64,000 bases of DNA from Acidobacteriota bacterium (lineage in GTDB: Bacteria; Acidobacteriota; Vicinamibacteria; Vicinamibacterales; CAVVIG01), in contig JAFDVO010000018.1 of assembly GCA_018268955.1 (NCBI GenBank), positions 176,576 through 240,575 on the forward strand, given 5' to 3'. Below are positions 1 through 64,000 of this stretch, in pieces. How positions within the stretch are numbered: position 1 is the first letter of the stretch; each line of letters begins with the position of its first letter. The notes beneath the pieces were generated by a model. It was not told the origin of the DNA and searched no databases. It worked only from the letters and a program-made list of their open reading frames with translations. A program made the position numbers and the translations under genes.

Positions 1-545
1 CGCACCAGCTGCTGGCGTTCAGCCGCAAGCAACTGCTGCAGCCGAAGCACGTGGGGCTGAATGCGATCGTGCGCGATGTCCTGGAGAGGACCTCCAGCGT
101 GCTCGGCACCCGGATCGCGAAGGATCTGGAGCTCGCCCAGCCCGATCCGCTCGTCCTTGTGGATCCGGAGCAGTTCGCCGAGGTGGTGGCGAACATCGTC
201 GTGAACGCGGCGGACGCGATGCCTGGCGCGGGACGGCTCGGGGTACGGACCGGGCACCGCCGCCTGAATGACGGCGACGTGAGCGGCCTCGACGCAGGCG
301 ATTACGTCGAGCTGGTGGTGACCGATACCGGCCACGGCATGGACGCCGCGACGCTTGCCCACGCGCTCGAGCCCTTCTTCACGACCAAGCCGTTCGGCCG
401 ACGGTCAGGACTCGGGCTCTCGACGGCGTACGGCATCGTCCGGCAGAGCGGCGGGCACCTGACGATCAGCAGCGGCCCTGGCGAGGGCACAACTGTCCGC
501 ATCTACCTCCCGGTCGAACCGCTGGATCTGGCGCAACAGGCTTGA
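1..545 (+). CDS. Sensor histidine kinase, C-terminal part (5' end outside window)
   Basis: The reading frame is open from the window edge, so only the C-terminus is present. The first residues (HQLLAFSRKQ) fit the end of a HisKA dimerisation helix. The rest is a complete HATPase_c ATP-binding domain: N-box NIVVNAADAM, G1 box DTGHGMD, an F-box-like EPFFTTKPF and G2 box SGLGLSTAYGIV. There is no attached receiver domain; the protein ends shortly after the ATPase fold with a TGA at 543-545. This layout is typical of PAS-containing hybrid-like kinases that use a LLAFSRKQ H-box helix. The sensed signal and the partner regulator lie outside the window. Family assignment is firm; specific role unknown. 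Confidence 0.92.
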   Translation, partial: HQLLAFSRKQLLQPKHVGLNAIVRDVLERTSSVLGTRIAKDLELAQPDPLVLVDPEQFAEVVANIVVNAADAMPGAGRLGVRTGHRRLNDGDVSGLDAGDYVELVVTDTGHGMDAATLAHALEPFFTTKPFGRRSGLGLSTAYGIVRQSGGHLTISSGPGEGTTVRIYLPVEPLDLAQQA

Positions 546-592
546 CGCCTCTTCGGCGGGATCGGCGATAATCCCCCTTCCGGAGGCCCCGC

Positions 593-1132
593 TTGAAGAA
601 AGTGCTCGCGCTCGTCGTCCTGCTCCTGGCTGGCGGTATTGCCGTCGGCGCGGCCGACCGTATCTTCACGAACCCCAAGCCCGAAGGGCATTTCAAGAAG
701 CTGTTTCCGAACGCGGTGGCCTTTTCCGGGTTCGGTGGCACGCCACCGCATTACACGGCCTATGCGGCCGACCCGAAGAGCAACCCCAATGCGCCGGTGC
801 TTGGGTACATCTTCTGGACGACGGACATGGTGCCGCAGGAGCATGGGTACCACGGTGCCATCCACATCCTCGTTGGCTTGAACCTGAACGGCACGATCAA
901 CGGCGTCGTCGTCGACTACGATTCCGAGCCGTACGGCTACTTCTCGGTCGAGCCCCCCGAGTTCGCGGAACAGTTCAAGGGCAAGAGCATCTTCGACAAG
1001 TTCCAGGTCGGTGCCGACGTGGACGCCGTGTCCCGCGCCTCGCTCAGCGTCAACAGCGCCACGCGAGCCATTCGCGATTCGGTGCGGATGGTCGCCCGTG
1101 CCCTGCTCGACCCGAACGCGGTGAAGCGTTGA
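593..1132 (+). CDS. FMN-binding domain protein, exported
   Basis: A 179-residue protein with a TTG start preceded by a good Shine-Dalgarno (CCGGAGG, about 581-587). Residues 1-20 form a signal peptide or membrane anchor. The rest matches the small FMN-binding domain of RnfG/NqrC/NosR proteins, in which ApbE links FMN covalently to a Thr in a D-x-x-S/T-G-A-T motif. Here the site reads DAVSRASLS (residues 144-152), so Ser150 replaces the usual Thr and Arg148 the usual Gly. The stop overlaps the next gene (TTGA), and an apbE gene lies convergently just beyond, so covalent flavinylation is plausible despite the altered motif. Probable role: periplasmic one-electron carrier feeding the following polyferredoxin. 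Substrate unknown. Confidence 0.85.
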   Translation: MKKVLALVVLLLAGGIAVGAADRIFTNPKPEGHFKKLFPNAVAFSGFGGTPPHYTAYAADPKSNPNAPVLGYIFWTTDMVPQEHGYHGAIHILVGLNLNGTINGVVVDYDSEPYGYFSVEPPEFAEQFKGKSIFDKFQVGADVDAVSRASLSVNSATRAIRDSVRMVARALLDPNAVKR

Positions 1133-2280
1133 ACCGGTGGATCCCGCGACGGGCGTCGCTGGCGCTGGCCGGCACGGTACTGGTCTGCGTGTCTCTGGGG
1201 GCGCAGGCTCCGGTCGCGCCCAACACATCTGAACGGTCCGGACAGGCGGCTGTCGCCCCGGCGACAGGCGAGCCGTCGTCCGCCGCCCCTGGCGCGGAGC
1301 CGCCGAAGGCGCCGCCACCCGCAGCCGGCGCAGACCCGTGGGCCGCCCTTGGCCTGCCGCCCGCCGGGTCGTCCGGCGGCAGTGCGGCGGCAGCAACCGG
1401 CGGCGACGACCCGTGGGGCTTCGCGGAGGAAACCCACGAGGAGACCTGGGCGGACATCCTGCGACCACAGGTCCAGGACCTCGCCATCACAACGGCCTTC
1501 TTCGTCTTCGCGCTGGTCAGCTTCTTCCGCAAGAGCAAGCCGCTCAAGTACGCGGCGCTCGCCATCTCGGTCGGCTATCTCGGGGTCACCAAGAGCACGC
1601 TCATCTCGGTGACCGACATCTTCCGGCTCGTCCACTTCGACTTTCCGCAGGTGAAGTACAGCCTGGCGTGGTACCTGATCGCAGGCTTCACGGTACTGAC
1701 CACGTTGCTGTTCGGGCGTCTCTACTGCGGACGCATCTGCGCGTTCGGTGCGCTGACGCAGCTGCTCGACGCCGTCGTGCCGACGCGCATCCGGTGGGAA
1801 CCGTCCGCAAAGGTGGAGCGGTATGCCGGCTACATCAAGTACGGCATGCTGTTCGGGGTGGTCGGCTACTACGCGGCCACCGACCACTTCACCATCTACC
1901 GCTACGTCGAGCCGTTCTGGATGTACACGCGGCAGGGCTCGGTCGTCCTGTGGACGATGCTGGGCACCCTGCTGCTGGCGACGCTCGTCGTGCGGAACCT
2001 GTACTGCCGATTCCTCTGCCCCGTCGGCGCCGCGCTCGGGCTCATCTCTCAGGTGACGACGGTGTTCCGGATCAAGCGCTGGTCCGAATGCCGCACCTGC
2101 AAGATCTGCGAGCGCACCTGCGAGTGGGGCGCGATCCGTGGCCCGCAGATCGTCCGCTCCGAGTGCGTGCGCTGTGACGACTGCGAGCGGGTCTACGCCG
2201 ACGAGAAGAAGTGCGTGCACTGGATCGTCGTGCACCGCAAGGCCAAGAACCTGCCGGTCGGGGCGAAGGTCGGCGTCTAG
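1129..2280 (+). CDS. NosR/NapH-like membrane polyferredoxin (4Fe-4S)
   Basis: A 383-residue membrane iron-sulfur protein, TTG start overlapping the previous stop by 4 bp, so translationally coupled. Residues 1-27 are a signal sequence, followed by an Ala/Pro-rich linker to about 100. Several membrane segments lie between 115 and 310, with the two paired-Cys signatures of the NosR/NapH family: C200GRIC204AFGA and C293RFLC297PVGA. The C-terminus carries ferredoxin-type cysteines C321, C324, C327, C331 and C346, C349, C352, C362. Known relatives pass electrons between the quinone pool and periplasmic flavin or reductase partners. With the FMN protein upstream the pair resembles NosR split into two genes. 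No nitrous oxide reductase is visible, so the final acceptor is unknown. The stop shares a CTAG with the convergent apbE stop. Confidence 0.88.
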   Translation: MNRWIPRRASLALAGTVLVCVSLGAQAPVAPNTSERSGQAAVAPATGEPSSAAPGAEPPKAPPPAAGADPWAALGLPPAGSSGGSAAAATGGDDPWGFAEETHEETWADILRPQVQDLAITTAFFVFALVSFFRKSKPLKYAALAISVGYLGVTKSTLISVTDIFRLVHFDFPQVKYSLAWYLIAGFTVLTTLLFGRLYCGRICAFGALTQLLDAVVPTRIRWEPSAKVERYAGYIKYGMLFGVVGYYAATDHFTIYRYVEPFWMYTRQGSVVLWTMLGTLLLATLVVRNLYCRFLCPVGAALGLISQVTTVFRIKRWSECRTCKICERTCEWGAIRGPQIVRSECVRCDDCERVYADEKKCVHWIVVHRKAKNLPVGAKVGV

Positions 2281-3353
2281 CGCCCGTCGGTCGGCTGGTG
2301 AACGACCTGCACCTTGCCCTGAAGGCCGCTCGAAATCCGCACCACGTTGTCGGCGCCGACGATCACCGCCTCCACGTCCGGGAGCCGCTCGACGAGCGCC
2401 ATGCCCTTCTCTGGTCCGAGCAGGAAGACCCCGGTACTCAGCCCGTCCGCAAGCACCGGTCGTTTGGACACGATCGTCACGCTGCGGCTCAGCCGCGCCG
2501 GCTGCCCCGTGCGGGGGTCGAGGATGTGGTGATAGCGGACGCCATCCTTGATGAAGAAGCGCTCGTAGTCGCCTGACGTGCTGAACGTCGCGTCGGACAA
2601 CTCCACGCGGGCGAAGATCTCGCCGTCAGGGGCTCGTGGGTCCGCGATGCCCAGACGCCACGCCCGATCACCACGACGGCCTGCCACATAGAGATCGCCG
2701 CCAGCCTGGATCGAGAAGTCCTTCAGTCCCGCGCGGCGCAGGATCCCCTCTGCGTGCTCGACGGCGTAGCCCTTCCCGATCCCGCCGAGATGCGCGCGCA
2801 TGCCCTTCGTCTGGAGGAAGGCCGTGCCTGCCTGCTCGTCAACCACGAGCTTGCGGTAGTCGATCAGCGGCAGCCTCCTGGCGATGGCCTCCGCCGACGG
2901 GATCGAGTCGTCCTGATCCTGATCGAACTTCCACACGTCGGACAGGGCGCCGAAAGTGACGTCGAACAGGCCGTCGGTCCATTCGCTGATCTGCCGCGCG
3001 ACGCCGAGGACCTCGCGCGTGTCCTTGCCGACCGGAACGGGATGGTCGCCCGCAGCGGCGTTGAGCCGGAGGATGTCGCTGCCCTCCTTCCAGACCGAGA
3101 GCAGGTGGTCCAGCCGGTCGAACTCCGCGAACACTGCGTCGAACGCGCGGTTCGCCACGTCCTCGTCGGCGGTCCACGCCATGAGGCTCAACTCGGAGCC
3201 CATCGCCAGCCCGCTGCGAGCCACGATGTGCGCCTCGTGGGCGGGCGGCGTGGACCGGTCCGTGGACCGCTCGGGTCCGCTGCCGCACGCCAGAGCGCCG
3301 CACGCGACAACGAGCGCGATCGTCCCCAGCGCAGCGCCGCGAGCGACCCCCAT
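2277..3353 (-). CDS. apbE: FAD:protein FMN transferase (ApbE family)
   Basis: About 358 residues. ApbE moves FMN from FAD onto a Thr (sometimes Ser) of FMN-binding proteins, in the periplasm and Mg2+-dependent. Seen: GGIGKGYAVE, AGGDLYVAGR, the SGDYERFF segment and HHILDPRTGQPA, all typical of the family. The N-terminus is a lipoprotein-type signal (VVACGALAC). I place the start at the ATG at 3353; an ATG at 3380 exists, but the extra residues (GLVGQVGL) are translation of a G-rich intergenic repeat. It is convergent with, and overlaps by 4 bp, the polyferredoxin gene, so it most likely serves the FMN protein at 593-1132. It follows the broken spermidine-synthase-like gene on the same strand. 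Confidence 0.93.
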   Translation of the reverse strand: MGVARGAALGTIALVVACGALACGSGPERSTDRSTPPAHEAHIVARSGLAMGSELSLMAWTADEDVANRAFDAVFAEFDRLDHLLSVWKEGSDILRLNAAAGDHPVPVGKDTREVLGVARQISEWTDGLFDVTFGALSDVWKFDQDQDDSIPSAEAIARRLPLIDYRKLVVDEQAGTAFLQTKGMRAHLGGIGKGYAVEHAEGILRRAGLKDFSIQAGGDLYVAGRRGDRAWRLGIADPRAPDGEIFARVELSDATFSTSGDYERFFIKDGVRYHHILDPRTGQPARLSRSVTIVSKRPVLADGLSTGVFLLGPEKGMALVERLPDVEAVIVGADNVVRISSGLQGKVQVVHQPTDGR

Positions 3354-3396
3354 CAGTCCCACCTGCCCCACCAGCCCCACCTGCCTCCGTGTCGGT

Positions 3397-5788
3397 TCAC
3401 TCGCGCACTCCGTCCATGGCCGCCTTCAGGCGATCGATCGTCGACTCGGATGCCACGAAGATGTCCTCAGGATACGCGCGATACGAGAGCATCTCGCGGT
3501 AGATCTCGTCACCCGCGTGCTCGTTGAGCCCAAGCCCCGCGAGGTATTGCAGCCGCAGGTCGGCGTCGTGATTGATCTGCGCGTCAGCAAGCCAGGGCTG
3601 CAGGTCCGCGGCGCGGCCGGCATAGTTGCCGAACAGTTCCACGGCACCGTAGATACCTGCCTGCACGAGTGACGAATCGACCGTCGCGAACCCCGGCGAC
3701 CGCAGCATGCCCTCGATCTCGTCGACCCAGATGCGCGGCGGGTCCGCCTGCCCGAGGAGGACCGTGTCGATGGCGTGCCCCTCGAACTGGTTGCCGAAGA
3801 CCGAGCCCGTGCGGGAACGACTGGAAGAAGGTGGCGATTTCGCTCTTCACAGCCTCGGGGCTGCTCTCGAAGAGCTGCACGTACAGCGTCATCACGCCGC
3901 CCGGATTGAGGTGCGCCTTGGCGAGATCGAAGAACTCACGCGTGTAGAGCGTCGCCGCTCCCTTGACCCACGGGTCCAGCGGATCGGAGGTGATCGCATC
4001 GAAGGTCTGCCTGGTCGTCTGCAGGAAGTGACGGGCATCGTCGGCGACGATCTGCACCTTCGGGTTGCGCGCGACGTCGTGGTTCACGCTCGCCATGTAA
4101 CGTCCCGACACGCGGGGCACGAGTGGCTCGATGTCGACGATGGTGACGTGGTCGACCATGGGATTCACGCTCACAGCCCCCGCCGTCACGCCTGCGCCGA
4201 AGCCGATGACGAGCACGGAGCGCGGCTTCGCCGGTACGAGGGTGGTGAGGTGGCCGAGCATGCGCTGGAGCCGCATGTCGGCCGGCTCGCTCGACGCCTG
4301 TACCTTGCCGGCGTTGTGGTAGTTCAGCACGCCGTTCTCGCCCTGCGAAACGGCGATGGACGCGTGCATCCCTTCACCGACATAGATGATTTCGTGCGCG
4401 CGGCTGACCCATGCCGCCGCGTGCCGGCCATACGCCACGAGAATGCCAGGCACGCCGGGCACGAGCGGCAGCACGACGAGCCCGCCACCCGTTCCGAGTA
4501 CGACGGCCGCGCGCGCCAGGCGCGGCAGGCCACGGCGCCAGAGCGCAAGGAGCGCGGACAGCAGCGCGGCGACCAGCATCAGCCGCTGGGCCTGCTGTGT
4601 GCCCCAGAGCGGGATCACGACGAGGCTCGTCAGGAGCGCGCCAGCAATCGCACCAAGCGTGTTCGCAGCGGACAAGCGTCCCACTGCGTCGCCAGCGTCC
4701 TCGTCATCAGCCGCGAGCGTCGCAATGCCGAGCGCGAAGCTCGCCCCCCAGAACAGCGGGGCCGGCAGCACGGCATAGAGCGTACGGACGGCGTCGAACC
4801 GGAACACGGCCCAGATGTTGGCGCCGGTCACCGCCTGCCCTGGCCAGAACGGCACGACGGTCGCGAGCACGAAGGCCGACCACAGGATCGCCGCGCCCGA
4901 GGCGAACTGGCACCAGCCGAGGACGACGTCCGGGTGGCGCAACCGGCGGGCGGCCGCGGCGCCGGCACTGCTGCCCAGCCCGAGGCCGAGCAGGAAGACG
5001 GCGAGGATCAGCGAGAAGGTGTAGACGGTGGCTCCGAAGGCGAGCGCCAGCATGCGCGTCCAGACCACCTCGGCTGCCAGGGCGCAGAAGCCCGACAGCG
5101 CGACGACCACATAGATCCGGGTGCCCCGACGCGGGCGCCCACCCCCATGACTCGCCGCAGCCGCTCGCGCACGCGCGGGCGCCACGCGGCTCAGCAACAC
5201 CGCCGTCAGCGCCACCGCGCCGTTGATCGCGGCGGCCGCGTAGGTGGTGACGTGCATGTCGAACAGCCGCAGGAGGAAGAAGCCTGCGCCGAGGCAACCC
5301 ACGACCGCGCCGGCCAGGTTCCCGGCGTAGAACAGCCCAAGCCAGGCGTGGCCATCGCGGGAGCGCTCGACGTACCGCGCCATGACCGGCAGGGTGGCGC
5401 CCATCGCGAAGGTGGGCGGAAGCAGGCACAGCGCTGCGACGGCCGCACGCATCACCACGTCGAGAGGGCCTTCCCCACCGATGTGCGCATAGAGCCGGCT
5501 GACCAGCGGGATAGCCGCCAGCAGCGCAACGCCCATCGCTCCGATGGCCGCCTCGAGCGCCGCGTAGACCCGCAGCGGGTGACGAGCCGATCCCACCGCA
5601 CGAGGCGCAAGGAGGCTGCCCAGGCACATGCCGCCCATGTAGGTCGCGAGCAGGACCCCGAGTGAGATGGTCGACGAACCGATCGACAACTGCAGGAGCT
5701 GCTGCCAGACCACCTCGTACACGAGCGCGGCGGCGCCGCTCCCCACGAAGAGCAGCACCAGCACCGCATCGATGACAGTGGGAGACAT
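3397..5788 (-). pseudogene. Membrane-anchored spermidine synthase-like protein, frameshifted
   Basis: If restored this would encode roughly 797 residues. The N-terminal two-thirds is a polytopic membrane region resembling MFS/SpeE fusion proteins. The C-terminal part is a Rossmann methyltransferase-like SpeE domain with SAM/dcSAM-binding VLVIGFGAGVTAG and DPLDPWVKGAATLYTREFF. Near 3806-3808 the frame breaks. Upstream reads ATFFQSFPHG; the natural continuation, SVFGNQFEGHAIDTVLLG onward, is found one frame over and runs to a TGA at 3397. Removing one G from the coding-strand GGG run (plus-strand CCC at 3806-3808) restores a continuous protein. The cause may be a sequencing indel or a genuine recent mutation. 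Function of the family is poorly known; polyamine synthesis is not assured. Confidence 0.85.
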
Positions 5789-5870
5789 GGCGGGACCGCG
5801 ACATTATCCATGCAGCTGGAACCCACCACAACGGCGCATGCGGGTCGCGGGGCGGGGCCCGCCGCACCGG

Positions 5871-6458
5871 CTAGGCGGGAGCGGTCTTCGAGCCGAACCG
5901 ACGACGAACGGCTTTCAGGAGGATCGACGCGGCGAAGCCGATGCCCACGAGCAGCACCAGCGACACGGCCGCAGCGACGAAGGGATGGTGCACTGCCACC
6001 CAGGTGAGCGCGATGACGAAGATGTCCTCGCCGAACGACAGCGTCCAGTTCGTGAACGGCTCAGGTGACGTGTTGACCACTGCGCGGGTGCCGGCCTTCG
6101 TCAGGTGTGTCGTCATCGCAACCGACCCGCCGAGCACTGCCGCGAGCGCCTCCGCCGACGGCGGCACGTGCCCCACCGCGGCCATGGCCACCATCGCTCC
6201 GCCGGCCGGCCGCACAAAGGTGTGGATCGCGTCCCAGATGCTGTCGACCCATGGCACCTTGTCAGCGAAGAACTCGATGACGAAGAACGTCAGCGCGATC
6301 CCGATCACCCACGCGTTGTCGAAACCGTGGAACTGCGCCGGCAGGCTGAAGAGGCCGAGCCGCGCGCTGATGCCGATCACCGCCACCGTCGCGTAGAGGT
6401 TCACGCCCGACGCAAACGCGAACGGCAACGCCTGCACGAACAGCGGCATCAGGTCCAT
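5871..6458 (-). CDS. DUF4126 family membrane protein
   Basis: A 195-residue, very hydrophobic protein with about five or six membrane segments. The sequence (start SGVNLYATVAVIG, middle DSIWDAIHTFVRPAGGA, C-terminal LSFGEDIFVIALTWVAVHHP) matches the DUF4126 family, which has no established biochemical role. It ends in a short basic tail. It starts 82 bp after the start of the spermidine-synthase-like gene on the same strand and is divergent from cheA, so the 266-bp gap 6459-6724 should carry two promoters. No regulatory motif there is convincing. Confidence 0.85.
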   Translation of the reverse strand: MDLMPLFVQALPFAFASGVNLYATVAVIGISARLGLFSLPAQFHGFDNAWVIGIALTFFVIEFFADKVPWVDSIWDAIHTFVRPAGGAMVAMAAVGHVPPSAEALAAVLGGSVAMTTHLTKAGTRAVVNTSPEPFTNWTLSFGEDIFVIALTWVAVHHPFVAAAVSLVLLVGIGFAASILLKAVRRRFGSKTAPA

Positions 6459-6724
6459 GCGGCGATTGTACGGGACGGCCCATCATCGGTGCTGCCGCAC
6501 CGGGGTGCACGCGCTCCTCCCGCCCTGACGCACGGCTCCGGATATAGCTGAGCGACGACGTACCGACAAGGCTGTCGCGCGCACGTCGCATGTGGAGGTG
6601 GACCTCAACTGGGCAAACATTCGGGTTTTCGCGCGCTTCGACATGACCCATTCTGCGGCACCCCCGTTGCTCGATCGGCTGGCACACACCGAAGCGCACA
6701 GCAGCACGCAGGGGAGCGCGCGTC

Positions 6725-8956
6725 ATGCACGAGAACGAGGAACTCGTCAGGGAGTTCCTGATCGAAAGCTGCGAGAACCTGGACCGCCTGGACCGCGACC
6801 TCGTGGAACTCGAGAAAGATCCGGGGAACCGGGAGCGACTCAGCAGCATCTTCCGCACGATTCACACGATCAAGGGCACCTGCGGGTTCCTTGGTTTCAC
6901 CCGGCTCGAAGCCGTCACCCACATCGGCGAGAACCTGCTGTGCCGCGTGCGCAGCCTCGAGCTGCGGCTCGATGAAGAGATCACCACCGGGCTGCTCGCG
7001 ATGGTCGATGCGGTACGCCGCATCCTCGCCTCGATCGAACAGACCGGCGAGGAACCCGATGACGATCACACCGGGCTCATCGCGGAGCTGACGCGCCTGC
7101 ACGCCCTGCCGGCCACCGGCACCCGTGAGCCGGACGCCGTCGGCCCGCCGTCACCCGCGCCTCGTGACGTCGTCCCGGCGCGTCCACCGGAATCGGCGCC
7201 AGCGAGCGACGCACCGCTCGCCGCGGATGCGGTGCCGACGCTCTCGGGCGGCTGCGGCGGCGCGGATCGCGAAGGGGATCATGGCCCCGCCCTGCGGGAC
7301 TCCTCGCTGCGCGTCGACGTGATCCTGCTCGACAAGCTGATGAACCTGGTCGGCGAGCTTGTGCTCGCCCGCAACCAGATCCTGCAGTTCACCGCGACGC
7401 AGATCGATTCGTCGTTCATCGGCGCGACCGGACGGCTGAACCTCGTCACCTCCGAGCTGCAGGAAGGGGTCATGAAGACCCGCATGCAGCCGATCGGCAA
7501 CGTCTGGAGCAAGTTCCCGCGCATCGTCCGGGACCTGGCCACGCAGTGCCGCAAGCAGGTCCGCATCGAGATGGAAGGCCGCGAGACCGACCTCGACAAG
7601 ACGATCATCGAGGCGATCAAGGATCCGCTCACCCACATCGTCCGCAATGCGATCGACCACGGCATCGAAACGCCCGACGATCGCCTCGCGGCCGGCAAGC
7701 CCGCCGACGGGCTCCTGCGGCTGCGGGCCTTCCACGAAGGCGGCCAGATCAACATCGAGATCTCGGACGACGGTGCGGGCATCGACGCAGCAAAGGTGCG
7801 GGCCAAGGCCATCCAGCGCGGCATCGTGACGGCCGAACAGGCGGCCACGATGACGGACCACGACGCCGTCAGCCTCGTCTTCATCCCTGGCTTCTCCACC
7901 GCCGAGCAGGTCACGAACGTATCGGGCCGCGGCGTCGGCATGGACGTCGTCAAGACCAACATCGAGAAGATCGGCGGGCAGGTCGACATCCAGACCGCCG
8001 CGGGCGAAGGCACGACGCTCCGCATCAAGATCCCGCTCACGCTCGCGATCATCCCCGCGCTGATGGTCGCGTCGGGCGGCGAGCGCTACGCCATCCCGCA
8101 GGTGAGCCTGCTCGAACTGGTCCGCCTCGAAGGCGAACAGGCCAGGCACGGCATCGAGCGGATTCAGGACGCCCTGTTCTACCGGCTGCGGGGCAACCTG
8201 CTGCCGCTCGCCTACCTCCATCGTGAGCTCGGCCTCACCCCCGCGGGCCAGACCGAGGACCTCGTCAACATCGTCGTCCTCAAGGCGGACGGCAGGCAGT
8301 TCGGGCTTGTCGTGGAGGAAATCCACGACACCGAGGAGATCGTCGTCAAGCCGCTCAGCAAACAGCTGAAAGGGATCGCGGTCTTCGCCGGCGCCACGAT
8401 CATGGGCGACGGCAAGGTCGCGCTGATCCTCGACGTCCCCGGCATCGCGCAGCGAGCGGGCGTCGTGTCCGGCACGAAGGACCACGCGCCCACCGCTGCC
8501 CAGCACGCGGCCGGTGAGAGCGGCGCCGACACGCAGACGCTGCTGCTCTTCCAGGTCGGCGACCGTGAGCGAATGGCCATTCCGCTCCACCTGGTCTCGC
8601 GCCTCGAGGAGTTCCCGAGCACGAGCATCGAACGGTCCGGTACCCGCGAAGTCGTCCAGTACCGGAACGACATCCTGCCGATCATCAGCCTCTCGAAGTT
8701 CTTCAGCGGCGAACAGCCGGCCGCACCCGAGATGCGGCAGGTGATCGTGTTCTCCGAGAGCGGGCAGGTCGTCGGCCTCGAAGTGGAGCGGATTCTCGAC
8801 ATCGTCTCGGAGCAGGTGGTGGTCCGGCGTCGGTGCCATCGCCCGGGCGTGCTGGGCACGGCTGTCATTCAGCAACGCGTGACGGATCTGCTGGACGTGC
8901 ACGCCGTGCTGCGTGCGGTCGAACCCGACGTGCTGGAGGTCGCAGGCGCTGCCTGA
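6725..8956 (+). CDS. cheA: Chemotaxis histidine kinase CheA
   Basis: A 743-residue CheA, first gene of the chemotaxis cluster, with Shine-Dalgarno AGGGGAG at 6711-6717. Domains in order: P1 Hpt with phospho-acceptor His47 in TIHTIKGTCGFLG; a Pro/Ala-rich linker to about 195 where P2 would sit, with no obvious P2 domain; P3 dimerisation (LDKLMNLVGELVLARNQ); P4 ATPase with N-box HIVRNAIDHG, G1 DDGAGID and G2 GRGVGMDVV; then two CheW-like domains instead of the usual one, the second starting near LLLFQVGDRERMAIP. The kinase takes input from receptors through CheW and phosphorylates CheY and CheB. The tandem CheW tail may alter array geometry. All catalytic motifs are intact. Confidence 0.97.
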   Translation: MHENEELVREFLIESCENLDRLDRDLVELEKDPGNRERLSSIFRTIHTIKGTCGFLGFTRLEAVTHIGENLLCRVRSLELRLDEEITTGLLAMVDAVRRILASIEQTGEEPDDDHTGLIAELTRLHALPATGTREPDAVGPPSPAPRDVVPARPPESAPASDAPLAADAVPTLSGGCGGADREGDHGPALRDSSLRVDVILLDKLMNLVGELVLARNQILQFTATQIDSSFIGATGRLNLVTSELQEGVMKTRMQPIGNVWSKFPRIVRDLATQCRKQVRIEMEGRETDLDKTIIEAIKDPLTHIVRNAIDHGIETPDDRLAAGKPADGLLRLRAFHEGGQINIEISDDGAGIDAAKVRAKAIQRGIVTAEQAATMTDHDAVSLVFIPGFSTAEQVTNVSGRGVGMDVVKTNIEKIGGQVDIQTAAGEGTTLRIKIPLTLAIIPALMVASGGERYAIPQVSLLELVRLEGEQARHGIERIQDALFYRLRGNLLPLAYLHRELGLTPAGQTEDLVNIVVLKADGRQFGLVVEEIHDTEEIVVKPLSKQLKGIAVFAGATIMGDGKVALILDVPGIAQRAGVVSGTKDHAPTAAQHAAGESGADTQTLLLFQVGDRERMAIPLHLVSRLEEFPSTSIERSGTREVVQYRNDILPIISLSKFFSGEQPAAPEMRQVIVFSESGQVVGLEVERILDIVSEQVVVRRRCHRPGVLGTAVIQQRVTDLLDVHAVLRAVEPDVLEVAGAA

Positions 8957-8966
8957 CGAGGATCAG

Positions 8967-9449
8967 ATGAGCACCACACCATCGTTATCCGCAGCCGCCA
9001 CCGGCTCGCGGCAGTTCTCGACCTTCTACGTGGACGGCCTGTACTTCGGCGTCGAAGTGCTCAAGGTGCAGGAACTGATTCGCTACCAGGACATGACGCG
9101 CGTGCCGCTGGCGCCTGGCGTCATCCGGGGCCTGATCAACCTGCGCGGACAGATCGTGACCGCCATCGACATGCGCCGCCGGCTCGACATGCACGAGCCG
9201 CCCGCCGATCGCCTGCCGATGAACGTCGTCGTCCGGACGGATGACGGCGCGGTCAGCCTGCTGGTCGACGAAATCGGTGATGTCGTCGACGTGCAGCAGG
9301 AACAGTTCGAAGCAGCGCCCGAGACCATTCGAGGGCGGGCGAACGACCTCGTCACCGGGGTCTACAAGATGACCGGGCGCCTCCTGCTGGTGCTCGACGT
9401 CGAACGTGCGGTGTCCGTCGAACGCCCGGGAGCGCGAGCGGCGGCGTAG
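8967..9449 (+). CDS. cheW: Chemotaxis coupling protein CheW
   Basis: A 160-residue CheW scaffold that bridges receptors and CheA. Visible are the conserved [21 protein letters not shown] segment (written here in part: [14 protein letters not shown]) and [11 protein letters not shown] chose the ATG at 8967, ten bases after the cheA stop and preceded by GACGAGGA; an in-frame ATG at 8913 would overlap cheA and add a non-conserved tail. It is the second gene of the che operon, followed after 80 bp by the receptor gene. Confidence 0.95.
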
Positions 9450-9529
9450 GAACGAACGCGCCCGGACGGCGCACAGATAGAGGCCGTGTCGGGACTGCCC
9501 GGACGGCGGGGACACATCAGGAGAAGACC

Positions 9530-11305
9530 ATGGCGAACGCACGACTCAAGGCGGTAGCGCGCATCAGGGACTACGACGCGCGCGGAGTGGAATCCGCGGC
9601 ACAGCGGACCGAACGGGAGAATGCCGACCTCAGGGCGCAGATCGAAGCGCTCGATCGATCGATGGCCACCATCGAGTTCGATCTCGACGGCACCGTCCTC
9701 ACGGCGAACGACAACTTCCTCGGCCTGCTCGGCTACACGCTCGACGAGGTGAAGGGACGCTCGCACAGCATGTTCGTGGATCCGTCATTCCGCGAGAGCG
9801 ATGCCTACCGCCAGTTCTGGAGCGCGCTCCGCCGCGGCGAATTCCAGGCGGCCGAGTACAAGCGCGTCGGCAAGGGTGGCAAGGAGGTCTGGATTCAGGC
9901 CTCGTACAACCCGATCTTCGGGCCGGACCGCAAGCCGTACAAGGTCATCAAGTTCGCCACCGACGTCACGAAGCGGAAGCTGGACGATGCGAACATGCGC
10001 GGGCAGGTCGCGGCAATCGGACGCTCGCAGGCCGTGATCGAGTTCGGGATGGACGGCACCATCCACTTTGCCAACGACAACTTCCTCAAGGCGCTCGGCT
10101 ACACGCTGGACGAGGTCAAGGGGCGGCACCACAGCATGTTCGTGGAACCGTCGTACAAGAGCAGCTCGGAGTATCGCGAGTTCTGGGCAGCCCTGAACCG
10201 AGGCGAGTTCCAGGCCGCCGAGTACAAGCGGATTGGCAAGGGTGGCAAGGAAGTCTGGATCCAGGCGTCCTACAACCCGATCCTCGACATGGACGGCCGG
10301 CCGTTCAAGGTCGTGAAATACGCGACCGACACCACGCCCCAGGTCGAGGCGAAGCACGAGCTGAATCGGAAGGTCGCAGCCATCCTCGAGGTCGTGAATG
10401 CGGCCGCCAAGGGCGACCTCACCCGCGAGATGACCGTCAGCGGCGGCGACGCGGCCGGCATGATCGCCGACGGGCTGAAGGGCTTCCTGTCCGATCTGCG
10501 CGTCAGCATCGCGGCCATCACGCAGAACGCGCAGGCCCTGGCGAGTTCATCCGAGGAACTGAGCGCCGTCAGCACCCAGATGGGCGCGAACGCCGAAGAG
10601 ACTGCAACCCAGGCGAGTGTCGTGTCCGCGGCATCCGAGCAGGTCAGCAAGAACGTCCAGACCGTGGCCACCGGCACCGAGGAGATGTCCGCCAGCATCA
10701 AGGAGATTGCCAAGAACGCCAACGAGGCGGCGAAGGTGGCCACCGCAGCGGTCAAGGTCGCCGACTCCACCAACACCGCCGTCGCGAAGCTCGGTGAGAG
10801 CAGCATGGAGATCGGCAAGGTCATCAAGGTCATCACCTCGATCGCCCAGCAGACCAACCTGCTCGCCCTCAACGCCACCATCGAGGCCGCACGCGCCGGA
10901 GAGGCCGGCAAGGGCTTCGCGGTGGTCGCCAACGAGGTGAAGGAACTCGCGAAGGAGACGGCGAAGGCGACGGAGGACATCGGCCAGAAGATCGAGGCGA
11001 TCCAGACCGACACGAAGGCGGCGGTCGAGGCCATCGTCCAGATCAGCAGCATCATCGGCCAGGTGAACGACATCTCGAACACGATCGCGAGCGCGGTCGA
11101 GGAACAGACCGCCACGACCAACGAGATTGGCCGCAATGTCGCCGAGGCCGCGAAGGGCAGCAACGAGATCGCGCAGAACATCGCCGGTGTCGCGCAGGCC
11201 GCCCGCAGCACGACCGACGGAGCGAATGACACGCAGAAGTCGGCCCACCAGCTCTCGAAGATGGCGGCCGAACTCCAGTCGCTGGTGTCCCGCTTCCAGC
11301 TCTAA
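9530..11305 (+). CDS. Soluble methyl-accepting chemotaxis protein with two PAS domains
   Basis: A 591-residue receptor with no membrane segment, hence cytoplasmic. After a short helical start it has two PAS domains (about 45-155 and 165-275) that are clearly a recent duplication: both contain [26 protein letters not shown] and [21 protein letters not shown]-like linker follows ([17 protein letters not shown]), then a long coiled coil with the signalling tip [20 protein letters not shown] and [14 protein letters not shown]. There is no C-terminal CheR-docking pentapeptide; it ends VSRFQL. PAS input suggests redox, oxygen or small-molecule sensing, but no ligand residue can be asserted. It is the only receptor in the cluster. 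Confidence 0.95.
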
Positions 11306-11389
11306 CCGACGACCTGCCGGAGCGGCCCGTCAACGGCTGCTCCGGCACGCGCCGCCCACTGCGCCGACACTCCGCCAGCCGGGGACCTC

Positions 11390-11776
11390 ATGAACGCTCT
11401 CATCGTCGACGACTCACGCGCCATGCGCCTGCTCCTGCGCCAGATGCTCGTGGCGCTCGGATTCGAGGTGGCGGAAGCGCGACATGGCCGCGAAGCGCTC
11501 TCGCACCTGCAGATGCGGCCCGACACCCAGATCGCCCTGGTCGACTGGAACATGCCGGAGATGAACGGTCTCGAACTCGTGGAGGCCGTGCGCGCGGACG
11601 AGACGCTCAGCGGCGTCCGGCTCATGATGGTGACCACCGAAACGGAGATGGCGCACGTGCAGCGCGCGCTCGAAGCCGGCGCGGACGAGTACGTCATGAA
11701 GCCGTTCTCGAAGGAGATCATCGCCGACAAGCTGGCACTGCTCGGCCTCAGCGGCGGAGACGCCCATGCTGCCTAA
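11390..11776 (+). CDS. cheY: Response regulator CheY
   Basis: A 128-residue single receiver domain: acidic pair Asp7-Asp8, phospho-acceptor Asp52 in LVDWNMPEM, Thr in MVTTET and Lys in VMKPFS. No output domain, consistent with a diffusible CheY that acts on a motor or another effector. Its last 11 bases overlap the start of cheB. It lies between the receptor and cheB in the operon, so it is the likely main phosphoryl target of CheA. No flagellar or pilus genes are in the window to show which motor it addresses. Confidence 0.95.
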
Positions 11777-12920
11777 CCGGCCAATTCGCGTGCTCGTCGT
11801 CGACGATGCGGTCGTCATCCGGAAGATCGTCACCGACGTCCTCAAGTCCGACCCTGAGATCGAAGTCGTCGGGACGGCCGCCGACGGCCACATCGCGCTG
11901 CAGAAGATCACGCAGGTCAATCCCGACATCATCACGCTCGACGTCGAGATGCCCGTGATGGACGGCCTCGAGACGCTGCGGCAGCTGCGGCGAAGCCATC
12001 CGAAACTGCCGGTGATCATGTTCAGCACGCTCACCGAGCGCGGAGCGCAGGCGACCATCGAGGCGCTCGCGCTCGGGGCGTCGGACTACGTCACGAAGCC
12101 GGCGAACATCGGCAAGGTCGGCGAGGCGCTGCAGCGCACGCGCGAGCAACTGATCCCGCGCATCAAGGCGCTCTGCACCGGGCAGGTGCCGATCCGCGTG
12201 GCACCTGTGGCGCAACCGCCTGCCGCGACACGGCCGCAGGCTGTCACCACTCCACAGCAGACACCCCATGCCGTCGCACCCTCCTCATCGGTCCGACGTG
12301 ACGTCGGGATCGAGGTGCTTGCCATAGGCGTGTCGACAGGCGGGCCGAACGCACTGGCGGCCATCCTGCCGCTCCTGCCCGCCACGCTCCCCGTTCCGGT
12401 CGTGCTGGTGCAGCATATGCCCCCGATGTTCACGCGACTGCTGGCGGAACGGCTGAACCAGCAGTCGAAGCTCACGGTGGTCGAGGCGGCGGGCGACGAA
12501 GAGCTGAACGCCGGCACGGTCTACATCGCGCCCGGCGACTACCATCTGGTTGTCGAGCGCCGGGGGGCTCACGTGGTGACACGGCTACATCAGGGTCCGC
12601 CCGAGAACTCGTGCCGACCAGCGGTCGACGTGCTCTTCCGATCCGTCGCCGACGTATTCGGGGCCGGCGCGTTCGGCGTCGTGCTCACCGGCATGGGACA
12701 GGACGGCCTTCGCGGGAGCGAGGACATCCGCCGCGCGGGCGGCGCGGTGTTCGCGCAGGATGAGGCGACCAGCGTCGTCTGGGGCATGCCCGGATTCGTC
12801 GCACGTGCCGGGCTTGCCGAGCGTGTCGTGCCGCTGCCGGAGATGGCGACCGAGATCGTCAGGCGCGTGACGGCACGCGCATCGTCGCCACGCGCGGCTG
12901 TGGCCGCATCGGGTCGCTGA
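11766..12920 (+). CDS. cheB: Chemotaxis response regulator protein-glutamate methylesterase CheB
   Basis: A 384-residue CheB. The N-terminal receiver has Asp59 (ITLDVEMP) as phosphorylation site. A Pro/Gln/Thr-rich linker (about 140-178) joins the C-terminal methylesterase with catalytic Ser190 (GVSTGG), His217 (QHMPP) and Asp313 (MGQDG). It removes methyl groups from (and deamidates) receptor glutamates, opposing CheR. The start overlaps cheY by 11 bp, so the two are translationally coupled. Full length and all catalytic residues present. Confidence 0.97.
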
Positions 12921-12929
12921 GGCGCCGCC

Positions 12930-13763
12930 ATGTCCCTTTCAGGCTCGGATTTCGAACTGGTCCGCCGTGTTGTCTACGACACGTCGGGCATCGTCCTCGA
13001 CCCCGGCAAGGAGTACCTCGTCGAGTCACGGCTCCAGCCGCTCTGTCGCCACGAGAACGTGCCCTCCATCCCGCGGCTCGTGCAGAAGCTGCGCGAACCG
13101 GGCGCGCAGCCGCTGGTCACGCGTCTCGTGGATGCGATGACGACGAACGAGACGTCGTTCTTCAGGGATGTGGAGCCCTTCGAAGCATTGCGTCGCCATG
13201 TGCTCCCCGCGCTCATCGAGGCGCGGCGCGCCACCCGTCAGCTGAACATCTGGTACGCGGCCAGTTCCACCGGCCAGGAACCGTACTCGGTCTCGATGAT
13301 GCTCGATGCGGAGTTCCCACAGCTCCGTGGCTGGATCGTCAACCAGCTCGCGACCGATATCTCGCCGACCGTACTCGAACGGGCCCGCGCGGGACGCTAC
13401 TCACAGCTCGAGGTCAACCGGGGTCTGCCCGCGAAGTACCTGGTGCACTACTTCACCAAGGTCGGCAACGACTGGCGGCTGAAGGACAACATCCGCAAGA
13501 TGGTCCGCTTCGAGGAGCTGAACCTGATCAAGGCCTGGCCGCTGCTGCCGGCCATGGACATCGTGATGCTCCGCAACGTGATGATCTACTTCGACACGGA
13601 GGCGAAGAAGCGCGTGTTGAGCGGCGCACGTCGCGTGCTCCGTCCGGACGGCTACCTGTTCCTCGGTGGTGCTGAGACCCCCATGAACCTGGACGACTCG
13701 TTCGATCGCCAGCCGTACCCGCGGGCCGGCTGCTACACCGTAAAGGCGACGACGCTCGCGTAG
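12930..13763 (+). CDS. cheR: Chemotaxis protein methyltransferase CheR
   Basis: A 277-residue CheR. The N-terminal all-alpha domain is followed by the SAM-binding methyltransferase domain with DAMTTNETSFFRDVEPF, YAASSTGQEPYS, DIVMLRNVMIYFD and the C-terminal GYLFLGGAET, all typical. It methylates receptor glutamates using SAM. It begins 9 bp after cheB. The adjacent receptor lacks a C-terminal tether pentapeptide, so methylation must rely on direct recognition of the coiled coil. Normal length; no anomalies. Confidence 0.97.
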   Translation: MSLSGSDFELVRRVVYDTSGIVLDPGKEYLVESRLQPLCRHENVPSIPRLVQKLREPGAQPLVTRLVDAMTTNETSFFRDVEPFEALRRHVLPALIEARRATRQLNIWYAASSTGQEPYSVSMMLDAEFPQLRGWIVNQLATDISPTVLERARAGRYSQLEVNRGLPAKYLVHYFTKVGNDWRLKDNIRKMVRFEELNLIKAWPLLPAMDIVMLRNVMIYFDTEAKKRVLSGARRVLRPDGYLFLGGAETPMNLDDSFDRQPYPRAGCYTVKATTLA

Positions 13764-13774
13764 GGCACACACAC

Positions 13775-14224
13775 ATGATTCCCACCCAGCAGGACATCTT
13801 CGAGCTGACATCGCTGATCTGGTCGACGACGCTCGGAATGGACGTGCAGCCGCTGGCGCCCGACGCCGCCACCTGGCCGGTCCCGTCGGTCGAAGCGCAG
13901 GTGCACATCACCGGCACCTGGCGCGGCGTCGTCGTCCTGCACACGTCAGAGGCGCTGGCCGCGAAGGTGGCACATCAGATGCTGAACCTCGGTCGGCGGA
14001 GCGCGACTGCCGAGGACATCCAGGATGCGTTCGGCGAGGTGGCCAACATGACCGGCGGCAACATCAAGGGGCTCCTGTCCGATGCCGACGCCCGCATGTC
14101 CCTGCCATCGGTCGTCCGTGGGCGCGACTACACCGTGCGTGTCCCGCGCGCCCAGGAACTCGTGCGGGCGACCCTGAGCTGCCAGGACGAGCCGCTGATC
14201 ATCACGGTGCTGCAGGCAATCTGA
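13775..14224 (+). CDS. cheX: CheX-type phosphatase of CheY-P
   Basis: A 149-residue protein of the CheC/CheX/FliY phosphatase family. The catalytic signature D/S-x3-E-x2-N is seen as D84AFGEVAN91 followed by MTGGNIKG, and the downstream Pro (SLPSV) is present; only one such motif occurs, which fits CheX rather than CheC. CheX dephosphorylates CheY-P and works as a dimer in known members. It starts 11 bp after cheR and closes the che operon, providing signal termination in place of a CheZ, which is absent. No cheD is visible. Confidence 0.88.
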   Translation: MIPTQQDIFELTSLIWSTTLGMDVQPLAPDAATWPVPSVEAQVHITGTWRGVVVLHTSEALAAKVAHQMLNLGRRSATAEDIQDAFGEVANMTGGNIKGLLSDADARMSLPSVVRGRDYTVRVPRAQELVRATLSCQDEPLIITVLQAI

Positions 14225-14400
14225 GGCGCGGGACTCGGGACTGGGGACTCGGGACTCGGGAGATCGCAGGGCTATGGTGCTGGCCAGGGCCCCCAGGCAA
14301 GTCTTGCCATACGTCCTCTGTCCTCCGCCCTCCGCCCTCTCACCTCAGTCCTCTGTCCCTCCAACCTCCAACCTCCAACCTCCCGAGCCCCGAGTCCCGG
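14225..14400. repeat. Low-complexity mini-repeats after the che operon
   Basis: Two degenerate tandem repeats fill this gap: a GGGACTCGGGACT-type run at about 14229-14262 and a CCTCCAACCTCCAACCT-type run at about 14360-14382, between them CCTCTGTCCTCCGCCCTC. No coding potential or stable terminator is seen. Similar short-motif runs occur in other gaps of this window. Confidence 0.8.
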
Positions 14401-14416
14401 TTAAGATGTGGCGCTC

Positions 14417-15661
14417 ATGCCGCCGATCACTCGCTCTGCCTTCCTGCGCCTGGCTGCGACCGGCTTCCCAGGTCTCCTCCTCGCGCGCCGTGCCGGCGCG
14501 CTGCCGTCGGTCGACCCGACGCAACGGGAGCGCGTGGCCGACGTCTTCCGGATGTTTCACCTGCTCGGGTCCCATCGCACGGCGACAGGCCCCGATCACG
14601 ACACAGCTGAGTGGTTGCTGGCGGAGGTCTCGAAGCGAGGCGCCGAGGAGCATCCTCGCCAGTTCCCGCTCGACCGCGTCGACCTGAAAGCCGCGTACGT
14701 CGAGGGCGGCGGTACGCGGCGTGAAGCGCTGCCCTTCTTCGATGGCGGCTTCACGGGGAGCGAAGGGGTCCGGGGCCGGCTCGGCCTTGCGGGTTCTGGC
14801 GCTCCGATCGCGTTGGTCCCCCTCGACCAGGCAGCGATCAGCAGCGAAGGACGCTCCTTTGCGGCGCTCCGCCGTGACCCGGCGGTCACGGCGATCGTCG
14901 CCGTCACAAACGGCGGCATGCCCGGCCTCTGCCCGTCCAATGCCGCGGACTTCACCGCGCCGTACGGTGCCCCCGTCCTGCAGGTGTCCTCGACCGCGCG
15001 TGAATGGCTCGACGGGCTTGCGCGCGACGGCAGCGACGTGCGCGTGGTGGCGGAAGCCACGCGATCACGAACGGTCGCCACGAACGTGCTGGCGGCGGTG
15101 AAAGGGACGCGGCCCGACCTCGCGCCCGTCGTGGTGATGACGCCGCGCAGCGGCTGGTATCAGTGCGTGTCGGAACGTGGCGGTGGCCTGGCGTGCTGGC
15201 TCGAAACCCTGCAGGCCGTCGCCGCGGCCCGGCCGGAGCGCACCGTCCGCTTCATCGCGTCCAGCGGGCACGAACTCGGGCACCTCGGCCTCGATGCGTT
15301 CCTGCGCGAGGAACCCGCGCTGGTCAGGTCGGCCCACGCGTGGGTGCACCTCGGCGCGAACATCGGGGCGGCTGAGGGGCGGCTCCGCCTGCAGTCGTCA
15401 TCAGACGATCTCGAGAGCCTCGCGCTCACGGCCATGCAGAAGGCTGGTGCACGGGTCGACGCGCGGGTGCCGCGTGGCACCGTCCCCGCAGGCGAAGCGA
15501 GGAACATCCACGTGGGCGGCGGACGCTACGTCTCGCTGCTCGGCTCCAGCGCCTATTTCCACAACCCCTTCGACCTGTGGCCGCAGGCGGTCGATCTCGA
15601 TGCTGTCATGGGATACGTGGCGGCGACGGTCGATCTCACGCAGGCGCTCGCGCGCGCGTAA
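14417..15661 (+). CDS. Exported M28-like protein with degenerate peptidase domain
   Basis: About 414 residues. The N-terminus has a twin-arginine-like or Sec signal (TRSAFLRLAATGFPGLLLA). The middle region (FTGSEGVRGRLGL to VSSTAREWL) resembles the PA insert of M28 aminopeptidases, and the C-terminal half has the M28 layout (TVATNVLAAVKG, then VRFIASSGHELGHLGLDAF). The expected zinc ligands are not evident: where H-x-D should be it reads MTPRSGWYQC, and the usual Glu-Glu is SGHELGH. It may therefore be a non-canonical metallopeptidase or an inactive relative. A GTG at 14408 is an alternative start; a TAAGAT hexamer at 14402-14407 lies so close to the ATG that the mRNA may be leaderless. Confidence 0.65.
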   Translation: MPPITRSAFLRLAATGFPGLLLARRAGALPSVDPTQRERVADVFRMFHLLGSHRTATGPDHDTAEWLLAEVSKRGAEEHPRQFPLDRVDLKAAYVEGGGTRREALPFFDGGFTGSEGVRGRLGLAGSGAPIALVPLDQAAISSEGRSFAALRRDPAVTAIVAVTNGGMPGLCPSNAADFTAPYGAPVLQVSSTAREWLDGLARDGSDVRVVAEATRSRTVATNVLAAVKGTRPDLAPVVVMTPRSGWYQCVSERGGGLACWLETLQAVAAARPERTVRFIASSGHELGHLGLDAFLREEPALVRSAHAWVHLGANIGAAEGRLRLQSSSDDLESLALTAMQKAGARVDARVPRGTVPAGEARNIHVGGGRYVSLLGSSAYFHNPFDLWPQAVDLDAVMGYVAATVDLTQALARA

Positions 15662-15698
15662 GCCCGCGTGGCTCCGTGGTGGAGCTCCCGTCTTTCGT

Positions 15699-16040
15699 TC
15701 ACATCGGCTCGACCACGCCGCCACGGGCGCGAAAGGCGTCAATCGCCCCGCGCACGCGTGGTGCCGCAGCCATGCTATCGAGCCACTCGGGTTCGAGGAG
15801 GCGCAACACCTGCGCATCAGCGAGGTCCTGCTCGAAGCTGTCGACGATGTCGTCAACGGACCGCCGTGCGAAGACCGCTGGCGGCTCGCCCATCCACGGC
15901 TCCCACTCGCTGTCAGGCTCGGCAGGCGCCAGCGTCGCGTCCGCGCACCGCATGAACAAGGCGCGGCAGGACACCTCGAGCACCTTCCCCTGCTCCGTCC
16001 GCCGAAGCCTCAGGAACTCCCGCCGGCTCACCCCTCTCAT
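15699..16040 (-). CDS. Small Tat-signal-like hypothetical protein
   Basis: About 113 residues from the ATG at 16040 (ATG at 16052 is an alternative). It begins MRGVSRREFLRLRR, which looks like a twin-arginine motif, but no hydrophobic stretch typical of a Tat signal follows. The body is acidic and Trp-containing (DSEWEPWMGEPP) and ends GVVEPM. I do not recognise the family. It lies 91 bp downstream of the molybdopterin dehydrogenase genes on the same strand, so it could be an accessory or chaperone-like factor for that enzyme. That role is inference from position only. Confidence 0.6.
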   Translation of the reverse strand: MRGVSRREFLRLRRTEQGKVLEVSCRALFMRCADATLAPAEPDSEWEPWMGEPPAVFARRSVDDIVDSFEQDLADAQVLRLLEPEWLDSMAAAPRVRGAIDAFRARGGVVEPM

Positions 16041-16130
16041 CCGTGCGTGCATGCTCGCGCGACTGCGTCCTGTCTTCTGCGTTCCAGCATTGTGCGTTCG
16101 ATCGTTTGTGCGTTCTGCCCCTGTGCGTCC

Positions 16131-17120
16131 CTAGGTCTTCCCCGCCACCTGCAGCACCGTGCGCCGCACGACGCCCTTGGTCATCGGGATCTTGTACGCG
16201 TTGTGGGAGAGCGGTCGGGCACCAGCCACTGCCGCTTCGGCGGCACGGGCGGCAAGGTCCTCGGTGATGGGCTGATCGGCGAGCATCTGCTCGACATTCG
16301 GGAGCCGCCACGGAATGGGCGCGACACCTCCGAGCACGACGTGCGCGGCGCGGCAGGTCTCCCCCTCCATCTGCATCACGACGGCGGCGCTGACCACCGC
16401 GTGCGTCCAGGTCTCGCGGTCGGTCACCTTGAAGTAGCGGCTCCGCGTGCCGGCAACAGGTGAAGGGAGGTCGACCGAGGCAATCACCTCGTCGTCGGCC
16501 AGCACGTTCTCGACCGCCGCATTCTGCCGAGGCAGGACGAAGAACTCCGAGGCAGGGACGGCGCGTTCACCGGACGGACCGGCAATCCTGATCGTCGCGC
16601 CGAGCGCGACGAGCGCAGGCGCGGTGTCGGAGGGATGGACGATGTAGCTGGGCCCACCGCCGAAGATGGCGTGGAACTGGTTCTCGCCAGCGAACGAGAA
16701 GCACTGATTCCCGCCGTTCTTGTAGCAGGGAAAGCCGTTGCGGTAATACCAGCACCACGGGCGCTGGGCGATGTTGCCGCCGATCGTGCCGACGTTGCGG
16801 ATCTGCGGCGTCGCGACGCTCGCGGCCGCTTCCGCAAGGACCGGGTAGTCGCGGCGGATCGTCTCGTCGCGGCTGATCGCATCGAGCGTCGCCAGGCCGC
16901 CGATCGACACGCCCTTCGACGAGCGCGTCACCTGGCTCAGGTTCGGAATCGTCTTCAGGTTGACGATGAGGTCCGGTGAGACGATGCGCTCCTTGACGAG
17001 TTGCAGCAGGTCGGTGCCTCCGCCCGCAAAGGAGGCATGCTGCCCTGTCTGCCGTGCGTCCCGTGCACGACGCGCCGCGTCCTGGACGCTGCGGGCATTC
17101 GCGTTCGCAAAGGTCTTCAT
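16131..17120 (-). CDS. Molybdopterin dehydrogenase, FAD-binding subunit (xanthine dehydrogenase family)
   Basis: A 329-residue CoxM/XdhB-type subunit. FAD-binding motifs: ASFAGGGTDLLQLVKE near residue 30 and the NVGTIGGNIAQRPWCWYYR loop (shown in part: TIGGNIAQRP). The C-terminal CO_deh_flav_C-like domain is present (AVVMQMEGETCRAAHVVLGG, shown in part). It overlaps the large-subunit gene by 4 bp (ATGA). It transfers electrons from the 2Fe-2S subunit to FAD. Unlike the small subunit it shows no signal peptide, so export would need piggy-backing on the Tat-signal partner. Substrate unknown. Confidence 0.92.
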   Translation of the reverse strand: MKTFANANARSVQDAARRARDARQTGQHASFAGGGTDLLQLVKERIVSPDLIVNLKTIPNLSQVTRSSKGVSIGGLATLDAISRDETIRRDYPVLAEAAASVATPQIRNVGTIGGNIAQRPWCWYYRNGFPCYKNGGNQCFSFAGENQFHAIFGGGPSYIVHPSDTAPALVALGATIRIAGPSGERAVPASEFFVLPRQNAAVENVLADDEVIASVDLPSPVAGTRSRYFKVTDRETWTHAVVSAAVVMQMEGETCRAAHVVLGGVAPIPWRLPNVEQMLADQPITEDLAARAAEAAVAGARPLSHNAYKIPMTKGVVRRTVLQVAGKT

Positions 17121-19297
17121 GCGAGGGCTCCCAGGATCCGTGCGCGGGTGATCGGCAGATCCTTGATGCGCTTGCCGATGGCGTTGTAGATCGCGTTCGA
17201 GATGACCGCGGGGGTCTGGATCATGCCGGACTCACCGACGCTCTTCGCCCCATACGGTCCATACCCGTCGTCGGCCTCGATGAAGGTCACGTCTACATCC
17301 GGCACGTCGAGGTGCGTCGGAATCCGATCGAAGTAATAGCCGGTGACGAGCGGGATTCCCGTGCGCCGGTCGTAGATCAGATCCTCGTGCAGCGCCATCC
17401 CGATGCCCATCCCGACGCCGCCCTTGATCTGGCTGGTGGCGGTGAGCGGGTTCATGATGCGCCCTGACTCGTGAACGGCGACATACTTGAGGAACCTCAC
17501 CCCGCCGAGTTCGGTGTCAACCTCGACCTCGACGAAGTGCGCGCCGAAGCAGTTGCGGGTCTTTCCCTCGACGCGCGGGTTCGGTGACGCGCTCGCCTTC
17601 AGCAGGCCGGTCCCGGTCGGCAGCCCCTTCTCCGCAATCTGCTTCTTCAGATCGCGCGCGGCCGTCACCACCGCTTCGCCGGTCATGATGGTGGTGCGGC
17701 TTCCGGATTCGCCGACCGAGTACGGGCACGTGTCGGTGTCGCCCCAGACGACCTTCACCTGTGAGAGCGGGACACCGAGTTCGTCGGCCGCGATGATGTT
17801 CATCGTGGTCTTCGCGCCCGGCCCGACGTCGGTCACGCCCACATAGAGCGTGTACTGCCCGCGAGCATCGACGGTGAGGACCGCGCTGCTGTTCCCCACG
17901 CCAGAGCGGAAGGACATGAAGGCCACGCCAGCACCGCGCTTGATCGGACCATCGCCCGAGCCAGCCACCGGCTTCCAGCGCTTCTTCCACTCGAAGAGCT
18001 CGGCGCCCTTCCGGATGCACTCGTCCAGCGTGTAGTTGGTGAAGCGCGTGCGCGGGCCGTCCTTCACCATGTTCTTGAGGATGAAGTCGACCGGGTCCAT
18101 CTTCACTGCATAGGCGACGTCGTCCATCAGCGACTGGATCGGGTAGTAGCCCTGCGGGTCGTTCGGGCCACGGTAGTTCGCCGACGTGGTCCGGTTCGTG
18201 TACATCGGGAACAACGTGCTCTCCGTGTGTGGGCACTCGTAGAGCTCGATACCCGCCACGCCGCCGTTGTTCTTCCGGTACGGCCCCATGTTGCTGACGG
18301 TCCGCAGCTGGATGGCCGTCAGCGAGCCGTCGTTCTTCACGCCGACCTTGTAGTACTGCACGGTCGGCCAGCGGCCGTGCATGCCGATGAAGTCGTCCTT
18401 GCGCGAGAACTCGAGCTTCACAGGCGCGCCCGCTTCCTTCGCGAGGATGGCGGTGATGAGGTCGGTGTCCTGGTTCTGGTTCTTGTTCCCGAAGTTGCCA
18501 CCCATGTAGTGGCAGATCACGCGCACCTTCTCGTCTGGAATGCCGAGGTCGCGTGCGATGTCGTGGTGGCAGTTGGCAATGCCGCCCGTCGGCGTGTACA
18601 CCGTGAGCTTGTCGCCCTCCCAGTGCGCCACCACCGACCGCGGCTCCATCTGGGCGTTGTGACACATGGCCGTGCTGTAGCGCTCCTCGAAGACGTGGTC
18701 GGCTTCGCGGAAGCCCTGCTCGACGTCGCCGCGCTTCGAGACGGTCGGCGCCGCCTCGTTCCGCGCCGTGAGGGAGATGTTCCCCTCCGGCCAGAGCTTC
18801 GGCGCGTCGGGCTTCAGCGCCTCTTCCTGATCGAGCACGAACGGCAGCACCTCGTAATCGACCGTAATGAGGCGCACGGCCTCTTCGGCGACATGCCGGT
18901 CGACCGCTGCAACGGCCGCGACAGGCTCGCCGACGTACCGCACCGGGTTGTTGAAGGCGTACCGCCGCTGCTTCGTGATCTTCTTGAGGTCGTCGTTGTA
19001 CTGGACCCCACCGGCAATCGAACCGGCGCCCCAGACGTAGTTGCAGTTCTCGTGGGTGACGATGGCCTTGACCCCCGGCAGCGCCTTCGCCCTCGAGAGA
19101 TCGATCGACCGGATGCGCGCGTGGGGGTGCGGACTCCGCAGGACCTGCGCGTAGAGCATCCCGTCCAGGTACACGTCGCGCGTGTAGGTGGCCCGCCCAC
19201 TCACGCGGTCGGCGGCGTCGATGCGCGGCGTGGGCTGGCCGATCGCCTTCATGGGCGAGACGCTGCTGGTGGCGATACGCCGTGGGTTGTCCTGCAT
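17117..19297 (-). CDS. Molybdopterin-binding large subunit (xanthine dehydrogenase/aldehyde oxidase family)
   Basis: About 726 residues. I place the start at the ATG at 19297, which shares one base with the stop of the small subunit (TGATG); the frame stays open further upstream, but that is an overlap with the small-subunit gene. Typical features: aldehyde-oxidase hammerhead domain (GQPTPRIDAADRVSG, RSPHPHARIRSIDLS), Mo-cofactor-binding regions (GGNFGNKNQNQ, GVTDVGPGAKTT) and the C-terminal catalytic Glu in AKSVGESG. It performs Mo-dependent hydroxylation of an unidentified purine, aldehyde or N-heterocycle. Middle gene of a tight small-large-FAD operon. The Tat signal on the small subunit implies a periplasmic complex. 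Confidence 0.92.
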   Translation of the reverse strand: MQDNPRRIATSSVSPMKAIGQPTPRIDAADRVSGRATYTRDVYLDGMLYAQVLRSPHPHARIRSIDLSRAKALPGVKAIVTHENCNYVWGAGSIAGGVQYNDDLKKITKQRRYAFNNPVRYVGEPVAAVAAVDRHVAEEAVRLITVDYEVLPFVLDQEEALKPDAPKLWPEGNISLTARNEAAPTVSKRGDVEQGFREADHVFEERYSTAMCHNAQMEPRSVVAHWEGDKLTVYTPTGGIANCHHDIARDLGIPDEKVRVICHYMGGNFGNKNQNQDTDLITAILAKEAGAPVKLEFSRKDDFIGMHGRWPTVQYYKVGVKNDGSLTAIQLRTVSNMGPYRKNNGGVAGIELYECPHTESTLFPMYTNRTTSANYRGPNDPQGYYPIQSLMDDVAYAVKMDPVDFILKNMVKDGPRTRFTNYTLDECIRKGAELFEWKKRWKPVAGSGDGPIKRGAGVAFMSFRSGVGNSSAVLTVDARGQYTLYVGVTDVGPGAKTTMNIIAADELGVPLSQVKVVWGDTDTCPYSVGESGSRTTIMTGEAVVTAARDLKKQIAEKGLPTGTGLLKASASPNPRVEGKTRNCFGAHFVEVEVDTELGGVRFLKYVAVHESGRIMNPLTATSQIKGGVGMGIGMALHEDLIYDRRTGIPLVTGYYFDRIPTHLDVPDVDVTFIEADDGYGPYGAKSVGESGMIQTPAVISNAIYNAIGKRIKDLPITRARILGALA

Positions 19298-19947
19298 CAC
19301 TGGCCTCCCCCGGACGTGCGACGCGTGGCGCCGGCGGCTCCCGCAGCAACAACGGCTTCGGCGATGCGCGAGTAGTTCGAGCAGCGGCACAGGTTTCCGG
19401 CGAGCGCGGCGTGGACCTCCGCGACGGTCGGCGCTGGATTCGCCGAGAGCAGGGCCTTCGCCGACATCAGTTGGCCGGAGGTGCAGAAGCCGCACTGTGG
19501 CGCGTCGTGCACCACGAACGCCTGCTGCAGCGGGTCGAGTGCGCCGTTCTTCGCAAGCCCCTCGACGGTGGTGACCGACTTGCCATCGGCCCAGACCGCG
19601 AGATAGCTGCAGGAGTACACGGTCTTGCCGTCGAGGATCACCGTGCACGCACCACACTCGCCCCGCTCACAGCCGAGCTTCGTGCCGGTCAGTCGCAGGT
19701 GGTCGCGCAGCATCTCCGCAAGCGTCCAGTGGTCGTCCACCTCGAGGCGGCGCTGCGCCCCGTTGACCGTCAGCCTGATCTGGGTGCGTGGTCTGCTCGG
19801 CGTACCGGCGGGCCGCGCGGTCTGGCCCTCGACGGCGACACCGGGCACGGCAGCAGCCACGACAAGGGCGGCGCCAGCAGTGCCGAGGAACTCGCGCCGC
19901 GTCACGTCGCTCTCCTGCTCGGTCGGCTTCTCGGGATCTGTGCTCAT
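19297..19947 (-). CDS. 2Fe-2S small subunit of molybdopterin dehydrogenase, Tat-exported
   Basis: About 216 residues. Start taken as the ATG at 19947, preceded by GAGGCAGAG; a GTG at 19962 is also in frame. A twin-arginine signal (TRREFLGTAGAALVVAAAV) precedes the mature domain. Both [2Fe-2S] sites are visible: plant-ferredoxin type CERGECGACTVILDGKTVYSC (key cysteines C-x4-C-x2-C-x11-C) and the second CGFC plus NLCRCSNY. It moves electrons from the Mo centre to the FAD subunit. Tat export is shared with IorA-like and other periplasmic hydroxylases. First gene of the three-gene operon; no clear promoter found. Confidence 0.92.
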   Translation of the reverse strand: MSTDPEKPTEQESDVTRREFLGTAGAALVVAAAVPGVAVEGQTARPAGTPSRPRTQIRLTVNGAQRRLEVDDHWTLAEMLRDHLRLTGTKLGCERGECGACTVILDGKTVYSCSYLAVWADGKSVTTVEGLAKNGALDPLQQAFVVHDAPQCGFCTSGQLMSAKALLSANPAPTVAEVHAALAGNLCRCSNYSRIAEAVVAAGAAGATRRTSGGGQ

Positions 19948-20104
19948 CTCTGCCTCACTCACGAGACGCGCGCCTGCGCCCGTCAGTCACCTCCGGCAGG
20001 CGCCCCGCGGTCGCGCGTATCATACGCTCGGCTCCGGGATTTGCAGATTCAAGATTGCAGGTTCCCGATTGACTGCCCGGTGCGGCTCCGGTGCCAGGAT
20101 GAGC

Positions 20105-21934
20105 CTACTGCGGCGCGAAGGCCAGCAGCACGTTCCCGCCGAGGCCCATGCCGAGGTAGGCGTAGCCAGAGTTCGTGAAGACCATCCCCTCTGCCACGAC
20201 CGGACCTGGACCATTCAGCGACCCGCCCTTGCCAGGGACACCGTTCACAGTGTCGAACTCACGCGCGGTGTTGAACTCCCACAGCACATGCCCATCCGAG
20301 GTCGCATGCGCGCGCAACATGCCTGTCGTCGTGCCGGCGAACACCGCCCCAGGGATCACCGTAATCGCGGCTGAGTGCGCCTCGACGCAGTTGCGTGCGG
20401 TCGGCGCGCACTCGTTCTTCGGGCGCCAGCTCCAGAGCTGTTCACCAGTGCCGAGCCGCAGCGCGTAGAGGCCGCCCGCGGCTGCGGGGCCGTGCTGCGC
20501 GTCGGCGATCGGGAAGTACGCGACCTCGTTGTCGGCTGCTGATCCCCACTCCATGCCGCCGAGCGCGCTGCCCTTGCCGAGGCGCTTCTGCCAGACGACC
20601 TTCCCTTCGCGATCCGGGTCGAGCCCCCAGGCGACGCCGGACTTCTGGCCGAGCGTGATGATGCCTCGCCCATTCGGCAGCGTCTTGAGGATCGGTGAAT
20701 TGCCGAAGTCGAAATCGGGCCCCTCATCATCAGGGCAGTTCTCGCGCACCGCAGCGGTGGCGCCGCACCCGACGATGTAGGCGTCGTTGGGGGTGACCTG
20801 CCTGGACCAGCGCAGCCGGCCGGTCTTCAGGTCGTAGGCCACGACCGCATCGCTCGTTTCGGCCGCCGGATCGTTGTAGCCGTTCCCGGTGGCGACGTAG
20901 AGCAGGCCGCGCGTCCGATCGACCGTCGGCGCGGACCAGATCGCGCCGCCAGCCGGACCCCACAACTGCGTGCCTGACGCGTTCTTCTTGATCCGCTTCG
21001 GCGTCACCGGAATCGTGTAGGTGCGCCACGCCTCCGCACCGGTGCGTGCATCGTAGGCGACAACGCCCCCGCGGAACGTGCAGCACTCGTAGCTGGGATT
21101 CGCGCCAGCCCCTTCTTCGAGCGACGAGAGCGGCACGTACAGCCGACCATCGACGAGCGTGGGCGCCCCGGTAATGCGCGTGAGCGGATGCGGATCGGCG
21201 CGCTTCGTCCAGATGGGCGCGCCCGTGTCGGCGTTCACCGCGTAGACGTGGCCCTTGAGATCCCCGAAGTAGATCGCGACCGGGCCGGAAGGGGCGAGCG
21301 CTCCGATGCTGATGGCCGTGCGCACACCGCCCTGGGCCTGGAACGACCAGTAGACGCAACCGGATGCTGCGTTCAGGGCATAGACATATCCGTTGTCCGA
21401 GCCGACGTAGACCCGTCCACCCGCAACCGCCGCCTGGCCGAACGCGGACGAGCCGTTCGGGAAGGCGAACGCCCATTTCAACTGCAGGCCCGGAATCTGC
21501 TCCGCACGAAGACCCGGACTCGCCTGATAGCGCGAATTGCCAGCGTCAGCGCCCCAGCCGCTCCACTGCTGCGGGCTGGACGCGACGGCTCCCGTAGCGG
21601 TCGTGCACTGATTGGGCATCAGCGAGGCCGCCCCGCTGGTGGCGCTCCCGAGCGGTCGCAACGTGAGGTGTTCGGCGATAAGCCGCTTCTGGGCGTCCGT
21701 CAGCCGCTGTGCGTTGACCCGCATCGAGCCGGTCGTCAGCGCCTCGAGAATCGCTTCCGGCGTACGCTGGCTGAGGGCCACTCGGTCCGGTGCGCGGCTG
21801 CCCGCGGCCGGCGCGGAATGGCACGTGCCGCAGTGCTGCTCGAACAGCGACAGCCCGGTCAGCACCTGGGCGCCCGATGAGGACGCATTCAACAGCAGCA
21901 CGACCACTGCACACGCCACAGCTCTCATAGACAT
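20105..21934 (-). CDS. PQQ-dependent alcohol dehydrogenase-like protein with N-terminal cytochrome c (polyvinyl-alcohol dehydrogenase type)
   Basis: A 609-residue exported quinohemoprotein. After a signal peptide (1-22) there is a class I cytochrome c motif C35GTCH39. A seven- or eight-bladed PQQ beta-propeller follows (QQWSGWGADAGNSRYQ, NGYVYALNAASGCVYWSF, GHVYAVNADTGAPIW, VVAYDARTGAEAWRTY). The ECCTFRGG segment supplies the adjacent-cysteine pair known as a disulfide ring next to PQQ in quinoprotein alcohol dehydrogenases. Layout and order match polyvinyl-alcohol dehydrogenase-type enzymes (cytochrome c first, propeller second). The true alcohol substrate is unknown. The gene upstream (22093-23706) is a clear paralogue without the heme domain. 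A G-rich mini-repeat lies directly before the start. Confidence 0.9.
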   Translation of the reverse strand: MSMRAVACAVVVLLLNASSSGAQVLTGLSLFEQHCGTCHSAPAAGSRAPDRVALSQRTPEAILEALTTGSMRVNAQRLTDAQKRLIAEHLTLRPLGSATSGAASLMPNQCTTATGAVASSPQQWSGWGADAGNSRYQASPGLRAEQIPGLQLKWAFAFPNGSSAFGQAAVAGGRVYVGSDNGYVYALNAASGCVYWSFQAQGGVRTAISIGALAPSGPVAIYFGDLKGHVYAVNADTGAPIWTKRADPHPLTRITGAPTLVDGRLYVPLSSLEEGAGANPSYECCTFRGGVVAYDARTGAEAWRTYTIPVTPKRIKKNASGTQLWGPAGGAIWSAPTVDRTRGLLYVATGNGYNDPAAETSDAVVAYDLKTGRLRWSRQVTPNDAYIVGCGATAAVRENCPDDEGPDFDFGNSPILKTLPNGRGIITLGQKSGVAWGLDPDREGKVVWQKRLGKGSALGGMEWGSAADNEVAYFPIADAQHGPAAAGGLYALRLGTGEQLWSWRPKNECAPTARNCVEAHSAAITVIPGAVFAGTTTGMLRAHATSDGHVLWEFNTAREFDTVNGVPGKGGSLNGPGPVVAEGMVFTNSGYAYLGMGLGGNVLLAFAPQ

Positions 21935-21941
21935 GTACCGG

Positions 21942-22026
21942 CCTTCCCGGCCTTCCCGGCCCCGGTCAGCCCTACCCGCCCCACCTGCCCCACCTGCCTC
22001 ACCTGCCCGACCAGCCCCGCCCCATC
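21942..22026. repeat. G-rich (coding strand) mini-repeat before the quinohemoprotein gene
   Basis: On the plus strand this is a C-rich run of CCGGCCTTCC and CCCCACCTGCC-type units (for example 21975-22020). On the minus strand it is GGTGGGGCAGGTGGGGC-like with many GGG tracts at short spacing, directly upstream of the gene starting at 21934. Related runs precede the genes starting at 3353 and 23706. Confidence 0.85.
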
Positions 22027-22092
22027 GTGACGGCGCATCACTCTACCCGAGCCGGGCCTCACGAGTGCAGGGGCGGCGAGGGCGAGCACCGC

Positions 22093-23706
22093 TTACCGAG
22101 GTCCGAACGCGAGGAGCACGTTCCCGCCGCCACCCGATGGGCGGTATCCGGACGCCACGAAGACCCGCCCCTCCGCCACCACCGGGCCCGGGCCGTCGAG
22201 TGCCCCGCCGGCCGCCCGGATGCCATTCACGGTCTCGAACCGACGAGCCGTGTTGAACTCCCACAGCACGTGGCCGTCGGTTGTCGAGTGGGCGCGGAGC
22301 ACGCCGGTCGTCGTACCCGCGAACACCGCGCCCGGCATCACGGTCAGCGCCGCCGAGTGCGTCTCGACGCAGTCGCGCGACGGCGCTGCACACGCGTTCG
22401 CCGGTCGCCAACGCCAGAGCGGCTCACCGTCCGAGAGCCGCAGCGCATGCACCCCGCCGGCGACCGCAGGCCCGTGCTGCGCGTCGGTGATCCCGAAGTA
22501 CGCCGCGTCATGGTCTGCCGCGCTTCCCCACTGCACGCCACCCAGCGGGCCGCCGCGTCCGAGCCTCCGCTCCCAGACCACCTCGCCCTCGCGATCCGGG
22601 TCCAGCCCCCACGCCACGCCGGACTTCTGGCCGAGTGTGATGATGCTGCGGCCGTTCGGCAGCGCCCGCAGGATCGGGGAGTTCCCGAAGTCGAAATCCG
22701 GCCCTTCGCTCGCAGGACAGTTCTCGCGCGTGGACGCGTCGGGGCCGCACTTCAGGATGTATGCGTCGTTCGGCGTGAACTGTCGCGACCAGCGGAGCGC
22801 GCCTGTCCGAAGGTCGAGCGCGAGAACCGCGTCGCTCGTCTCCGCGGCCGGTTCCGTGTAGCCATTGCCGGTCGCCACATACAGCAGCCCACGTCTTCGA
22901 TCGATGGTCGGCGCGGACCAGATGGCTGCGCCCGCGGGTCCCCACAACTGAGTGCCCGACGCGTTCCTCCGGGTGGCCACAGGCGCGCTCGGAATCGTGT
23001 AGGTGCGCCAGAGCTCGGCGCCCGTGCCGGCGTCGTAGGCGACCACGCCCCCGCGGAACGTGCAGCATTCGTATCGTGGGTTGGCGCCAGCGCTCTCCTC
23101 TGACGAGGAGAGCGGGACGTAGAGACGGTTCTCGGCGAGCAGCGGCGCACCGGTGATGCGCGTGAGCGGATGCGGGTCCGCGCGCCTCGTCCAGATGAGC
23201 GCGCCGGTGTCGGCGTCGACGGCGTAGACGTTCCCGCTGACGTCACCGAAGTAGACGGCGACCGGCCCCGATGGTCCGATCCGTCCGACGCTGATCGCCG
23301 TGCGGACTCCGGCCTGCGCCAGGAAGGTCCAGTAGGCACACCCTGACGCCGCGTCGAGGGCGTACACGCGGCGGTTGTCCGAGCCCACATAGAGGCGCCC
23401 TCCGACGATCGCCGGCTGCCCGAACACAGACCCGCCGGGGAACGCGAAGGCCCAGTGCAGGTGCAGCGTCGCAAGCTGCTCCGCGCGCAGACCGGGACTC
23501 GACTGAAACCTCGAGTTCTCCGGATCGATGCCCCACCCGTTCCATTGCTGCGGAGCAGACGCAGCCGCCGCACGCGCGGACGCGCACGAGTTCACCGCCG
23601 ACGTATCACCGGCCACATGCCCCGTCGATGTCGACGGCTGGTCGCCGGCCGAACACGCACAGCACAACAGCACGACGGCCGCACTGCACAGCGCCTTCCC
23701 GAACAC
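22093..23706 (-). CDS. PQQ beta-propeller dehydrogenase-like lipoprotein, paralogue lacking cytochrome c
   Basis: About 537 residues from a GTG at 23706, preceded by GGAAGAGAG. The frame remains open to 23853, but the extra residues (EAGKAGSAGRAGKSG) are translation of a mini-repeat. The N-terminus is a lipoprotein signal (FGKALCSAAVVLLCCACS). The beta-propeller follows the adjacent quinohemoprotein nearly segment by segment (QQWNGWGIDPENSRFQ, ECCTFRGGVVAYDAGTGAEL, GVAWGLDPDREGEVVW), including the vicinal Cys pair. The N-terminal CxxCH domain is missing, so electrons would have to pass to a separate cytochrome, perhaps its neighbour. Tandem duplication with loss (or gain) of the heme domain is the simplest reading. 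Confidence 0.88.
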   Translation of the reverse strand: MFGKALCSAAVVLLCCACSAGDQPSTSTGHVAGDTSAVNSCASARAAAASAPQQWNGWGIDPENSRFQSSPGLRAEQLATLHLHWAFAFPGGSVFGQPAIVGGRLYVGSDNRRVYALDAASGCAYWTFLAQAGVRTAISVGRIGPSGPVAVYFGDVSGNVYAVDADTGALIWTRRADPHPLTRITGAPLLAENRLYVPLSSSEESAGANPRYECCTFRGGVVAYDAGTGAELWRTYTIPSAPVATRRNASGTQLWGPAGAAIWSAPTIDRRRGLLYVATGNGYTEPAAETSDAVLALDLRTGALRWSRQFTPNDAYILKCGPDASTRENCPASEGPDFDFGNSPILRALPNGRSIITLGQKSGVAWGLDPDREGEVVWERRLGRGGPLGGVQWGSAADHDAAYFGITDAQHGPAVAGGVHALRLSDGEPLWRWRPANACAAPSRDCVETHSAALTVMPGAVFAGTTTGVLRAHSTTDGHVLWEFNTARRFETVNGIRAAGGALDGPGPVVAEGRVFVASGYRPSGGGGNVLLAFGPR

Positions 23707-23721
23707 GTCCCGCTCTCTTCC

Positions 23722-23765
23722 GCTTTTGCCGGCCCGACCCGCACTGCCTGCCTTGCCTGCCTCAG
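23722..23765. repeat. Mini-repeat before the PQQ lipoprotein gene
   Basis: Short C-rich run (TTTTGCCGGCCCGACCCGCA and CTGCCTTGCCTGCC units) immediately upstream of the GTG at 23706 on the minus strand. It is open in frame and would read as GKAGSAGRAGKSG, which is why start prediction can go wrong here. Confidence 0.7.
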
Positions 23766-23851
23766 CACCCCACTGTATCCGAGCCCAGCCTCGCGGCGCA
23801 TGCCGGATCGTCCATTGCAGTCGGACCATCTGGATCACGTCAGGAGAAACC

Positions 23852-24262
23852 ATGGCCCTGGACGACCTACGTCACGAAAGCCTCACTCACACGGTTGGCC
23901 GTGTCATCGACGATGTGCGGGAGCTGTTTCGGGAAGAGGTGGCGCTTGCCAAGGCGGAGCTGCGCCATGAAGCGAGCGAGTTCGGCAGCGCCCTGGCCCG
24001 AATGGGCATCGGCGCGGGCGCCGGCCTCTTCGCGCTCGGGTTCCTGCTGCTTGGCCTCGCGCAGGGGTTCGCCGCACTGGTTGGATGGCCCGCCTGGGGC
24101 GGCTACCTCACGATGGGCATCGTCCTCGGCATCCTCGGCGGCATTGCGCTCATGACCGGCCGGAAGAAGGCGCAGCAGGTGCCGACCATGCCGAAGACCA
24201 CTGAATCGCTCAAGGAGACGAAGGAATGGATGACCGACCGGATGTCATCGAACAGCAAATAG
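23852..24262 (+). CDS. Phage-holin-superfamily III / DUF1469-type membrane protein
   Basis: 136 residues from the ATG at 23852, with a strong AGGAG at 23842-23846. Layout: an amphipathic helix (HTVGRVIDDVRELFREEVALAKAELRHE, in part VRELFREEVALAKAEL), two membrane segments (ARMGIGAGAGLFALGFLLLG, and YLTMGIVLGILGGIAL) and a Lys-rich tail. This matches the putative Actinobacteriophage holin III/DUF1469 family, which is common on chromosomes, often beside YqjE/DUF3618-type proteins and linked to membrane stress rather than lysis. It overlaps the next gene by 37 bp. Confidence 0.82.
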   Translation: MALDDLRHESLTHTVGRVIDDVRELFREEVALAKAELRHEASEFGSALARMGIGAGAGLFALGFLLLGLAQGFAALVGWPAWGGYLTMGIVLGILGGIALMTGRKKAQQVPTMPKTTESLKETKEWMTDRMSSNSK

Positions 24263-24426
24263 AACGGACCCGCGAACGGCTCGACGCGCACCTCGATCAG
24301 CTCGACACGCGCGTCGGCATCGCCAGGGAGCGCCTGAAGGCCCAGGCGCAGTGGTGGGGCGGCGTGAGCGCCGTGGCCGCCGGTGCGATCGGTGCCGCGG
24401 TGTTCTGGCCCAAGGGGCGACACTGA
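24226..24426 (+). CDS. DUF3618-like small membrane protein
   Basis: 66 residues. The N-terminal helix (VIEQQIERTRERLDAHLDQL) is characteristic of DUF3618, followed by one membrane segment (GVSAVAAGAIGAAVFW) and a basic end. The ATG at 24226 is preceded by AAGGAG. It overlaps the holin-like gene by 37 bp, so the two are almost certainly co-translated and probably act together at the membrane. Biochemical role unknown. Confidence 0.8.
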   Translation: MDDRPDVIEQQIERTRERLDAHLDQLDTRVGIARERLKAQAQWWGGVSAVAAGAIGAAVFWPKGRH

Positions 24427-24432
24427 CCAACG

Positions 24433-24489
24433 CAGAACTCGGAATGCAGAAGTCAGAAGGAACTTCTGCATTCCGCCTTCTGAGTTCTG
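24433..24489. repeat. Long imperfect hairpin from GCAGAAGTCAGAA-type mini-repeat
   Basis: A perfect 13-bp stem GGAATGCAGAAGT (24441-24453) pairs with ACTTCTGCATTCC (24462-24474) around an 8-nt loop. An outer stem CAGAACTC/GAGTTCTG (24433-24440, 24482-24489) extends it across a 7-nt bulge. It lies just after the DUF3618 stop and may act as a terminator-like structure, though there is no T-run. The same motif family recurs at 43750-43785 and 61265-61320. Confidence 0.75.
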
Positions 24490-24515
24490 ACTTCGGACCG
24501 CGGCTGTCCTACACT
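24487..24515 (+). promoter_or_regulatory. Candidate promoter of glcD (possibly leaderless)
   Basis: CTGACT (24487-24492) and TACACT (24510-24515) are separated by 17 bp, each matching four of six consensus bases. Only 7 nt separate the -10 from the GTG at 24523 and no Shine-Dalgarno is present, so transcription could start at or next to the start codon. Confidence 0.4.
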
Positions 24516-24522
24516 ATCCGCC

Positions 24523-25971
24523 GTGGACCCGCGATTCCTGCAGGCGCTTGCCGACGCGTTGCCGGGTGACAGCGTCGTGCGCGACGCGTCCGAACTGCTG
24601 ATCTACGAGTCGGACGCGCTCGTGCACCTGCGCAATCGGCCCGGTGCGGTGGTCCTGCCGCGGTCGGCCTGCGAGGTGCAGGCGGTCGTGAGGCTCTGCC
24701 ACGACCACCGCGTGCCGTTCGTGGCACGCGGTCACGGGACAGGGCTGTCCGGAGGGGCGCTTCCTCATCCCGACGGCGTCCTCATCGTCCTCTCGCGGCT
24801 GAACCGTATCCTCGACGTCGACCCCGACAACCAGCGGGTCGTCGTCGAACCGGGCGTCACCAACCTCCAGATCACACAGCGCGTCGCTCCGCTTGGGCTC
24901 TACTACGCGCCAGACCCCTCGAGCCAGAGCGTCTGCTCGATCGGCGGCAACATCGCCGAGAACTCCGGTGGTGCCCACTGCCTGAAGTACGGCTTCACCG
25001 TGCACCATGTGCTGGGGATCGAGGTGGTTCTCCCGAACGGAGCGCTCGTCACGATCGGCGGCAGCACGGTGGATACGCCAGGGCTGGACCTCTTGGGCGT
25101 GTTCATCGGGTCGGAGGGCACGCTTGGGGTCGTCACCAAGGTGACGCTGCGGCTGCTGAGGAAGCCCGAGGCGGTGCTCACGCTGCTGGCCGCGTTCGAT
25201 TCGATCGATGCCGCTGGCGGCGCCGTGTCGTCGATCATCGCGCACGGCATCGTGCCGGCGGCTGTCGAGATGATGGACCGCCTCACCATTCAGGCCGCAG
25301 AGGCCGCCGTGCATCCGAACTTCCCCGATCGCGACGCGGTGCTCATCGTCGAGCTCGATGGCCCCCAGATCGAAGTGGACGAACTGTTCGAGGTGGTCGA
25401 GCGCGTGTGCCGGGAGGCAGGCGCCGTCTCGGTGGAGATCGCGCGCGATCAGGGGCAGCGCGATCGGATCTGGAAGGGACGCAAGGCCGCGTTCGCCGCG
25501 ATGGGGCGCGTCTCGCCGAACTACTACGTGCAGGACGGCGTCGTGCCGCGGACGAAGCTGCCCGAGGTGCTCGGCCGCATCCGCGATCTGTCGGTCCGCT
25601 CAGGGCTGCGGATCGGCAACGTCTTCCACGCAGGGGACGGCAACCTCCATCCGCTCATCTGCTACGACGGGTCGATTCCCGGCCAGGCGGAACACGCAGA
25701 GAAGGTCGCGTCCGAAATCCTCCACTACTGCATCGAGGCTGGCGGTGCGATTACCGGCGAGCACGGCGTGGGGGCAGACAAGAAGCGCTACATGGCGGAC
25801 ATGTACGGCGCGGTCGACCTCGACACGATGCAGATGGTCCGCTGCGCGTTCGACCCGTCGAACATCTGCAATCCGGGGAAGGTGTTCCCGACGCCGCGGC
25901 TCTGCGGTGAGGTGCCGGGACCGTATCGGGCCCATCCGGTCGAGACGCTCGGCCTCGCGGAGCGCGTCTGA
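24523..25971 (+). CDS. glcD: Glycolate oxidase subunit GlcD (FAD-linked)
   Basis: 482 residues, GTG start. FAD-binding PCMH domain with the pyrophosphate-binding VARGHGTGLSGGALP, then GGNIAENSGGAHCLKYG and GSEGTLGVVTKVTL. The C-terminal FAD-oxidase domain has VFHAGDGNLHPLI and ITGEHGVGADK, all typical of GlcD/D-lactate dehydrogenase. It oxidises glycolate (or a related 2-hydroxy acid) to glyoxylate, passing electrons via GlcE and the Fe-S protein GlcF to the quinone pool. Its stop shares one base with the glcE ATG. Order glcD-glcE-glcF is the usual operon. Substrate by family; D-lactate is an alternative. Confidence 0.94.
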   Translation: MDPRFLQALADALPGDSVVRDASELLIYESDALVHLRNRPGAVVLPRSACEVQAVVRLCHDHRVPFVARGHGTGLSGGALPHPDGVLIVLSRLNRILDVDPDNQRVVVEPGVTNLQITQRVAPLGLYYAPDPSSQSVCSIGGNIAENSGGAHCLKYGFTVHHVLGIEVVLPNGALVTIGGSTVDTPGLDLLGVFIGSEGTLGVVTKVTLRLLRKPEAVLTLLAAFDSIDAAGGAVSSIIAHGIVPAAVEMMDRLTIQAAEAAVHPNFPDRDAVLIVELDGPQIEVDELFEVVERVCREAGAVSVEIARDQGQRDRIWKGRKAAFAAMGRVSPNYYVQDGVVPRTKLPEVLGRIRDLSVRSGLRIGNVFHAGDGNLHPLICYDGSIPGQAEHAEKVASEILHYCIEAGGAITGEHGVGADKKRYMADMYGAVDLDTMQMVRCAFDPSNICNPGKVFPTPRLCGEVPGPYRAHPVETLGLAERV

Positions 25972-27107
25972 TGAGCGTCGTGTCCAGCGCAGAGACCGTG
26001 ACGCCATCCACGGCGAGCGAGGCCGCAGGCTTCCTCCTGCAGGCCGCGCACGACAGGACACGCGTGACGCCGGTCGGGTGCCGCAGCCGGCTGCACCTCG
26101 CCACGGATCCCTCTCGTCTCATCGCACTCTCGTGCTGCGGGCTCACCACCGGATTCGCGCACCACGCAGGCGACCTGGTCGCCACCGTACCAGCGGGCCT
26201 GAGCCTCTCAGCGGCGAACGCGTCCCTCGCCTCCCAAGGTCAGTGGATTCCACTGGACCCGCTCGCCGGCAGCCACACGACGATCGGCGGGCTGGTGGCG
26301 ATGAACGACAGCGGTCCGCGTCGGCACGGGTACGGCAGTCCCCGCGACCTCATCATCGGCATCGAAGTCGCGCTCGCGAACGGCACCGTCGCGCATGGCG
26401 GCGGTCGCGTCGTGAAGAACGTGGCCGGCTACGATCTCGGTCGGCTCTTCTGCGGATCGCGTGGCTCGCTCGGCCTGATCACCGCGGTCACCTTCAAGCT
26501 GGCTCCGCTGCCTCGCGCATCACGCACGGTCGTCGCGCACTATGCATCTGCGGCGGATGCCGCGCGAGCGGCCCTCGTGCTCGCGAGGTCCGCACTCACG
26601 CCGTCGTGTCTCGAGGTGGTCGCGCCTGAGCCCAGGCTGCTGGTCCGGTTCGAGTCGACCGCATCCTCCGCCGACCGCATGGCCGAACACACGCGAGCGC
26701 TCCTCGCCGGCGCCTCGCGCGCTGACATCGTCCGGGACGAGAACGAGCGAGCCGTGTGGGAGCGCCACCACGCAACCTTCGAGGTTGCACCGCGGGTCGA
26801 CAAGCTGGTTGCGCTGCCGATGCGTGTCCCCGACCTGCTCGAGGAACTCACGCGGCTCGCGGACGTCACGGCCCTCTCTGCCCGGCCAGCGGTCGGCGTG
26901 GTCGATATCGTGACGAACGGCCCGCGTCCCCATCCGGCCCTCGCGCGGGTGACCAGCACACTCGAGGCACATGTCGACGTCGTGCGTGGGGATCCGCACG
27001 ATCCGCTGACGGTCGAACCTCCTCGCAGTACGGCGGGCGTCATGCGCGCGGTCAAGCAGCAGTTCGATCCGGCAGGCATCCTGGCCTGGCCCTGGGAGCC
27101 GCGCTGA
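25971..27107 (+). CDS. glcE: Glycolate oxidase FAD-binding subunit GlcE
   Basis: 378 residues. A truncated FAD-linked oxidase with one PCMH-type domain: VTPVGCRSRLHL, HAGDLVATVPAGLSL, TTIGGLVAMNDSGPRRHGYG and GGRVVKNVAGYDLGRLF. The C-terminus ends MRAVKQQFDPAGILAWP. This fits GlcE, the second flavin-binding subunit of the glycolate oxidase complex. The start overlaps glcD by one base (TGATG) and glcF begins 1 bp after the stop, so all three are tightly coupled. Confidence 0.92.
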   Translation: MSVVSSAETVTPSTASEAAGFLLQAAHDRTRVTPVGCRSRLHLATDPSRLIALSCCGLTTGFAHHAGDLVATVPAGLSLSAANASLASQGQWIPLDPLAGSHTTIGGLVAMNDSGPRRHGYGSPRDLIIGIEVALANGTVAHGGGRVVKNVAGYDLGRLFCGSRGSLGLITAVTFKLAPLPRASRTVVAHYASAADAARAALVLARSALTPSCLEVVAPEPRLLVRFESTASSADRMAEHTRALLAGASRADIVRDENERAVWERHHATFEVAPRVDKLVALPMRVPDLLEELTRLADVTALSARPAVGVVDIVTNGPRPHPALARVTSTLEAHVDVVRGDPHDPLTVEPPRSTAGVMRAVKQQFDPAGILAWPWEPR

Positions 27108-27108
27108 C

Positions 27109-28401
27109 GTGGCCGAATCGTCGAACGCCTTCGCCTCGCTCGCGCCGCTGACGCCGCTGATGGACACGTGCGTCCACTGCGGCTTCTGCCTGCAGACCTG
27201 CCCAAGCTACCTGCTGCTCGGGAAGGAAACGGACTCGCCGCGCGGACGCATCTACGCCATGCGCGCCGGGCTCGACGGTCGCCTCGACATGTCGCCCACG
27301 GTGGTCGAGCACTTCGACACGTGCCTCGGCTGCATGGCGTGCGAAACGGCGTGCCCGTCAGGCGTGAAGTACGCGCCGCTCATCGAACAGACCCGCGTGG
27401 CCGTCGAGCACCATCACGCCCGACCTGCAGGCGAACAGCGGTTCCGGGCGCTCCTGTTCAGGACGCTGCCCTACCCGTCACGGCTGCGCCTGCTCGGGTG
27501 GCCGCTCGCCCTGCTTGGACCCGTGGTGCGGTCGTCGTGGGTCCAGCGCCTGATACCGCAACGTTTCAGGCCGCTTGCGGCGCTGGCGCCAGACGTGACG
27601 GCTGGTGCGCTGTTGCGCGACACCCCCGAGTTGACGCCCGCCTCTGGCGAACGTCGGATGCGCGTGGGGTTGGTGACCGGCTGCGTGCAGCGGGCCTACT
27701 TCGGACGCGTCAACGACGCCACGGCACGCGTACTGGCGGCCGAGGGTTGTGAGGTCGTCGCACCGCGCACGCAGGGATGCTGCGGGGCGCTGGCCCTGCA
27801 CGCGGGTGAAGCCGACCAATCCCGCGCGTTCGCACGTGCCCTCATCGCCAGCTTCGAGCACGCCGCCGTGGACCGCATTGTCATCAACGCGGCCGGGTGC
27901 GGATCGGCGCTGAAGGAGTACGGGCATCTGCTTGCCGACGATCCTGCGTGGGCCGAGCGCGCCGCGGCATTCTCAAGTAAGATCCGGGATGTCTCCGAAA
28001 TGCTCGTCGAACTCGGTCCACCCCGTGCCGCGCGTCATCGCATCGACGCCCGCGTCGCCTACCACGACGCGTGTCATCTTGCGCACGCGCAGGGGGTCCG
28101 CACGCAGCCGCGTGACCTGCTGACCGCGATCCCCGGCATCACCCTGGTGCCGGTCGCCGAAGCCGAGGTCTGCTGCGGGAGCGCGGGCATCTTCAACCTG
28201 ACGCAGCCCGAAATGGCCGGTCAGCTCGGGCGCCGCAAGGCCGCCCACCTGAGCGCCGCCAACCCCACGGTCGTGGTCACCTCGAACCCGGGCTGCCTCC
28301 TGCAGATCCAGGCGGCTGCCCGCGAGCAGGGACACGATCTCCCTGTCCGCCACCTCGTCGACATCCTCGACGCCTCGATTAGCGGCCGCGCGGCCATCTG
28401 A
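27109..28401 (+). CDS. glcF: Glycolate oxidase iron-sulfur subunit GlcF
   Basis: 430 residues, GTG start. Two N-terminal [4Fe-4S] motifs: C21-x2-C24-x2-C27-x3-C31P and C72-x2-C75-x2-C78-x3-C82P. Two CCG-type cysteine-rich domains follow (GCCGALALHAGEADQS, and CCGSAGIFNLTQPEM). This subunit carries electrons from GlcD/GlcE to membrane quinone. Length and domain order match GlcF. Last gene of glcDEF; the next gene on the strand starts 91 bp later with its own possible promoter. Confidence 0.94.
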   Translation: MAESSNAFASLAPLTPLMDTCVHCGFCLQTCPSYLLLGKETDSPRGRIYAMRAGLDGRLDMSPTVVEHFDTCLGCMACETACPSGVKYAPLIEQTRVAVEHHHARPAGEQRFRALLFRTLPYPSRLRLLGWPLALLGPVVRSSWVQRLIPQRFRPLAALAPDVTAGALLRDTPELTPASGERRMRVGLVTGCVQRAYFGRVNDATARVLAAEGCEVVAPRTQGCCGALALHAGEADQSRAFARALIASFEHAAVDRIVINAAGCGSALKEYGHLLADDPAWAERAAAFSSKIRDVSEMLVELGPPRAARHRIDARVAYHDACHLAHAQGVRTQPRDLLTAIPGITLVPVAEAEVCCGSAGIFNLTQPEMAGQLGRRKAAHLSAANPTVVVTSNPGCLLQIQAAAREQGHDLPVRHLVDILDASISGRAAI

Positions 28402-28466
28402 CCCGCCGCGGCCGCGCGGATCACCCTCGGCGATTCACCCGTTTCGGCTTTTGCCGTCGGCATCCG

Positions 28467-28472
28467 TACAAT
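28467..28472 (+). promoter_or_regulatory. Possible -10 element upstream of cimA
   Basis: TACAAT matches the sigma-70 -10 consensus at five of six bases, 20 nt before the GTG start. The expected -35 position holds only a weak TTTCGG-like sequence, so confidence is low. Confidence 0.3.
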
Positions 28473-28492
28473 TGAGGAAAAGAGGCAGTCCC

Positions 28493-30070
28493 GTGATCGA
28501 TATCTACGATACGACCCTTCGCGATGGCACCCAGGGCGAGGGTGTCACGTTCTCCGTAACCGACAAGCTCCGCGTCGCCGAGAAGCTCGACGCGTTCGGC
28601 GTCCACTTCATCGAGGGCGGCTGGCCCGGGTCCAACCCGCGCGACATCGAGTTCTTCGAGCAGGCGAAGAGCCGCACCTTCCGGAATGCGCGTCTCGCCG
28701 CATTCGGGTCGACGCGACGCAAGGACATCGCCGTCACCGCCGACGACCAGGTCCGCCTGCTGCTCGATGCCGCGACGCCGGTCGTCACCATCTTCGGGAA
28801 GACCTGGATGCTGCACGTCCTCGAGGTGCTCCAGACGACACCCGAGGAGAACCTGGCGATGATCGCCGACACGGTGCGCCACCTGAAGGCGAACGGCAAG
28901 TTCGTCGTCTACGACGCGGAGCACGCGTTCGACGGCTTCAAGGACGATCGCGAGTACGCGCTCGCCACCTGGAAAGCGGCCGAAGCCGCCGGTGCCGACT
29001 GCATCACCCTCTGCGACACCAACGGCGGCTCGTTGCCGGCCGAGATCGCGGAGATCATGCGGACCGCACGCGCAACGGTGAGGTGCCAGCTCGGCATCCA
29101 CACGCACGACGATGCGGGGCTCGGTGTGGCGAATGCGCTGGCCGGCATCGAGGCCGGTGCGACGCATGTGCAGGGCACCATCAACGGCTACGGCGAGCGG
29201 ACCGGCAACTGCAACCTCACGTCGGTCATGCCGCTGCTGCAGTTCAAGCTCAAACTCCCGAGCGTGCCGCCTGCGTCCTTCCCGCAGCTCAAGGAACTCT
29301 CGCAGTTCCTGGATGAAACCGCGAACATCCGCCCGAACCCACGCCTGCCGTGGGTCGGCAGCGGTGCCTTTTCGCACAAGGGCGGCGCCCACGTGAACGC
29401 CGTCCAGAAGGTCATCCGCAGCTACGAGCACATCGACCCGTCGCTCATCGGCAACACACGGCATATCCTGGTCAGCGATCTGGCGGGCCGCAGCAACATC
29501 GTGATGAAGGCGCGTGAGCTCGGGTTCGACGTGAGCAACAGCACCCCGCAGCTCCGGGAGATGCTGACGCGAATCAAGGCGCTCGAGCACGCCGGGTTCG
29601 AGTTCGAGTCCGCCGACGGTTCGCTCGCGCTGATCATCCGCCACGCGATGCAGGAGACACAGCCGCCGTTCGTCGTCGAGGCCTATCACGTCTCCGTCCG
29701 GCGCGACGGGCCGACCTCGACGTGTGAAGCCATCGTGAAGGTGCGGATCGGCGAGGAGTCGGAGCACCGGGTTGCTGAGGGCGATGGTCCCGTCAACGCG
29801 CTCGATGCCGCGCTGCGCTCGGCACTGGTGCGGTACTACCCGCAGCTTCGCGACGTGAAGCTCACCGACTACAAGGTCCGCATCATCGACTCGGGCAGCG
29901 GCACCGCCGCGCGCACCCGCGTGATCATCCAGTCCGGCGACGGCACTGCCGAGTGGGGCACCGTCGGCGTCAACGACAACATCGTCGAGGCCAGCCTGCA
30001 GGCGCTCGTCGACAGCCTGGAGTACGCGCTCGTCCGTCCCGGCGTGCCGGCGACCGTGTCGGTGTCGTAG
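28493..30070 (+). CDS. cimA: Citramalate synthase
   Basis: 525 residues. I choose the GTG at 28493 (MIDIYDTTLRDGTQ), preceded by AGAGG at 28481-28485; an ATG at 28451 would add a non-conserved tail. The HMGL-like TIM barrel shows DTTLRDGTQGEG, the metal-binding GIHTHDDAGLG and the TINGYGERTGNCNL segment. The C-terminal LeuA dimer/allosteric domain covers about residues 395-520. It condenses pyruvate and acetyl-CoA to (R)-citramalate, giving 2-oxobutanoate for isoleucine without threonine deaminase. The GWPGSNPRD segment is typical of the CimA branch rather than LeuA. Feedback by isoleucine is expected from the C-terminal domain. Confidence 0.93.
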   Translation: MIDIYDTTLRDGTQGEGVTFSVTDKLRVAEKLDAFGVHFIEGGWPGSNPRDIEFFEQAKSRTFRNARLAAFGSTRRKDIAVTADDQVRLLLDAATPVVTIFGKTWMLHVLEVLQTTPEENLAMIADTVRHLKANGKFVVYDAEHAFDGFKDDREYALATWKAAEAAGADCITLCDTNGGSLPAEIAEIMRTARATVRCQLGIHTHDDAGLGVANALAGIEAGATHVQGTINGYGERTGNCNLTSVMPLLQFKLKLPSVPPASFPQLKELSQFLDETANIRPNPRLPWVGSGAFSHKGGAHVNAVQKVIRSYEHIDPSLIGNTRHILVSDLAGRSNIVMKARELGFDVSNSTPQLREMLTRIKALEHAGFEFESADGSLALIIRHAMQETQPPFVVEAYHVSVRRDGPTSTCEAIVKVRIGEESEHRVAEGDGPVNALDAALRSALVRYYPQLRDVKLTDYKVRIIDSGSGTAARTRVIIQSGDGTAEWGTVGVNDNIVEASLQALVDSLEYALVRPGVPATVSVS

Positions 30071-30094
30071 CGCCCCATTCCGAACCCGAGCCCG

Positions 30095-30129
30095 CCATCA
30101 CGGAGGCCGCAGAGCGGCCTCCGTGGTGG
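30095..30129. repeat. Strong hairpin after cimA (CCACGGAGG-type element)
   Basis: Arms of about 16 bp (CCATCACGGAGGCCGC and GCGGCCTCCGTGGTGG, one mismatch) enclose an AGA loop, 25 bp after the cimA stop. There is no U-tract, so it is only a possible terminator. The arm sequence and the trailing GTCGAAAC belong to the dispersed CCACGGAGG/CTCCGTGGTGG family also seen near 15671, 51050, 56075 and 61060. Confidence 0.7.
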
Positions 30130-30172
30130 CGCGTCGAAACACGTTCGTCACCCCCTGTTAGAATCGCTTCAG

Positions 30173-31354
30173 GTGAATCCGGCCCGGTCGAATTTCTGGC
30201 GTCTATGCGCCCGCGCAGCGGCTGGGTTCGCGATAGTGGCGCTCCTCCCCTATGCGTGGGCGCCGATCTATTCGTTTCCCCCACCGCGCCCATTCTCCGG
30301 TTCGCAGCTCTGGAACCCGTACGCCGAGCGCACGGGCGCCTGGCAGCGCGCCAACTTCCACGCGCACAGCCGCGCGTGGGGCGGCTTCACGAGCGGTGCA
30401 CAGCCCGCTGATGAAGTGGTGGCTCGCTACCGCTCGCTCGGCTACAGCGTTGCGGGCGTGTCGAATTACCAGTGGATTGCGGCGCAGCACGGTGTCGACA
30501 CCATGCCCCTGTACGAGCATGGGTTCAACCTCGGGAAGAACCACCAGCTCGCAATTGGCGCGCATGCCGTCGACTGGTTCGACCTGCCGCTGTGGCAGTC
30601 GGTCAGCAACCAGCAGTACGTCATCGATCGCGTGCGCAACAAGGCGGACCTGGTCTCGCTGAACCACCCGAGCTCGCGCGACGCGTACGACGTCGACGCC
30701 ATGCGGGCGCTCACCGGCTATCAGCTCATCGAGATCGCGAACGGGCCGTTCACCGTCGAGGACGTGTGGGACGCGGCGCTGACGGCCGGACGCCCGGTCT
30801 GGGCAGTGGCGAACGACGACACGCACGACCTGCGGGATACCCGCCGCACGGCCGCGGCGTGGACGATGGTCGATGCGCGGTCGGCTGCGACTGGCGACAT
30901 CGTGTCGGCGTTGCGTCTCGGACGCGCGTATGCGGTGCTGCGGACTGGCGGCTCGATCGCCTCCGCGAATGCGACCACGCTGGCGTCGGTGGACGTGCAG
31001 GACGCCACGGTGCGTGTGTCAGTGGACGGCTCGCCTTCGACGTTCACCTTCATCGGCCCGGACGGCGCCGTCCGTCACGTCGAGAAGGACGTGACCAGCG
31101 CGCACTACACGCTCGGGCCGGCCGACTCCTACGTGCGCACCGTCATCACGGCGCCAGAGGCCACGCTGTTCCTCAACCCGGTGGTCCGCTGGGATGGCCG
31201 CAGCCTGCCCTCGCCGACCGCAACTCTCAACGCCGCAGCGACGTGGGCGCAGCGTGGCGGCGCGCTCGCGCTGCTCGTGCTCGCGTGGGTGAAACGACGT
31301 GGACGTCGCGGCTCGGCTGCGCTGGCCGCGACCCCGCTCACGCGGAGGGCCTGA
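30173..31354 (+). CDS. Exported PHP-domain metal-dependent phosphoesterase-like protein
   Basis: 393 residues from a GTG. An N-terminal membrane segment or uncleaved signal (FAIVALLPYAWAPIYSF) precedes a PHP fold with metal-binding H63-A-H65 (ANFHAHSRAWGG), SLNHPSSRDAYD and NDDTHDLRDTRR. A beta-rich domain and a C-terminal membrane segment (ALALLVLAWVKR) follow. PHP proteins bind divalent metals and usually hydrolyse phosphoesters; the exported single-pass form here has no known substrate. TAGAAT at 30159-30164 lies 8 nt before the start, with no Shine-Dalgarno, so the mRNA may be leaderless. Confidence 0.75.
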   Translation: MNPARSNFWRLCARAAAGFAIVALLPYAWAPIYSFPPPRPFSGSQLWNPYAERTGAWQRANFHAHSRAWGGFTSGAQPADEVVARYRSLGYSVAGVSNYQWIAAQHGVDTMPLYEHGFNLGKNHQLAIGAHAVDWFDLPLWQSVSNQQYVIDRVRNKADLVSLNHPSSRDAYDVDAMRALTGYQLIEIANGPFTVEDVWDAALTAGRPVWAVANDDTHDLRDTRRTAAAWTMVDARSAATGDIVSALRLGRAYAVLRTGGSIASANATTLASVDVQDATVRVSVDGSPSTFTFIGPDGAVRHVEKDVTSAHYTLGPADSYVRTVITAPEATLFLNPVVRWDGRSLPSPTATLNAAATWAQRGGALALLVLAWVKRRGRRGSAALAATPLTRRA

Positions 31355-31355
31355 C

Positions 31356-31440
31356 AGAGAGGCCGGGAAGGCCGGGATGGCCGGGATGGCCAGGAGAGCC
31401 GGAAGGTCGGGAGGGTCGGGAACAGCCGACCCTCGGCCCG
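31356..31440. repeat. G-rich mini-repeat between convergent genes
   Basis: Plus-strand run of GGCCGGGAAGGCCGGGATGG and GGTCGGGAGGGTCGGGA units filling the gap between the convergent stops at 31354 and 31443. It could fold as hairpins or G-rich structures on the plus strand; no T-run terminator is seen. Confidence 0.8.
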
Positions 31441-31442
31441 TC

Positions 31443-32306
31443 CTAGTGCGTCAGCTCAGAAAACGTATCGCACTGGCGCGGATCGCCTGTGCTCATGCCC
31501 CGGCGGAACCATTCCGCCCGCTGTGCCGACGTCCCGTGCGTGAACCGCTCGGGCTGCACGCGCCCGGTCGCCATCTTCTGGAGGTGATCGTCACCGATCA
31601 CCGACGCGGCGCGCAGCGCCTCCTCTGCATCGCCCGGATCGAGTTCCACTTTGCCCGCATGGAACCGACCGCCGCCAGACGCAGCGTTGCCCCAGACGCC
31701 CGCGTAACAATCCGCCTGCAGTTCGAGGGCGACCGATGCGGAGTTCGCGCCCATGCTGCCTGACTTCACCCGCTGGTTGGTGCCGAGAATGTTCTGCACG
31801 TGATGGCCGAACTCGTGCGCAACGACGTAGGCCTGCGCGAAGTCGCCGGGTGCGCCGAACCGTTGCGAGAGTTCCTGGAAGAAGCCCAGATCGAGGTAGA
31901 CCAGTTCGTCGGCCGGACAGTAGAACGGCCCCGTGGCGCTTTCCGCGGTGCCGCAGCCTGACTGCCACACGTCGCGAAAGATGGTGACCTTGGTGCGGCG
32001 GTAGCGATCGCCCAGCAGGCGCTGCCACGTATCCTGCACGTCCGACGCGACCGCGCCGACCATGTCGACGAGCCGCTCTTCTTCGGGAGACGTCTGGAGG
32101 TCGCCTGACGTGCCGGTCGCCACGCTGGATGGCGCGCCCTGTTCGACGCCGCCGAGCAGCGACAGGAAGTCAGTGCCGGTGGCCCAGCTCAGGACGAGCA
32201 GGAGCAGCAGGCCGCCAATGCCCATCGGCACCCCGCCACGCATGCCCCCTCCCGACCGCCCCCGAACGTCCTCGATATCTCCGCGGTTTCCTGATGACCA
32301 GCGCAT
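31443..32306 (-). CDS. ypfJ: Neutral zinc metallopeptidase (YpfJ family)
   Basis: 287 residues. N-terminal cytoplasmic Gly/Arg-rich stretch, one membrane anchor (GIGGLLLLLVLSWATGTDFL), then a periplasmic peptidase domain with the zinc motif H164EFGHH. Other family hallmarks are FRDVWQSGCGTAESATGPFY (in part SGCGTAESATGPFYCP), DLGFFQEL and the C-terminal LELQADCYAGVW. Length matches the YpfJ/KPN_02809 family, whose physiological substrate is unknown. It is convergent with the PHP gene and separated from thrC upstream by 81 bp, so probably monocistronic. Confidence 0.92.
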   Translation of the reverse strand: MRWSSGNRGDIEDVRGRSGGGMRGGVPMGIGGLLLLLVLSWATGTDFLSLLGGVEQGAPSSVATGTSGDLQTSPEEERLVDMVGAVASDVQDTWQRLLGDRYRRTKVTIFRDVWQSGCGTAESATGPFYCPADELVYLDLGFFQELSQRFGAPGDFAQAYVVAHEFGHHVQNILGTNQRVKSGSMGANSASVALELQADCYAGVWGNAASGGGRFHAGKVELDPGDAEEALRAASVIGDDHLQKMATGRVQPERFTHGTSAQRAEWFRRGMSTGDPRQCDTFSELTH

Positions 32307-32387
32307 CGGCCCTCACTCCAGGCTCATGGCCCAGCTACCGATGAGTCTACGCGGTCTGCGCCCCCGTCGGCAGCGGTTCCCGGCCGT

Positions 32388-33635
32388 TCAGGAATTCACG
32401 AACTGGGCCGACTGCCGTCCTTCCCACCAGGACTCGAAGTCCTTGAACGCGCGGGTCAGCTGGACCGGTTCCCCGAGCTTGCCCTCGACCACCTCGGCCG
32501 TCTTGTAGCCGTTCCCGGTCACGCAGACCACCGCGGACTCACCCGGCTTGATCACGCCACGCTTCACGAGGTCGATGGTGGCCGCCAGCGTCGTGCCGCC
32601 CGCCGGCTCGGTGAAGATGCCCTCGGTACGGGCCAGCAGCTTGATGGCGTCGACAATCTGCGCGTCGGAGACCGCCGCGCCAGTACCGCCCGTGGCCTTC
32701 ACCGTCTGCACGACCTGGTAGCCGTCGGCCGGGTTCCCGATCGCGATCGACTTCGCGATCGTGTCCGGCTTCACCGGCTCCGGGTAGTCCTCTCCGGCGA
32801 GGATGGCGTTGACGACCGGCGCGCAGCCCGCCGCCTGCGCGGCGTGGATCTTCGGCAGTTCGCCTTGGACGAGCCCGATCTGCTTCAGCTCGCGCAGCCC
32901 GCGTGCGATGCGCGGCAGCAGCGTCCCACCGGCCACCGGCGAGATGAGGTGCTGCGGGTACTGCCACCCGAGCTGCTCGACGATCTCGAACCCCATCGTC
33001 TTCGCGCCTTCGGCATAGTACGAGCGCAGGTTGATGTTGACGAAGCCCCAGCCGTAGCGATCCGCCACCTGCGTGCACAGCCGGTTCACATCGTCGTAGT
33101 TCCCGGCGATGGCGAGGATCGTGGGCCCGAAGATCGCGGAGCCGAGCCGCTTCCCTGCCTCGAGGTTGTTGGGGATGAACACGCAGCAGTCCATCCCGAG
33201 GCGCGCGGCATGCGAGGCGACAGAGTTCGCAAGGTTGCCGGTCGACGCGCAGGCGAGCACCTTGAAGCCAAGCTCCTTGGCGCGCGTGGCGGCCACCGAG
33301 ACGACGCGGTCCTTGTACGACAGCGTCGGATGGTTGACCGAGTCGTCCTTGATGTACAGCTCGCTCAGCCCGAGATGTTCCGCGAGCCGCGTGCAGCGGA
33401 CCAGCGGCGTGAACCCGGAATGGAACCCGGTCTGCGGTTCACCCGTGATCGGCAGCAGTTCGCGATAGCGCCAGATGTTCTTCGGGCGCGCGGCGATCTG
33501 CTCGCGCGTCAGGGAAATCGACGCGTAGTCGTAGATCGGCTCGAGCGGCCCGAGGCACTTCTCGCACACGTACGTGGCCTCGGCCGGAAAGGTCGACTTG
33601 CACAGGTGACACTGCAGTCCGATGAGGGCGCTCAC
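32388..33635 (-). CDS. thrC: Threonine synthase
   Basis: 415 residues. PLP enzyme converting O-phosphohomoserine to threonine. Seen: an N-terminal zinc-ribbon-like start (CHLCKSTF, CEKC), the PLP-lysine segment DSVNHPTLSYKDRVV, phosphate-binding ACASTGNLANSVA, and GGTTLAATIDL. It overlaps hom by 4 bp (ATGA), so the pair is co-translated. Substrate homoserine phosphate needs a homoserine kinase, which is not in this window. The zinc-ribbon start is typical of one branch of bacterial ThrC. Confidence 0.94.
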   Translation of the reverse strand: MSALIGLQCHLCKSTFPAEATYVCEKCLGPLEPIYDYASISLTREQIAARPKNIWRYRELLPITGEPQTGFHSGFTPLVRCTRLAEHLGLSELYIKDDSVNHPTLSYKDRVVSVAATRAKELGFKVLACASTGNLANSVASHAARLGMDCCVFIPNNLEAGKRLGSAIFGPTILAIAGNYDDVNRLCTQVADRYGWGFVNINLRSYYAEGAKTMGFEIVEQLGWQYPQHLISPVAGGTLLPRIARGLRELKQIGLVQGELPKIHAAQAAGCAPVVNAILAGEDYPEPVKPDTIAKSIAIGNPADGYQVVQTVKATGGTGAAVSDAQIVDAIKLLARTEGIFTEPAGGTTLAATIDLVKRGVIKPGESAVVCVTGNGYKTAEVVEGKLGEPVQLTRAFKDFESWWEGRQSAQFVNS

Positions 33636-34717
33636 ACAGCCTCCGCGATAGAAGAATCAGACAGTCCCTGGAGATCCTTGACCGGTGTCAGCACCGGCGC
33701 GGGCACGATGGCAGCGCGGTCGCGCGCAATCGCGAGGACATCGGCGATGATCGCCACGGCCGACGCATCCCCGCCGGCCCCCTGCCCGCTCAGCATGAGG
33801 TCCCCGGCGTACGCGCACGAGATGATGGCGGCGTTCATGGGACCGTGAATCGTCGAGAACAGCGTGCCGCTCGGCACGAACGTCGGCGCCACCCACGCCT
33901 CCAGCCGGCGCTGGGCGCGGTCGAAGGCGGCGTGCGCGATCTGCCGGATGGTGCCGCCGCGCAGCTTCGCCTTCGCGAATGCGGTGGGTGCGATGCGGGA
34001 TGTGGTTCGCGTGTCGATGGCCGCTGGAGCCACGCGGACGCCGAAGGCGAGGCCGCACAGGATCGCGAGCTTCGCGGCCGCATCCACGCCGTCGAGGTCC
34101 TCGGACGGATCGCTTTCGGCGAACCCGGACGCGCATGCTTCCGCGATCGCCTCGTCCAGCGAGCACCCCGTGGCCTCCATGCGCGACAGGACGACGTTGC
34201 TGGTGCCGTTGAGGATCGCCTGGAGCTTCAGGACGTGGTCGCCCGCGAGGCCGTCGCCGAGCGCGCGCACGATCGGCATGGCACCGCCGACGGCGCCTTC
34301 GAACCGCAGCTGGCGGCCCTGCCGCTCGGCGAGCGCGAGCAGCTTCTCGCCATGGTGCGCGATGACCGACTTGTTCGAGGTGACGACCGACTTGCCGGCG
34401 AGCAATGCGGCGCGGACGTAGTCCACGGCCGGTTCGGAGCCCGGGATCGTCTCGATGATGATGTCGATGTCGCTGGCGAGGAGGTCGTCGAAGCGGTCGG
34501 TCCAGGTGAGCCTGGCGACCGCGTCGGGTTGACGGGCCTGCTTGTCGCGGGCGCGCCGATCGCAGATGTGCGTGAGCTGCAGGTGGGGGATCGGGTCCGA
34601 GCCGGTCAGGCGTCGAGCGACTGCCGTGCCGACAGTGCCCATGCCGAGGATGCCGACATGACAGCGGTTCGCGTCTCCCGGGCTGTTACCCGAGGTCTGG
34701 AACGAATTGAGCCCCAC
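33632..34717 (-). CDS. hom: Homoserine dehydrogenase, short form without ACT domain
   Basis: 361 residues, GTG start. NAD(P)-binding GILGMGTVGTAVARR, then SNKSVIAHHGEKLL and ILNGTSNVVLSRME, catalytic region EACASGFAESDPSEDLDGVD (shown to 20 residues). It converts aspartate semialdehyde to homoserine. Most bacterial enzymes of about 430 residues carry a C-terminal ACT domain for threonine inhibition; this protein ends at DSSIAEAV right after the catalytic core, so feedback at this step is probably absent. The GTG lies 7 nt after a -10 box with no ribosome binding site, so the transcript is probably leaderless. Confidence 0.93.
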   Translation of the reverse strand: MGLNSFQTSGNSPGDANRCHVGILGMGTVGTAVARRLTGSDPIPHLQLTHICDRRARDKQARQPDAVARLTWTDRFDDLLASDIDIIIETIPGSEPAVDYVRAALLAGKSVVTSNKSVIAHHGEKLLALAERQGRQLRFEGAVGGAMPIVRALGDGLAGDHVLKLQAILNGTSNVVLSRMEATGCSLDEAIAEACASGFAESDPSEDLDGVDAAAKLAILCGLAFGVRVAPAAIDTRTTSRIAPTAFAKAKLRGGTIRQIAHAAFDRAQRRLEAWVAPTFVPSGTLFSTIHGPMNAAIISCAYAGDLMLSGQGAGGDASAVAIIADVLAIARDRAAIVPAPVLTPVKDLQGLSDSSIAEAV

Positions 34718-34724
34718 GTTTCGG

Positions 34725-34754
34725 GTTATACCAGAGCCCGAAAACGTGAGGCAA
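34725..34754 (-). promoter_or_regulatory. Promoter of hom-thrC
   Basis: On the minus strand TTGCCT (34749-34754) and TATAAC (34725-34730) are 18 bp apart, four and five of six consensus bases. The -10 ends 7 nt before the GTG start at 34717, with no Shine-Dalgarno between. A short dyad, ATCCAC-ATTC-GTGGAT, lies further upstream near 34771-34787 and could be an operator. Confidence 0.55.
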
Positions 34755-34797
34755 CAACTTTTATCGACGCATCCACATTCGTGGATACAGGTAAGTG

Positions 34798-34971
34798 CTA
34801 ATCGCTAATTGCTAATCGCTAATCGCTGAACGCTGAACGCTGAACGCAAAGTGCTGATCGCGGATCGCGCTCTGCCTTCTTCACTTTCGCAATTGACGAT
34901 TCGCATTTCGCGATTCGCCGCGCTCTCCCCGTCTTCACTTTCGCAATTGACGATTCGCATTTCGCGATTCG
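34798..34971. repeat. Two mini-repeat families downstream of the sulfite reductase gene
   Basis: First a CTAATCGCTAATTG/GAACGCTGAACGC run at about 34798-34850. Then two copies of a roughly 39-bp direct repeat (containing TTCACTTTCGCAATTGACGA and TTCGCATTTCGCGATTCGC) at about 34879-34918 and 34933-34971. The region separates the sulfite reductase stop from the hom promoter. No gene is seen. Confidence 0.85.
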
Positions 34972-36807
34972 CTACGATGCGCACTCGCCTTCCATCACCT
35001 CGGGCGTGAACTCGCCGGTCTCGGCGAGGTCGATGAAGTCGTCGGCGGTCGCGTCCTCGGCAGTGAGCTGCTCGAGGTCGGTGAGCAGTGCTTTGACAGC
35101 GGGCACCTCCACGCGCTGGAAGAAGGCGGTAGCGGACTCCCCCTCTTTCTTCTGCGCGTCGTAGTACGTGATGAGGCGCTCCACCGCTTCGGGAATCCGG
35201 CGAGCCGGAATCTTCGCGGCGGTCCGTGCGAAGGTCGCCGCCGATTCGCTCGTGCCACCGCCGACCATCACGAAGTATTGCGGGACCGCCTTGCCGCCGA
35301 CGCGACGCACGCTCCCCTGGAAGCCGATCGTTGCGATGTGATGCTGGCCGCAGCCGTTCGGGCAGCCGCTCACCTTGATGATCGCGCCGTCGGCCTTCTG
35401 CACCAGATCGGGTCGCTCGCGCAGTGTGTCGCCGAGCAGGCGTCCGAGCCCGCGCGACTGCGTCACCGCAAGGCGGCAGCACTCGGCGCCGGGGCAGCTG
35501 TTCACATCCGCCACCGTGGCCGCATCCGCGAGACCGAGGCCTGCAGCCGACAGCGCGCGATAGAGCGCCCGCAGTTCGTCGACCGGCACCCAGCGGAAGA
35601 GCAGGTTCTGGTCGACCGTCACGCGCACCGAGCCGTCGCTGTACGCACGCGAAAGGTCGGCGAGGATCCGCATCTGCTCGCTCGTCAGGTCGCCGAGCGG
35701 CACCGTCACCGTGGCGATGACGTAGCCCGACTGCTTCTGTGCGACGACGTTCGTGCGCCGCCAGTGGTTGAAGGCCACGTCGGTCGAATTGAGCACGGGC
35801 ACGACAACCGGCGTGATGCCGGGGCCACTCGGCTGCACGCGGGCGACACGCGCCACGATATCGGTCGGAAGCGGCGCATCGGCCCGCTGCCAGCCGGGCG
35901 CTGGCTCTGCGGCCGGCGAATCGAGGAACAACTGCGGCACCTGTCCTTCGCCGACGCACCAGGCGAGCGCCTTCTGGTACTCCTCGACGAAGCGGTCCCA
36001 CCCGAGCTTCTTGATCATGAACTTCATGCGGTTCCGCTGGCGATGCTCGTAATCGCCATGCTCCTTGAAGACCATCAGGCAGGCTTCGCTGACGCGGAAC
36101 AGCTCCGTTGCCGGGATGAACTCGTGCAGCGTCCCGGCCGACTTGCACATCAGCGCAGTGCCACCGCCCGCGAGCACGGTGAAGCCGCGTTCGCCATTGG
36201 GGCCGACCTGCGCCTTGAAGGCCAGATCGTTGATGGCAATCGCGGTGTGGTCCTCGCGGCATCCCTCGAACGCGATCTTGAACTTGCGCGGCAGCGTGGA
36301 GCTGAGGCGGTGCCGCAGCAGGAAGCGGGTCAGCGCCTCGGAGTACGGCGTCACGTCGAAGAGCTCGTCCGCCGACACGCCGGCCAACGGGCACGCGGTG
36401 ATGTTGCGCACCGAGTTGCCGCACGCCTCCCGCGTGGTCATGCCCACCTCGGCGAGGAGGCGCATGGCCGGCTCCATGTCGTGGATCTTGATGAAGTGCA
36501 GCTGGATGTTCTGCCGCGTCGTGATGTGGCCGAACCGCCGTGAGTACCTGTCCGCCACATCGGCCAGCGCGCCAAGCTGCGCGCTCGTGATCGCGCCCTG
36601 CGGGATCTTCACGCGCAGCATCGAGGCATCGTAGGACTGCCGCTGTCCGTAGGTGCCGCGCAGCAGGCGGAACGATCGCCACTGGTCGGGCGTAATCTCG
36701 CCACGCTCGTACTTCTCGAGCATGACGACGAACTCGTCGATGTCCGCCTCGTTGGCGAACGAGAGCCGCGCGCGGCCGTGTGTGCTGATCGTCTCGTGTC
36801 CTGCCAT
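34972..36807 (-). CDS. Siroheme-dependent sulfite (or nitrite) reductase
   Basis: About 611 residues from the ATG at 36807, preceded by GAGG. Two ferredoxin-like/sulfite reductase half-domain pairs: FGHITTRQNIQLHF and SVRNITACPLAGV in the first, SVRVTVDQNLLFRWV in the second. The siroheme-[4Fe-4S] cysteines are C-x5-C (SCPGAECCRLA) and C-x3-C (SGCPNGCGQHH). It performs the six-electron reduction of sulfite to sulfide (or nitrite to ammonium), probably with ferredoxin. The poly-Cys leader upstream argues for sulfite and cysteine synthesis. Third gene of the operon precorrin-2 dehydrogenase, cobA, reductase, giving enzyme and cofactor together. Confidence 0.9.
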   Translation of the reverse strand: MAGHETISTHGRARLSFANEADIDEFVVMLEKYERGEITPDQWRSFRLLRGTYGQRQSYDASMLRVKIPQGAITSAQLGALADVADRYSRRFGHITTRQNIQLHFIKIHDMEPAMRLLAEVGMTTREACGNSVRNITACPLAGVSADELFDVTPYSEALTRFLLRHRLSSTLPRKFKIAFEGCREDHTAIAINDLAFKAQVGPNGERGFTVLAGGGTALMCKSAGTLHEFIPATELFRVSEACLMVFKEHGDYEHRQRNRMKFMIKKLGWDRFVEEYQKALAWCVGEGQVPQLFLDSPAAEPAPGWQRADAPLPTDIVARVARVQPSGPGITPVVVPVLNSTDVAFNHWRRTNVVAQKQSGYVIATVTVPLGDLTSEQMRILADLSRAYSDGSVRVTVDQNLLFRWVPVDELRALYRALSAAGLGLADAATVADVNSCPGAECCRLAVTQSRGLGRLLGDTLRERPDLVQKADGAIIKVSGCPNGCGQHHIATIGFQGSVRRVGGKAVPQYFVMVGGGTSESAATFARTAAKIPARRIPEAVERLITYYDAQKKEGESATAFFQRVEVPAVKALLTDLEQLTAEDATADDFIDLAETGEFTPEVMEGECAS

Positions 36808-36889
36808 TCTCAATCCTCGCGCCGCAGATCCCCAGGCGGGCTCGCCGCGGCTGTTGGTCGATCGTCTCCGGTGAATTCCCGTTGCGGTT

Positions 36890-37717
36890 TCAGCGCGGAC
36901 GCCGGCGCGTCCGTTCACGGCGTGCGGGCACCTCACCCTCATCCACCGGGTGGTGCGCGGTGTCTTCCGCGTCCTTCAGCGCACGGAGCGCCGAGCCGTC
37001 GAGCTGCAGCGCGGCCACCGCACCGAATACCAGTACCGCAGGTCCGTCTGTCTCAGCGGCCGCGTCGCCCGCCGCAAGCGCCTGCAGCGTTCCTCGCCAC
37101 GCCTGCTGTGTCGGCAGCGTGCCGTCCGCAACGATGGCGACCGGCGTGCTCACGTCCCAGCCCCCGTCGCGCAGTTCGCTGGCGATTTCGGCCCGGCGGC
37201 TGTATCCCATGAGGACCACGAGGGTGATGCCGTTCGGACGGATGGCGCCAACGGCGCGCGTGAACACCTCGGCGTCATGGCCGCTGACGACAAGGAATCC
37301 CGAGGCGTGATCGCGATGCGTCACGGGGATGCCCGCGCTCGCGGGCGCGGCAATCGCACTGCTCACGCCCGGGACGACGTCGTACGGGATGCCCGCGCGC
37401 TCGAGCGCCTGTGCCTCCTCGCCGCCGCGACCGAACACGAACGGGTCGCCGCCCTTGAGCCGCACGACGCGCCGCCCTCGACGCGCCTGGCTGACCAACA
37501 CCTGCTGGATCTCCTGCTGCGAGAGGGCATGCCGACCTGCACGTTTGCCGACGTAGAAGCGCTGGGCGCGACGCGCGAGCCCGACGACGCGCTCGTCGAC
37601 GAGCGCATCGTAGAGGACCAGGTCCGCGCGCCGCAGCGCGATCGCCGCCTTGCGCGTGAGGAGCCCGGGATCCCCTGGCCCCGCCCCGACGAGCGACACA
37701 TGTCCAACCTTCAGCAT
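36890..37717 (-). CDS. cobA: Uroporphyrinogen-III C-methyltransferase
   Basis: About 275 residues from the ATG at 37717, preceded by AAAGGACAG and sharing one base with the upstream stop (TGATG). SAM-dependent SUMT/CobA: N-terminal VSLVGAGPGDPGLLT, VYVGKR-like FYVGKRAG, VVRLKGGDPFVFGRGGEE and VPGVSSAIAAPASAGIPVTH (in part). It methylates uroporphyrinogen III twice to precorrin-2, the first step to siroheme. A basic, low-complexity tail (RRERTRRRPR) ends the protein. Second gene of the siroheme/sulfite operon. Confidence 0.95.
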   Translation of the reverse strand: MLKVGHVSLVGAGPGDPGLLTRKAAIALRRADLVLYDALVDERVVGLARRAQRFYVGKRAGRHALSQQEIQQVLVSQARRGRRVVRLKGGDPFVFGRGGEEAQALERAGIPYDVVPGVSSAIAAPASAGIPVTHRDHASGFLVVSGHDAEVFTRAVGAIRPNGITLVVLMGYSRRAEIASELRDGGWDVSTPVAIVADGTLPTQQAWRGTLQALAAGDAAAETDGPAVLVFGAVAALQLDGSALRALKDAEDTAHHPVDEGEVPARRERTRRRPR

Positions 37718-38346
37718 CACTGTCCTTTCGCGCCGGACGTCGCCGCCACGCACACGCCCACGACGTCCCTCGCCGCGGCCGCCCCCTCACGCGCGGCGTA
37801 CAGCCGGTTCAGCGCCTTCAGCAGCCGAGGACGCCGTTGCTCCATCGGCAGCCCCTCACGACGCCACTCGGCGCGCGACTGGCGCGCGGTCGCCATCCAC
37901 GACGGCAGGTCCTGCGGCAGCAGCGCATCGAGCCCTTCGCGCAGCAGCCCGGCGATCGCGGGAGCCTCGCCGCTCGTCGAGATGGCGAGCGTGACGCCAT
38001 CACGGCGCACGACACCGCCCAGGTACGCCGTCGCGTTCGGCGGATCGTCCACGGCGTTCACGAAGATCCGCCTCGCCTCCGCCGCATCGGCGACCTGGCG
38101 GTTCACCTCCGGCGTCGCCGCCGCCACCACCAGCCACGCATCGTCCAGGTCGGAGGGCACGAACGTCCGCCGCTCGATCTCGACCGGCGCCTGCGCGACA
38201 TTCGGGTGCACGTCTGGCGCGATGACCCGCACGTGGGCCCCGGCCGCCAGCAGCGAGCCGAGCTTGCTGGCGCCAACCGGCCCCGCCCCGACGAGGACGA
38301 CGCGCCGGCCGCGGACATGAAGGAAGAGCGGCAACAGTTCGCGCAT
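37717..38346 (-). CDS. Precorrin-2 dehydrogenase/sirohydrochlorin ferrochelatase (CysG N-terminal type)
   Basis: 209 residues, like the N-terminal half of CysG or Met8. NAD-binding VVLVGAGPVGASKLGSLLAAG (in part VVLVGAGPVGASK), IFVNAVDDPPNATAYLGG and AISTSGEAPAIAGLLREGL, with a C-terminal helical domain. It oxidises precorrin-2 to sirohydrochlorin and inserts iron to make siroheme. The start is clear from alignment with the family (MRELLPLFLHVRGRRV). Notably the ATG follows directly after the U-tract of an intrinsic terminator, with no Shine-Dalgarno, so its expression must depend on readthrough and unusual initiation. First structural gene of the operon. Confidence 0.92.
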   Translation of the reverse strand: MRELLPLFLHVRGRRVVLVGAGPVGASKLGSLLAAGAHVRVIAPDVHPNVAQAPVEIERRTFVPSDLDDAWLVVAAATPEVNRQVADAAEARRIFVNAVDDPPNATAYLGGVVRRDGVTLAISTSGEAPAIAGLLREGLDALLPQDLPSWMATARQSRAEWRREGLPMEQRRPRLLKALNRLYAAREGAAAARDVVGVCVAATSGAKGQ

Positions 38347-38387
38347 AAAACAAAAAAAGGCCCGGGCAGCGAGATGCCACCCGGGCC
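38347..38387 (-). terminator. Intrinsic terminator between the Cys leader peptide and the siroheme/sulfite operon
   Basis: On the minus strand, GGCCCGGG (38387-38380) and CCCGGGCC (38366-38359) form a perfect 8-bp GC stem around a 13-nt loop, followed by TTTTTTTGTTTT (38358-38347). The U-tract exists only on this strand. It ends exactly at the ATG of the next gene. The 5' arm with its flank GGGTGG (38382-38377) can alternatively pair with CCGCCC (38465-38460) in the leader ORF. This is the layout of a transcription attenuator. Confidence 0.88.
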
Positions 38388-38415
38388 GGTGCGTTCAGGA
38401 CCTACAGTTCGACAG

Positions 38416-38499
38416 TTACTCGAAGCGTGCTGATGAATGGACCTGTACGGCTGGCGCGGGGGCGGGAACCGCCACGCAACAACAGCAACAGGCGCACAT
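38416..38499 (-). CDS. Poly-cysteine leader peptide (attenuator ORF)
   Basis: A 27-codon ORF from the ATG at 38499 to a TAA at 38416. It begins MCACCCCCVAVPAPAPAV: six of the first eight codons are Cys (TGC/TGT). The rest is Val/Ala/Pro-rich. No recognisable domain; the role is inferred to be cysteine sensing by the translating ribosome, as in known amino-acid leader peptides. Directly after the Cys codons the mRNA has a hairpin GGCGG-TTC-CCGCC (38473-38461). The stop is 28 nt before the terminator stem. The Shine-Dalgarno is weak (GAAG, 38504-38507). Downstream genes make siroheme and reduce sulfite for cysteine synthesis, which fits the sensing idea closely. Cysteine-rich leader peptides of this kind are described in actinobacteria. 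Confidence 0.75.
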   Translation of the reverse strand: MCACCCCCVAVPAPAPAVQVHSSARFE

Positions 38500-38520
38500 C
38501 GACTTCAGCACGGTCCAATA

Positions 38521-38550
38521 CAAGTACTCTCTCCACGGTGTCGCGGTCAA
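38521..38550 (-). promoter_or_regulatory. Candidate promoter of the Cys leader and siroheme/sulfite operon
   Basis: TTGACC (38545-38550) on the minus strand matches five of six -35 bases. A weak TACTTG (38521-38526) lies 18 bp on. Predicted start near 38513 gives a short 5' leader of about 14 nt before the ATG of the Cys peptide. The stretch further upstream, 38565-38615, is an AATGCAAGAACGCAGG-type mini-repeat. Confidence 0.4.
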
Positions 38551-38638
38551 GAGGAAGGTTCGGGACCACACAGAAATGCCGTAATGCAAGAACGCAGGAA
38601 TGCAATAACGCACGAGTCAGGCTCTTCGCAACCAGCAA

Positions 38639-39268
38639 TCAGCGGCGTTTGGCCTTTTGCATTTGTGCCGATACCGCTTCGCGTCCGGCTACCCAGGCGC
38701 GCCATGGGTGCTCGGTGCCGACGCGGATCCCGATGCGGCCGCCCCACTCAATCGGGCCAACGTCAATGCCGCGGTCGTCGATGAACAGCCGCGACCTCGT
38801 CAGGTCCAGGCCGTTATCCTCGAGCGTGATGCCCATCGCCATCGTGAGGTTGCCGGGGCCACGACACAGCGCCGCGTCCGGCAGGTCCGCACTGGTCCTC
38901 GTGCGTCGCCCCTTCGTCGCGCGTGCCCGTCTGCGCCTCATGGTGGCGATCCCGTCGAGCGGATCGAGCGCGCGGATGAGGACCGCTGCCGGCGAGTCCA
39001 GCGGCTCGGTCACCGCGTTGACGAGGTTGTGGATGCCGTAATTGAGATAGACGTACGCGAAGCCGGGGGGACCGTAGAGCGGCGCATTGCGCTTCGTCCG
39101 GCCGGGGGCCGCGTGGCAGGCCGGGTCGTCCTCGCCGATATACGCCTCGACCTCGACGATGACCCCGCTCGTGTCGACGCCGGCGCGCCGATGCACGAGC
39201 ACCTTCCCCAGCAAATCGCGGGCAACGTCGAGCGTCGGCCGATCGTAGAAGGCCCGCGGCAGGATCAC
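38639..39268 (-). CDS. DNA-3-methyladenine glycosylase (MPG/AAG type)
   Basis: 209 residues. I choose the GTG at 39268, one base after the stop of the HEAT-repeat gene (MILPRAFYDRPTLDVARDLLGK in the family position); the frame stays open upstream only as overlap. AAG fold markers: VEVEAYIGEDDPACHA with catalytic Glu, NAPLYGPPGFAYVYLNYG and ALCRGPGNLTMAMGI. It excises alkylated purines such as 3-methyladenine in base excision repair. Last gene of the uvrA-HEAT-mpg operon. The C-terminus is Lys/Arg-rich. Confidence 0.93.
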   Translation of the reverse strand: MILPRAFYDRPTLDVARDLLGKVLVHRRAGVDTSGVIVEVEAYIGEDDPACHAAPGRTKRNAPLYGPPGFAYVYLNYGIHNLVNAVTEPLDSPAAVLIRALDPLDGIATMRRRRARATKGRRTRTSADLPDAALCRGPGNLTMAMGITLEDNGLDLTRSRLFIDDRGIDVGPIEWGGRIGIRVGTEHPWRAWVAGREAVSAQMQKAKRR

Positions 39269-39269
39269 G

Positions 39270-40718
39270 TCAGCGTGAGGCGCCGCCCAGCCGCGAGGCC
39301 GCACGCGTCGCGGCGCGCGCGACCTGCGGGTCCACGTCCTGCCGCAGCGGCTGCACGATGCCGAGCGCGTCCGGGTCTCCAGACGTGCCGAGGACCTGGA
39401 GCAGGTCGATGCGCACGTTCGGCTTCGGGTCGGGCATGTGCGGCGAGAACAGGCGGGCGCGTCCGGGAGCGACGTCCTGCAGGTACGCAAGCGACACGGC
39501 TTCGGTCCGCGTTCGCGTCAGTCCGTCGACGAGCGGATCGATCGGACCGTTCGCCAGCAACACGTTGGCGAAGTGACCGGCCAGCAGCAGCTCCTCGTTC
39601 CGTTCCTTCTCGAGCGCGGTGGTGATGGCCGACAGCTGATCGGCAGCGCCGCTACGCGCGAGCCCCTCGATGCCGGCCCGGCGCAGGTTCGGGTCGCGAC
39701 CGGCGAGCGCCGTGGTGAAGAGCGACAGGCTGGAGGGATGCGCGATGCGCGCGAGCGCCGTCAGCGCGGCTGTGGCGCTGGCGCCGCGCTCGTAGTGCTG
39801 GTAGATGTCGGTCAGCCCTTGAACGCCCCGGTCGTACCGCATCGCGCCGAGCGCCCGCGTCGCCGTCATCCGGACCGTATAGTCGCGATCGTTCAGCGCC
39901 GTCACGACGGCGTCACCGATGGTCGTCTCGACGGCTGCGTCGCCCATGCGCCAGCCATACACACGCTCGATGACCCGCATCGCCGCCGTCCGCACGTCGA
40001 CGTGCGCGGCACCGAGTGACGCCGCCAAATCCGCGGCAGACCCGCTGAGCAGCGCCGCCCGGTCGCGGCCGTACGCGTTCTCCGCCAGCGCGCCGAACGC
40101 ATAGAGCGCCTCGGCGGCCACGCGGGCATTCTCGTCCCGCCCGGCGGTGCGCAGGGCCGTCAGCACGTCGAGCGGCACCGGCAGCGGTTCGATGGCGTTG
40201 CTCCCCTGCTCGAAGATCGCGGGCGCGGAGATGCGCGTGCGCACCTCCACGACCAGCCCGACGCGGCGCCGGGGCACGACCTTGTCGGCAAGCCAGATGT
40301 TAAGTTCGGCGGCAATCGCCTCGAACTGCACGCGGTCGTCCGTATCGGCCAGCGCGCGCGTCAGTGGCACGGCCGATTCGGGATAGGCCGCCTGCTTCAG
40401 CGCCTGCACGGCGCGCAGACGAACGTCGGGGTCAGCGTTCCCGAGTTCGGCGACCATGGCCTCGAACGTCACCGTCGCCTGCTGTACGGGGACGACGGAC
40501 GACGCCAGGCTTAAGCCTGGCGCTACGACTGAGTGCGTCACGACGCGCGACGGCATCCGGCTCGACGCCAGGCTAACGCCTGGCGCTACGACGGCGTTCA
40601 CCTCGACCTGCGGCGGGGTGCGGACCGACGCCAGGCTGACGCCTGGCGATATGACCAGCGCTGCGGCGGCCGCGAGTGCGGTCCCGGAACGGCGGGCTGT
40701 GCGTGGCACGCGCGTCAT
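39270..40718 (-). CDS. Exported HEAT-repeat protein with three N-terminal 21-residue repeats
   Basis: 482 residues. The start overlaps uvrA by 4 bp (ATGA). A signal-like N-terminus (RTARRSGTALAAAAALVI) runs into three 21-residue repeats of the form VVAPGxSLASSxxP, encoded by a 63-bp DNA repeat at 40501-40655. The rest is HEAT/PBS-lyase-like helical repeats (VRLRAVQALKQAAYPESAVP, VRMTATRALGAMRYDRGVQG, NLRRAGIEGLARSGAADQL, PQVARAATRAASRLGG). HEAT scaffolds usually bind proteins. Its place between uvrA and an alkyl-base glycosylase is odd for an exported protein; either it is not secreted or the operon is mixed. No enzymatic motif seen. Confidence 0.85.
   Translation of the reverse strand: MTRVPRTARRSGTALAAAAALVISPGVSLASVRTPPQVEVNAVVAPGVSLASSRMPSRVVTHSVVAPGLSLASSVVPVQQATVTFEAMVAELGNADPDVRLRAVQALKQAAYPESAVPLTRALADTDDRVQFEAIAAELNIWLADKVVPRRRVGLVVEVRTRISAPAIFEQGSNAIEPLPVPLDVLTALRTAGRDENARVAAEALYAFGALAENAYGRDRAALLSGSAADLAASLGAAHVDVRTAAMRVIERVYGWRMGDAAVETTIGDAVVTALNDRDYTVRMTATRALGAMRYDRGVQGLTDIYQHYERGASATAALTALARIAHPSSLSLFTTALAGRDPNLRRAGIEGLARSGAADQLSAITTALEKERNEELLLAGHFANVLLANGPIDPLVDGLTRTRTEAVSLAYLQDVAPGRARLFSPHMPDPKPNVRIDLLQVLGTSGDPDALGIVQPLRQDVDPQVARAATRAASRLGGASR
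40501..40655. repeat. Three 63-bp in-frame tandem repeats with REP-like palindromes
   Basis: Palindromic cores at 40501-40529, 40564-40592 and 40627-40655, spaced exactly 63 bp. Copy 1 has the perfect 20-bp palindrome CGCCAGGCTTAAGCCTGGCG; copies 2 and 3 differ only at the centre (TAAC, TGAC) and copy 3 has small changes after the core. The 34-bp spacers are diverged but related. All lie within the N-terminal coding region of the HEAT-repeat gene and keep its frame (21 codons per unit). Confidence 0.95.
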
Positions 40719-43669
40719 GCCGCACCTCCAGCACCGCGTTGCGAGAACGCGTGGCTTCGGCCCTCGGCGAGGGCGACCTTCACGTAGTGGCCGGTGAACG
40801 AGGCGGGGTTCTGCGCAATCTGCTCCGGTGTGCCGGTCGCCACGATCTGCCCTCCCTCCGCGCCACCGTCAGGCCCGAGGTCGATGATGTAGTCGGCAGT
40901 CTTGATCACGTCCAGGTTGTGCTCGATGACGAGCAGCGTGCTCCCCGCTTCGAGCAGCTTCTTGAACGCGGCAAGGAGCTTCGCGATGTCGTCGAAGTGG
41001 AGGCCGGTCGTCGGCTCGTCGAGGATGTAGAGGATCCGCTCGCCGCCGTGGGACGAGAGATGCGCCGCGATCTTGATCCGCTGCGCCTCGCCGCCCGACA
41101 ACGTCGTGGCAGGTTGCCCAAGGCGCAGGTAGCCGAGACCGATCTCGTCGAGCACCTGCAGCCTCCGGAGCACCTTCGGCGAACTGCTGAAGAATGTCAG
41201 CGCTTCGCGGACGGTGAGGTCCAGCACCTGGTTGATGTTGCGCCCGCGATAGTGGACCTCGAGCACCTGCGGCTTGAACCGCTTGCCATCGCACTGGTCA
41301 CACGGCACGAACACATCCGCGAGGAACTGCATCTCGACGCGCACCTCGCCCTCGCCCTGGCACGCCTCACAGCGCCCGCCCGGCACGTTGAACGAGAAGT
41401 GGCTCGCGGTCAGCCCGCGCGACTTCGCGTCCTTCGTTGCCGCGAACAGCTCGCGAATCGGGTCGAACGCCTTCAGGTACGTCACAGGGTTCGATCGCGG
41501 CGTGCGGCCGATCGGCTGCTGGTCGACGAGCACCACGTCCGTGATGATCTCGGTGCCTTCGAGCCTGCGGTGCGCGCCGACCTTCCGGTCCCAGTCGCCC
41601 TTCTGCCGCTTGATCGCCGCGTAGAGCACGTCGTGCACGAGCGTGGACTTGCCCGATCCGCTCACGCCGGTGACGCAGGTCAGCGTGTTGAGCGGGATGC
41701 TGATGTCGACGTCCTTCAGGTTGTGCTCGGTGGCGCCAAGCAGCTTGATGAACTGGCCGTTGCCCTTGCGGCGCGTGGACGGGACCGGAATCGCCAGCTC
41801 CTGCCGCAGGTACTTGGCCGTCAGCGATCGCGGCTCGTGCATGAGCGCGTCGAGCGTGCCCGAGAACACGACGCGGCCGCCCTGCTCGCCTGCGCCCACC
41901 CCGAGGTCGACGATGTGGTCGGCAACCTTGATCATGTCGGCGTCGTGCTCGACGACGAGGACGGTGTTGCCCTGATCGCGCAGCTGCCGGAGGATGTCGA
42001 TCAGCCGCAGGTTGTCGCGCGAGTGGAGGCCGATCGACGGTTCATCGAGCACGTAGAGCGTGCCCACCAGCGCGGAGCCAAGCGAGGTCGCCAGGTTGAT
42101 GCGCTGCGCTTCCCCACCGGACAACGTGGACGACAGGCGGTCCAGCGACAGGTAGTCCAGCCCGACGTCCGCGAGGAACGCGAGACGGCGCCGGATCTCC
42201 TTCAGCACCTTGTCCGCAATCGCCGCTTCCTTCACGGTGAGCTCGAGCGACCCGAAGAACTGCTGTGCCTCGCGCACCGTCAGCGCCGAGACCTGATCGA
42301 TCGTGCGGCCCGCGATCTTCACGTCGCGCGCCTCGCGTCGCAGGCGGCTGCCGCCGCAATCCGGGCAGGTCTGGTACCCGCGATACCGGCTCAGGAACAC
42401 GCGCACGTGCACCTTGTACTTCTTCTTGTCGAGCCACTCGAAGAAGCCGCGGATGCCGTCGAAGTCCGCCGTCCCGTCGACCACCAGCTTCCGCTCTTGC
42501 TCGGAGAGATGGGCCCACGGCACATCCAGGCGGATCTTGTGCTTCTTCGCGCCGCGCTTCAGCTCCGCGAGGTGCGCCCGGTAGTTCGGCTTCGTCCACG
42601 GATCAATCGCGCCCTGCGCGAGGGACTTCGACGGATCCGGCACGACCAGGTTCATGTCGAGCTCGACGATGTTGCCGAAGCCGTGGCAGGTGGGACAGGC
42701 ACCGAAGGGATTGTTGAATGAGAAGAGACGCGGCTGCGGATCCTCGTAGGCGATCCCGCACACCCGGCACTCGAACCGCTCGGAGAACTGGTGGGTCCGC
42801 TCCGGCTGCCCGTCGCGCGCCATCTCGACGACCCACGCGGCGCCACCGCCCTCGCGGTAGGCCGTTTCGATCGAGTCGGTCAGGCGCTTGCGGTCGTCCT
42901 CGCTGCCAAGAGCGACGCGGTCCACGACAACCTGTAGCATCCCCTTCTTCGCCGCCGTCTTCGCATCCACATCGTCGAACGACACGGCGCGGCCATCGAT
43001 CAGCAGGCGACCGAAGCCCTTGCGACGCAGCGTGTCGATGGTCGAGGCCACGGCCGCCGCGCTGGTCGTCTTGCGGCTCACCTTCGCGCTGCTCGTCCCA
43101 TCGTCGTCGCCTTCGCTGAGTTCATCCACGTCGGCGGTCTCTGCTGATGCGAGCGGAGCGGACTCGACGATCGGGAGGTCGAACCCGAGGATGAGCCGTG
43201 CGCCTGCGCCGAGTTCACCCAGTTGCGACGCAACCACTTCGGCCGTCTCGCGCACGACTTCGCATCCGCACTGGCGGCAGTACGTCCGTCCCACACGCGC
43301 GAACAGCAGGCGCATGTAGTCGTGGATTTCGGTGGTGGTGCCGACCGTTGAGCGGGGATTGCGGATGCTGTTCTTCTGGCGGATGGCAATGGCGGGCGCG
43401 ATGCCGTCGATGCGGTCGACGTCCGGCTTCTCCATCCGCTCGAGGAACTGGCGGGCGTAGGCGGAGAGCGACTCGACGTAGCGCCGCTGCCCCTCGGCGT
43501 AGATCGTGTCGAAGGCGAGCGACGACTTCCCCGAGCCGCTCACGCCGGTGACGATGATGAGCGTGCCGACCGGCAGCGTGACGTCGATGTTCTTGAGGTT
43601 GTGCGTCCGTGCGCCGCGGACAACGATCGCGGCCGGCTCAGCGGACGCGCTGCCCGGAGTCTCTGGCAT
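40715..43669 (-). CDS. uvrA: Excinuclease ABC subunit A
   Basis: 984 residues. Two ABC ATPase modules: Walker [10 protein letters not shown] (42-50) and a second [17 protein letters not shown]; signatures [12 protein letters not shown] and [12 protein letters not shown]; zinc-finger cysteines in CRVCGIAY...CPTCHGFG and CEACQGEG...CDQCDGKRF. UvrA finds bulky DNA lesions with UvrB in nucleotide excision repair. A short acidic insert ([15 protein letters not shown]) sits in the signature I region, a little unusual. It heads an operon with the HEAT-repeat gene and the alkyl-base glycosylase. A good promoter lies just upstream (43710-43738). Confidence 0.97.
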
Positions 43670-43674
43670 GCCTA

Positions 43675-43738
43675 CCCTGTCTGCTTTTTCGCCGCGTGGT
43701 TAAACAGCGATCGTAGCGCAGCAGACAGGGAGCGGCAA
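43675..43738 (-). promoter_or_regulatory. uvrA promoter with flanking inverted repeat
   Basis: On the minus strand TTGCCG (43733-43738) and TACGAT (43710-43715) are 17 bp apart, four of six consensus bases each. A 10-bp inverted repeat, CCCTGTCTGC (plus-strand 43675-43684) and GCAGACAGGG (43721-43730), places one arm inside the promoter spacer and the other just before the uvrA ATG. It could be a repressor site or a long hairpin; it does not match the classical LexA boxes I know. Confidence 0.45.
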
Positions 43739-43909
43739 CTCTTCGGGGAAGTTCGAACTTAGAACGCAGAAGTCAGAACTGACAGGCAACGTTCAGCATC
43801 GGCAGGGACGTTCACAACCGCGGTGGCGCATCGTCGCCCGTTCAGCCCAAGCAGCCCGGCCCGCCCGTGCCTGCCCCGCCAGCTTTTTGTGCCGTCCTGC
43901 CATCCCGCG
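43739..43909. repeat. Intergenic mini-repeats between uvrA and cytochrome c genes
   Basis: Contains GAACTTAGAACGCAGAAGTC (about 43752-43771), a member of the GCAGAAGTCAGAA family, and a C-rich CAGCCCGGCCCGCCCGTGCC run (about 43850-43875). No gene seen. Confidence 0.6.
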
Positions 43910-44323
43910 TCAGTGAGCTGGCGTGCGGAGCACCTTGAGGTACTCGACCACGTTCCAGACCTCGTCCTTGGTGAGCTTGCTCTTGAAGGCCGGCATGTCG
44001 TTCGTGTGGCCGTTCCACACCTTGTAGTAGAGGATCCCTTCCGGGTTGAGGTCCGCGCGGAACTCGTCCGTGAGGTCGGCAGCGTGGTCCGAATCCGGCC
44101 CGTTGCCCTTGCCCTCGGGTCCGTGGCACTTCGCGCAGTTCGACGCGTAAAGCGACTTGCCCTTCTTCGCGGCATCGGCGGCATTCTTCACCGGGCTTTT
44201 CTCCGCCTTGGCGCCGTCTGGAATCGTCCAGCCCTGATACTGTGCCGACGCGCCGCCTGCGAGCCCCAGCACCAGCATCGACCCGAACAGCCCCGTGTGC
44301 CACCGCCATCCCTGCTTCATCAC
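43910..44323 (-). CDS. Periplasmic class I cytochrome c
   Basis: 137 residues. Signal peptide to about residue 27 (GSMLVLGLAGGASA|QYQ). One heme c site C63AKCH67 (NCAKCHGPEGKGNG) and likely distal Met109 in NDMPAFKSKLT. The C-terminal helix is typical (DEVWNVVEYLKVLRT). Such monoheme cytochromes shuttle electrons between periplasmic dehydrogenases and oxidases. It could serve the PQQ enzymes or the Mo enzyme of this window, but the link is inference. It stands alone, divergent from the cupin gene, with AGGAGG-like bases (TCCTCCTGAGG on the plus strand at 44327) before the start. Confidence 0.9.
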   Translation of the reverse strand: MMKQGWRWHTGLFGSMLVLGLAGGASAQYQGWTIPDGAKAEKSPVKNAADAAKKGKSLYASNCAKCHGPEGKGNGPDSDHAADLTDEFRADLNPEGILYYKVWNGHTNDMPAFKSKLTKDEVWNVVEYLKVLRTPAH

Positions 44324-44395
44324 ATCCTCCTGAGGTGGTGGCTATTATAGACATCGCGCAGCCGCATCCGGCTGAGCGCCACGGAGGCGGCAGCC

Positions 44396-44803
44396 ATGAA
44401 GATCTTCCGCAACGACGCCACACCTTTCCGACCGGCCGATGTGAACTCCTTCGTCGGTCCCGCGCAGACGAAGCTGCTCGCCTCGTCGGACGAAGCGACG
44501 CCGGTGCACGTCTACCGCGTCCAGTTCGACGCCGGTGCGCGCACGAACTGGCATCACCACTCCGGCCCGCAGTGGCTCTTCGTCGTCGAGGGCCGGATTC
44601 GCGTGCAGACCGACGGAGGTCAGCCGCAGGATCTCGAGACGGGCGATGCCGTCGTCATCGCGCCGGGCGAGAAGCACTGGCACGGAGCGGTGCCCGGCCA
44701 GCGCGGCGTGCACCTCGCGGTCAACGTCAACGCGCAGACGACCTGGCTCGAGCCGGTTGCGGACGAGGTGTACGAGCCGACGTTCGACCCGCAAGGAAGT
44801 TAG
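44396..44803 (+). CDS. Cupin-domain protein
   Basis: 135 residues, a single cupin barrel. Metal-binding motif 1 GARTNWHHHSGPQWLFVVEG and motif 2 GDAVVIAPGEKHWHGAVPG are both complete, with the His and Glu-position ligands mostly recognisable. It resembles the cupin_2 proteins found as stand-alone, QdoI-like or carboxymuconolactone-associated proteins. Substrate unknown. Divergent from the cytochrome c gene, 72 bp apart. Followed by mini-repeats. Confidence 0.88.
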   Translation: MKIFRNDATPFRPADVNSFVGPAQTKLLASSDEATPVHVYRVQFDAGARTNWHHHSGPQWLFVVEGRIRVQTDGGQPQDLETGDAVVIAPGEKHWHGAVPGQRGVHLAVNVNAQTTWLEPVADEVYEPTFDPQGS

Positions 44804-45060
44804 ACGTTAGAAGTTAGACGTTAGAACTTAGGGTGCTGAATTCAGAAGTTCCGGAGGGCGGAGGACGGAGCGCGGAGGGCGGAGCCCCGAAGCCTCGGAG
44901 CGCAGGTGAGAACCCGAAGCCGACCCCGCCTGGAGCCCGCAGTCCGAAGCCCGAAGCCTCGGAGCGCAGTGAGAACCCGAAGCCGACACCGGCCGGAGCC
45001 CAAAGTCCGAAGCCCGAAGCCGAAGGTTTGGACAGATGTAGGCACTCCGTTTGCGACGCT
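44804..45060. repeat. Composite mini-repeat region
   Basis: A GAAGTTAGACGTTAGAA-type run (44797-44830), a GGAGGGCGGAGGACGGAG-type run (44850-44885), then two copies of a unit of about 53 bp (CCGAAGCCTCGGAGCGCAG, TGAGAACCCGAAGCCGAC) starting at 44887 and 44951, trailing into CCGAAGCCCGAAGCCGAAGG. It looks like expanded slippage DNA. No gene seen. Confidence 0.85.
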
Positions 45061-45078
45061 CGTCCGTGGAGGTCTTCA

Positions 45079-45264
45079 GTGGCTGACAAGGACAAGCAGG
45101 ACAAGACGACGCATGTCGAGGACATCAATCCGGCCCCGTGGCTCGGCCGTGTCGGCGATGGGGAGACGATGACGTCTGGCGAATACATCTCGCGTGAGCT
45201 GCGTGAGCTGACCGAGCGAGCCCGAGCGCAGCGCGAGCGGGAGCGCAAGCACGACGAGAAGTAG
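45079..45264 (+). CDS. Small charged hypothetical protein
   Basis: 61 residues from a GTG at 45079, with a strong GGAGG (45068-45072), which separates it from the repeats upstream though the frame stays open. It is very hydrophilic: MADKDKQDKTTHVEDINPAP, a central GRVGDGETMTSGEY segment, then a charged helix (RELRELTERARAQRERERKH). No family recognised. Possibly a small DNA- or protein-binding helper; position before a sirtuin gene gives no further clue. A GTGCATTC repeat follows at 45282-45312. Confidence 0.6.
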   Translation: MADKDKQDKTTHVEDINPAPWLGRVGDGETMTSGEYISRELRELTERARAQRERERKHDEK

Positions 45265-45324
45265 CGGCTGGAGGGCGGAGGTGCATTCGTGCATTCGTGC
45301 ATTCGTGCATTAGAGCCGTAGAGT

Positions 45325-46076
45325 ATGTCCCCCTCCCTCCCGCTTGTCCGCCTAGCCGAGGCGCTTCGAGGTGCCGCGTCGGTCACCGTGCTGACCGGGG
45401 CGGGTGTGTCTGCGGCGAGCGGCGTGCCGACGTTCCGCGGGGCTGGCGGACTCTGGCGGAACTTCTCCGCGACCGACCTTGCGACGCCGGAAGCGTTCGC
45501 CCGCGATCCGCACACCGTCTGGGAGTGGTATGCGTGGCGGCGCGAGCAGATCGCGCAGTGCGAGCCGAACGCGGCGCACCACGTGCTGGCTCGCTTCGCT
45601 GGACGCAGGCACGGGACCGCTGGCGCGTCGTCACGCAGAACGTCGACGACCTGCACGTCCGCGCCGGCACGAAGGACCTGGTGCGGCTGCACGGGTCGAT
45701 CTTCGAGCTGCGGTGCTGGAACCACTGCCCCGGGTCGCCGCATCCCTGGCGCGACGAACGGGTGCCGTTGCCGGTGATGCCGCCGAAGTGCCCGCGATGC
45801 GGTGGCCTCGCGCGGCCGGCAGTGGTCTGGTTCGGGGAGTCGCTGGACCCGGCCAACATCGCTGCGGCCGATGCGCTCACGGCGTGTGACGTCTTCATCG
45901 CCGCCGGCACATCGGCCCTCGTCTACCCGGCTGCGGGCCTGCTGCACACGGCCCGTGCACGAGGGGCCTTCACGGCGGAGTTGAACGTGGAGGCCACCGA
46001 TGCGACCGCTCTCGTGGACGCCGCGGTCCAGGGGCGGGTCGAGGAGACGCTGGCCGAAGTCGACGCGATGATCTGA
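45325..46076 (+). pseudogene. Sir2-family NAD-dependent deacylase, frameshifted
   Basis: The N-terminal part reads [28 protein letters not shown] and [10 protein letters not shown], the NAD-binding start of a sirtuin. The second part, one frame over, contains [28 protein letters not shown], zinc cysteines (CWNHC, CPRCGG), PAVVWFGESL and IAAGTSALVYPAAGLL. The frames must join around 45590-45615 near GCTTCGCTGGACGCAGGCAC; one missing base would restore a protein of about 250 residues. All catalytic motifs are intact, so this is a recent lesion or a sequencing indel. If intact it would remove acyl groups from lysine. Confidence 0.85.
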
Positions 46077-46146
46077 AACAGCCCCGGCCGTGTTACCATT
46101 CGGTGTTCCGGTCGGCCAACGCCTGCCGGTTCGCCCACCACGCCAA

Positions 46147-46222
46147 GCCGGCGTAGCTCAGTTGGTAGAGCAGCTGATTCGTAATCAGCAGGTCACGTGT
46201 TCGAGTCACGTCGCCGGCTCCA
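46147..46222 (+). tRNA. tRNA-Thr (anticodon CGT)
   Basis: Complete cloverleaf of 76 nt with encoded CCA: acceptor GCCGGCG/CGCCGGC (perfect), D-arm GCTC-AGTTGGTA-GAGC, anticodon arm GCTGA-TTCGTAA-TCAGC with anticodon CGT (reads ACG, Thr), T-arm ACGTG-TTCGAGT-CACGT, discriminator T then CCA. Its 3' end borders a gene-poor stretch, a common site of element insertion. Confidence 0.93.
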
Positions 46223-46898
46223 GTCCCATCAGCAACTTACAGAGATAGTCGATTCGCCAGATTACGCGTGGCTACCACATGGCTACCACGCGAACGGCGA
46301 ACGCGACAGGGGCTCCGCACGATCCGACGTTGAGACGAGCGCGCCCGAGACGAGCGCGCCCAGGCGCCCTCCGGAATTTCGGCCGTGGTTCTTTAAGAGT
46401 ACGGCGATCCACAACTCTCTGGTCCGCACGTGAACCAGGGAGATGTCGACGTCCACGCTCGCGCCGCAGTCCACCCTCCTCTACACCCCCGGTGCCAGGC
46501 GCCCTTGAGCTGCACCGCGTAGGAGGTTGTCTCCGTGTCACGGGTGCGGTCCTACCCGAAGGCCGGCGGGGGAACAGCCGCAGAGGTGTGCGCGCGGCGC
46601 TGTTGCGCGAGCCACTCCTCGAGGTCGCGCCACCGCTCGGGCGTGCGGACCTTCGCGCGAAGGATGTCAGCGGCTTCGTCCGCATGGGAGAACCCCGCCG
46701 CCTTCATCGCGGCCGTGCAGCGATCCTATCGGCGCGACCGATGGACGGACCAACCCGAGTGGAGCTGAAACCGTCGTCGCAGGGAGTGGACGCGCTCGCT
46801 GAGGCACTCCGCGCCACCTACGTGCAGAACGGCGTCCCCGTGGATTGGGACAGAGCGTGAGCCCGCTGACCGCCTGTTCGCCGCGGTGACTGCTGGCT
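46223..46898. other. Gene-poor stretch downstream of tRNA-Thr, possible island remnant
   Basis: About 676 bp with no convincing gene. It carries a local repeat GTGGCTACCACATGGCTACC (46269-46288), a tandem CGAGACGAGCGCGCC (about 46334-46363), and two short ORFs that look protein-like but are unproven: minus-strand 46552-46707 (51 aa, RAKVRTPERWRDLEEWLAQQ) and plus-strand 46741-46860 (39 aa, LKPSSQGVDALAEALRATYV). Codon-like quality suggests remains of an inserted element next to the tRNA. No integrase or flanking direct repeat of the tRNA end was found. Confidence 0.45.
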
Positions 46899-47942
46899 CT
46901 ATGTAGGAACGACCCGCCACTTCGCGCCCGGGCCGCGCCCTTCGACCTGGACGCGGCCTTCGGCTCGCATCTGCCGAAGGACGTGACGGACCATGTCGCG
47001 GCTGACGCCAGGACAGTCCTGTTCGAGATCGGCGATGCCAAACGCGCCGATGCGCCGGGCCACAGCGGCGCGCACCTGATCGCCCTTCGAGCCTTTCAAC
47101 GTCTCGACGCGCGCCTCGAACTCGTCGTAGGCGCGAATCAGCACGCCCCAGAAGTAGTCGAGCCAGGGATGCGGATCGTGCGTGTGCGCGTGCCAGGCGT
47201 GTGAGCTGCGTGCGAGCGCCTCGTAGTAGGTTTCGCGCGATTCCTCAATGATGCGCTCGAGGCTGACATAGCGCCCGACCTGGTAGTCGAAGTGGTAGAG
47301 CAGCAACAAGGACAGCAACCGCCCCACACGCCCATTCCCGTCCGTGAACGGGTGGATGCACAGAAAGTCGAGGACCGCGAGCGGAAGGACAACCAACGGG
47401 TCGGCCAGCGATTCCCCGACCGCGGCATGATAGTTGGCGACGAGGTCCGCCATGGCCTGCGGCGTGGCGACCGCAGGCGTCGGCGTGAACCGGACGCGCA
47501 CGACCGTGCCGCCGCCGTCGCGTTCGATGATCTGGTTGTCGGTGCTCTTCCAGCGTCCGCCCGCTCCCGGCTGATATCGATAGAGCAGGTGATGAATCTG
47601 AAGGACGACATTCTGCGCGAACCGCATGTCGGCGTGCGACTCGTGAATGAGCTGCAAGGCGTCGCGGTAGCCGGCAATCTCCTGCTCCGACCGCGTCCGC
47701 GGCTCGGTTCTGCGAATCACCAGGTCCGCGACCCGGCCGGGCGCCGCCACCACGCCCTCGATCCGGTTCGACGACTCGGCGGACTCGATGATGGCGTGGG
47801 TGCGGAGGGTGTCGAGTTGCTCAGGAAACTGCCGGACAAACAGGTCCTGGCGTCCACGTGATTCGCCGAGCCGATGGATGGCGCTCAGCTCGGAGGCGCC
47901 GAACGTCAAACCGCGGAGGTAAGCCGGATGGAGAGAAGGCAT
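46899..47942 (-). CDS. Fic-family protein (AMPylator-type) with C-terminal winged helix
   Basis: 347 residues. N-terminal Fic_N-like domain with the inhibitory-helix motif S58NRIEG63 ((S/T)xxxE(G/N)), so auto-inhibited class II layout. Fic core H197PFTDGNGRVGR208 is complete. The C-terminal 60 residues resemble a winged-helix DNA-binding domain (GIADLEQDCPGVSRDMVRHV). Fic enzymes transfer AMP (or other groups) from nucleotides to protein hydroxyls; the target is unknown. Fic proteins of this type are often found on mobile islands and can autoregulate. The neighbouring tRNA and lower-GC flanks support acquisition. No antitoxin gene is adjacent. Confidence 0.93.
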   Translation of the reverse strand: MPSLHPAYLRGLTFGASELSAIHRLGESRGRQDLFVRQFPEQLDTLRTHAIIESAESSNRIEGVVAAPGRVADLVIRRTEPRTRSEQEIAGYRDALQLIHESHADMRFAQNVVLQIHHLLYRYQPGAGGRWKSTDNQIIERDGGGTVVRVRFTPTPAVATPQAMADLVANYHAAVGESLADPLVVLPLAVLDFLCIHPFTDGNGRVGRLLSLLLLYHFDYQVGRYVSLERIIEESRETYYEALARSSHAWHAHTHDPHPWLDYFWGVLIRAYDEFEARVETLKGSKGDQVRAAVARRIGAFGIADLEQDCPGVSRDMVRHVLRQMRAEGRVQVEGRGPGAKWRVVPT

Positions 47943-48199
47943 CGCAATAGCTCAAAGAGGTAATAAGTGGTCGATTTTACCCCTTCTCTGGCGATCATTA
48001 CCCCCATTGCGGGTCGAACGTAGGCAGATTCAGCACCCTGCGATGTCAACTGCTATTTAGCTGATTTGACAACCACTTAGCAGAATAGGCTTGTATCTGT
48101 GCGGCCTCATCCGCTTGTAAGCACCCTCGTCCCTGAGTGGCCGGCTCCGTCCGCTCGCCATCATAGGACCCGACCGGCGCGGCTCGGCCGCTTTCACGA
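47943..48199. promoter_or_regulatory. AT-richer intergenic region with Fic promoter and repeated operator-like sites
   Basis: On the minus strand a TAAAAT (47974-47979) is a plausible -10 for fic, without a clear -35. It lies inside two similar sites, GGGGTAATGATCG (about 47993-48005) and GGGGTAAAATCGA (about 47971-47984), plus a TTATTACC near 47961-47968. An inverted repeat CTGCTA...TAGCAG lies at about 48050-48083. The stretch is less GC-rich than its surroundings. No gene was found. Confidence 0.4.
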
Positions 48200-49087
48200 T
48201 CAGTGCGTCAGCGCGTACAGCAGGATGTCGATGCCGACCCGGTACGCCTCCGGCGAGAACCGGAAGAAGTAGTCGGACTCCTCCCCCTCCCGCTCCCACG
48301 GATCAGGCAGGTCAGTGTTGTGCACCATCACCACCATGAGCCTGCCGTGGTCGTCCGCAATGCCGCGCACGTCGGGCGGCGAACCGTCCTCGTTCCAGCG
48401 CTCGATCGTCCCGCCGCCCGAACGGCGCCACGTCTGGATCGACGCCATCTGCGGAATACGCGTCACGGTGAACATCGTGTTCCAGATCGGGTGGCCCGGC
48501 GGCGTGAGGTCCACGATCGGAAACGCGCCATGCGGCAGCACGCGGCCGATCTCGTCGTCGAACTGCGCCCGCGCCATGCTGCCGTGATAATCGGAGACGA
48601 GCAGGAACCCGCCCTTCAGCAGGTAGGCCCGCAACCGCTCCACCTCAGCGTCGCTGAACCGCGCCGTGCCGGCATCTTCCATGAGGACGAACGAGCACTT
48701 GAACAGCCAGTCGTCCGTTAACCGCACGACGACGGCATCGGGGACCTGCTCGCTGCCCTGCATCGTGCGCTTGACCGGCACCTTGGTCAGTTCGGAGACG
48801 CGCGTGCTGAAGTTGAGGTCTGCACCCGGATAATCGGTGCCCCAACCCTGCTTCTCGCGGCGATCGCTCGAGAACATCGCACGACAGAAATTGAAGCTGC
48901 CGTCGTACGTCGATTCGGTCGGGAATTTCGGGGGCGCGAAACCGTAGAACCCGGAGAAGATCCGCTGCGCGTGCGCCGTCCCGAGTGCGCCAGCCACCAC
49001 GGCCACCACAAGCGCCATCGTCACCATCGGTCGACGCCTGACCGCCGCAATTCGCCGAGTTCCGCGCCCAGTCAGCCAGGTTCGCAT
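48200..49087 (-). CDS. DUF4159 exported protein
   Basis: 295 residues. A signal anchor (MVTMALVVAVVAGALGTAHA) follows an Arg-rich N-terminus. The mature part matches DUF4159: YPGADLNFSTRVSELTK, SFVLMEDAGTARFSDAEVER, AYLLKGGFLLVSDYHGS, and GRLMVVMVHNTDLPDPWERE. This domain resembles a glutamine-amidotransferase-like fold; biochemical function unknown. Ends FRFSPEAYRVGIDILLYALTH (in part). Members are often in clusters with MoxR/DUF58, but none is here. It is divergent from the amidohydrolase across a 434-bp gap. Confidence 0.88.
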   Translation of the reverse strand: MRTWLTGRGTRRIAAVRRRPMVTMALVVAVVAGALGTAHAQRIFSGFYGFAPPKFPTESTYDGSFNFCRAMFSSDRREKQGWGTDYPGADLNFSTRVSELTKVPVKRTMQGSEQVPDAVVVRLTDDWLFKCSFVLMEDAGTARFSDAEVERLRAYLLKGGFLLVSDYHGSMARAQFDDEIGRVLPHGAFPIVDLTPPGHPIWNTMFTVTRIPQMASIQTWRRSGGGTIERWNEDGSPPDVRGIADDHGRLMVVMVHNTDLPDPWEREGEESDYFFRFSPEAYRVGIDILLYALTH

Positions 49088-49521
49088 GGCGGTACCGTCC
49101 CCCGACTATAGGGGCAGGGGCGACCGATGCCCGAGAAAATTTCGTGGATCCTGCCGAGTCCGGATTCCGGACGCCGGCGGCGTGGTAGTGGTCGTAATCA
49201 ATGCGCGGGCGGCAGCGCCGGGCGCCGCGTCCCTAACGGGCCGGTCCCGCCCAGGTCACCGGACGGAGGGACGATCGTCGGCGCGGTCCTGGTCAGGCTC
49301 GACCCTCACGGCGAGCCTGATTTCCCGCTCGAACGGGGCCATCGAGCTGGCAACGCCGGAGGTCCTCAGAGCCACAGCTTGCGGAGCGCAATCGAGTTCG
49401 GCAAAGACCTGAACGCGGATGAATGGGCTTTCCACGCGTCCATCGGCTGCAAGCCGCAGGCCCGACCGTACAGCAGGTTTCGCTGTCGGGCTTCCGCCGC
49501 ATCTGGCACCATGAGCGGAGC
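49088..49521. other. Unassigned intergenic region
   Basis: 434 bp between divergent genes. Several reading frames are open but none has a domain, ribosome site or conserved pattern that I recognise; the base composition is coding-like. It probably holds the promoters of both neighbours. I see no repeat or RNA structure worth naming. Confidence 0.4.
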
Positions 49522-51033
49522 ATGCGCACATCCCTCGATCTCACCCGCCGCCAACTGCTGGCCGGCGCCGGCGCGGGCGCGGCAGCCCTCTTCCTCGAGT
49601 CCACTGGTGTCCAGGCCCAGACGCCCAGGCCCCAGGGTGCTCGGCCCATCGTCTTTACCCACACCACGGTCGTCACCGTCGACGGCCAGATGGATGATGT
49701 GGCGCTGGCGGTGGAGAACGGCGTGATTGCCGCCATCGGCCCGACCGAGCAGGTGCAGCCGAGATACCCCAACGCGGACGTGTACGACGGCCGCGGCAAG
49801 GCGCTCTTCCCCGGGCTGATCAACTGCCACGCGCATCTGTCCGCCACCATAGAACGCGGCTTCAACGAGGACTTCGGCTTCCCGAACAACCTCAAGCTGG
49901 CCGTCCAGCCGAACAGCCTGCTCTCGCCCGACGAGCGCGTGCTGATGTCGGTCATCGGGATGATCGAGGCGATGAAGACCGGGACGACGACGATCATCGA
50001 GAACGTCGGCGGCATCGCGCGCGAAGCGAAGGCGATTGCCGATACGGGCCTGCGGTGCGTCTTCGCCGAGTCGTTCAACGACCGCGAGAACGCCGGCGTG
50101 ATGTCCGCGGAACTGCTCGTCAAGAGCGAGAAGCCGACCTACTCCGCCCGGCTGCGTGACGAAGGCATGCAGCGCATCGCCGACCTGCACAGCGCCTGGC
50201 ACGGGAAGCAGAACGGCCGCATCAGCGTCTTCCCCGCTGTTGCGCATGCAGAGAACTGCTCTGGCGAACTCCTCCAGGCGATCCGCGGGTTCGCAGAGAA
50301 GCACGACCTCGGCTACACGATTCACGCGAACCAGAGCACGTGGGAGGCCGACTACATGGTGAAGTGGCACGGCCTCCGCCCGATCGAGTACCTCGCCAAG
50401 TACGACTTCCTCGGCCCGCGCTTCATCGCCGCACACTGTCGCTACGTCAGCGCGAACGAGATTGCCCTGCTCGGGCGCTCGCGCACCATCATCTCGCACC
50501 AGCCCGGCATGGCCGGAAACCGCGGGGCCAACCCGCCGATTCCCGAGTTGCGTGCCGCCGGCGCCACGATCGCGATGGGCACGGACAACAACACGAACGA
50601 CGTGTTCACGGTGCTGCGCGTCGGCCTGATCACCGAACGCATGCGACGCAACGATGCCACCCCTGGGATCCTGCCGCAGCCCGAGGACATCTTCGAAGAC
50701 TGCACCCTCGGCGGCGCCACCGCGGTCCGGCAGCCAAAGGCGATCGGCTCCCTCGAGGTCGGCAAGAAGGCCGACCTCATCGTCGTCAACACGCTGAAGC
50801 CGCACCTCGTGCCCTCAGGCCGGATCCTTTCGACGTGGATTCACAACGGGCAGCCGTCGGATGTCGAATCGTCCATGGTGGACGGCACGTTCGTCATGCG
50901 CAACGGCAAGGTGCTGACGGTGGACGAAGCGTCGCTGGTGGCGGAGGCCGACAAGGTCGGACAACGGGTGTGGAAGCGGGTTGTCGAGGCGGGAGGACCG
51001 ATTCCGATTCCGGGGCGGTCGCGCAGGCGGTAG
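49522..51033 (+). CDS. Exported amidohydrolase (ATZ/TRZ type)
   Basis: 503 residues from the ATG at 49522; the frame stays open upstream to 49423 but the Tat signal (TRRQLLAGAGAGAAALFLES) sets the start. Amidohydrolase superfamily metal ligands: NCHAHLSATIE (H-x-H), YTIHANQS, IAAHCRYVS and MGTDNNTND (Asp). The end has the beta-sandwich return (LEVGKKADLIVVN). Family members deaminate or dechlorinate N-heterocycles, cytosine or guanine. Export by Tat points to extracellular substrates. Alone on this strand; no partner gene. Confidence 0.87.
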   Translation: MRTSLDLTRRQLLAGAGAGAAALFLESTGVQAQTPRPQGARPIVFTHTTVVTVDGQMDDVALAVENGVIAAIGPTEQVQPRYPNADVYDGRGKALFPGLINCHAHLSATIERGFNEDFGFPNNLKLAVQPNSLLSPDERVLMSVIGMIEAMKTGTTTIIENVGGIAREAKAIADTGLRCVFAESFNDRENAGVMSAELLVKSEKPTYSARLRDEGMQRIADLHSAWHGKQNGRISVFPAVAHAENCSGELLQAIRGFAEKHDLGYTIHANQSTWEADYMVKWHGLRPIEYLAKYDFLGPRFIAAHCRYVSANEIALLGRSRTIISHQPGMAGNRGANPPIPELRAAGATIAMGTDNNTNDVFTVLRVGLITERMRRNDATPGILPQPEDIFEDCTLGGATAVRQPKAIGSLEVGKKADLIVVNTLKPHLVPSGRILSTWIHNGQPSDVESSMVDGTFVMRNGKVLTVDEASLVAEADKVGQRVWKRVVEAGGPIPIPGRSRRR

Positions 51034-51041
51034 AGCGTCGA

Positions 51042-51144
51042 CTGAGCCCCACGCGGAGGCCACGGAGATCGCGGAGTTATCCTGAATGCATCAGGGCTCA
51101 GCGTCGTCCGTGTGCTCCGTGGTGGAGAGCGCTGAAACAGGGTG
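51042..51144. repeat. CCACGGAG-type palindromic element between convergent genes
   Basis: Contains GAGCCCCACGCGGAGGCCAC and GGAGATCGCGGAG on the left, and CTCCGTGGTGGAGAGCGCTG followed by AAACAGG on the right (51115-51137), with a GATAACTCC-like middle. The arms can fold back. Same family as at 30095, 56060 and 61055. It fills the gap between the amidohydrolase and BON genes. Confidence 0.7.
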
Positions 51145-51486
51145 CTACTTCTTCGCCAGCTTCATCTTGTTCGCGACCTTGGTGACGCCTTCCTGCTTCA
51201 TGACGAACTCGGCGATGCGAGCGCGAATCTGCACCGTGGGCACGGTACCCTCGAGCGTCACCACGCCACCGGCGGCCGTGACGGTCACCGCCTCACTGGC
51301 GCTACCGAGATCGGCGTCGGCCTTCAGGGCGGCCTTCACCCTGGCGGCCAGATCGTCGGACTGGGCGGCCACGGTTCCGGCGTAGGCCGACACCACGGAC
51401 GCCGGACGGGTGAACTCATGCGCGCTGGCGCCCGCGACACTGGCAACGAGAACACTGGCAAGAACAAACGTGTACGTACGTGACAT
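51145..51486 (-). CDS. BON-domain exported protein
   Basis: 113 residues. Signal peptide to about residue 22 (LASVLVASVAGASA|HEF). A single BON domain (about 48-110) is clear: DDLAARVKAALKADADLG, VTVTAAGGVVTLEGTVPTV, IAEFVMKQEGVTKVANKMKL. BON proteins bind lipids or envelopes and help resist osmotic stress. No partner domain (LysM, OmpA) is attached. Upstream gap 51487-51564 separates it from the RND permease gene on the same strand. Confidence 0.9.
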   Translation of the reverse strand: MSRTYTFVLASVLVASVAGASAHEFTRPASVVSAYAGTVAAQSDDLAARVKAALKADADLGSASEAVTVTAAGGVVTLEGTVPTVQIRARIAEFVMKQEGVTKVANKMKLAKK

Positions 51487-51564
51487 GAAAACGGATCTCC
51501 TTCAGGAATGAGATCCCATCGTAGCGCAGAGCCGATGCCATCGTGAGAAGACCGGCCAAGAACG

Positions 51565-54500
51565 TCAGGCTTGACGTACGTCGTGACGCTCGAAATAGAA
51601 CTGAATGGCCGGCGTCACCACGAGCGACAGGAACATCGACACGACGATGCCGCCGATGACCGCGATGGCGAGCGGCTGGAGCATCTGAGAGCCGGCGCCG
51701 AGTGCGAGCGCGAGGGGCAACATGCCGGCGACCGCCGCGAGCGCCGTCATCATGATCGGCCGAAGGCGTCGGCGGCCAGCCTGGATGATCGACTCCTCCG
51801 CCGGCATCCCGGCGGCGCGGAACTTCTCGTTGGCGTCCAGCAGCAGGATGCCGTTCTTCGCGACGATGCCGATCACCATGATGAGACCCATGAAGGACGA
51901 CACGTTGAATGTCGTTCCGGTGATCAGCAGCGCAACGAAGACGCCGGAGGTGGAGAGCAGCGCAGAGGCCAGGATGGCAGCTGGCGGCGTGAACGAGCGG
52001 AATTCGAACAGCAGGACGAGGAAGATGAACACGACCGCAAGCACGAGCACCGTGGCCAGGTCGCGAAACGACTTCTGCTGCTCCTGATAGGTGCCTCCGT
52101 ACTCGACCCGGATCGACGAGGGCATCTGCAGATCGGCCACCGCCTTCTTGACGGCGGCGATCCCCGTTCCCATGTCCACGCCTTCGAGCCTGGCGGTCAC
52201 CTCGACGAGGCGCTGCAGGTTCTCCCGCCGCACCTCGCGCTGCCCTGGCAGTTCGTCGAGCGTGCCGAGGGAGCCGAGCGTGGCGGTTCCACCGCTGGTG
52301 TTCACGACGACGGTGTTGGTCAGCGCCTCGAGCGAGCTGCGCGCTGAATCCGGGTACCGCACCCGCACGGGATAGGGCCTGTCGTTGATCATCAGCGGCA
52401 GCTGCGCGGGCTCGCCGTCGATCATCGCGGTCGCCGCACCCGCGAGTTCGTCCGGCGCCAGTCCAGCACGATCAACAGCTTCCGGGTTCATGGTGAAGCG
52501 GAACGCAGGCCCGCTCGTCGTGTTGTCGATCCCGTCCTCGACGTCGACGATCGGCGTCTTGCCGCCGATCGTGGTCTTCTCCAGGGCATCCGCCACCTGT
52601 GGCGCCCACGTCGCGAGCAGGTCCGCATCCTGGGAGAACAGCTTCACGACGACCGGCTCCGGAGCTCCGGTCAGGTCACCGATCATGTCCTGCAGCACCT
52701 GCACGAACTCGATGTCGAGCTCCGGCTCGCTGCCGGTTACCTTCGCGCGGACGTCGCTGACGACCTCGTCGACGCTGCGGGATCGATCACGCTTCAGCTT
52801 CACCGCGATGTCGCCGGTGTTCGGTTCGGTCACCGCGGCGAGCCCGAGTTCGAGGCCGGTGCGTCGCGACAGGCTCTCCACCTCCGGCGTCTGCCGAAGG
52901 ATTGCCTCGACGCGGCTGAGCACGCGGTTCGTCTCGTCGAGTGAACTCCCCGGCGGCATCACGTAGTCGAGCACGAAGCCCCCTTCGTCGAAGGCCGGCA
53001 GCAGGTCCGACCCAAGGGAGCTGTAGCAGGCATAGGACGCGGCCACCAGCAGCGCGCAGGCAACGGCCAGCACGGCGGGCCGGTGCAGTGCGTTGCGCAT
53101 GATCCGTTCGTAACCGGCCAGGACCACCCGGAAGCGCCCATGGTTGAGGGACGCTTCCTCCGCATCGAGCATGCGCTGCACCTGCGACGTGGCGGGGTCG
53201 GATGACGCGGGGTCCACGCCCTCCGCGTGCACGTGGGATGCGGGTACGTGTGCGGCCTGGTGCCGACGAATCAGGCGCGTGCCAAGGTTGCTCGTCCATA
53301 CCAGGGCAAGCACGAGTGACGTGAGGAGCGACACGCTCATCGCGATCGCCAGCGCGCTGAAGAACGTGCCGGTCACACCCGTGATGGTGATGAGTGGCAG
53401 AAAGACAACGATCGGGGTGAGGGTCGACCCGATCAACGGCACCGTCAGCTCCCGCAGTGCACTGGCCGTGGCCTGCAGCGGCCCTTCCCCAGCGTCACGG
53501 TGCAGGACGATGTTCTCGACGACGACGATCTTGTCGTCGATGACGAGCCCGACGGCTGCCGCGAGGCCACCCAGCGTCATCAGGTTGAAGCTCTGGCCGA
53601 GCACCCGCATCGCGATGAACGTCACGAACATCGTCACCGGCACGACGAGTCCCGTCATCAGGGCGGTGCCCCAGTCACGCAGGAACAGCCATATCACGAG
53701 CCCGGCGAGCAGCAGGCCGACGACGATCGCATCGCGTACGCTCGCCATCGAGTCCTTCACGATGTCGGACTGGTCGTAGAAGGGCCGGACAAGGACACCG
53801 GACGGCAGCGACGCCTGGATTGCCGCCATCTCGGCGTGGACAGCGTCCGCGACGTCGAGCGTGTTGCTGTCCGGCTGTCGATTGACGCTGAGCAGCACCG
53901 CGGGCCGCCCGTCCGCAGTGACAACGGTGTAGACCGGCTCGACCCCGTCGCGCACGGCACCGAGGTCCCGCACGCGCACGGGCACCGTCCCTGCGTGCTT
54001 GACCACAACATCGCCCAGTTCCTCCGGCGAGTGCAGCTGGCCGCTGACGAGCCCGAGGAACAGCTGATGATTGCGATTCAACAGGCCCGGTGAGTCGATG
54101 ATGTTCGTGCGGTTGATCGCGCCAACCACGTCCGCAATCGAGGTCCGCGCCCGCAGCATCGAGGCGGGATCCACCACGACATGGAACTCCGGACGCTGGC
54201 CGCCCTGCACGAGCACGCTGGCCACGCCTGGAAGCCGATTGAGCCGCGGCTTGATCTCCCACGTGGCCAGGTCCCAGAGCTGCGTTGCCGGCACGGTCCT
54301 GGACGTCAGGCTGTAGCCCAGGATCGGGAAGCTCGAGAAGTCCAGCCGGTTGGTGCGGATCTTCGCGGTGGCCGGCAGCACCGATTGCGCACGCGAGACC
54401 GCCGCGTCGACAAGCTGCAGCGTCTCGAGCATGTCGACCTTCCAGTTGAAGAACAGGTCGACTTCGGTCGAGCCGCGACCAGTAATCGACCGCACGTTCT

Positions 54501-54753
54501 CGAGCCCGGGGACGGAGCGCACCGCCTCCTCGAGCGGGCGCGTGACCGACGCTTCCATCTGCTCGATCGGCGTGACACCGTTGTCGACGCCGATGATGAT
54601 GCGCGGGAAGTTGGTCGTCGGGAAGACGGCGACCGGCAGCGTCAGCGCCTCGTAGACGCCAACGACCGCCAGCATGCAGACGAAGAAGACGATCGACTTC
54701 GAGTGCCGGGCAAACCAGTAGCGCGAGGGATCTTCGACGGATGAGTGCAGCAT
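51565..54753 (-). CDS. RND-family efflux permease
   Basis: 1062 residues, 12 predicted membrane segments with two large periplasmic loops (AcrB/HAE-1-like). Proton-relay acidic residues are in TM4: GLVIDDKIVVVENIV. Also typical are SVNRQPDSNTLDVADAV, the second-half TM VVFIFLVLLFEFRSF and ILASALLSTSGVFVALLITG. Last gene of a row beta-propeller protein, tolC, adaptor, permease, all same strand; 19 bp after the adaptor stop. It probably exports hydrophobic or cationic compounds in exchange for protons. The start includes ARHSKSIVFFVCMLAVVGVY, TM1. Confidence 0.94.
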   Translation of the reverse strand: MLHSSVEDPSRYWFARHSKSIVFFVCMLAVVGVYEALTLPVAVFPTTNFPRIIIGVDNGVTPIEQMEASVTRPLEEAVRSVPGLENVRSITGRGSTEVDLFFNWKVDMLETLQLVDAAVSRAQSVLPATAKIRTNRLDFSSFPILGYSLTSRTVPATQLWDLATWEIKPRLNRLPGVASVLVQGGQRPEFHVVVDPASMLRARTSIADVVGAINRTNIIDSPGLLNRNHQLFLGLVSGQLHSPEELGDVVVKHAGTVPVRVRDLGAVRDGVEPVYTVVTADGRPAVLLSVNRQPDSNTLDVADAVHAEMAAIQASLPSGVLVRPFYDQSDIVKDSMASVRDAIVVGLLLAGLVIWLFLRDWGTALMTGLVVPVTMFVTFIAMRVLGQSFNLMTLGGLAAAVGLVIDDKIVVVENIVLHRDAGEGPLQATASALRELTVPLIGSTLTPIVVFLPLITITGVTGTFFSALAIAMSVSLLTSLVLALVWTSNLGTRLIRRHQAAHVPASHVHAEGVDPASSDPATSQVQRMLDAEEASLNHGRFRVVLAGYERIMRNALHRPAVLAVACALLVAASYACYSSLGSDLLPAFDEGGFVLDYVMPPGSSLDETNRVLSRVEAILRQTPEVESLSRRTGLELGLAAVTEPNTGDIAVKLKRDRSRSVDEVVSDVRAKVTGSEPELDIEFVQVLQDMIGDLTGAPEPVVVKLFSQDADLLATWAPQVADALEKTTIGGKTPIVDVEDGIDNTTSGPAFRFTMNPEAVDRAGLAPDELAGAATAMIDGEPAQLPLMINDRPYPVRVRYPDSARSSLEALTNTVVVNTSGGTATLGSLGTLDELPGQREVRRENLQRLVEVTARLEGVDMGTGIAAVKKAVADLQMPSSIRVEYGGTYQEQQKSFRDLATVLVLAVVFIFLVLLFEFRSFTPPAAILASALLSTSGVFVALLITGTTFNVSSFMGLIMVIGIVAKNGILLLDANEKFRAAGMPAEESIIQAGRRRLRPIMMTALAAVAGMLPLALALGAGSQMLQPLAIAVIGGIVVSMFLSLVVTPAIQFYFERHDVRQA

Positions 54754-54772
54754 GGCGCGTCGGCTCCGCAGA

Positions 54773-56050
54773 CTAGGTCTCGTCCGGGTCTTCGTCCTCT
54801 TCCTTCGGAGGCGCCACCTTCACGGTGACCTTGTCACGGACCTCGTCGTCGAGCTTGAAGATCTCGTACGCGCCGGTGGTCGCCACACGCTGCCCGTTCT
54901 CGAGCCCCTCGGTCACCTCGGCGTTGCCGCTATCGCGCACGCCCACGGTGATCTTGCGCAGGTGCGGCCTGTTCTCGTTGTCGATGACGATGACGAACGT
55001 GCTGCCGGTGGAGGCGGTGAGCACCGCCGCCTCCGGGATGACGAGCGCGTTCGCCACCGTCCGGGCGATCAGCTCCACCCGCACGGTCGCTCCGGCGCGC
55101 AGCTTACCGTCCGTGTTCTCGGCCTGCGCCCACACTTCGACGGTGGTGCCGCCAGGATCCAGCGCAGGGCTGATCTGCGTCACCGTCGCGTCGACAGGCA
55201 CGCCGTCGGGGCCGATGATATGCGCAGCGTTGCCAACGGCGAGTCGCGCCACATCCGCCTGCGCGACGTGAGCCCTGGCCACCATCTGCGACACATCCAT
55301 GACCGTGACGACCGGCGCACCAGACGGCGCCGACTCGCCCGGATAGAACGGCAGGTCGGTGACAACGCCGTCGATCGGACTCGTGATCCGCGTGTAGCCC
55401 AGTTGGGCCTGCGCGGCCTGATCCCTCGCTCGGGCGGCCTCCCGCTGTGCGGCCGCTGCCTTGAGTTCCTGGTCATGCCCGAAGCTCTGGAGATCCTCCA
55501 GGCGCTTCCTTGCTGATTCGTAGCTGGCGCGAGCCTGGCTGAGCGCCACCTGTGCGTCGTTGACGTCCTTCTGCGCAATCGCGCCTTCCTTGAAGAGCGC
55601 CTGCCTGTTGTTGAACGCGGCCTGCGCGGCGTCGAGCGCATCCTTCCCGGCGCGCACGTCGAGCTCGGCTTTCTGGAGTTCCTGCGGGACGGCGCCACGC
55701 GCGGTCGTCTCGTATGTGGCATCCGCGAGCTGCGCGGACGCGCGGCTCTCGGCGGCAGCCCCGGCCAGATCCCGGCTCTCGAGTTCCAGCAGCAGCTGCC
55801 CGGCCTTCACCCTCGAACCCTTCTGCACGTGCAGCACGCGAACCGGCGCGGTGACCTTCGGCACGATGGCCGCCTGCTGTTTCGGAAAGAGCACGGCATC
55901 GGTCCTGACGGTCTGCTGGATGGACGAGAGGAGCACGGGGGCGACGTCAACAGTCATCACCGGTGGCGCCTCGGCCTCCTCCTGCTGACGGCACGCGCCG
56001 CTGGCCAGCACGGCGACCGCCAGGCCTGTCGCGAGAACGGTTGCACGCAT
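54773..56050 (-). CDS. RND periplasmic adaptor subunit (HlyD/MFP family), lipoprotein
   Basis: About 425 residues from the ATG at 56050; upstream in-frame residues are repeat translation. Lipobox VLASGAC. Barrel-sandwich (lipoyl-like) QKGSRVKAGQLLLELESRDL, long coiled-coil hairpin (about 95-190) and second half TRITSPIDGVVTDLPFYPGE, then beta-barrel and membrane-proximal domains. It links permease and TolC. The acidic C-terminus ends EEDEDPDET. It sits between the tolC and permease genes, as usual. Confidence 0.93.
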   Translation of the reverse strand: MRATVLATGLAVAVLASGACRQQEEAEAPPVMTVDVAPVLLSSIQQTVRTDAVLFPKQQAAIVPKVTAPVRVLHVQKGSRVKAGQLLLELESRDLAGAAAESRASAQLADATYETTARGAVPQELQKAELDVRAGKDALDAAQAAFNNRQALFKEGAIAQKDVNDAQVALSQARASYESARKRLEDLQSFGHDQELKAAAAQREAARARDQAAQAQLGYTRITSPIDGVVTDLPFYPGESAPSGAPVVTVMDVSQMVARAHVAQADVARLAVGNAAHIIGPDGVPVDATVTQISPALDPGGTTVEVWAQAENTDGKLRAGATVRVELIARTVANALVIPEAAVLTASTGSTFVIVIDNENRPHLRKITVGVRDSGNAEVTEGLENGQRVATTGAYEIFKLDDEVRDKVTVKVAPPKEEDEDPDET

Positions 56051-56055
56051 CTTTA

Positions 56056-56176
56056 GAGCCTGTTCCGAAAAGCTCCACCACGGAGGCCGCTGGGAAAACG
56101 GAGCTACGCGGTTGCCAATAGATTCTCGGCGACCTCCGCGTATTCCGCGGTGGCGCTCTTGTATCTTGAAACGCAC
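56056..56176. repeat. CCACGGAGG-type element between tolC and adaptor genes
   Basis: Plus-strand left arm AGCTCCACCACGGAGGCCGC (56071-56090), right arm CGCGTATTCCGCGGTGGCGC (about 56138-56157), then TTGAAAC (56166-56172). The element lies inside an operon, so it may alter the tolC to adaptor expression ratio. The adaptor frame stays open through it, giving a false long start. Confidence 0.7.
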
Positions 56177-56178
56177 TC

Positions 56179-57570
56179 TTAGAAGGTTCCAGTCAGGGTC
56201 TGGAGTTCAGCCATGGCCACCCGATACCGCGCCCCCGCATCGTCGAACGCGTTGCGCGCGGTGACCAGCGTGTTCTGCGCGTCGACGACCTCGAGCGCCG
56301 TCGATTCGCCGGCGGTGTAGCGAAGGGTGGTGAGGCGCAGGCTCTCTGCGGCGAGGTCCGCGACCTCGCGGGCGTTGTCGACCGCCGCACGTGCGACGAG
56401 CGCCTCGTTGTACAGGCCGTAGAGGCGGGCGAACGCCTCGCGCTGCGCCTGTGTGAGGGTGACCTGCGCGGCGCGCGTGCGGACCTGCGTCTGTCGCAGG
56501 CGGCTGCGCAACCCTCCCCAGTCCCACACTGGGACAGTCAGGTTGGCGGTGATGGCGTACCCGAGGTTCGGGAGGACCCCCAGTTCCGGCTGCGCCGCAA
56601 TGCGGCTGTGCAGGGCGAACTCATTCGCCTCGATCCCGTAGTCCCCCTCGAGGGAGACGGTTGGCAGGAACGCGAACCGGGCAGTGCGGACATCCTGTCG
56701 TGCCGCGTCCAGTGACGCTCTGGCGGCTCGAACATCCATGTTGTTGCTCGCGGCCAGGTCGTTGACCTGGTCGAACGTCGGCAGCGCCGGCGGACTCGCC
56801 AGGTCATCGACGACGGTGAAGTTCTCACTGAATGTTGGCGACACGAGGACGGCCAGCGCGAGCCGTGCAGCGTCGACGGCGAGCGTCGCCTCCTGAAAGG
56901 CCTGTGTGAGCTGGCGGCTCTGGATATCGGCCTTGATGACGTCGCTCATCGCGACCTGCCCGAGCCGCTGCTGCTGGCGGGCCACGTCGAGGAACCGTGC
57001 GGCGGTCGCCGCTGCCGTCTGCGCGGTCGCGAACCGCCGCTGGGCCGTGATGAGCGCGTAGTAGCTGCGGGTGACCGTGACCGCCAGCCCGCGCCTGGCG
57101 ATTTCCGCTTGTGCCGCGCTCGCCGCCTCGAGCGCACGTGCACGCTGGAGCGGGGTCGCCGTCAGGACCGCTGGCGACAGGTCCTGCCGCACGACGCCCC
57201 AGGCGCGATACATGCGTACGCCGTCCATGGAGACGAAGCGGCCGTTCGGGTTCACGCCGTTCGCCTGGTTTCCAATGAACTGCGTTGTCCCACTGACCGC
57301 CGGGAGCAGCCCCGCCCGTGCCTGCACGCGGTCTTCGCGCGCGCTCAGCGAATCCGCCACGGCTGTCTGGAACGACGCGTCATTCTCCCGTGCGCGGTCG
57401 AGCGCGTCAGCCAGCGTCAGCATGGCCGGAGGCGCGCCGGGCCCCTGCGGCTGCGCGAGCGCAGGCGTGGCGGGCGGTTGCGGCGGACCCGCCGCTGGCG
57501 ACTGCGCCGACACGGGGCACACCGCCGCGGCGGCCAGCACGACACTCAGACAGGTGCGACGGACATGCAT
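56179..57570 (-). CDS. TolC-family outer-membrane efflux protein
   Basis: 463 residues. Signal peptide to about residue 22, a Pro/Gln/Ala-rich stretch (AAGPPQPPATPALAQPQG), then two OEP repeats with long helices (LTLADALDRARENDASFQTA; FDQVNDLAASNNMDVRAARA) and the C-terminal TLRYTAGESTALEVVDAQNT. Outer-membrane channel for the RND pump. Its start is 2 bp from the stop of the beta-propeller gene, so the two are co-transcribed. Confidence 0.94.
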   Translation of the reverse strand: MHVRRTCLSVVLAAAAVCPVSAQSPAAGPPQPPATPALAQPQGPGAPPAMLTLADALDRARENDASFQTAVADSLSAREDRVQARAGLLPAVSGTTQFIGNQANGVNPNGRFVSMDGVRMYRAWGVVRQDLSPAVLTATPLQRARALEAASAAQAEIARRGLAVTVTRSYYALITAQRRFATAQTAAATAARFLDVARQQQRLGQVAMSDVIKADIQSRQLTQAFQEATLAVDAARLALAVLVSPTFSENFTVVDDLASPPALPTFDQVNDLAASNNMDVRAARASLDAARQDVRTARFAFLPTVSLEGDYGIEANEFALHSRIAAQPELGVLPNLGYAITANLTVPVWDWGGLRSRLRQTQVRTRAAQVTLTQAQREAFARLYGLYNEALVARAAVDNAREVADLAAESLRLTTLRYTAGESTALEVVDAQNTLVTARNAFDDAGARYRVAMAELQTLTGTF

Positions 57571-57572
57571 GG

Positions 57573-58571
57573 CTATTTCCCGACCACCAGCACCTTGAAG
57601 GAATCAGGGAGGAAGCTCGGACGCGCGCCGGCCGCGCCAGGCGCTGTCCGAGCGGTCGGGAGGAAGAGCTTGTGGCTCTTCTCATCCACCGCAATCGTGC
57701 GCGCGCCACGCTCGGTCGCGATGTTCTCGACCACCTCGTACTTGCCAGCGGACTGCTGGACGATGGTAAGCGTCCCATCGCCGTTCGAGCTGTACGCGAA
57801 GCCGGTGCCAGGGTCGAACGCCACGCCGTCCGACCCGGCGCCGATGGCTGGCGTCGCGAGGACCTTGCCGCTGTCCGGATCGGAGATCGCCATCAGGCGA
57901 TTGGCGCACACCGAGAAGAGCCGGCGGTTTCTCGTGTCGATCGCGAGTCCCGACGGCTCCTGGCACGGGGCCAGCGAGTACTTCTTCGTGACCGTTGCCT
58001 TCGCGGCATCGATCTCGACGATCTCGCTCGTGTCCTCGATGTTGACGTAGACCCTGCCCTTGCCGTCGGCGACCGAGAATTCAGGCTTGCCGGGCAGCGG
58101 GATCGTCGCCGCCACTGTGCCGCTCTTCGCATCGATCGCGGTGGCGTTCTTCGAGCGTCCGTTGAAGGCGAACACGCGGCCCGACGCCGCGTCGTAACGG
58201 ATCGAGTCCGGATTCTCTCCCGTTGCCGCCGTCCCGACGGCCTTCAGCGTCCTCAGGTCGACGATCGTGACGGTGTTCGATCGGCCGTTGCTGATGAACC
58301 CTCGATTCAGCTCTGGCGCGAGGGCGATGCCGTGAACCCCCGGCGTGTCGGGGATGTCACCGACCACCGTCCCGGCGTCGATGTCGAGGACCGCCACGTG
58401 GGTCGCATGCGAGACGTACAGGCGACGCGACGCCGGATCGACGGTGAGGTAGTCCCACCCGCCTTCTCCGCCGACCTTGATCTCGCCCAGCAGGTGGTAG
58501 CCCGTGCTCGCCGCCTGCAGCAGTGGTGCCGCCAGGAGCGCGCCGACGAGACAGATTCCAAACTTGCGCAT
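57573..58571 (-). CDS. YncE-type seven-bladed beta-propeller protein, exported
   Basis: 332 residues from the ATG at 58571, with AGGAGG about 7 nt before it. Signal peptide to about residue 20 (LVGALLAAPLLQA). Repeated blades of the form GWDYLTVDPASRRLYVSHAT, GIALAPELNRGFISNGRSN and SGLAIDTRNRRLFSVCANRL are typical of YncE/40-residue YVTN propellers. It is the first gene of the efflux operon, 2 bp from tolC. Such propellers can bind metals or ligands; no direct function is established. It may act as a periplasmic sensor or cargo binder of the pump. Confidence 0.87.
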   Translation of the reverse strand: MRKFGICLVGALLAAPLLQAASTGYHLLGEIKVGGEGGWDYLTVDPASRRLYVSHATHVAVLDIDAGTVVGDIPDTPGVHGIALAPELNRGFISNGRSNTVTIVDLRTLKAVGTAATGENPDSIRYDAASGRVFAFNGRSKNATAIDAKSGTVAATIPLPGKPEFSVADGKGRVYVNIEDTSEIVEIDAAKATVTKKYSLAPCQEPSGLAIDTRNRRLFSVCANRLMAISDPDSGKVLATPAIGAGSDGVAFDPGTGFAYSSNGDGTLTIVQQSAGKYEVVENIATERGARTIAVDEKSHKLFLPTARTAPGAAGARPSFLPDSFKVLVVGK

Positions 58572-58633
58572 GCAGTCCTCCTGGGGAGGCACTATACGCA
58601 CGCACACCGTTAGGGAACAATGCCGCGTCGCCG

Positions 58634-59536
58634 CTACGGGTGCTTGATGAACGTGCCGGCGCGCAGGTCGGCCATCGCCTGCCGCAGTTCGGCGTCGGTG
58701 TTCATCACGATGGGACCGTACCACGCCACCGGTTCCTCGAGCGGGCGCCCGGACACGAGCAGGAACCGAATGCCATCGGGGCCCGCGTTCACCACGATCT
58801 CGTCGCCGCGATCGAACAGGACGAGCGAGTGATTCCGCGCGTCGTAGGTGATCGTGTCGGACCCGTCGGTCGCCTCGGTGCGGACGGCCTGCGGGTCGGA
58901 CGCATCGCGGAACGTGCCGCTCCCAGCGAAGACGTACGCGAACGCATGGCGCGTCACTTCGACCACGATGCGACGGCGGCGGTTCGGCGGGACCGAGATG
59001 TCGACGTAGCGCGGGTCCGCGGCGACCCCTTCGACCGGACCTTTCTGCCCCCAGAACTCACCGCAGATCACCCGGGCGCTCGTTCCGTCGTCTTCGGTGA
59101 CAGTCGGGATGTCGCGTGCGGCGATGTCCTGATAGCGCGGATTGGTCATCTTCAGAGATGCCGGCAGGTTCGCCCAGAGCTGGAAGCCGTGCATCCGCCC
59201 CTGCTCGTCTCCTTTTGGCATCTCCTGGTGCATGATGCCGCTGCCCGCGGTCATCCACTGCACGTCACCTGCCCCGAGGTTGCCCCGATTCCCGAGGCTG
59301 TCCCCGTGCTCGACGGTCCCTGCGAGCACGTAGGTGATCGTCTCGATGCCGCGATGCGGATGCCACGGGAACCCGGCGAGGTAATCAGCAGGGCGATCGT
59401 TCCTGAAGTCATCGAACAGGAGGAATGGGTCGAAGTCGTGCGTCTTCCCGAATCCAAAGCCACGGCGGAGCTTCACGCCCGCGCCTTCGAGATGCGGTTG
59501 CGCGTCGATCATCTGCTTCACAGGCCGGATGGACAT
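58634..59536 (-). CDS. Pirin-family protein
   Basis: 300 residues. Two cupin domains. Metal-site residues of the first are seen in GFPWHPHRGIETITYVLAG and SGIMHQEMP. N-terminal RGFGFGKTHDFDPFLLFDDF is characteristic of pirins. C-terminal DAELRQAMADLRAGTFIKHP is a typical ending (PirC-like). Bacterial pirins have quercetinase activity or bind partner enzymes; role here unknown. Same strand as the upstream permease gene, with a mini-repeat between. Confidence 0.92.
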   Translation of the reverse strand: MSIRPVKQMIDAQPHLEGAGVKLRRGFGFGKTHDFDPFLLFDDFRNDRPADYLAGFPWHPHRGIETITYVLAGTVEHGDSLGNRGNLGAGDVQWMTAGSGIMHQEMPKGDEQGRMHGFQLWANLPASLKMTNPRYQDIAARDIPTVTEDDGTSARVICGEFWGQKGPVEGVAADPRYVDISVPPNRRRRIVVEVTRHAFAYVFAGSGTFRDASDPQAVRTEATDGSDTITYDARNHSLVLFDRGDEIVVNAGPDGIRFLLVSGRPLEEPVAWYGPIVMNTDAELRQAMADLRAGTFIKHP

Positions 59537-59549
59537 GGGGACAGTCTAG

Positions 59550-59705
59550 TCAAATGCAGAAATGCAGGAATGTAGAAATGCACAAATGCACAATGCACAA
59601 ATGGAGGAATGCTGGAGTGCAGGAGGGCTGGTAGGGCTGGTGGGGCTGGTAGGGCTGGTGGGACTGGTGGGGCGAACGGGGGGCGCCAACTCATCAACCC
59701 ACCAC
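59550..59705. repeat. Two mini-repeat runs between permease and pirin genes
   Basis: ATGCAGAAATGCAGGAATG-type run (about 59551-59610), then a G-rich GGGCTGGTAGGGCTGGTGGG run (59625-59685), then CAATTCGCCAATTCACCAAT-type run (59708-59750). None is coding; they are three of the repeat families of this window in tandem. Confidence 0.85.
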
Positions 59706-59761
59706 TTCGTCAATTCGCCAATTCACCAATTCACCAGTTCACCAATTGCGTCTCGTCACCC

Positions 59762-61039
59762 TCAGTGTCCGAGTGCGATGAGCACGCCGGAGAGCACGGC
59801 GAGCGCCCACAGGGTTCCACTCACGTCGCGCGCGCGGCCGACGGCCGCGAACATGATCGCATGCAGGAGGAAGCCCCAGAGGATCCCTTGCGTGATCGAG
59901 AGCGTGAGCGGGATGAGGACGAAGGTGACGAACGCGGGCAGCGCTTCTTCGACCCTGGTGAAGTCGATGCCGAGCACGGACTGGAACATCGACACGCCGA
60001 CGAGCACCAGTACGGGCGCGGTGGCGTAGCCGGGCACCGCCGCGACGACCGGCCCCAGGAAGAAGCACGGCACGAAGCAAAGCGCGGTCACGACGGACGC
60101 GAGGCCGGTGCGCGCGCCCATGCGGATGCCCGCGATGCTCTCCACATAGGCCGTTCCCGGTGACGATCCCACGAGCCCCGCGGACGCCGTCGCAATCGCG
60201 TCGACGATGAGGCCGCGCCTCAGGTGACGGGGTTTCCCCTGCTCGTCCACGAGCCCGGACGCCAGCGAGACGCCGATGAACGTGGAGAGCGAGTCGAAGA
60301 GATCCGTGAAGAGGATCGCGACCATCGACGGCAGCCACGCGAGCCGCAGCGCGCCCATCATGTCGAGTTGGAGGAAGGTGGAGCGGACGTCCGGCGCGCT
60401 CAGCAGGCGCTCGGGTGCGCGTTCGTATCCAAGTGCCCACGCAATCCCGGTCACGGTCGCGATGGCGGCCAGGAACGCCAGCGGGCTCTTCCGCTGGGTG
60501 AGCACCGCCGCGATGAGGATGCCCATCAGGAGGAAGACGGCACGGTGGTCGGGCGTCCCCATGCGCACGAGCGTGGCCGCATCGCCCACGATGAGACCAG
60601 CGTTCCGCAGGCCAAGGAACGTCAGCAGCAGGCCGATGCCGCCTGCGGCTGCGGAGCGCAGCGACACGGGAATCGCCAGAGCGATGTGCTCCCGGATCGG
60701 CGTCACCGAGACGAGCAGGAACAGCACGCCGGCCCAGAACACGATCCCCAGCGCGGTCTGCCAGGGCACATGGTTCTGCAGGATCAGCGTGAACGCGAAG
60801 AACGCATTCAGCCCCATGCCAGGCGCCACCGCGAACGGCAGGCGCGCATAGAGCCCCATCAGCAGCGTCATGCTGCACGCCACGAACACGGTCGCGGTCA
60901 GCACGCCTGAGAACGGCATCCCGGTCCCTGCACTCGACAGGATCGCGGGATTGACGACGACGATGTAGGCCATCGTCACGAAGGTGGTGATGCCGCCGAT
61001 CACCTCCGGGTACCACGGCTGATCGCGAAGGCCGGCCAT
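59762..61039 (-). CDS. NCS2-family purine permease (AzgA/PbuG-like)
   Basis: About 425 residues from the ATG at 61039; an ATG at 61084 exists but its extra residues come from a repeat. Twelve or more membrane segments. Family motifs: EVIGGITTFVTMAYIVVVNP, AVAPGMGLNAFFAF, AILFTDLFDSLSTFIGVS and GSSPGTAYVESIAGI. It most likely imports adenine, hypoxanthine or guanine with protons. If the molybdenum enzyme acts on purines this would be a partner, but the genes are 40 kb apart. Confidence 0.92.
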   Translation of the reverse strand: MAGLRDQPWYPEVIGGITTFVTMAYIVVVNPAILSSAGTGMPFSGVLTATVFVACSMTLLMGLYARLPFAVAPGMGLNAFFAFTLILQNHVPWQTALGIVFWAGVLFLLVSVTPIREHIALAIPVSLRSAAAGGIGLLLTFLGLRNAGLIVGDAATLVRMGTPDHRAVFLLMGILIAAVLTQRKSPLAFLAAIATVTGIAWALGYERAPERLLSAPDVRSTFLQLDMMGALRLAWLPSMVAILFTDLFDSLSTFIGVSLASGLVDEQGKPRHLRRGLIVDAIATASAGLVGSSPGTAYVESIAGIRMGARTGLASVVTALCFVPCFFLGPVVAAVPGYATAPVLVLVGVSMFQSVLGIDFTRVEEALPAFVTFVLIPLTLSITQGILWGFLLHAIMFAAVGRARDVSGTLWALAVLSGVLIALGH

Positions 61040-61054
61040 GAGGGAGATCGTAGC

Positions 61055-61165
61055 GCGCGCCACCGCGGAGCGCGCGGATGCCACGGAGAAACCGTTCGGA
61101 AACAGTGTGGCTCCGTGTGCTCAGCGATCGGCGTGGTGGAGCTTTGAAACAGTCTCTTGGAGCGC
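61055..61165. repeat. CCACGGAG-type palindromic element upstream of the purine permease
   Basis: Left arm CCACCGCGGAGCGCGCGGAT plus GCCACGGAGAAACCG (61061-61095); right arm TGGCTCCGTGTGCTC ... CGTGGTGGAGCTTTGAAACA (61109-61153). This is the most complete copy of the dispersed family. It reaches into the 5' end of the longer permease frame. Confidence 0.75.
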
Positions 61166-61179
61166 GAAGCGATCGCTCA

Positions 61180-61322
61180 CGCGCCGCGGGGAGTCAGGAG
61201 TCGGGAGGCGACGACGGGAGGGCAAGGATGAAGTGAGACGTGAGAGGTTCGAGATGAGGAGTGAGCGACTGCGTCACTCCTGCATTCCGACTTCTGACGT
61301 CTCACTTCCGACGGCTGAGCGG
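61180..61322. repeat. GAAGTGAGACGTGAGAG/ACTTCTGACGTCTCAC mini-repeats
   Basis: A GTGAGACGTGAGAGG run (about 61228-61265) and the complementary CTTCTGACGTCTCACTTCC (61289-61307) can pair as a long hairpin. Region between the lipoprotein stop (61326) and the element above. No T-run. Confidence 0.7.
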
Positions 61323-61325
61323 TCG

Positions 61326-62429
61326 TTACGGCTTGGGCCGGGTGCTGATCCAGACGTTGCGGTAGATCGTGCCGGGGATGCTGGCCGATTCACCGCCGCT
61401 GCGGCCGGTCGGCACGCCGATGAACGCGTAGTGCGGCTGCGGGTTGTACGAGCCGTTGTTCGCGTTGCGCGTGATGTCGTAGATCAGCCGGCCGCCGGGC
61501 CCCCCCTCGTTGACGGTCACGCGGACCTGCTTGCCCCAGGTGTAGCGCCAGTAGTACCAGGTGTTCGGGTCGAGACTCTTCACCGAGATCATGCGCTGGT
61601 CCGTAGTCGGCTCGTACCGCACGCTCGTGTCGTCTGCCGATCCGTACAGCACGCGGTAGGTGATCGAGTTCGGCGGGAAGCCGCTGGTGCCGCGGTACTG
61701 CACGTCGACACGGTACGGGTTGGTGATGTAGTCGTTCGAGTCCGGGTTGCCCTGCATCATGCCGAACACTTTCGACTTGTCGCCCGGTGCGTTCCCGCGA
61801 AGGCCCTTGATCTCGACGGCGAATTCGCCGGAGCTGATCGTCACCGGGATGGCGTAGCGCACGTAGGCCGCGTTCGTCTCGAGCCGGGCACCTTCAGCCG
61901 TGAAGGTCACCGGGCCGACCGCCTGGCCGACCGAGCTGCCGTTGTAGAGCGGATCGAACACCTCGCTGCCGCGGATGTAGCCGCCCTCGGAGGAGATGAA
62001 GGAGGCGGGCGCCGACCACGGGCCGGCATCGCCGCCGAACTCGGCACGCACGCGCCACGTGTGGCGCGCCTTGAACGCGAGCTGCGCCGACGGGCGCCAC
62101 GCGAGGCTGCCGACCGGACCCGAGTCCTGCACCAGGTTGCCGGAGGCGTCGTTCACCTGGAAGCGGTAGGCCAGGGCGCCGGGCAGGGTGGCCCCGAACT
62201 TCGCCGTGGCCGCCGAGGCCGTCAGCGTCGGGACATCGGTCTGCTGCGCGTCATTGGTCGGCGACACGACACCCGGTGCCGTCACCTTCAGCGTGGAGCC
62301 GTCTGCCGCCGCGTCTGCTCCCTGTGCCCCTGATCCGCTGGGGGAAACCGGCGTGGCCGACTGGCGGCTGCACGCGATGGCCAGCGCCAGCAGCGCCGCC
62401 GTAGCCGTGACCGTGAACCTTCTCGACAT
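61326..62429 (-). CDS. Lipoprotein with Fn3-like and C-terminal beta-sandwich domains
   Basis: 367 residues. Lipoprotein signal (ALLALAIAC|S). A Ser/Ala/Gly-rich linker, then an Fn3-like domain (TLPGALAYRFQVNDASGNLV to HTWRVRAEFGGDAGPWSAPAS, in part), then a large beta-sandwich rich in Tyr, Trp, Asn (FAVEIKGLRGNAPGDKSKVF, NTWYYWRYTWGKQVRVTVNE) that resembles concanavalin A-like carbohydrate-binding or LamG domains. No catalytic residues recognised. Possibly surface glycan binding. Stands alone, with the next gene 83 bp upstream on the same strand. Confidence 0.72.
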   Translation of the reverse strand: MSRRFTVTATAALLALAIACSRQSATPVSPSGSGAQGADAAADGSTLKVTAPGVVSPTNDAQQTDVPTLTASAATAKFGATLPGALAYRFQVNDASGNLVQDSGPVGSLAWRPSAQLAFKARHTWRVRAEFGGDAGPWSAPASFISSEGGYIRGSEVFDPLYNGSSVGQAVGPVTFTAEGARLETNAAYVRYAIPVTISSGEFAVEIKGLRGNAPGDKSKVFGMMQGNPDSNDYITNPYRVDVQYRGTSGFPPNSITYRVLYGSADDTSVRYEPTTDQRMISVKSLDPNTWYYWRYTWGKQVRVTVNEGGPGGRLIYDITRNANNGSYNPQPHYAFIGVPTGRSGGESASIPGTIYRNVWISTRPKP

Positions 62430-62512
62430 CCAAGAGCTCCTGCGATGAATGGACGTTGTCGTCTGTAGTGTTCGTGCGTCTGGGGATGAGTGCCGTGTGT
62501 CGTTCGACGAGG

Positions 62513-63064
62513 CTAGCCGCGACTCCGGGGGGGCCTGGGGCGACCGTCGCCGTTCTTCCGGCTAGCCGCGGCCGCAGGCTCGACCTCGATGACCATGATG
62601 TATTGCTGCCGGATGACGGCGGCCGGCGATCGGCGCGTGTTCCGCAGCACGTCCCGAATCGCCTCGAAGATCCGGGTGTCCTCGTCGGGCAGGTCGTGCT
62701 CGTCGAGCGCGTCCTGAATCATCAGTTCCAGCCGCGCCGCCGTCATCGACTCGTCGAACGAGATCAGGGCACGGCCGTCAGACAGCGGCACCAGCACGAC
62801 GCCGGTGCGCCGCTCGAGCGTCTTCGTCGGGTTGACGACGATCACCGAGCGCTTGCCGAACGACACCAGCTCCGCGGGGGGCGACGGTCGCTTCGCGACT
62901 TCAGGCTGGGCCAGCCGCACGATGGCGCGGCTCAGGTCGTGATCGATCCCGCCCAGCGTTTCGAGGACGTTCTCGGGCAGCGTCAGCGTGACGGGACGCG
63001 ACGGCTGGGCAAACTTGCGCGGACGCCCGCGCCTGGGCGTCGTGACCGGAAGAGACAGGCTCAC
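62513..63064 (-). CDS. Ribbon-helix-helix-like protein with an AT-hook-like N-terminus
   Basis: 183 residues. Residues 11-17 (RRGRPRK) look like an AT-hook, and 24-51 (PVTLTLPENVLETLGGIDHD) form a ribbon-helix-helix-like start. The middle (FGKRSVIVVNPTKTLERRTG; GVVLVPLSDGRALISFDES) and C-terminal part (VIRQQYIMVIEVEP) are not recognised. Probably a small DNA-binding regulator, perhaps with a ligand domain. Ends in a Pro/Arg tail. No operon partner other than the lipoprotein gene downstream. Confidence 0.65.
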   Translation of the reverse strand: MSLSLPVTTPRRGRPRKFAQPSRPVTLTLPENVLETLGGIDHDLSRAIVRLAQPEVAKRPSPPAELVSFGKRSVIVVNPTKTLERRTGVVLVPLSDGRALISFDESMTAARLELMIQDALDEHDLPDEDTRIFEAIRDVLRNTRRSPAAVIRQQYIMVIEVEPAAAASRKNGDGRPRPPRSRG

Positions 63065-63275
63065 GATTTCTGAGGATTATTCCTGCTCCGGCCGGTAATT
63101 TCAACGAAGAAAATCCATGTCGGCGGCTCCGTAGCGCCGAATGCCTGCTGGATTTCCGGCACCTGCCGCGAATTCGACCGGGCTCAGCAGGAGGGCCGCC
63201 CCGTCGTAACCTCCATGATTCAGGGAGAAAACGGGTTCACCAGCATCTGGCACGTTCCGTGGTTACGATGGAGGC

Positions 63276-63632
63276 GTGACCAGTCTCCGACATGCGGTGC
63301 TCGTGCTTCTGCTGCTGGCGATAGCTGCCGCAACGGGATCGGCGTTCACTGCGCAGGTGCACTTGGCGTGCGTCACGCAGACGCACGACTGCGACGACGC
63401 GGTGACGGCGGTCGCGGAGTGCTGCTGCCACGCGTCCGACGCCGGGTCGCACGACTCGACGCTCCCCGAGCAGCGCGTCGAGTTGACCGCCGCGGTAAGC
63501 CTGGCCGTGCCGGTCCTCGGTGTCGCGCCTGCCTTCACGACGACAGCCTCAGGCATCCACCATCCTGTCCCTATCTCGCCCAGGCGCTGCCTGCTTGACC
63601 TTCCCACGCTGCTCGCCACGCTGCTGATCTGA
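63276..63632 (+). CDS. Cys/His-rich small exported protein upstream of a TolC-family gene
   Basis: 118 residues from a GTG with GGAGG just before it. Signal peptide to about residue 26 (HAVLVLLLLAIAAATGSAFT). The mature part has clustered Cys and His: ACVTQTHDCDD and AECCCHASDAGSHDS, then a second hydrophobic stretch. No known family. Small His/Cys proteins of this type often precede heavy-metal (CusCBA/Czc) efflux genes, and a TolC-family gene begins 97 bp on, so metal binding is a reasonable guess. Confidence 0.6.
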   Translation: MTSLRHAVLVLLLLAIAAATGSAFTAQVHLACVTQTHDCDDAVTAVAECCCHASDAGSHDSTLPEQRVELTAAVSLAVPVLGVAPAFTTTASGIHHPVPISPRRCLLDLPTLLATLLI

Positions 63633-63728
63633 GCCGCACCCGCTCGTCATCCGCCTGTTTTCCGCCCGGAGTGTGTCCGTGCGCGTCCCATCTGCGCGCA
63701 TGGACCGGACAAGACGTGAGGCGTTGCG

Positions 63729-64000
63729 ATGCGTGTGGTGTGTGTCGTTCTGATGGGCCTGGCTGCCGTCGCTCCTGCTGGCGCCCAGCCGGCCCCCTCG
63801 TTGACGTTACATGAGGCCGTTGCGGAGGCAACGGCCAACAACCCGGAGATTGCCGCCGCCAGACTGGGCTACGACGCAGCGAAGCTGCGGCCCTTACAGG
63901 ACCGGAGCCTGCCGGATCCGATGGTGTCTGCCGGCTACAGCTCGATTGGTCGTCCATGGCCGGGCGCGGGGATCGGCAGGGAGCCAACCGCCAACATTGG
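63729..64000 (+). CDS. TolC-family outer-membrane protein, 5' part (truncated by window end)
   Basis: ATG at 63729; the frame stays open to the window end. It starts MRVVCVVLMGLAAVAPAGAQ (signal peptide), then SLTLHEAVAEATANNPEIAA and ARLGYDAAKLRPLQDRSLPD, which match the first helix of TolC/CusC/CzcC-family proteins. The PDPMVSAGYSSIG segment fits the metal-efflux CusC/CzcC branch. Likely the start of a second, metal-type efflux operon continuing outside the window. Confidence 0.82.
   Translation, partial: MRVVCVVLMGLAAVAPAGAQPAPSLTLHEAVAEATANNPEIAAARLGYDAAKLRPLQDRSLPDPMVSAGYSSIGRPWPGAGIGREPTANI

What the first reader, a model, noticed from the sequence alone, without database searches (positions are those of the whole stretch)
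38347..38499. Poly-cysteine leader peptide and terminator: candidate cysteine attenuator of siroheme/sulfite reduction genes
Seen: a 27-codon ORF with six Cys codons in its first eight (MCACCCCCVAV...), a hairpin GGCGG-TTC-CCGCC right after them, and an 8-bp GC-stem intrinsic terminator with a 7-T run, on the same strand. CCGCCC of the first hairpin (38465-38460) could instead pair with GGGTGG of the terminator arm (38382-38377). Downstream are precorrin-2 dehydrogenase, cobA and a siroheme reductase, all needed for cysteine synthesis from sulfite. Known: amino-acid leader attenuation; Cys-rich leader peptides are described in actinobacteria. Inference: ribosome stalling at Cys codons frees the strand that breaks the terminator. 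In this lineage it may be undescribed.
Basis: partly seen in the sequence, partly recalled or inferred. Interest (0 to 1): 0.86.

Follow-up and report, generated by a model that had tools for sequence, protein, structure and literature searches.

The report
Cysteine-sensing attenuator of sulfur genes
In this bacterium (phylum Acidobacteriota) a tiny gene rich in cysteine codons sits before the sulfite-reduction genes and very probably lets a stalled ribosome switch them on when cysteine is short, and the same switch is found before many other sulfur genes across the lineage.

Summary
In detail: a poly-cysteine leader ORF, a hairpin and a strong intrinsic terminator lie directly before the siroheme/sulfite-reductase genes. 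It is not chance: 38 of 108 upstream regions of homologous genes show the arrangement, 0 in dinucleotide shuffles. The genome belongs to Acidobacteriota, Vicinamibacterales (inferred from named relatives). Two things go beyond the finding. (1) It is a regulon: a covariance model finds three copies in this genome (sirC-cobA-sir, cysD-cysN, a redoxin), and across the order copies precede cysD, cysH, cysK, sirC, TauE, peroxiredoxin and other genes; 122 of 149 genomes match. (2) The ORF is probably leaderless: a conserved promoter puts an in-frame start 8-10 nt behind the -10 box; here GTG 38511, not ATG 38499. Diverged Cys leaders precede sulfite reductase in a second class. Cys leaders are known in Actinobacteria and Rhodobacterales, so this is a new variant of a known kind. 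No expression data exist.

The parts
38521..38550 (-). promoter: -35 TTGACC 38550-38545, 18-nt spacer, -10 TACTTG 38526-38521
   Evidence: TTGAC..TA at this place in 61 of 113 leaders, in 0 of 78 control stretches further upstream; the window's own -10 box is a weak match
   Evidence: in-frame start 9 nt behind the -10 box; across leaders in-frame starts at 8-10 nt 42 times against about 5 expected and 0 out of frame
38476..38496 (-). six regulatory Cys codons TGC.GCC.TGT.TGC.TGT.TGT.TGC
   Evidence: Cys runs in about 110 related leaders
38469..38473 (-). strand 1, GGCGG, 5' arm of the hairpin right behind the Cys codons
38449..38465 (-). strand 2, CCGCCCCCGCGCCAGCC; pairs with strand 1 (hairpin) or strand 3 (antiterminator)
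   Evidence: coevolution with strand 3
38376..38390 (-). strand 3, ACCGGCCCGGGTGGC, 5' arm of the terminator and its flank
38359..38370 (-). strand 4, GCTGCCCGGGCC, 3' arm of the terminator
   Evidence: terminator helix: 97.5% of cells paired, 32 cells changed on both sides
38347..38358 (-). U-tract TTTTTTTGTTTT, reaching the start codon of the first gene
37717..38346 (-). sirC-like precorrin-2 dehydrogenase (NAD_binding_7, Sirohm_synth_M)
   Evidence: Pfam
36890..37753 (-). cobA-like uroporphyrinogen methyltransferase (TP_methylase)
   Evidence: Pfam
34972..36942 (-). sulfite/nitrite reductase, two NIR_SIR and two ferredoxin-like half domains
   Evidence: Pfam

Best explanation
A ribosome-mediated transcription attenuator that senses Cys-tRNA. 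RNA polymerase starts at the promoter 38550-38521; the mRNA begins at or next to GTG 38511 (inferred), so a ribosome starts translating at once. With enough Cys-tRNA the ribosome passes the six Cys codons and lies over strand 2 (which is inside the ORF) while strands 3 and 4 are made, so the terminator forms and transcription ends before sirC. With too little Cys-tRNA it stalls in the Cys run, covers strand 1 and leaves strand 2 free to pair with strand 3; the terminator cannot form and the sulfite-reduction operon is transcribed. The same element stands before a set of operons: in this genome sirC-cobA-sir, cysD-cysN and a redoxin. Shown by sequence: ORF, Cys codons, alternative pairings and their coevolution, terminator, promoter geometry, gene context. 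Inferred: stalling, read-through, the sign of the response and the leaderless 5' end.
For: Conserved Cys ORF followed by a terminator upstream of sirC operons in several families, absent from shuffles. Last Cys codon to terminator 65-95 nt, mostly 84-95, although the peptides differ beyond the Cys run. Terminator helix: 32 cells with changes on both sides, 0 of 500 shuffles. Outer antiterminator helix: 21 such cells, 0 of 500 shuffles, every slid version worse; columns 48/125/157 change from C-G-C to U-A-U, so strands 2, 3 and 4 change together. Family block test: own 2:3 pairing is the best of 720 permutations of GTDB families and of 40,320 permutations of eight blocks; the spacer control shows nothing. 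In a transcript that ends at strand 3, strand 3 is mostly paired with strand 2 in all 44 leaders when the ribosome is set on the last Cys codon; with strand 2 covered the terminator forms with mean probability 0.97. Cys codons in leaders are TGT 160: TGC 95, in window genes TGT 13: TGC 73. Downstream genes across the order are nearly all of cysteine synthesis, sulfur transport or thiol redox.
Against: No expression data. At equilibrium the terminator stays the preferred fold in most leaders even with the ribosome stalled, the window's own leader among them, so the switch must be kinetic, as is assumed for other attenuators. The antiterminator also forms in free RNA in 33 of 44, so the first hairpin's role is weak or kinetic. 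More than half of the sirC homologues lack the leader directly upstream, and two relatives (L005, L007) keep the terminator but show no Cys ORF. A2 and model R1 were built from loci chosen for Cys runs and terminators, so conservation of those two features within A2 is partly by selection; the 2:3 pairing and the regulon genes were not selected for.
Confidence: 0.9

Rival explanations
1. Translational attenuation as proposed for mycobacteria: the leader controls ribosome access to the first gene, and the hairpin before the start codon acts as a sequestering stem rather than as a terminator.
For: In the window and several relatives the T-run abuts the ATG of sirC and no clear Shine-Dalgarno is seen; mycobacterial and related Cys leaders lack a conserved terminator (PMC1262725) and are reported to regulate translation (Canestrari 2020 as cited in PMC9031893).
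Against: The hairpin is a G+C-rich stem with a T-run in nearly all copies; in many copies it ends 40-350 nt before the gene, so it cannot mask the start site there (L014, L015, L023, L033, L034, L052).
Confidence: 0.06
2. A ligand-binding riboswitch (cysteine, O-acetylserine, SAM) that happens to overlap a short ORF.
For: Conserved structure before sulfur genes.
Against: No Rfam family matches; what is conserved is the Cys codons, complementarity and spacing, while helix sequences differ; no conserved unpaired core.
Confidence: 0.02
3. The ORF encodes a working Cys-rich small protein (metal or sulfur carrier) and the terminator merely ends its transcript.
For: The ORF is conserved and has a start at a conserved place.
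Against: Outside the Cys run residues vary except where the DNA forms strands 1 and 2; length and Cys number vary; several unrelated operons carry it directly upstream.
Confidence: 0.02

Closest known systems
Actinobacterial poly-cysteine leader ORFs (Seliverstov et al. 2005, PMC1262725; leaderless mycobacterial sORFs, Canestrari et al. 2020)
   Same: Short leader ORF with runs of Cys codons before cysteine and sulfur operons; leaderless start; several copies per genome (a set of six sORFs in M. tuberculosis is analysed in PMC9094748)
   Different: Those have no conserved terminator and are described as acting on translation; here an intrinsic terminator with a coevolving antiterminator is present. 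Actinobacteria, not Acidobacteriota; homology beyond the Cys run was not tested.
uORFC-8-2 motif before cysS of Rhodobacterales (PMC8632094)
   Same: Cys codons in a uORF, intrinsic terminator with U-run, ribosome-mediated attenuation proposed
   Different: Two tandem Cys codons at about position 14-15, inside the first stem, only before cysS, 145 examples in alphaproteobacteria; here mostly 3-7 Cys codons ahead of the first stem and many target genes
Classical trp/his/leu/ilv leader-peptide attenuators of Proteobacteria (own knowledge)
   Same: Regulatory codons, four strands, first hairpin, antiterminator, intrinsic terminator
   Different: Cysteine instead of those amino acids; strand 2 lies inside the ORF; probable leaderless start; one element type used before many operons

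Membership tests
Ribosome-mediated (leader-peptide) transcription attenuators | short ORF with a run of codons for the amino acid made by the operon | tested here: met
Ribosome-mediated (leader-peptide) transcription attenuators | intrinsic terminator between the ORF and the first gene | tested here: met
Ribosome-mediated (leader-peptide) transcription attenuators | mutually exclusive antiterminator supported by covariation | tested here: met
   outer helix 77.6% of cells paired, spacer control null
Ribosome-mediated (leader-peptide) transcription attenuators | a pairing of strand 1 with strand 2 that competes with the antiterminator | tested here: inconclusive
   hairpin seen in most leaders and 1:2 pairing better for own than swapped partners, but the antiterminator still forms in 33 of 44 free RNAs at equilibrium
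Ribosome-mediated (leader-peptide) transcription attenuators | read-through rises when the amino acid is short and depends on the codons | not testable with these tools
   needs Term-seq and reporters
Mycobacterial leaderless poly-Cys sORFs | leaderless start of the sORF | tested here: inconclusive
   sequence geometry fits (start 8-10 nt behind the -10 box), but no 5' end has been mapped
Mycobacterial leaderless poly-Cys sORFs | no intrinsic terminator; control of translation | tested here: not met
   intrinsic terminator present and conserved
uORFC-8-2 (cysS, Rhodobacterales) | two tandem Cys codons near position 14 within stem 1, before cysS | tested here: not met
   Cys run lies ahead of stem 1; no cysS recognised among the first genes
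Known Rfam RNA family | match above the gathering score | tested here: not met
   (best: NsiR1, 22.8 bits against 39)

The most novel reading that the evidence does not exclude
Vicinamibacteria, and with diverged copies at least one further class of Acidobacteriota, run their cysteine and sulfur-assimilation regulon mainly by a dispersed, leaderless poly-Cys transcription attenuator used at many operons, in the place that protein regulators such as CysB or CymR hold elsewhere; the leader also stands before a secreted redoxin, an ATP-grasp enzyme, TauE and PF03601 transporters and TonB-type receptors, which makes it a guide to new sulfur genes.
Probability: 0.5. Interest if true: 0.75.

Novelty: new variant of a known kind. 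Interest (0 to 1): 0.66.

Why it matters
Leader-peptide attenuation is best known at single operons of Proteobacteria and Actinobacteria; [quoted passage not shown] Here one attenuator type seems to serve as a cysteine regulon of a large, hard-to-grow lineage. It names the signal for the regulon, points to unknown genes that belong to sulfur metabolism, and joins a probable leaderless start to transcription attenuation in a way that can be tested in a reporter.

Tried and rejected
Pattern TGYTGYTGYTGY in the own genome: 62 places against 48 for the control pattern, so of no use alone. Pattern Cys run plus GGCCCGG over the phylum: mostly noise. Equilibrium folding of the stalled and free state: does not separate them, so the transcript cut before strand 4 was folded instead. 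Duplex z-scores against mononucleotide shuffles: modest (median -1.2) because everything is G+C rich; replaced by the swap and block tests. L058 was dropped as a probable false leader. R1 matches with E between 1e-4 and 1e-3 outside the class are mostly bare terminators. Rfam: nothing. Papers: no report of Cys attenuators in Acidobacteriota in the held library; Canestrari 2020 itself is not held and is cited through other papers.

Full report
The sequence. On the minus strand the window reads promoter (TTGACC 38550-38545, 18 nt, TACTTG 38526-38521), GTG 38511, ATG 38499, six Cys codons 38496-38476, hairpin GGCGG-TTC-CCGCC 38473-38461, stop 38418-38416, terminator stem 38387-38359 with 12 pairs, seven T, and ATG 38346 of the first gene. 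Pfam gives precorrin-2 dehydrogenase, a SUMT-type methylase and a two-domain sulfite/nitrite reductase, followed after a repeat-filled gap by homoserine dehydrogenase and a PLP enzyme that looks like threonine synthase. The gene ahead of the leader is a 3-methyladenine DNA glycosylase that ends about 250 nt before the terminator, with the leader's promoter in between.

Where it comes from. Vicinamibacteria is a class of Acidobacteriota.

Conservation. 72 of 120 genomes of the order have the gene. Somewhat under half of the loci carry an in-frame Cys run followed by a terminator upstream; 49 distinct candidates were listed and 48 kept (L058 rejected). Among 108 upstream regions of 600 nt, 38 have at least four Cys in nine codons plus a terminator, against 0 in ten rounds of shuffles and 2 on the other strand. 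From the last Cys codon to the terminator it is 65-95 nt, mostly 84-95.

Alternative pairings. In a MAFFT alignment of 44 leaders made on sequence alone, the terminator helix has 97.5% of cells paired and 32 double-sided changes. The outer antiterminator helix, columns 46-55 with 118-127, has 77.6% paired and 21 double-sided changes, with no shuffle and no slid version reaching it. One triple, 48/125/157, changes from C-G-C to U-A-U, so the strand 3 base keeps both partners. The inner part shifts register between families and was tested by energy: strand 2 pairs better with its own strand 3 than with those of others (z -8.3), the spacer does not. Since related leaders are not independent, whole families were permuted: the true assignment is the best of 720 for GTDB families and of 40,320 for eight blocks, some of which I set by leader class. 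L087 is a telling case: its strand 3 reads CTCGGGGG instead of CCCGGG, and strand 2 matches the change over a long unbroken duplex (-35.8 kcal/mol) although the terminator is weakened.

Start of the ORF. Of 113 leaders 61 have TTGAC and a TA-starting -10 box with 16-19 nt between, mostly 17 or 18; 0 of 78 control stretches do. Behind the -10 box, in-frame starts fall at 8-10 nt 42 times, against about five per three positions further on, and none out of frame there (also 67). Transcription usually begins about there (own knowledge), so the leader mRNA is probably leaderless; in the window the start is then GTG 38511. This is by sequence; no 5' end has been mapped.

Codons. Leaders use TGT 160 and TGC 95; window genes TGT 13 and TGC 73. 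The rarer codon is favoured, which fits a sensor, although a need to avoid pairing could also explain it.

Regulon. A covariance model of the 44 leaders (R1) finds in the own genome the window copy (1.6e-12), one before cysD-cysN (3.6e-9; MSTCCRRACCCPDALGPVLRGRASQRTTR) and one before a redoxin-domain protein (9.3e-8; MHVRFACAACCCGGDPSSPALLCLQP), then a gap to 0.016. In the order 122 of 149 genomes match at E 0.1; of the matches listed down to about E 1e-4 there are 126 in 94 genomes, with two or more in 26 genomes and three or more in 6. Nearly all fetched matches have a Cys run. First genes: cysD, TauE/SafE, sirC, redoxin, DUF2061-cysH, cysH, cysK-like PLP enzymes, SUMT, an ATP-grasp protein, PF03601 transporter, peroxiredoxin, SsuA/NMT1-like, TonB-type receptors, one porin. 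Apart from operons that contain sirC these were not used in training, so they are an independent sign that the element belongs to sulfur and thiol metabolism.

Range. In a phylum sample the clear matches stay in the class, including a second order-level group before cysH (MCCCC and MRGACCC). One match in another class (MGFENIKFCICCCRKFAPK) lies before sulfite reductase; looking upstream of that gene in that class gave further Cys ORFs with terminators about 110 nt on (G346, G361, G327; weaker G354, G320). The leader is therefore older, or more often invented, than the model can see.

Mechanism. With the transcript cut at strand 3 and the ribosome set on the last Cys codon, strand 3 is paired with strand 2 in all 44 leaders (0.56-1.00); with strand 2 covered, the terminator forms (mean 0.97). 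At equilibrium the full transcript prefers the terminator in most leaders whether stalled or not, so the outcome must be decided in time, as is held for trp and his. Masking can only remove competitors, so the stalled-versus-free comparison is not strong evidence in itself.

Known work. Cys leaders: Actinobacteria without obvious terminators (PMC1262725), mycobacteria with a leaderless start and a cysteine response (Canestrari 2020, through PMC9031893, PMC9094748, PMC13236596), Rhodobacterales cysS with a terminator (PMC8632094). A survey says that attenuators of Acidobacteria lack assigned functions (PMC2965389). I found no report for Acidobacteriota, in a library that misses most subscription journals. 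Hence a new variant of a known kind: classical four-strand transcription attenuation, keyed to cysteine, probably leaderless, and spread as a regulon.

Noticed in passing
window 34792-34972, 14229-14383, 44796-44884: Intergenic arrays of 7-bp units (GCTAATC, CGCTGAA, CCTCCAA, CGGGACT, GAAGTTA, CGGAGGG), with a 54-bp unit repeated twice at 34866-34972. Same period, different units at each place.
   Followed up: no
L005, L007 (directly upstream of sirC): Two relatives keep promoter-like DNA and the conserved terminator before sirC but show no Cys ORF: possibly decayed attenuators.
   Followed up: no
L064, contig CALQBJ020000131.1: A record titled Bifidobacterium breve holds the closest relative (83% protein identity) with the same leader; the label is very probably wrong, and it could mislead since a Cys leader is reported for Bifidobacterium longum.
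   Followed up: partly
L213:275-1231, L214, L217, L226, L230: A RimK-like ATP-grasp protein of unknown role behind Cys leaders; in L213 and L217 a monooxygenase-like ORF follows. Candidate for a sulfur or thiol pathway.
   Followed up: partly
L146:224-1450 (-) and 11 further loci: Redoxin/AhpC-type protein with a long N-terminal domain and a signal-like start behind Cys leaders, in 12 loci.
   Followed up: partly
window 46147-46219: tRNA gene, the only Rfam match in the window.
   Followed up: no
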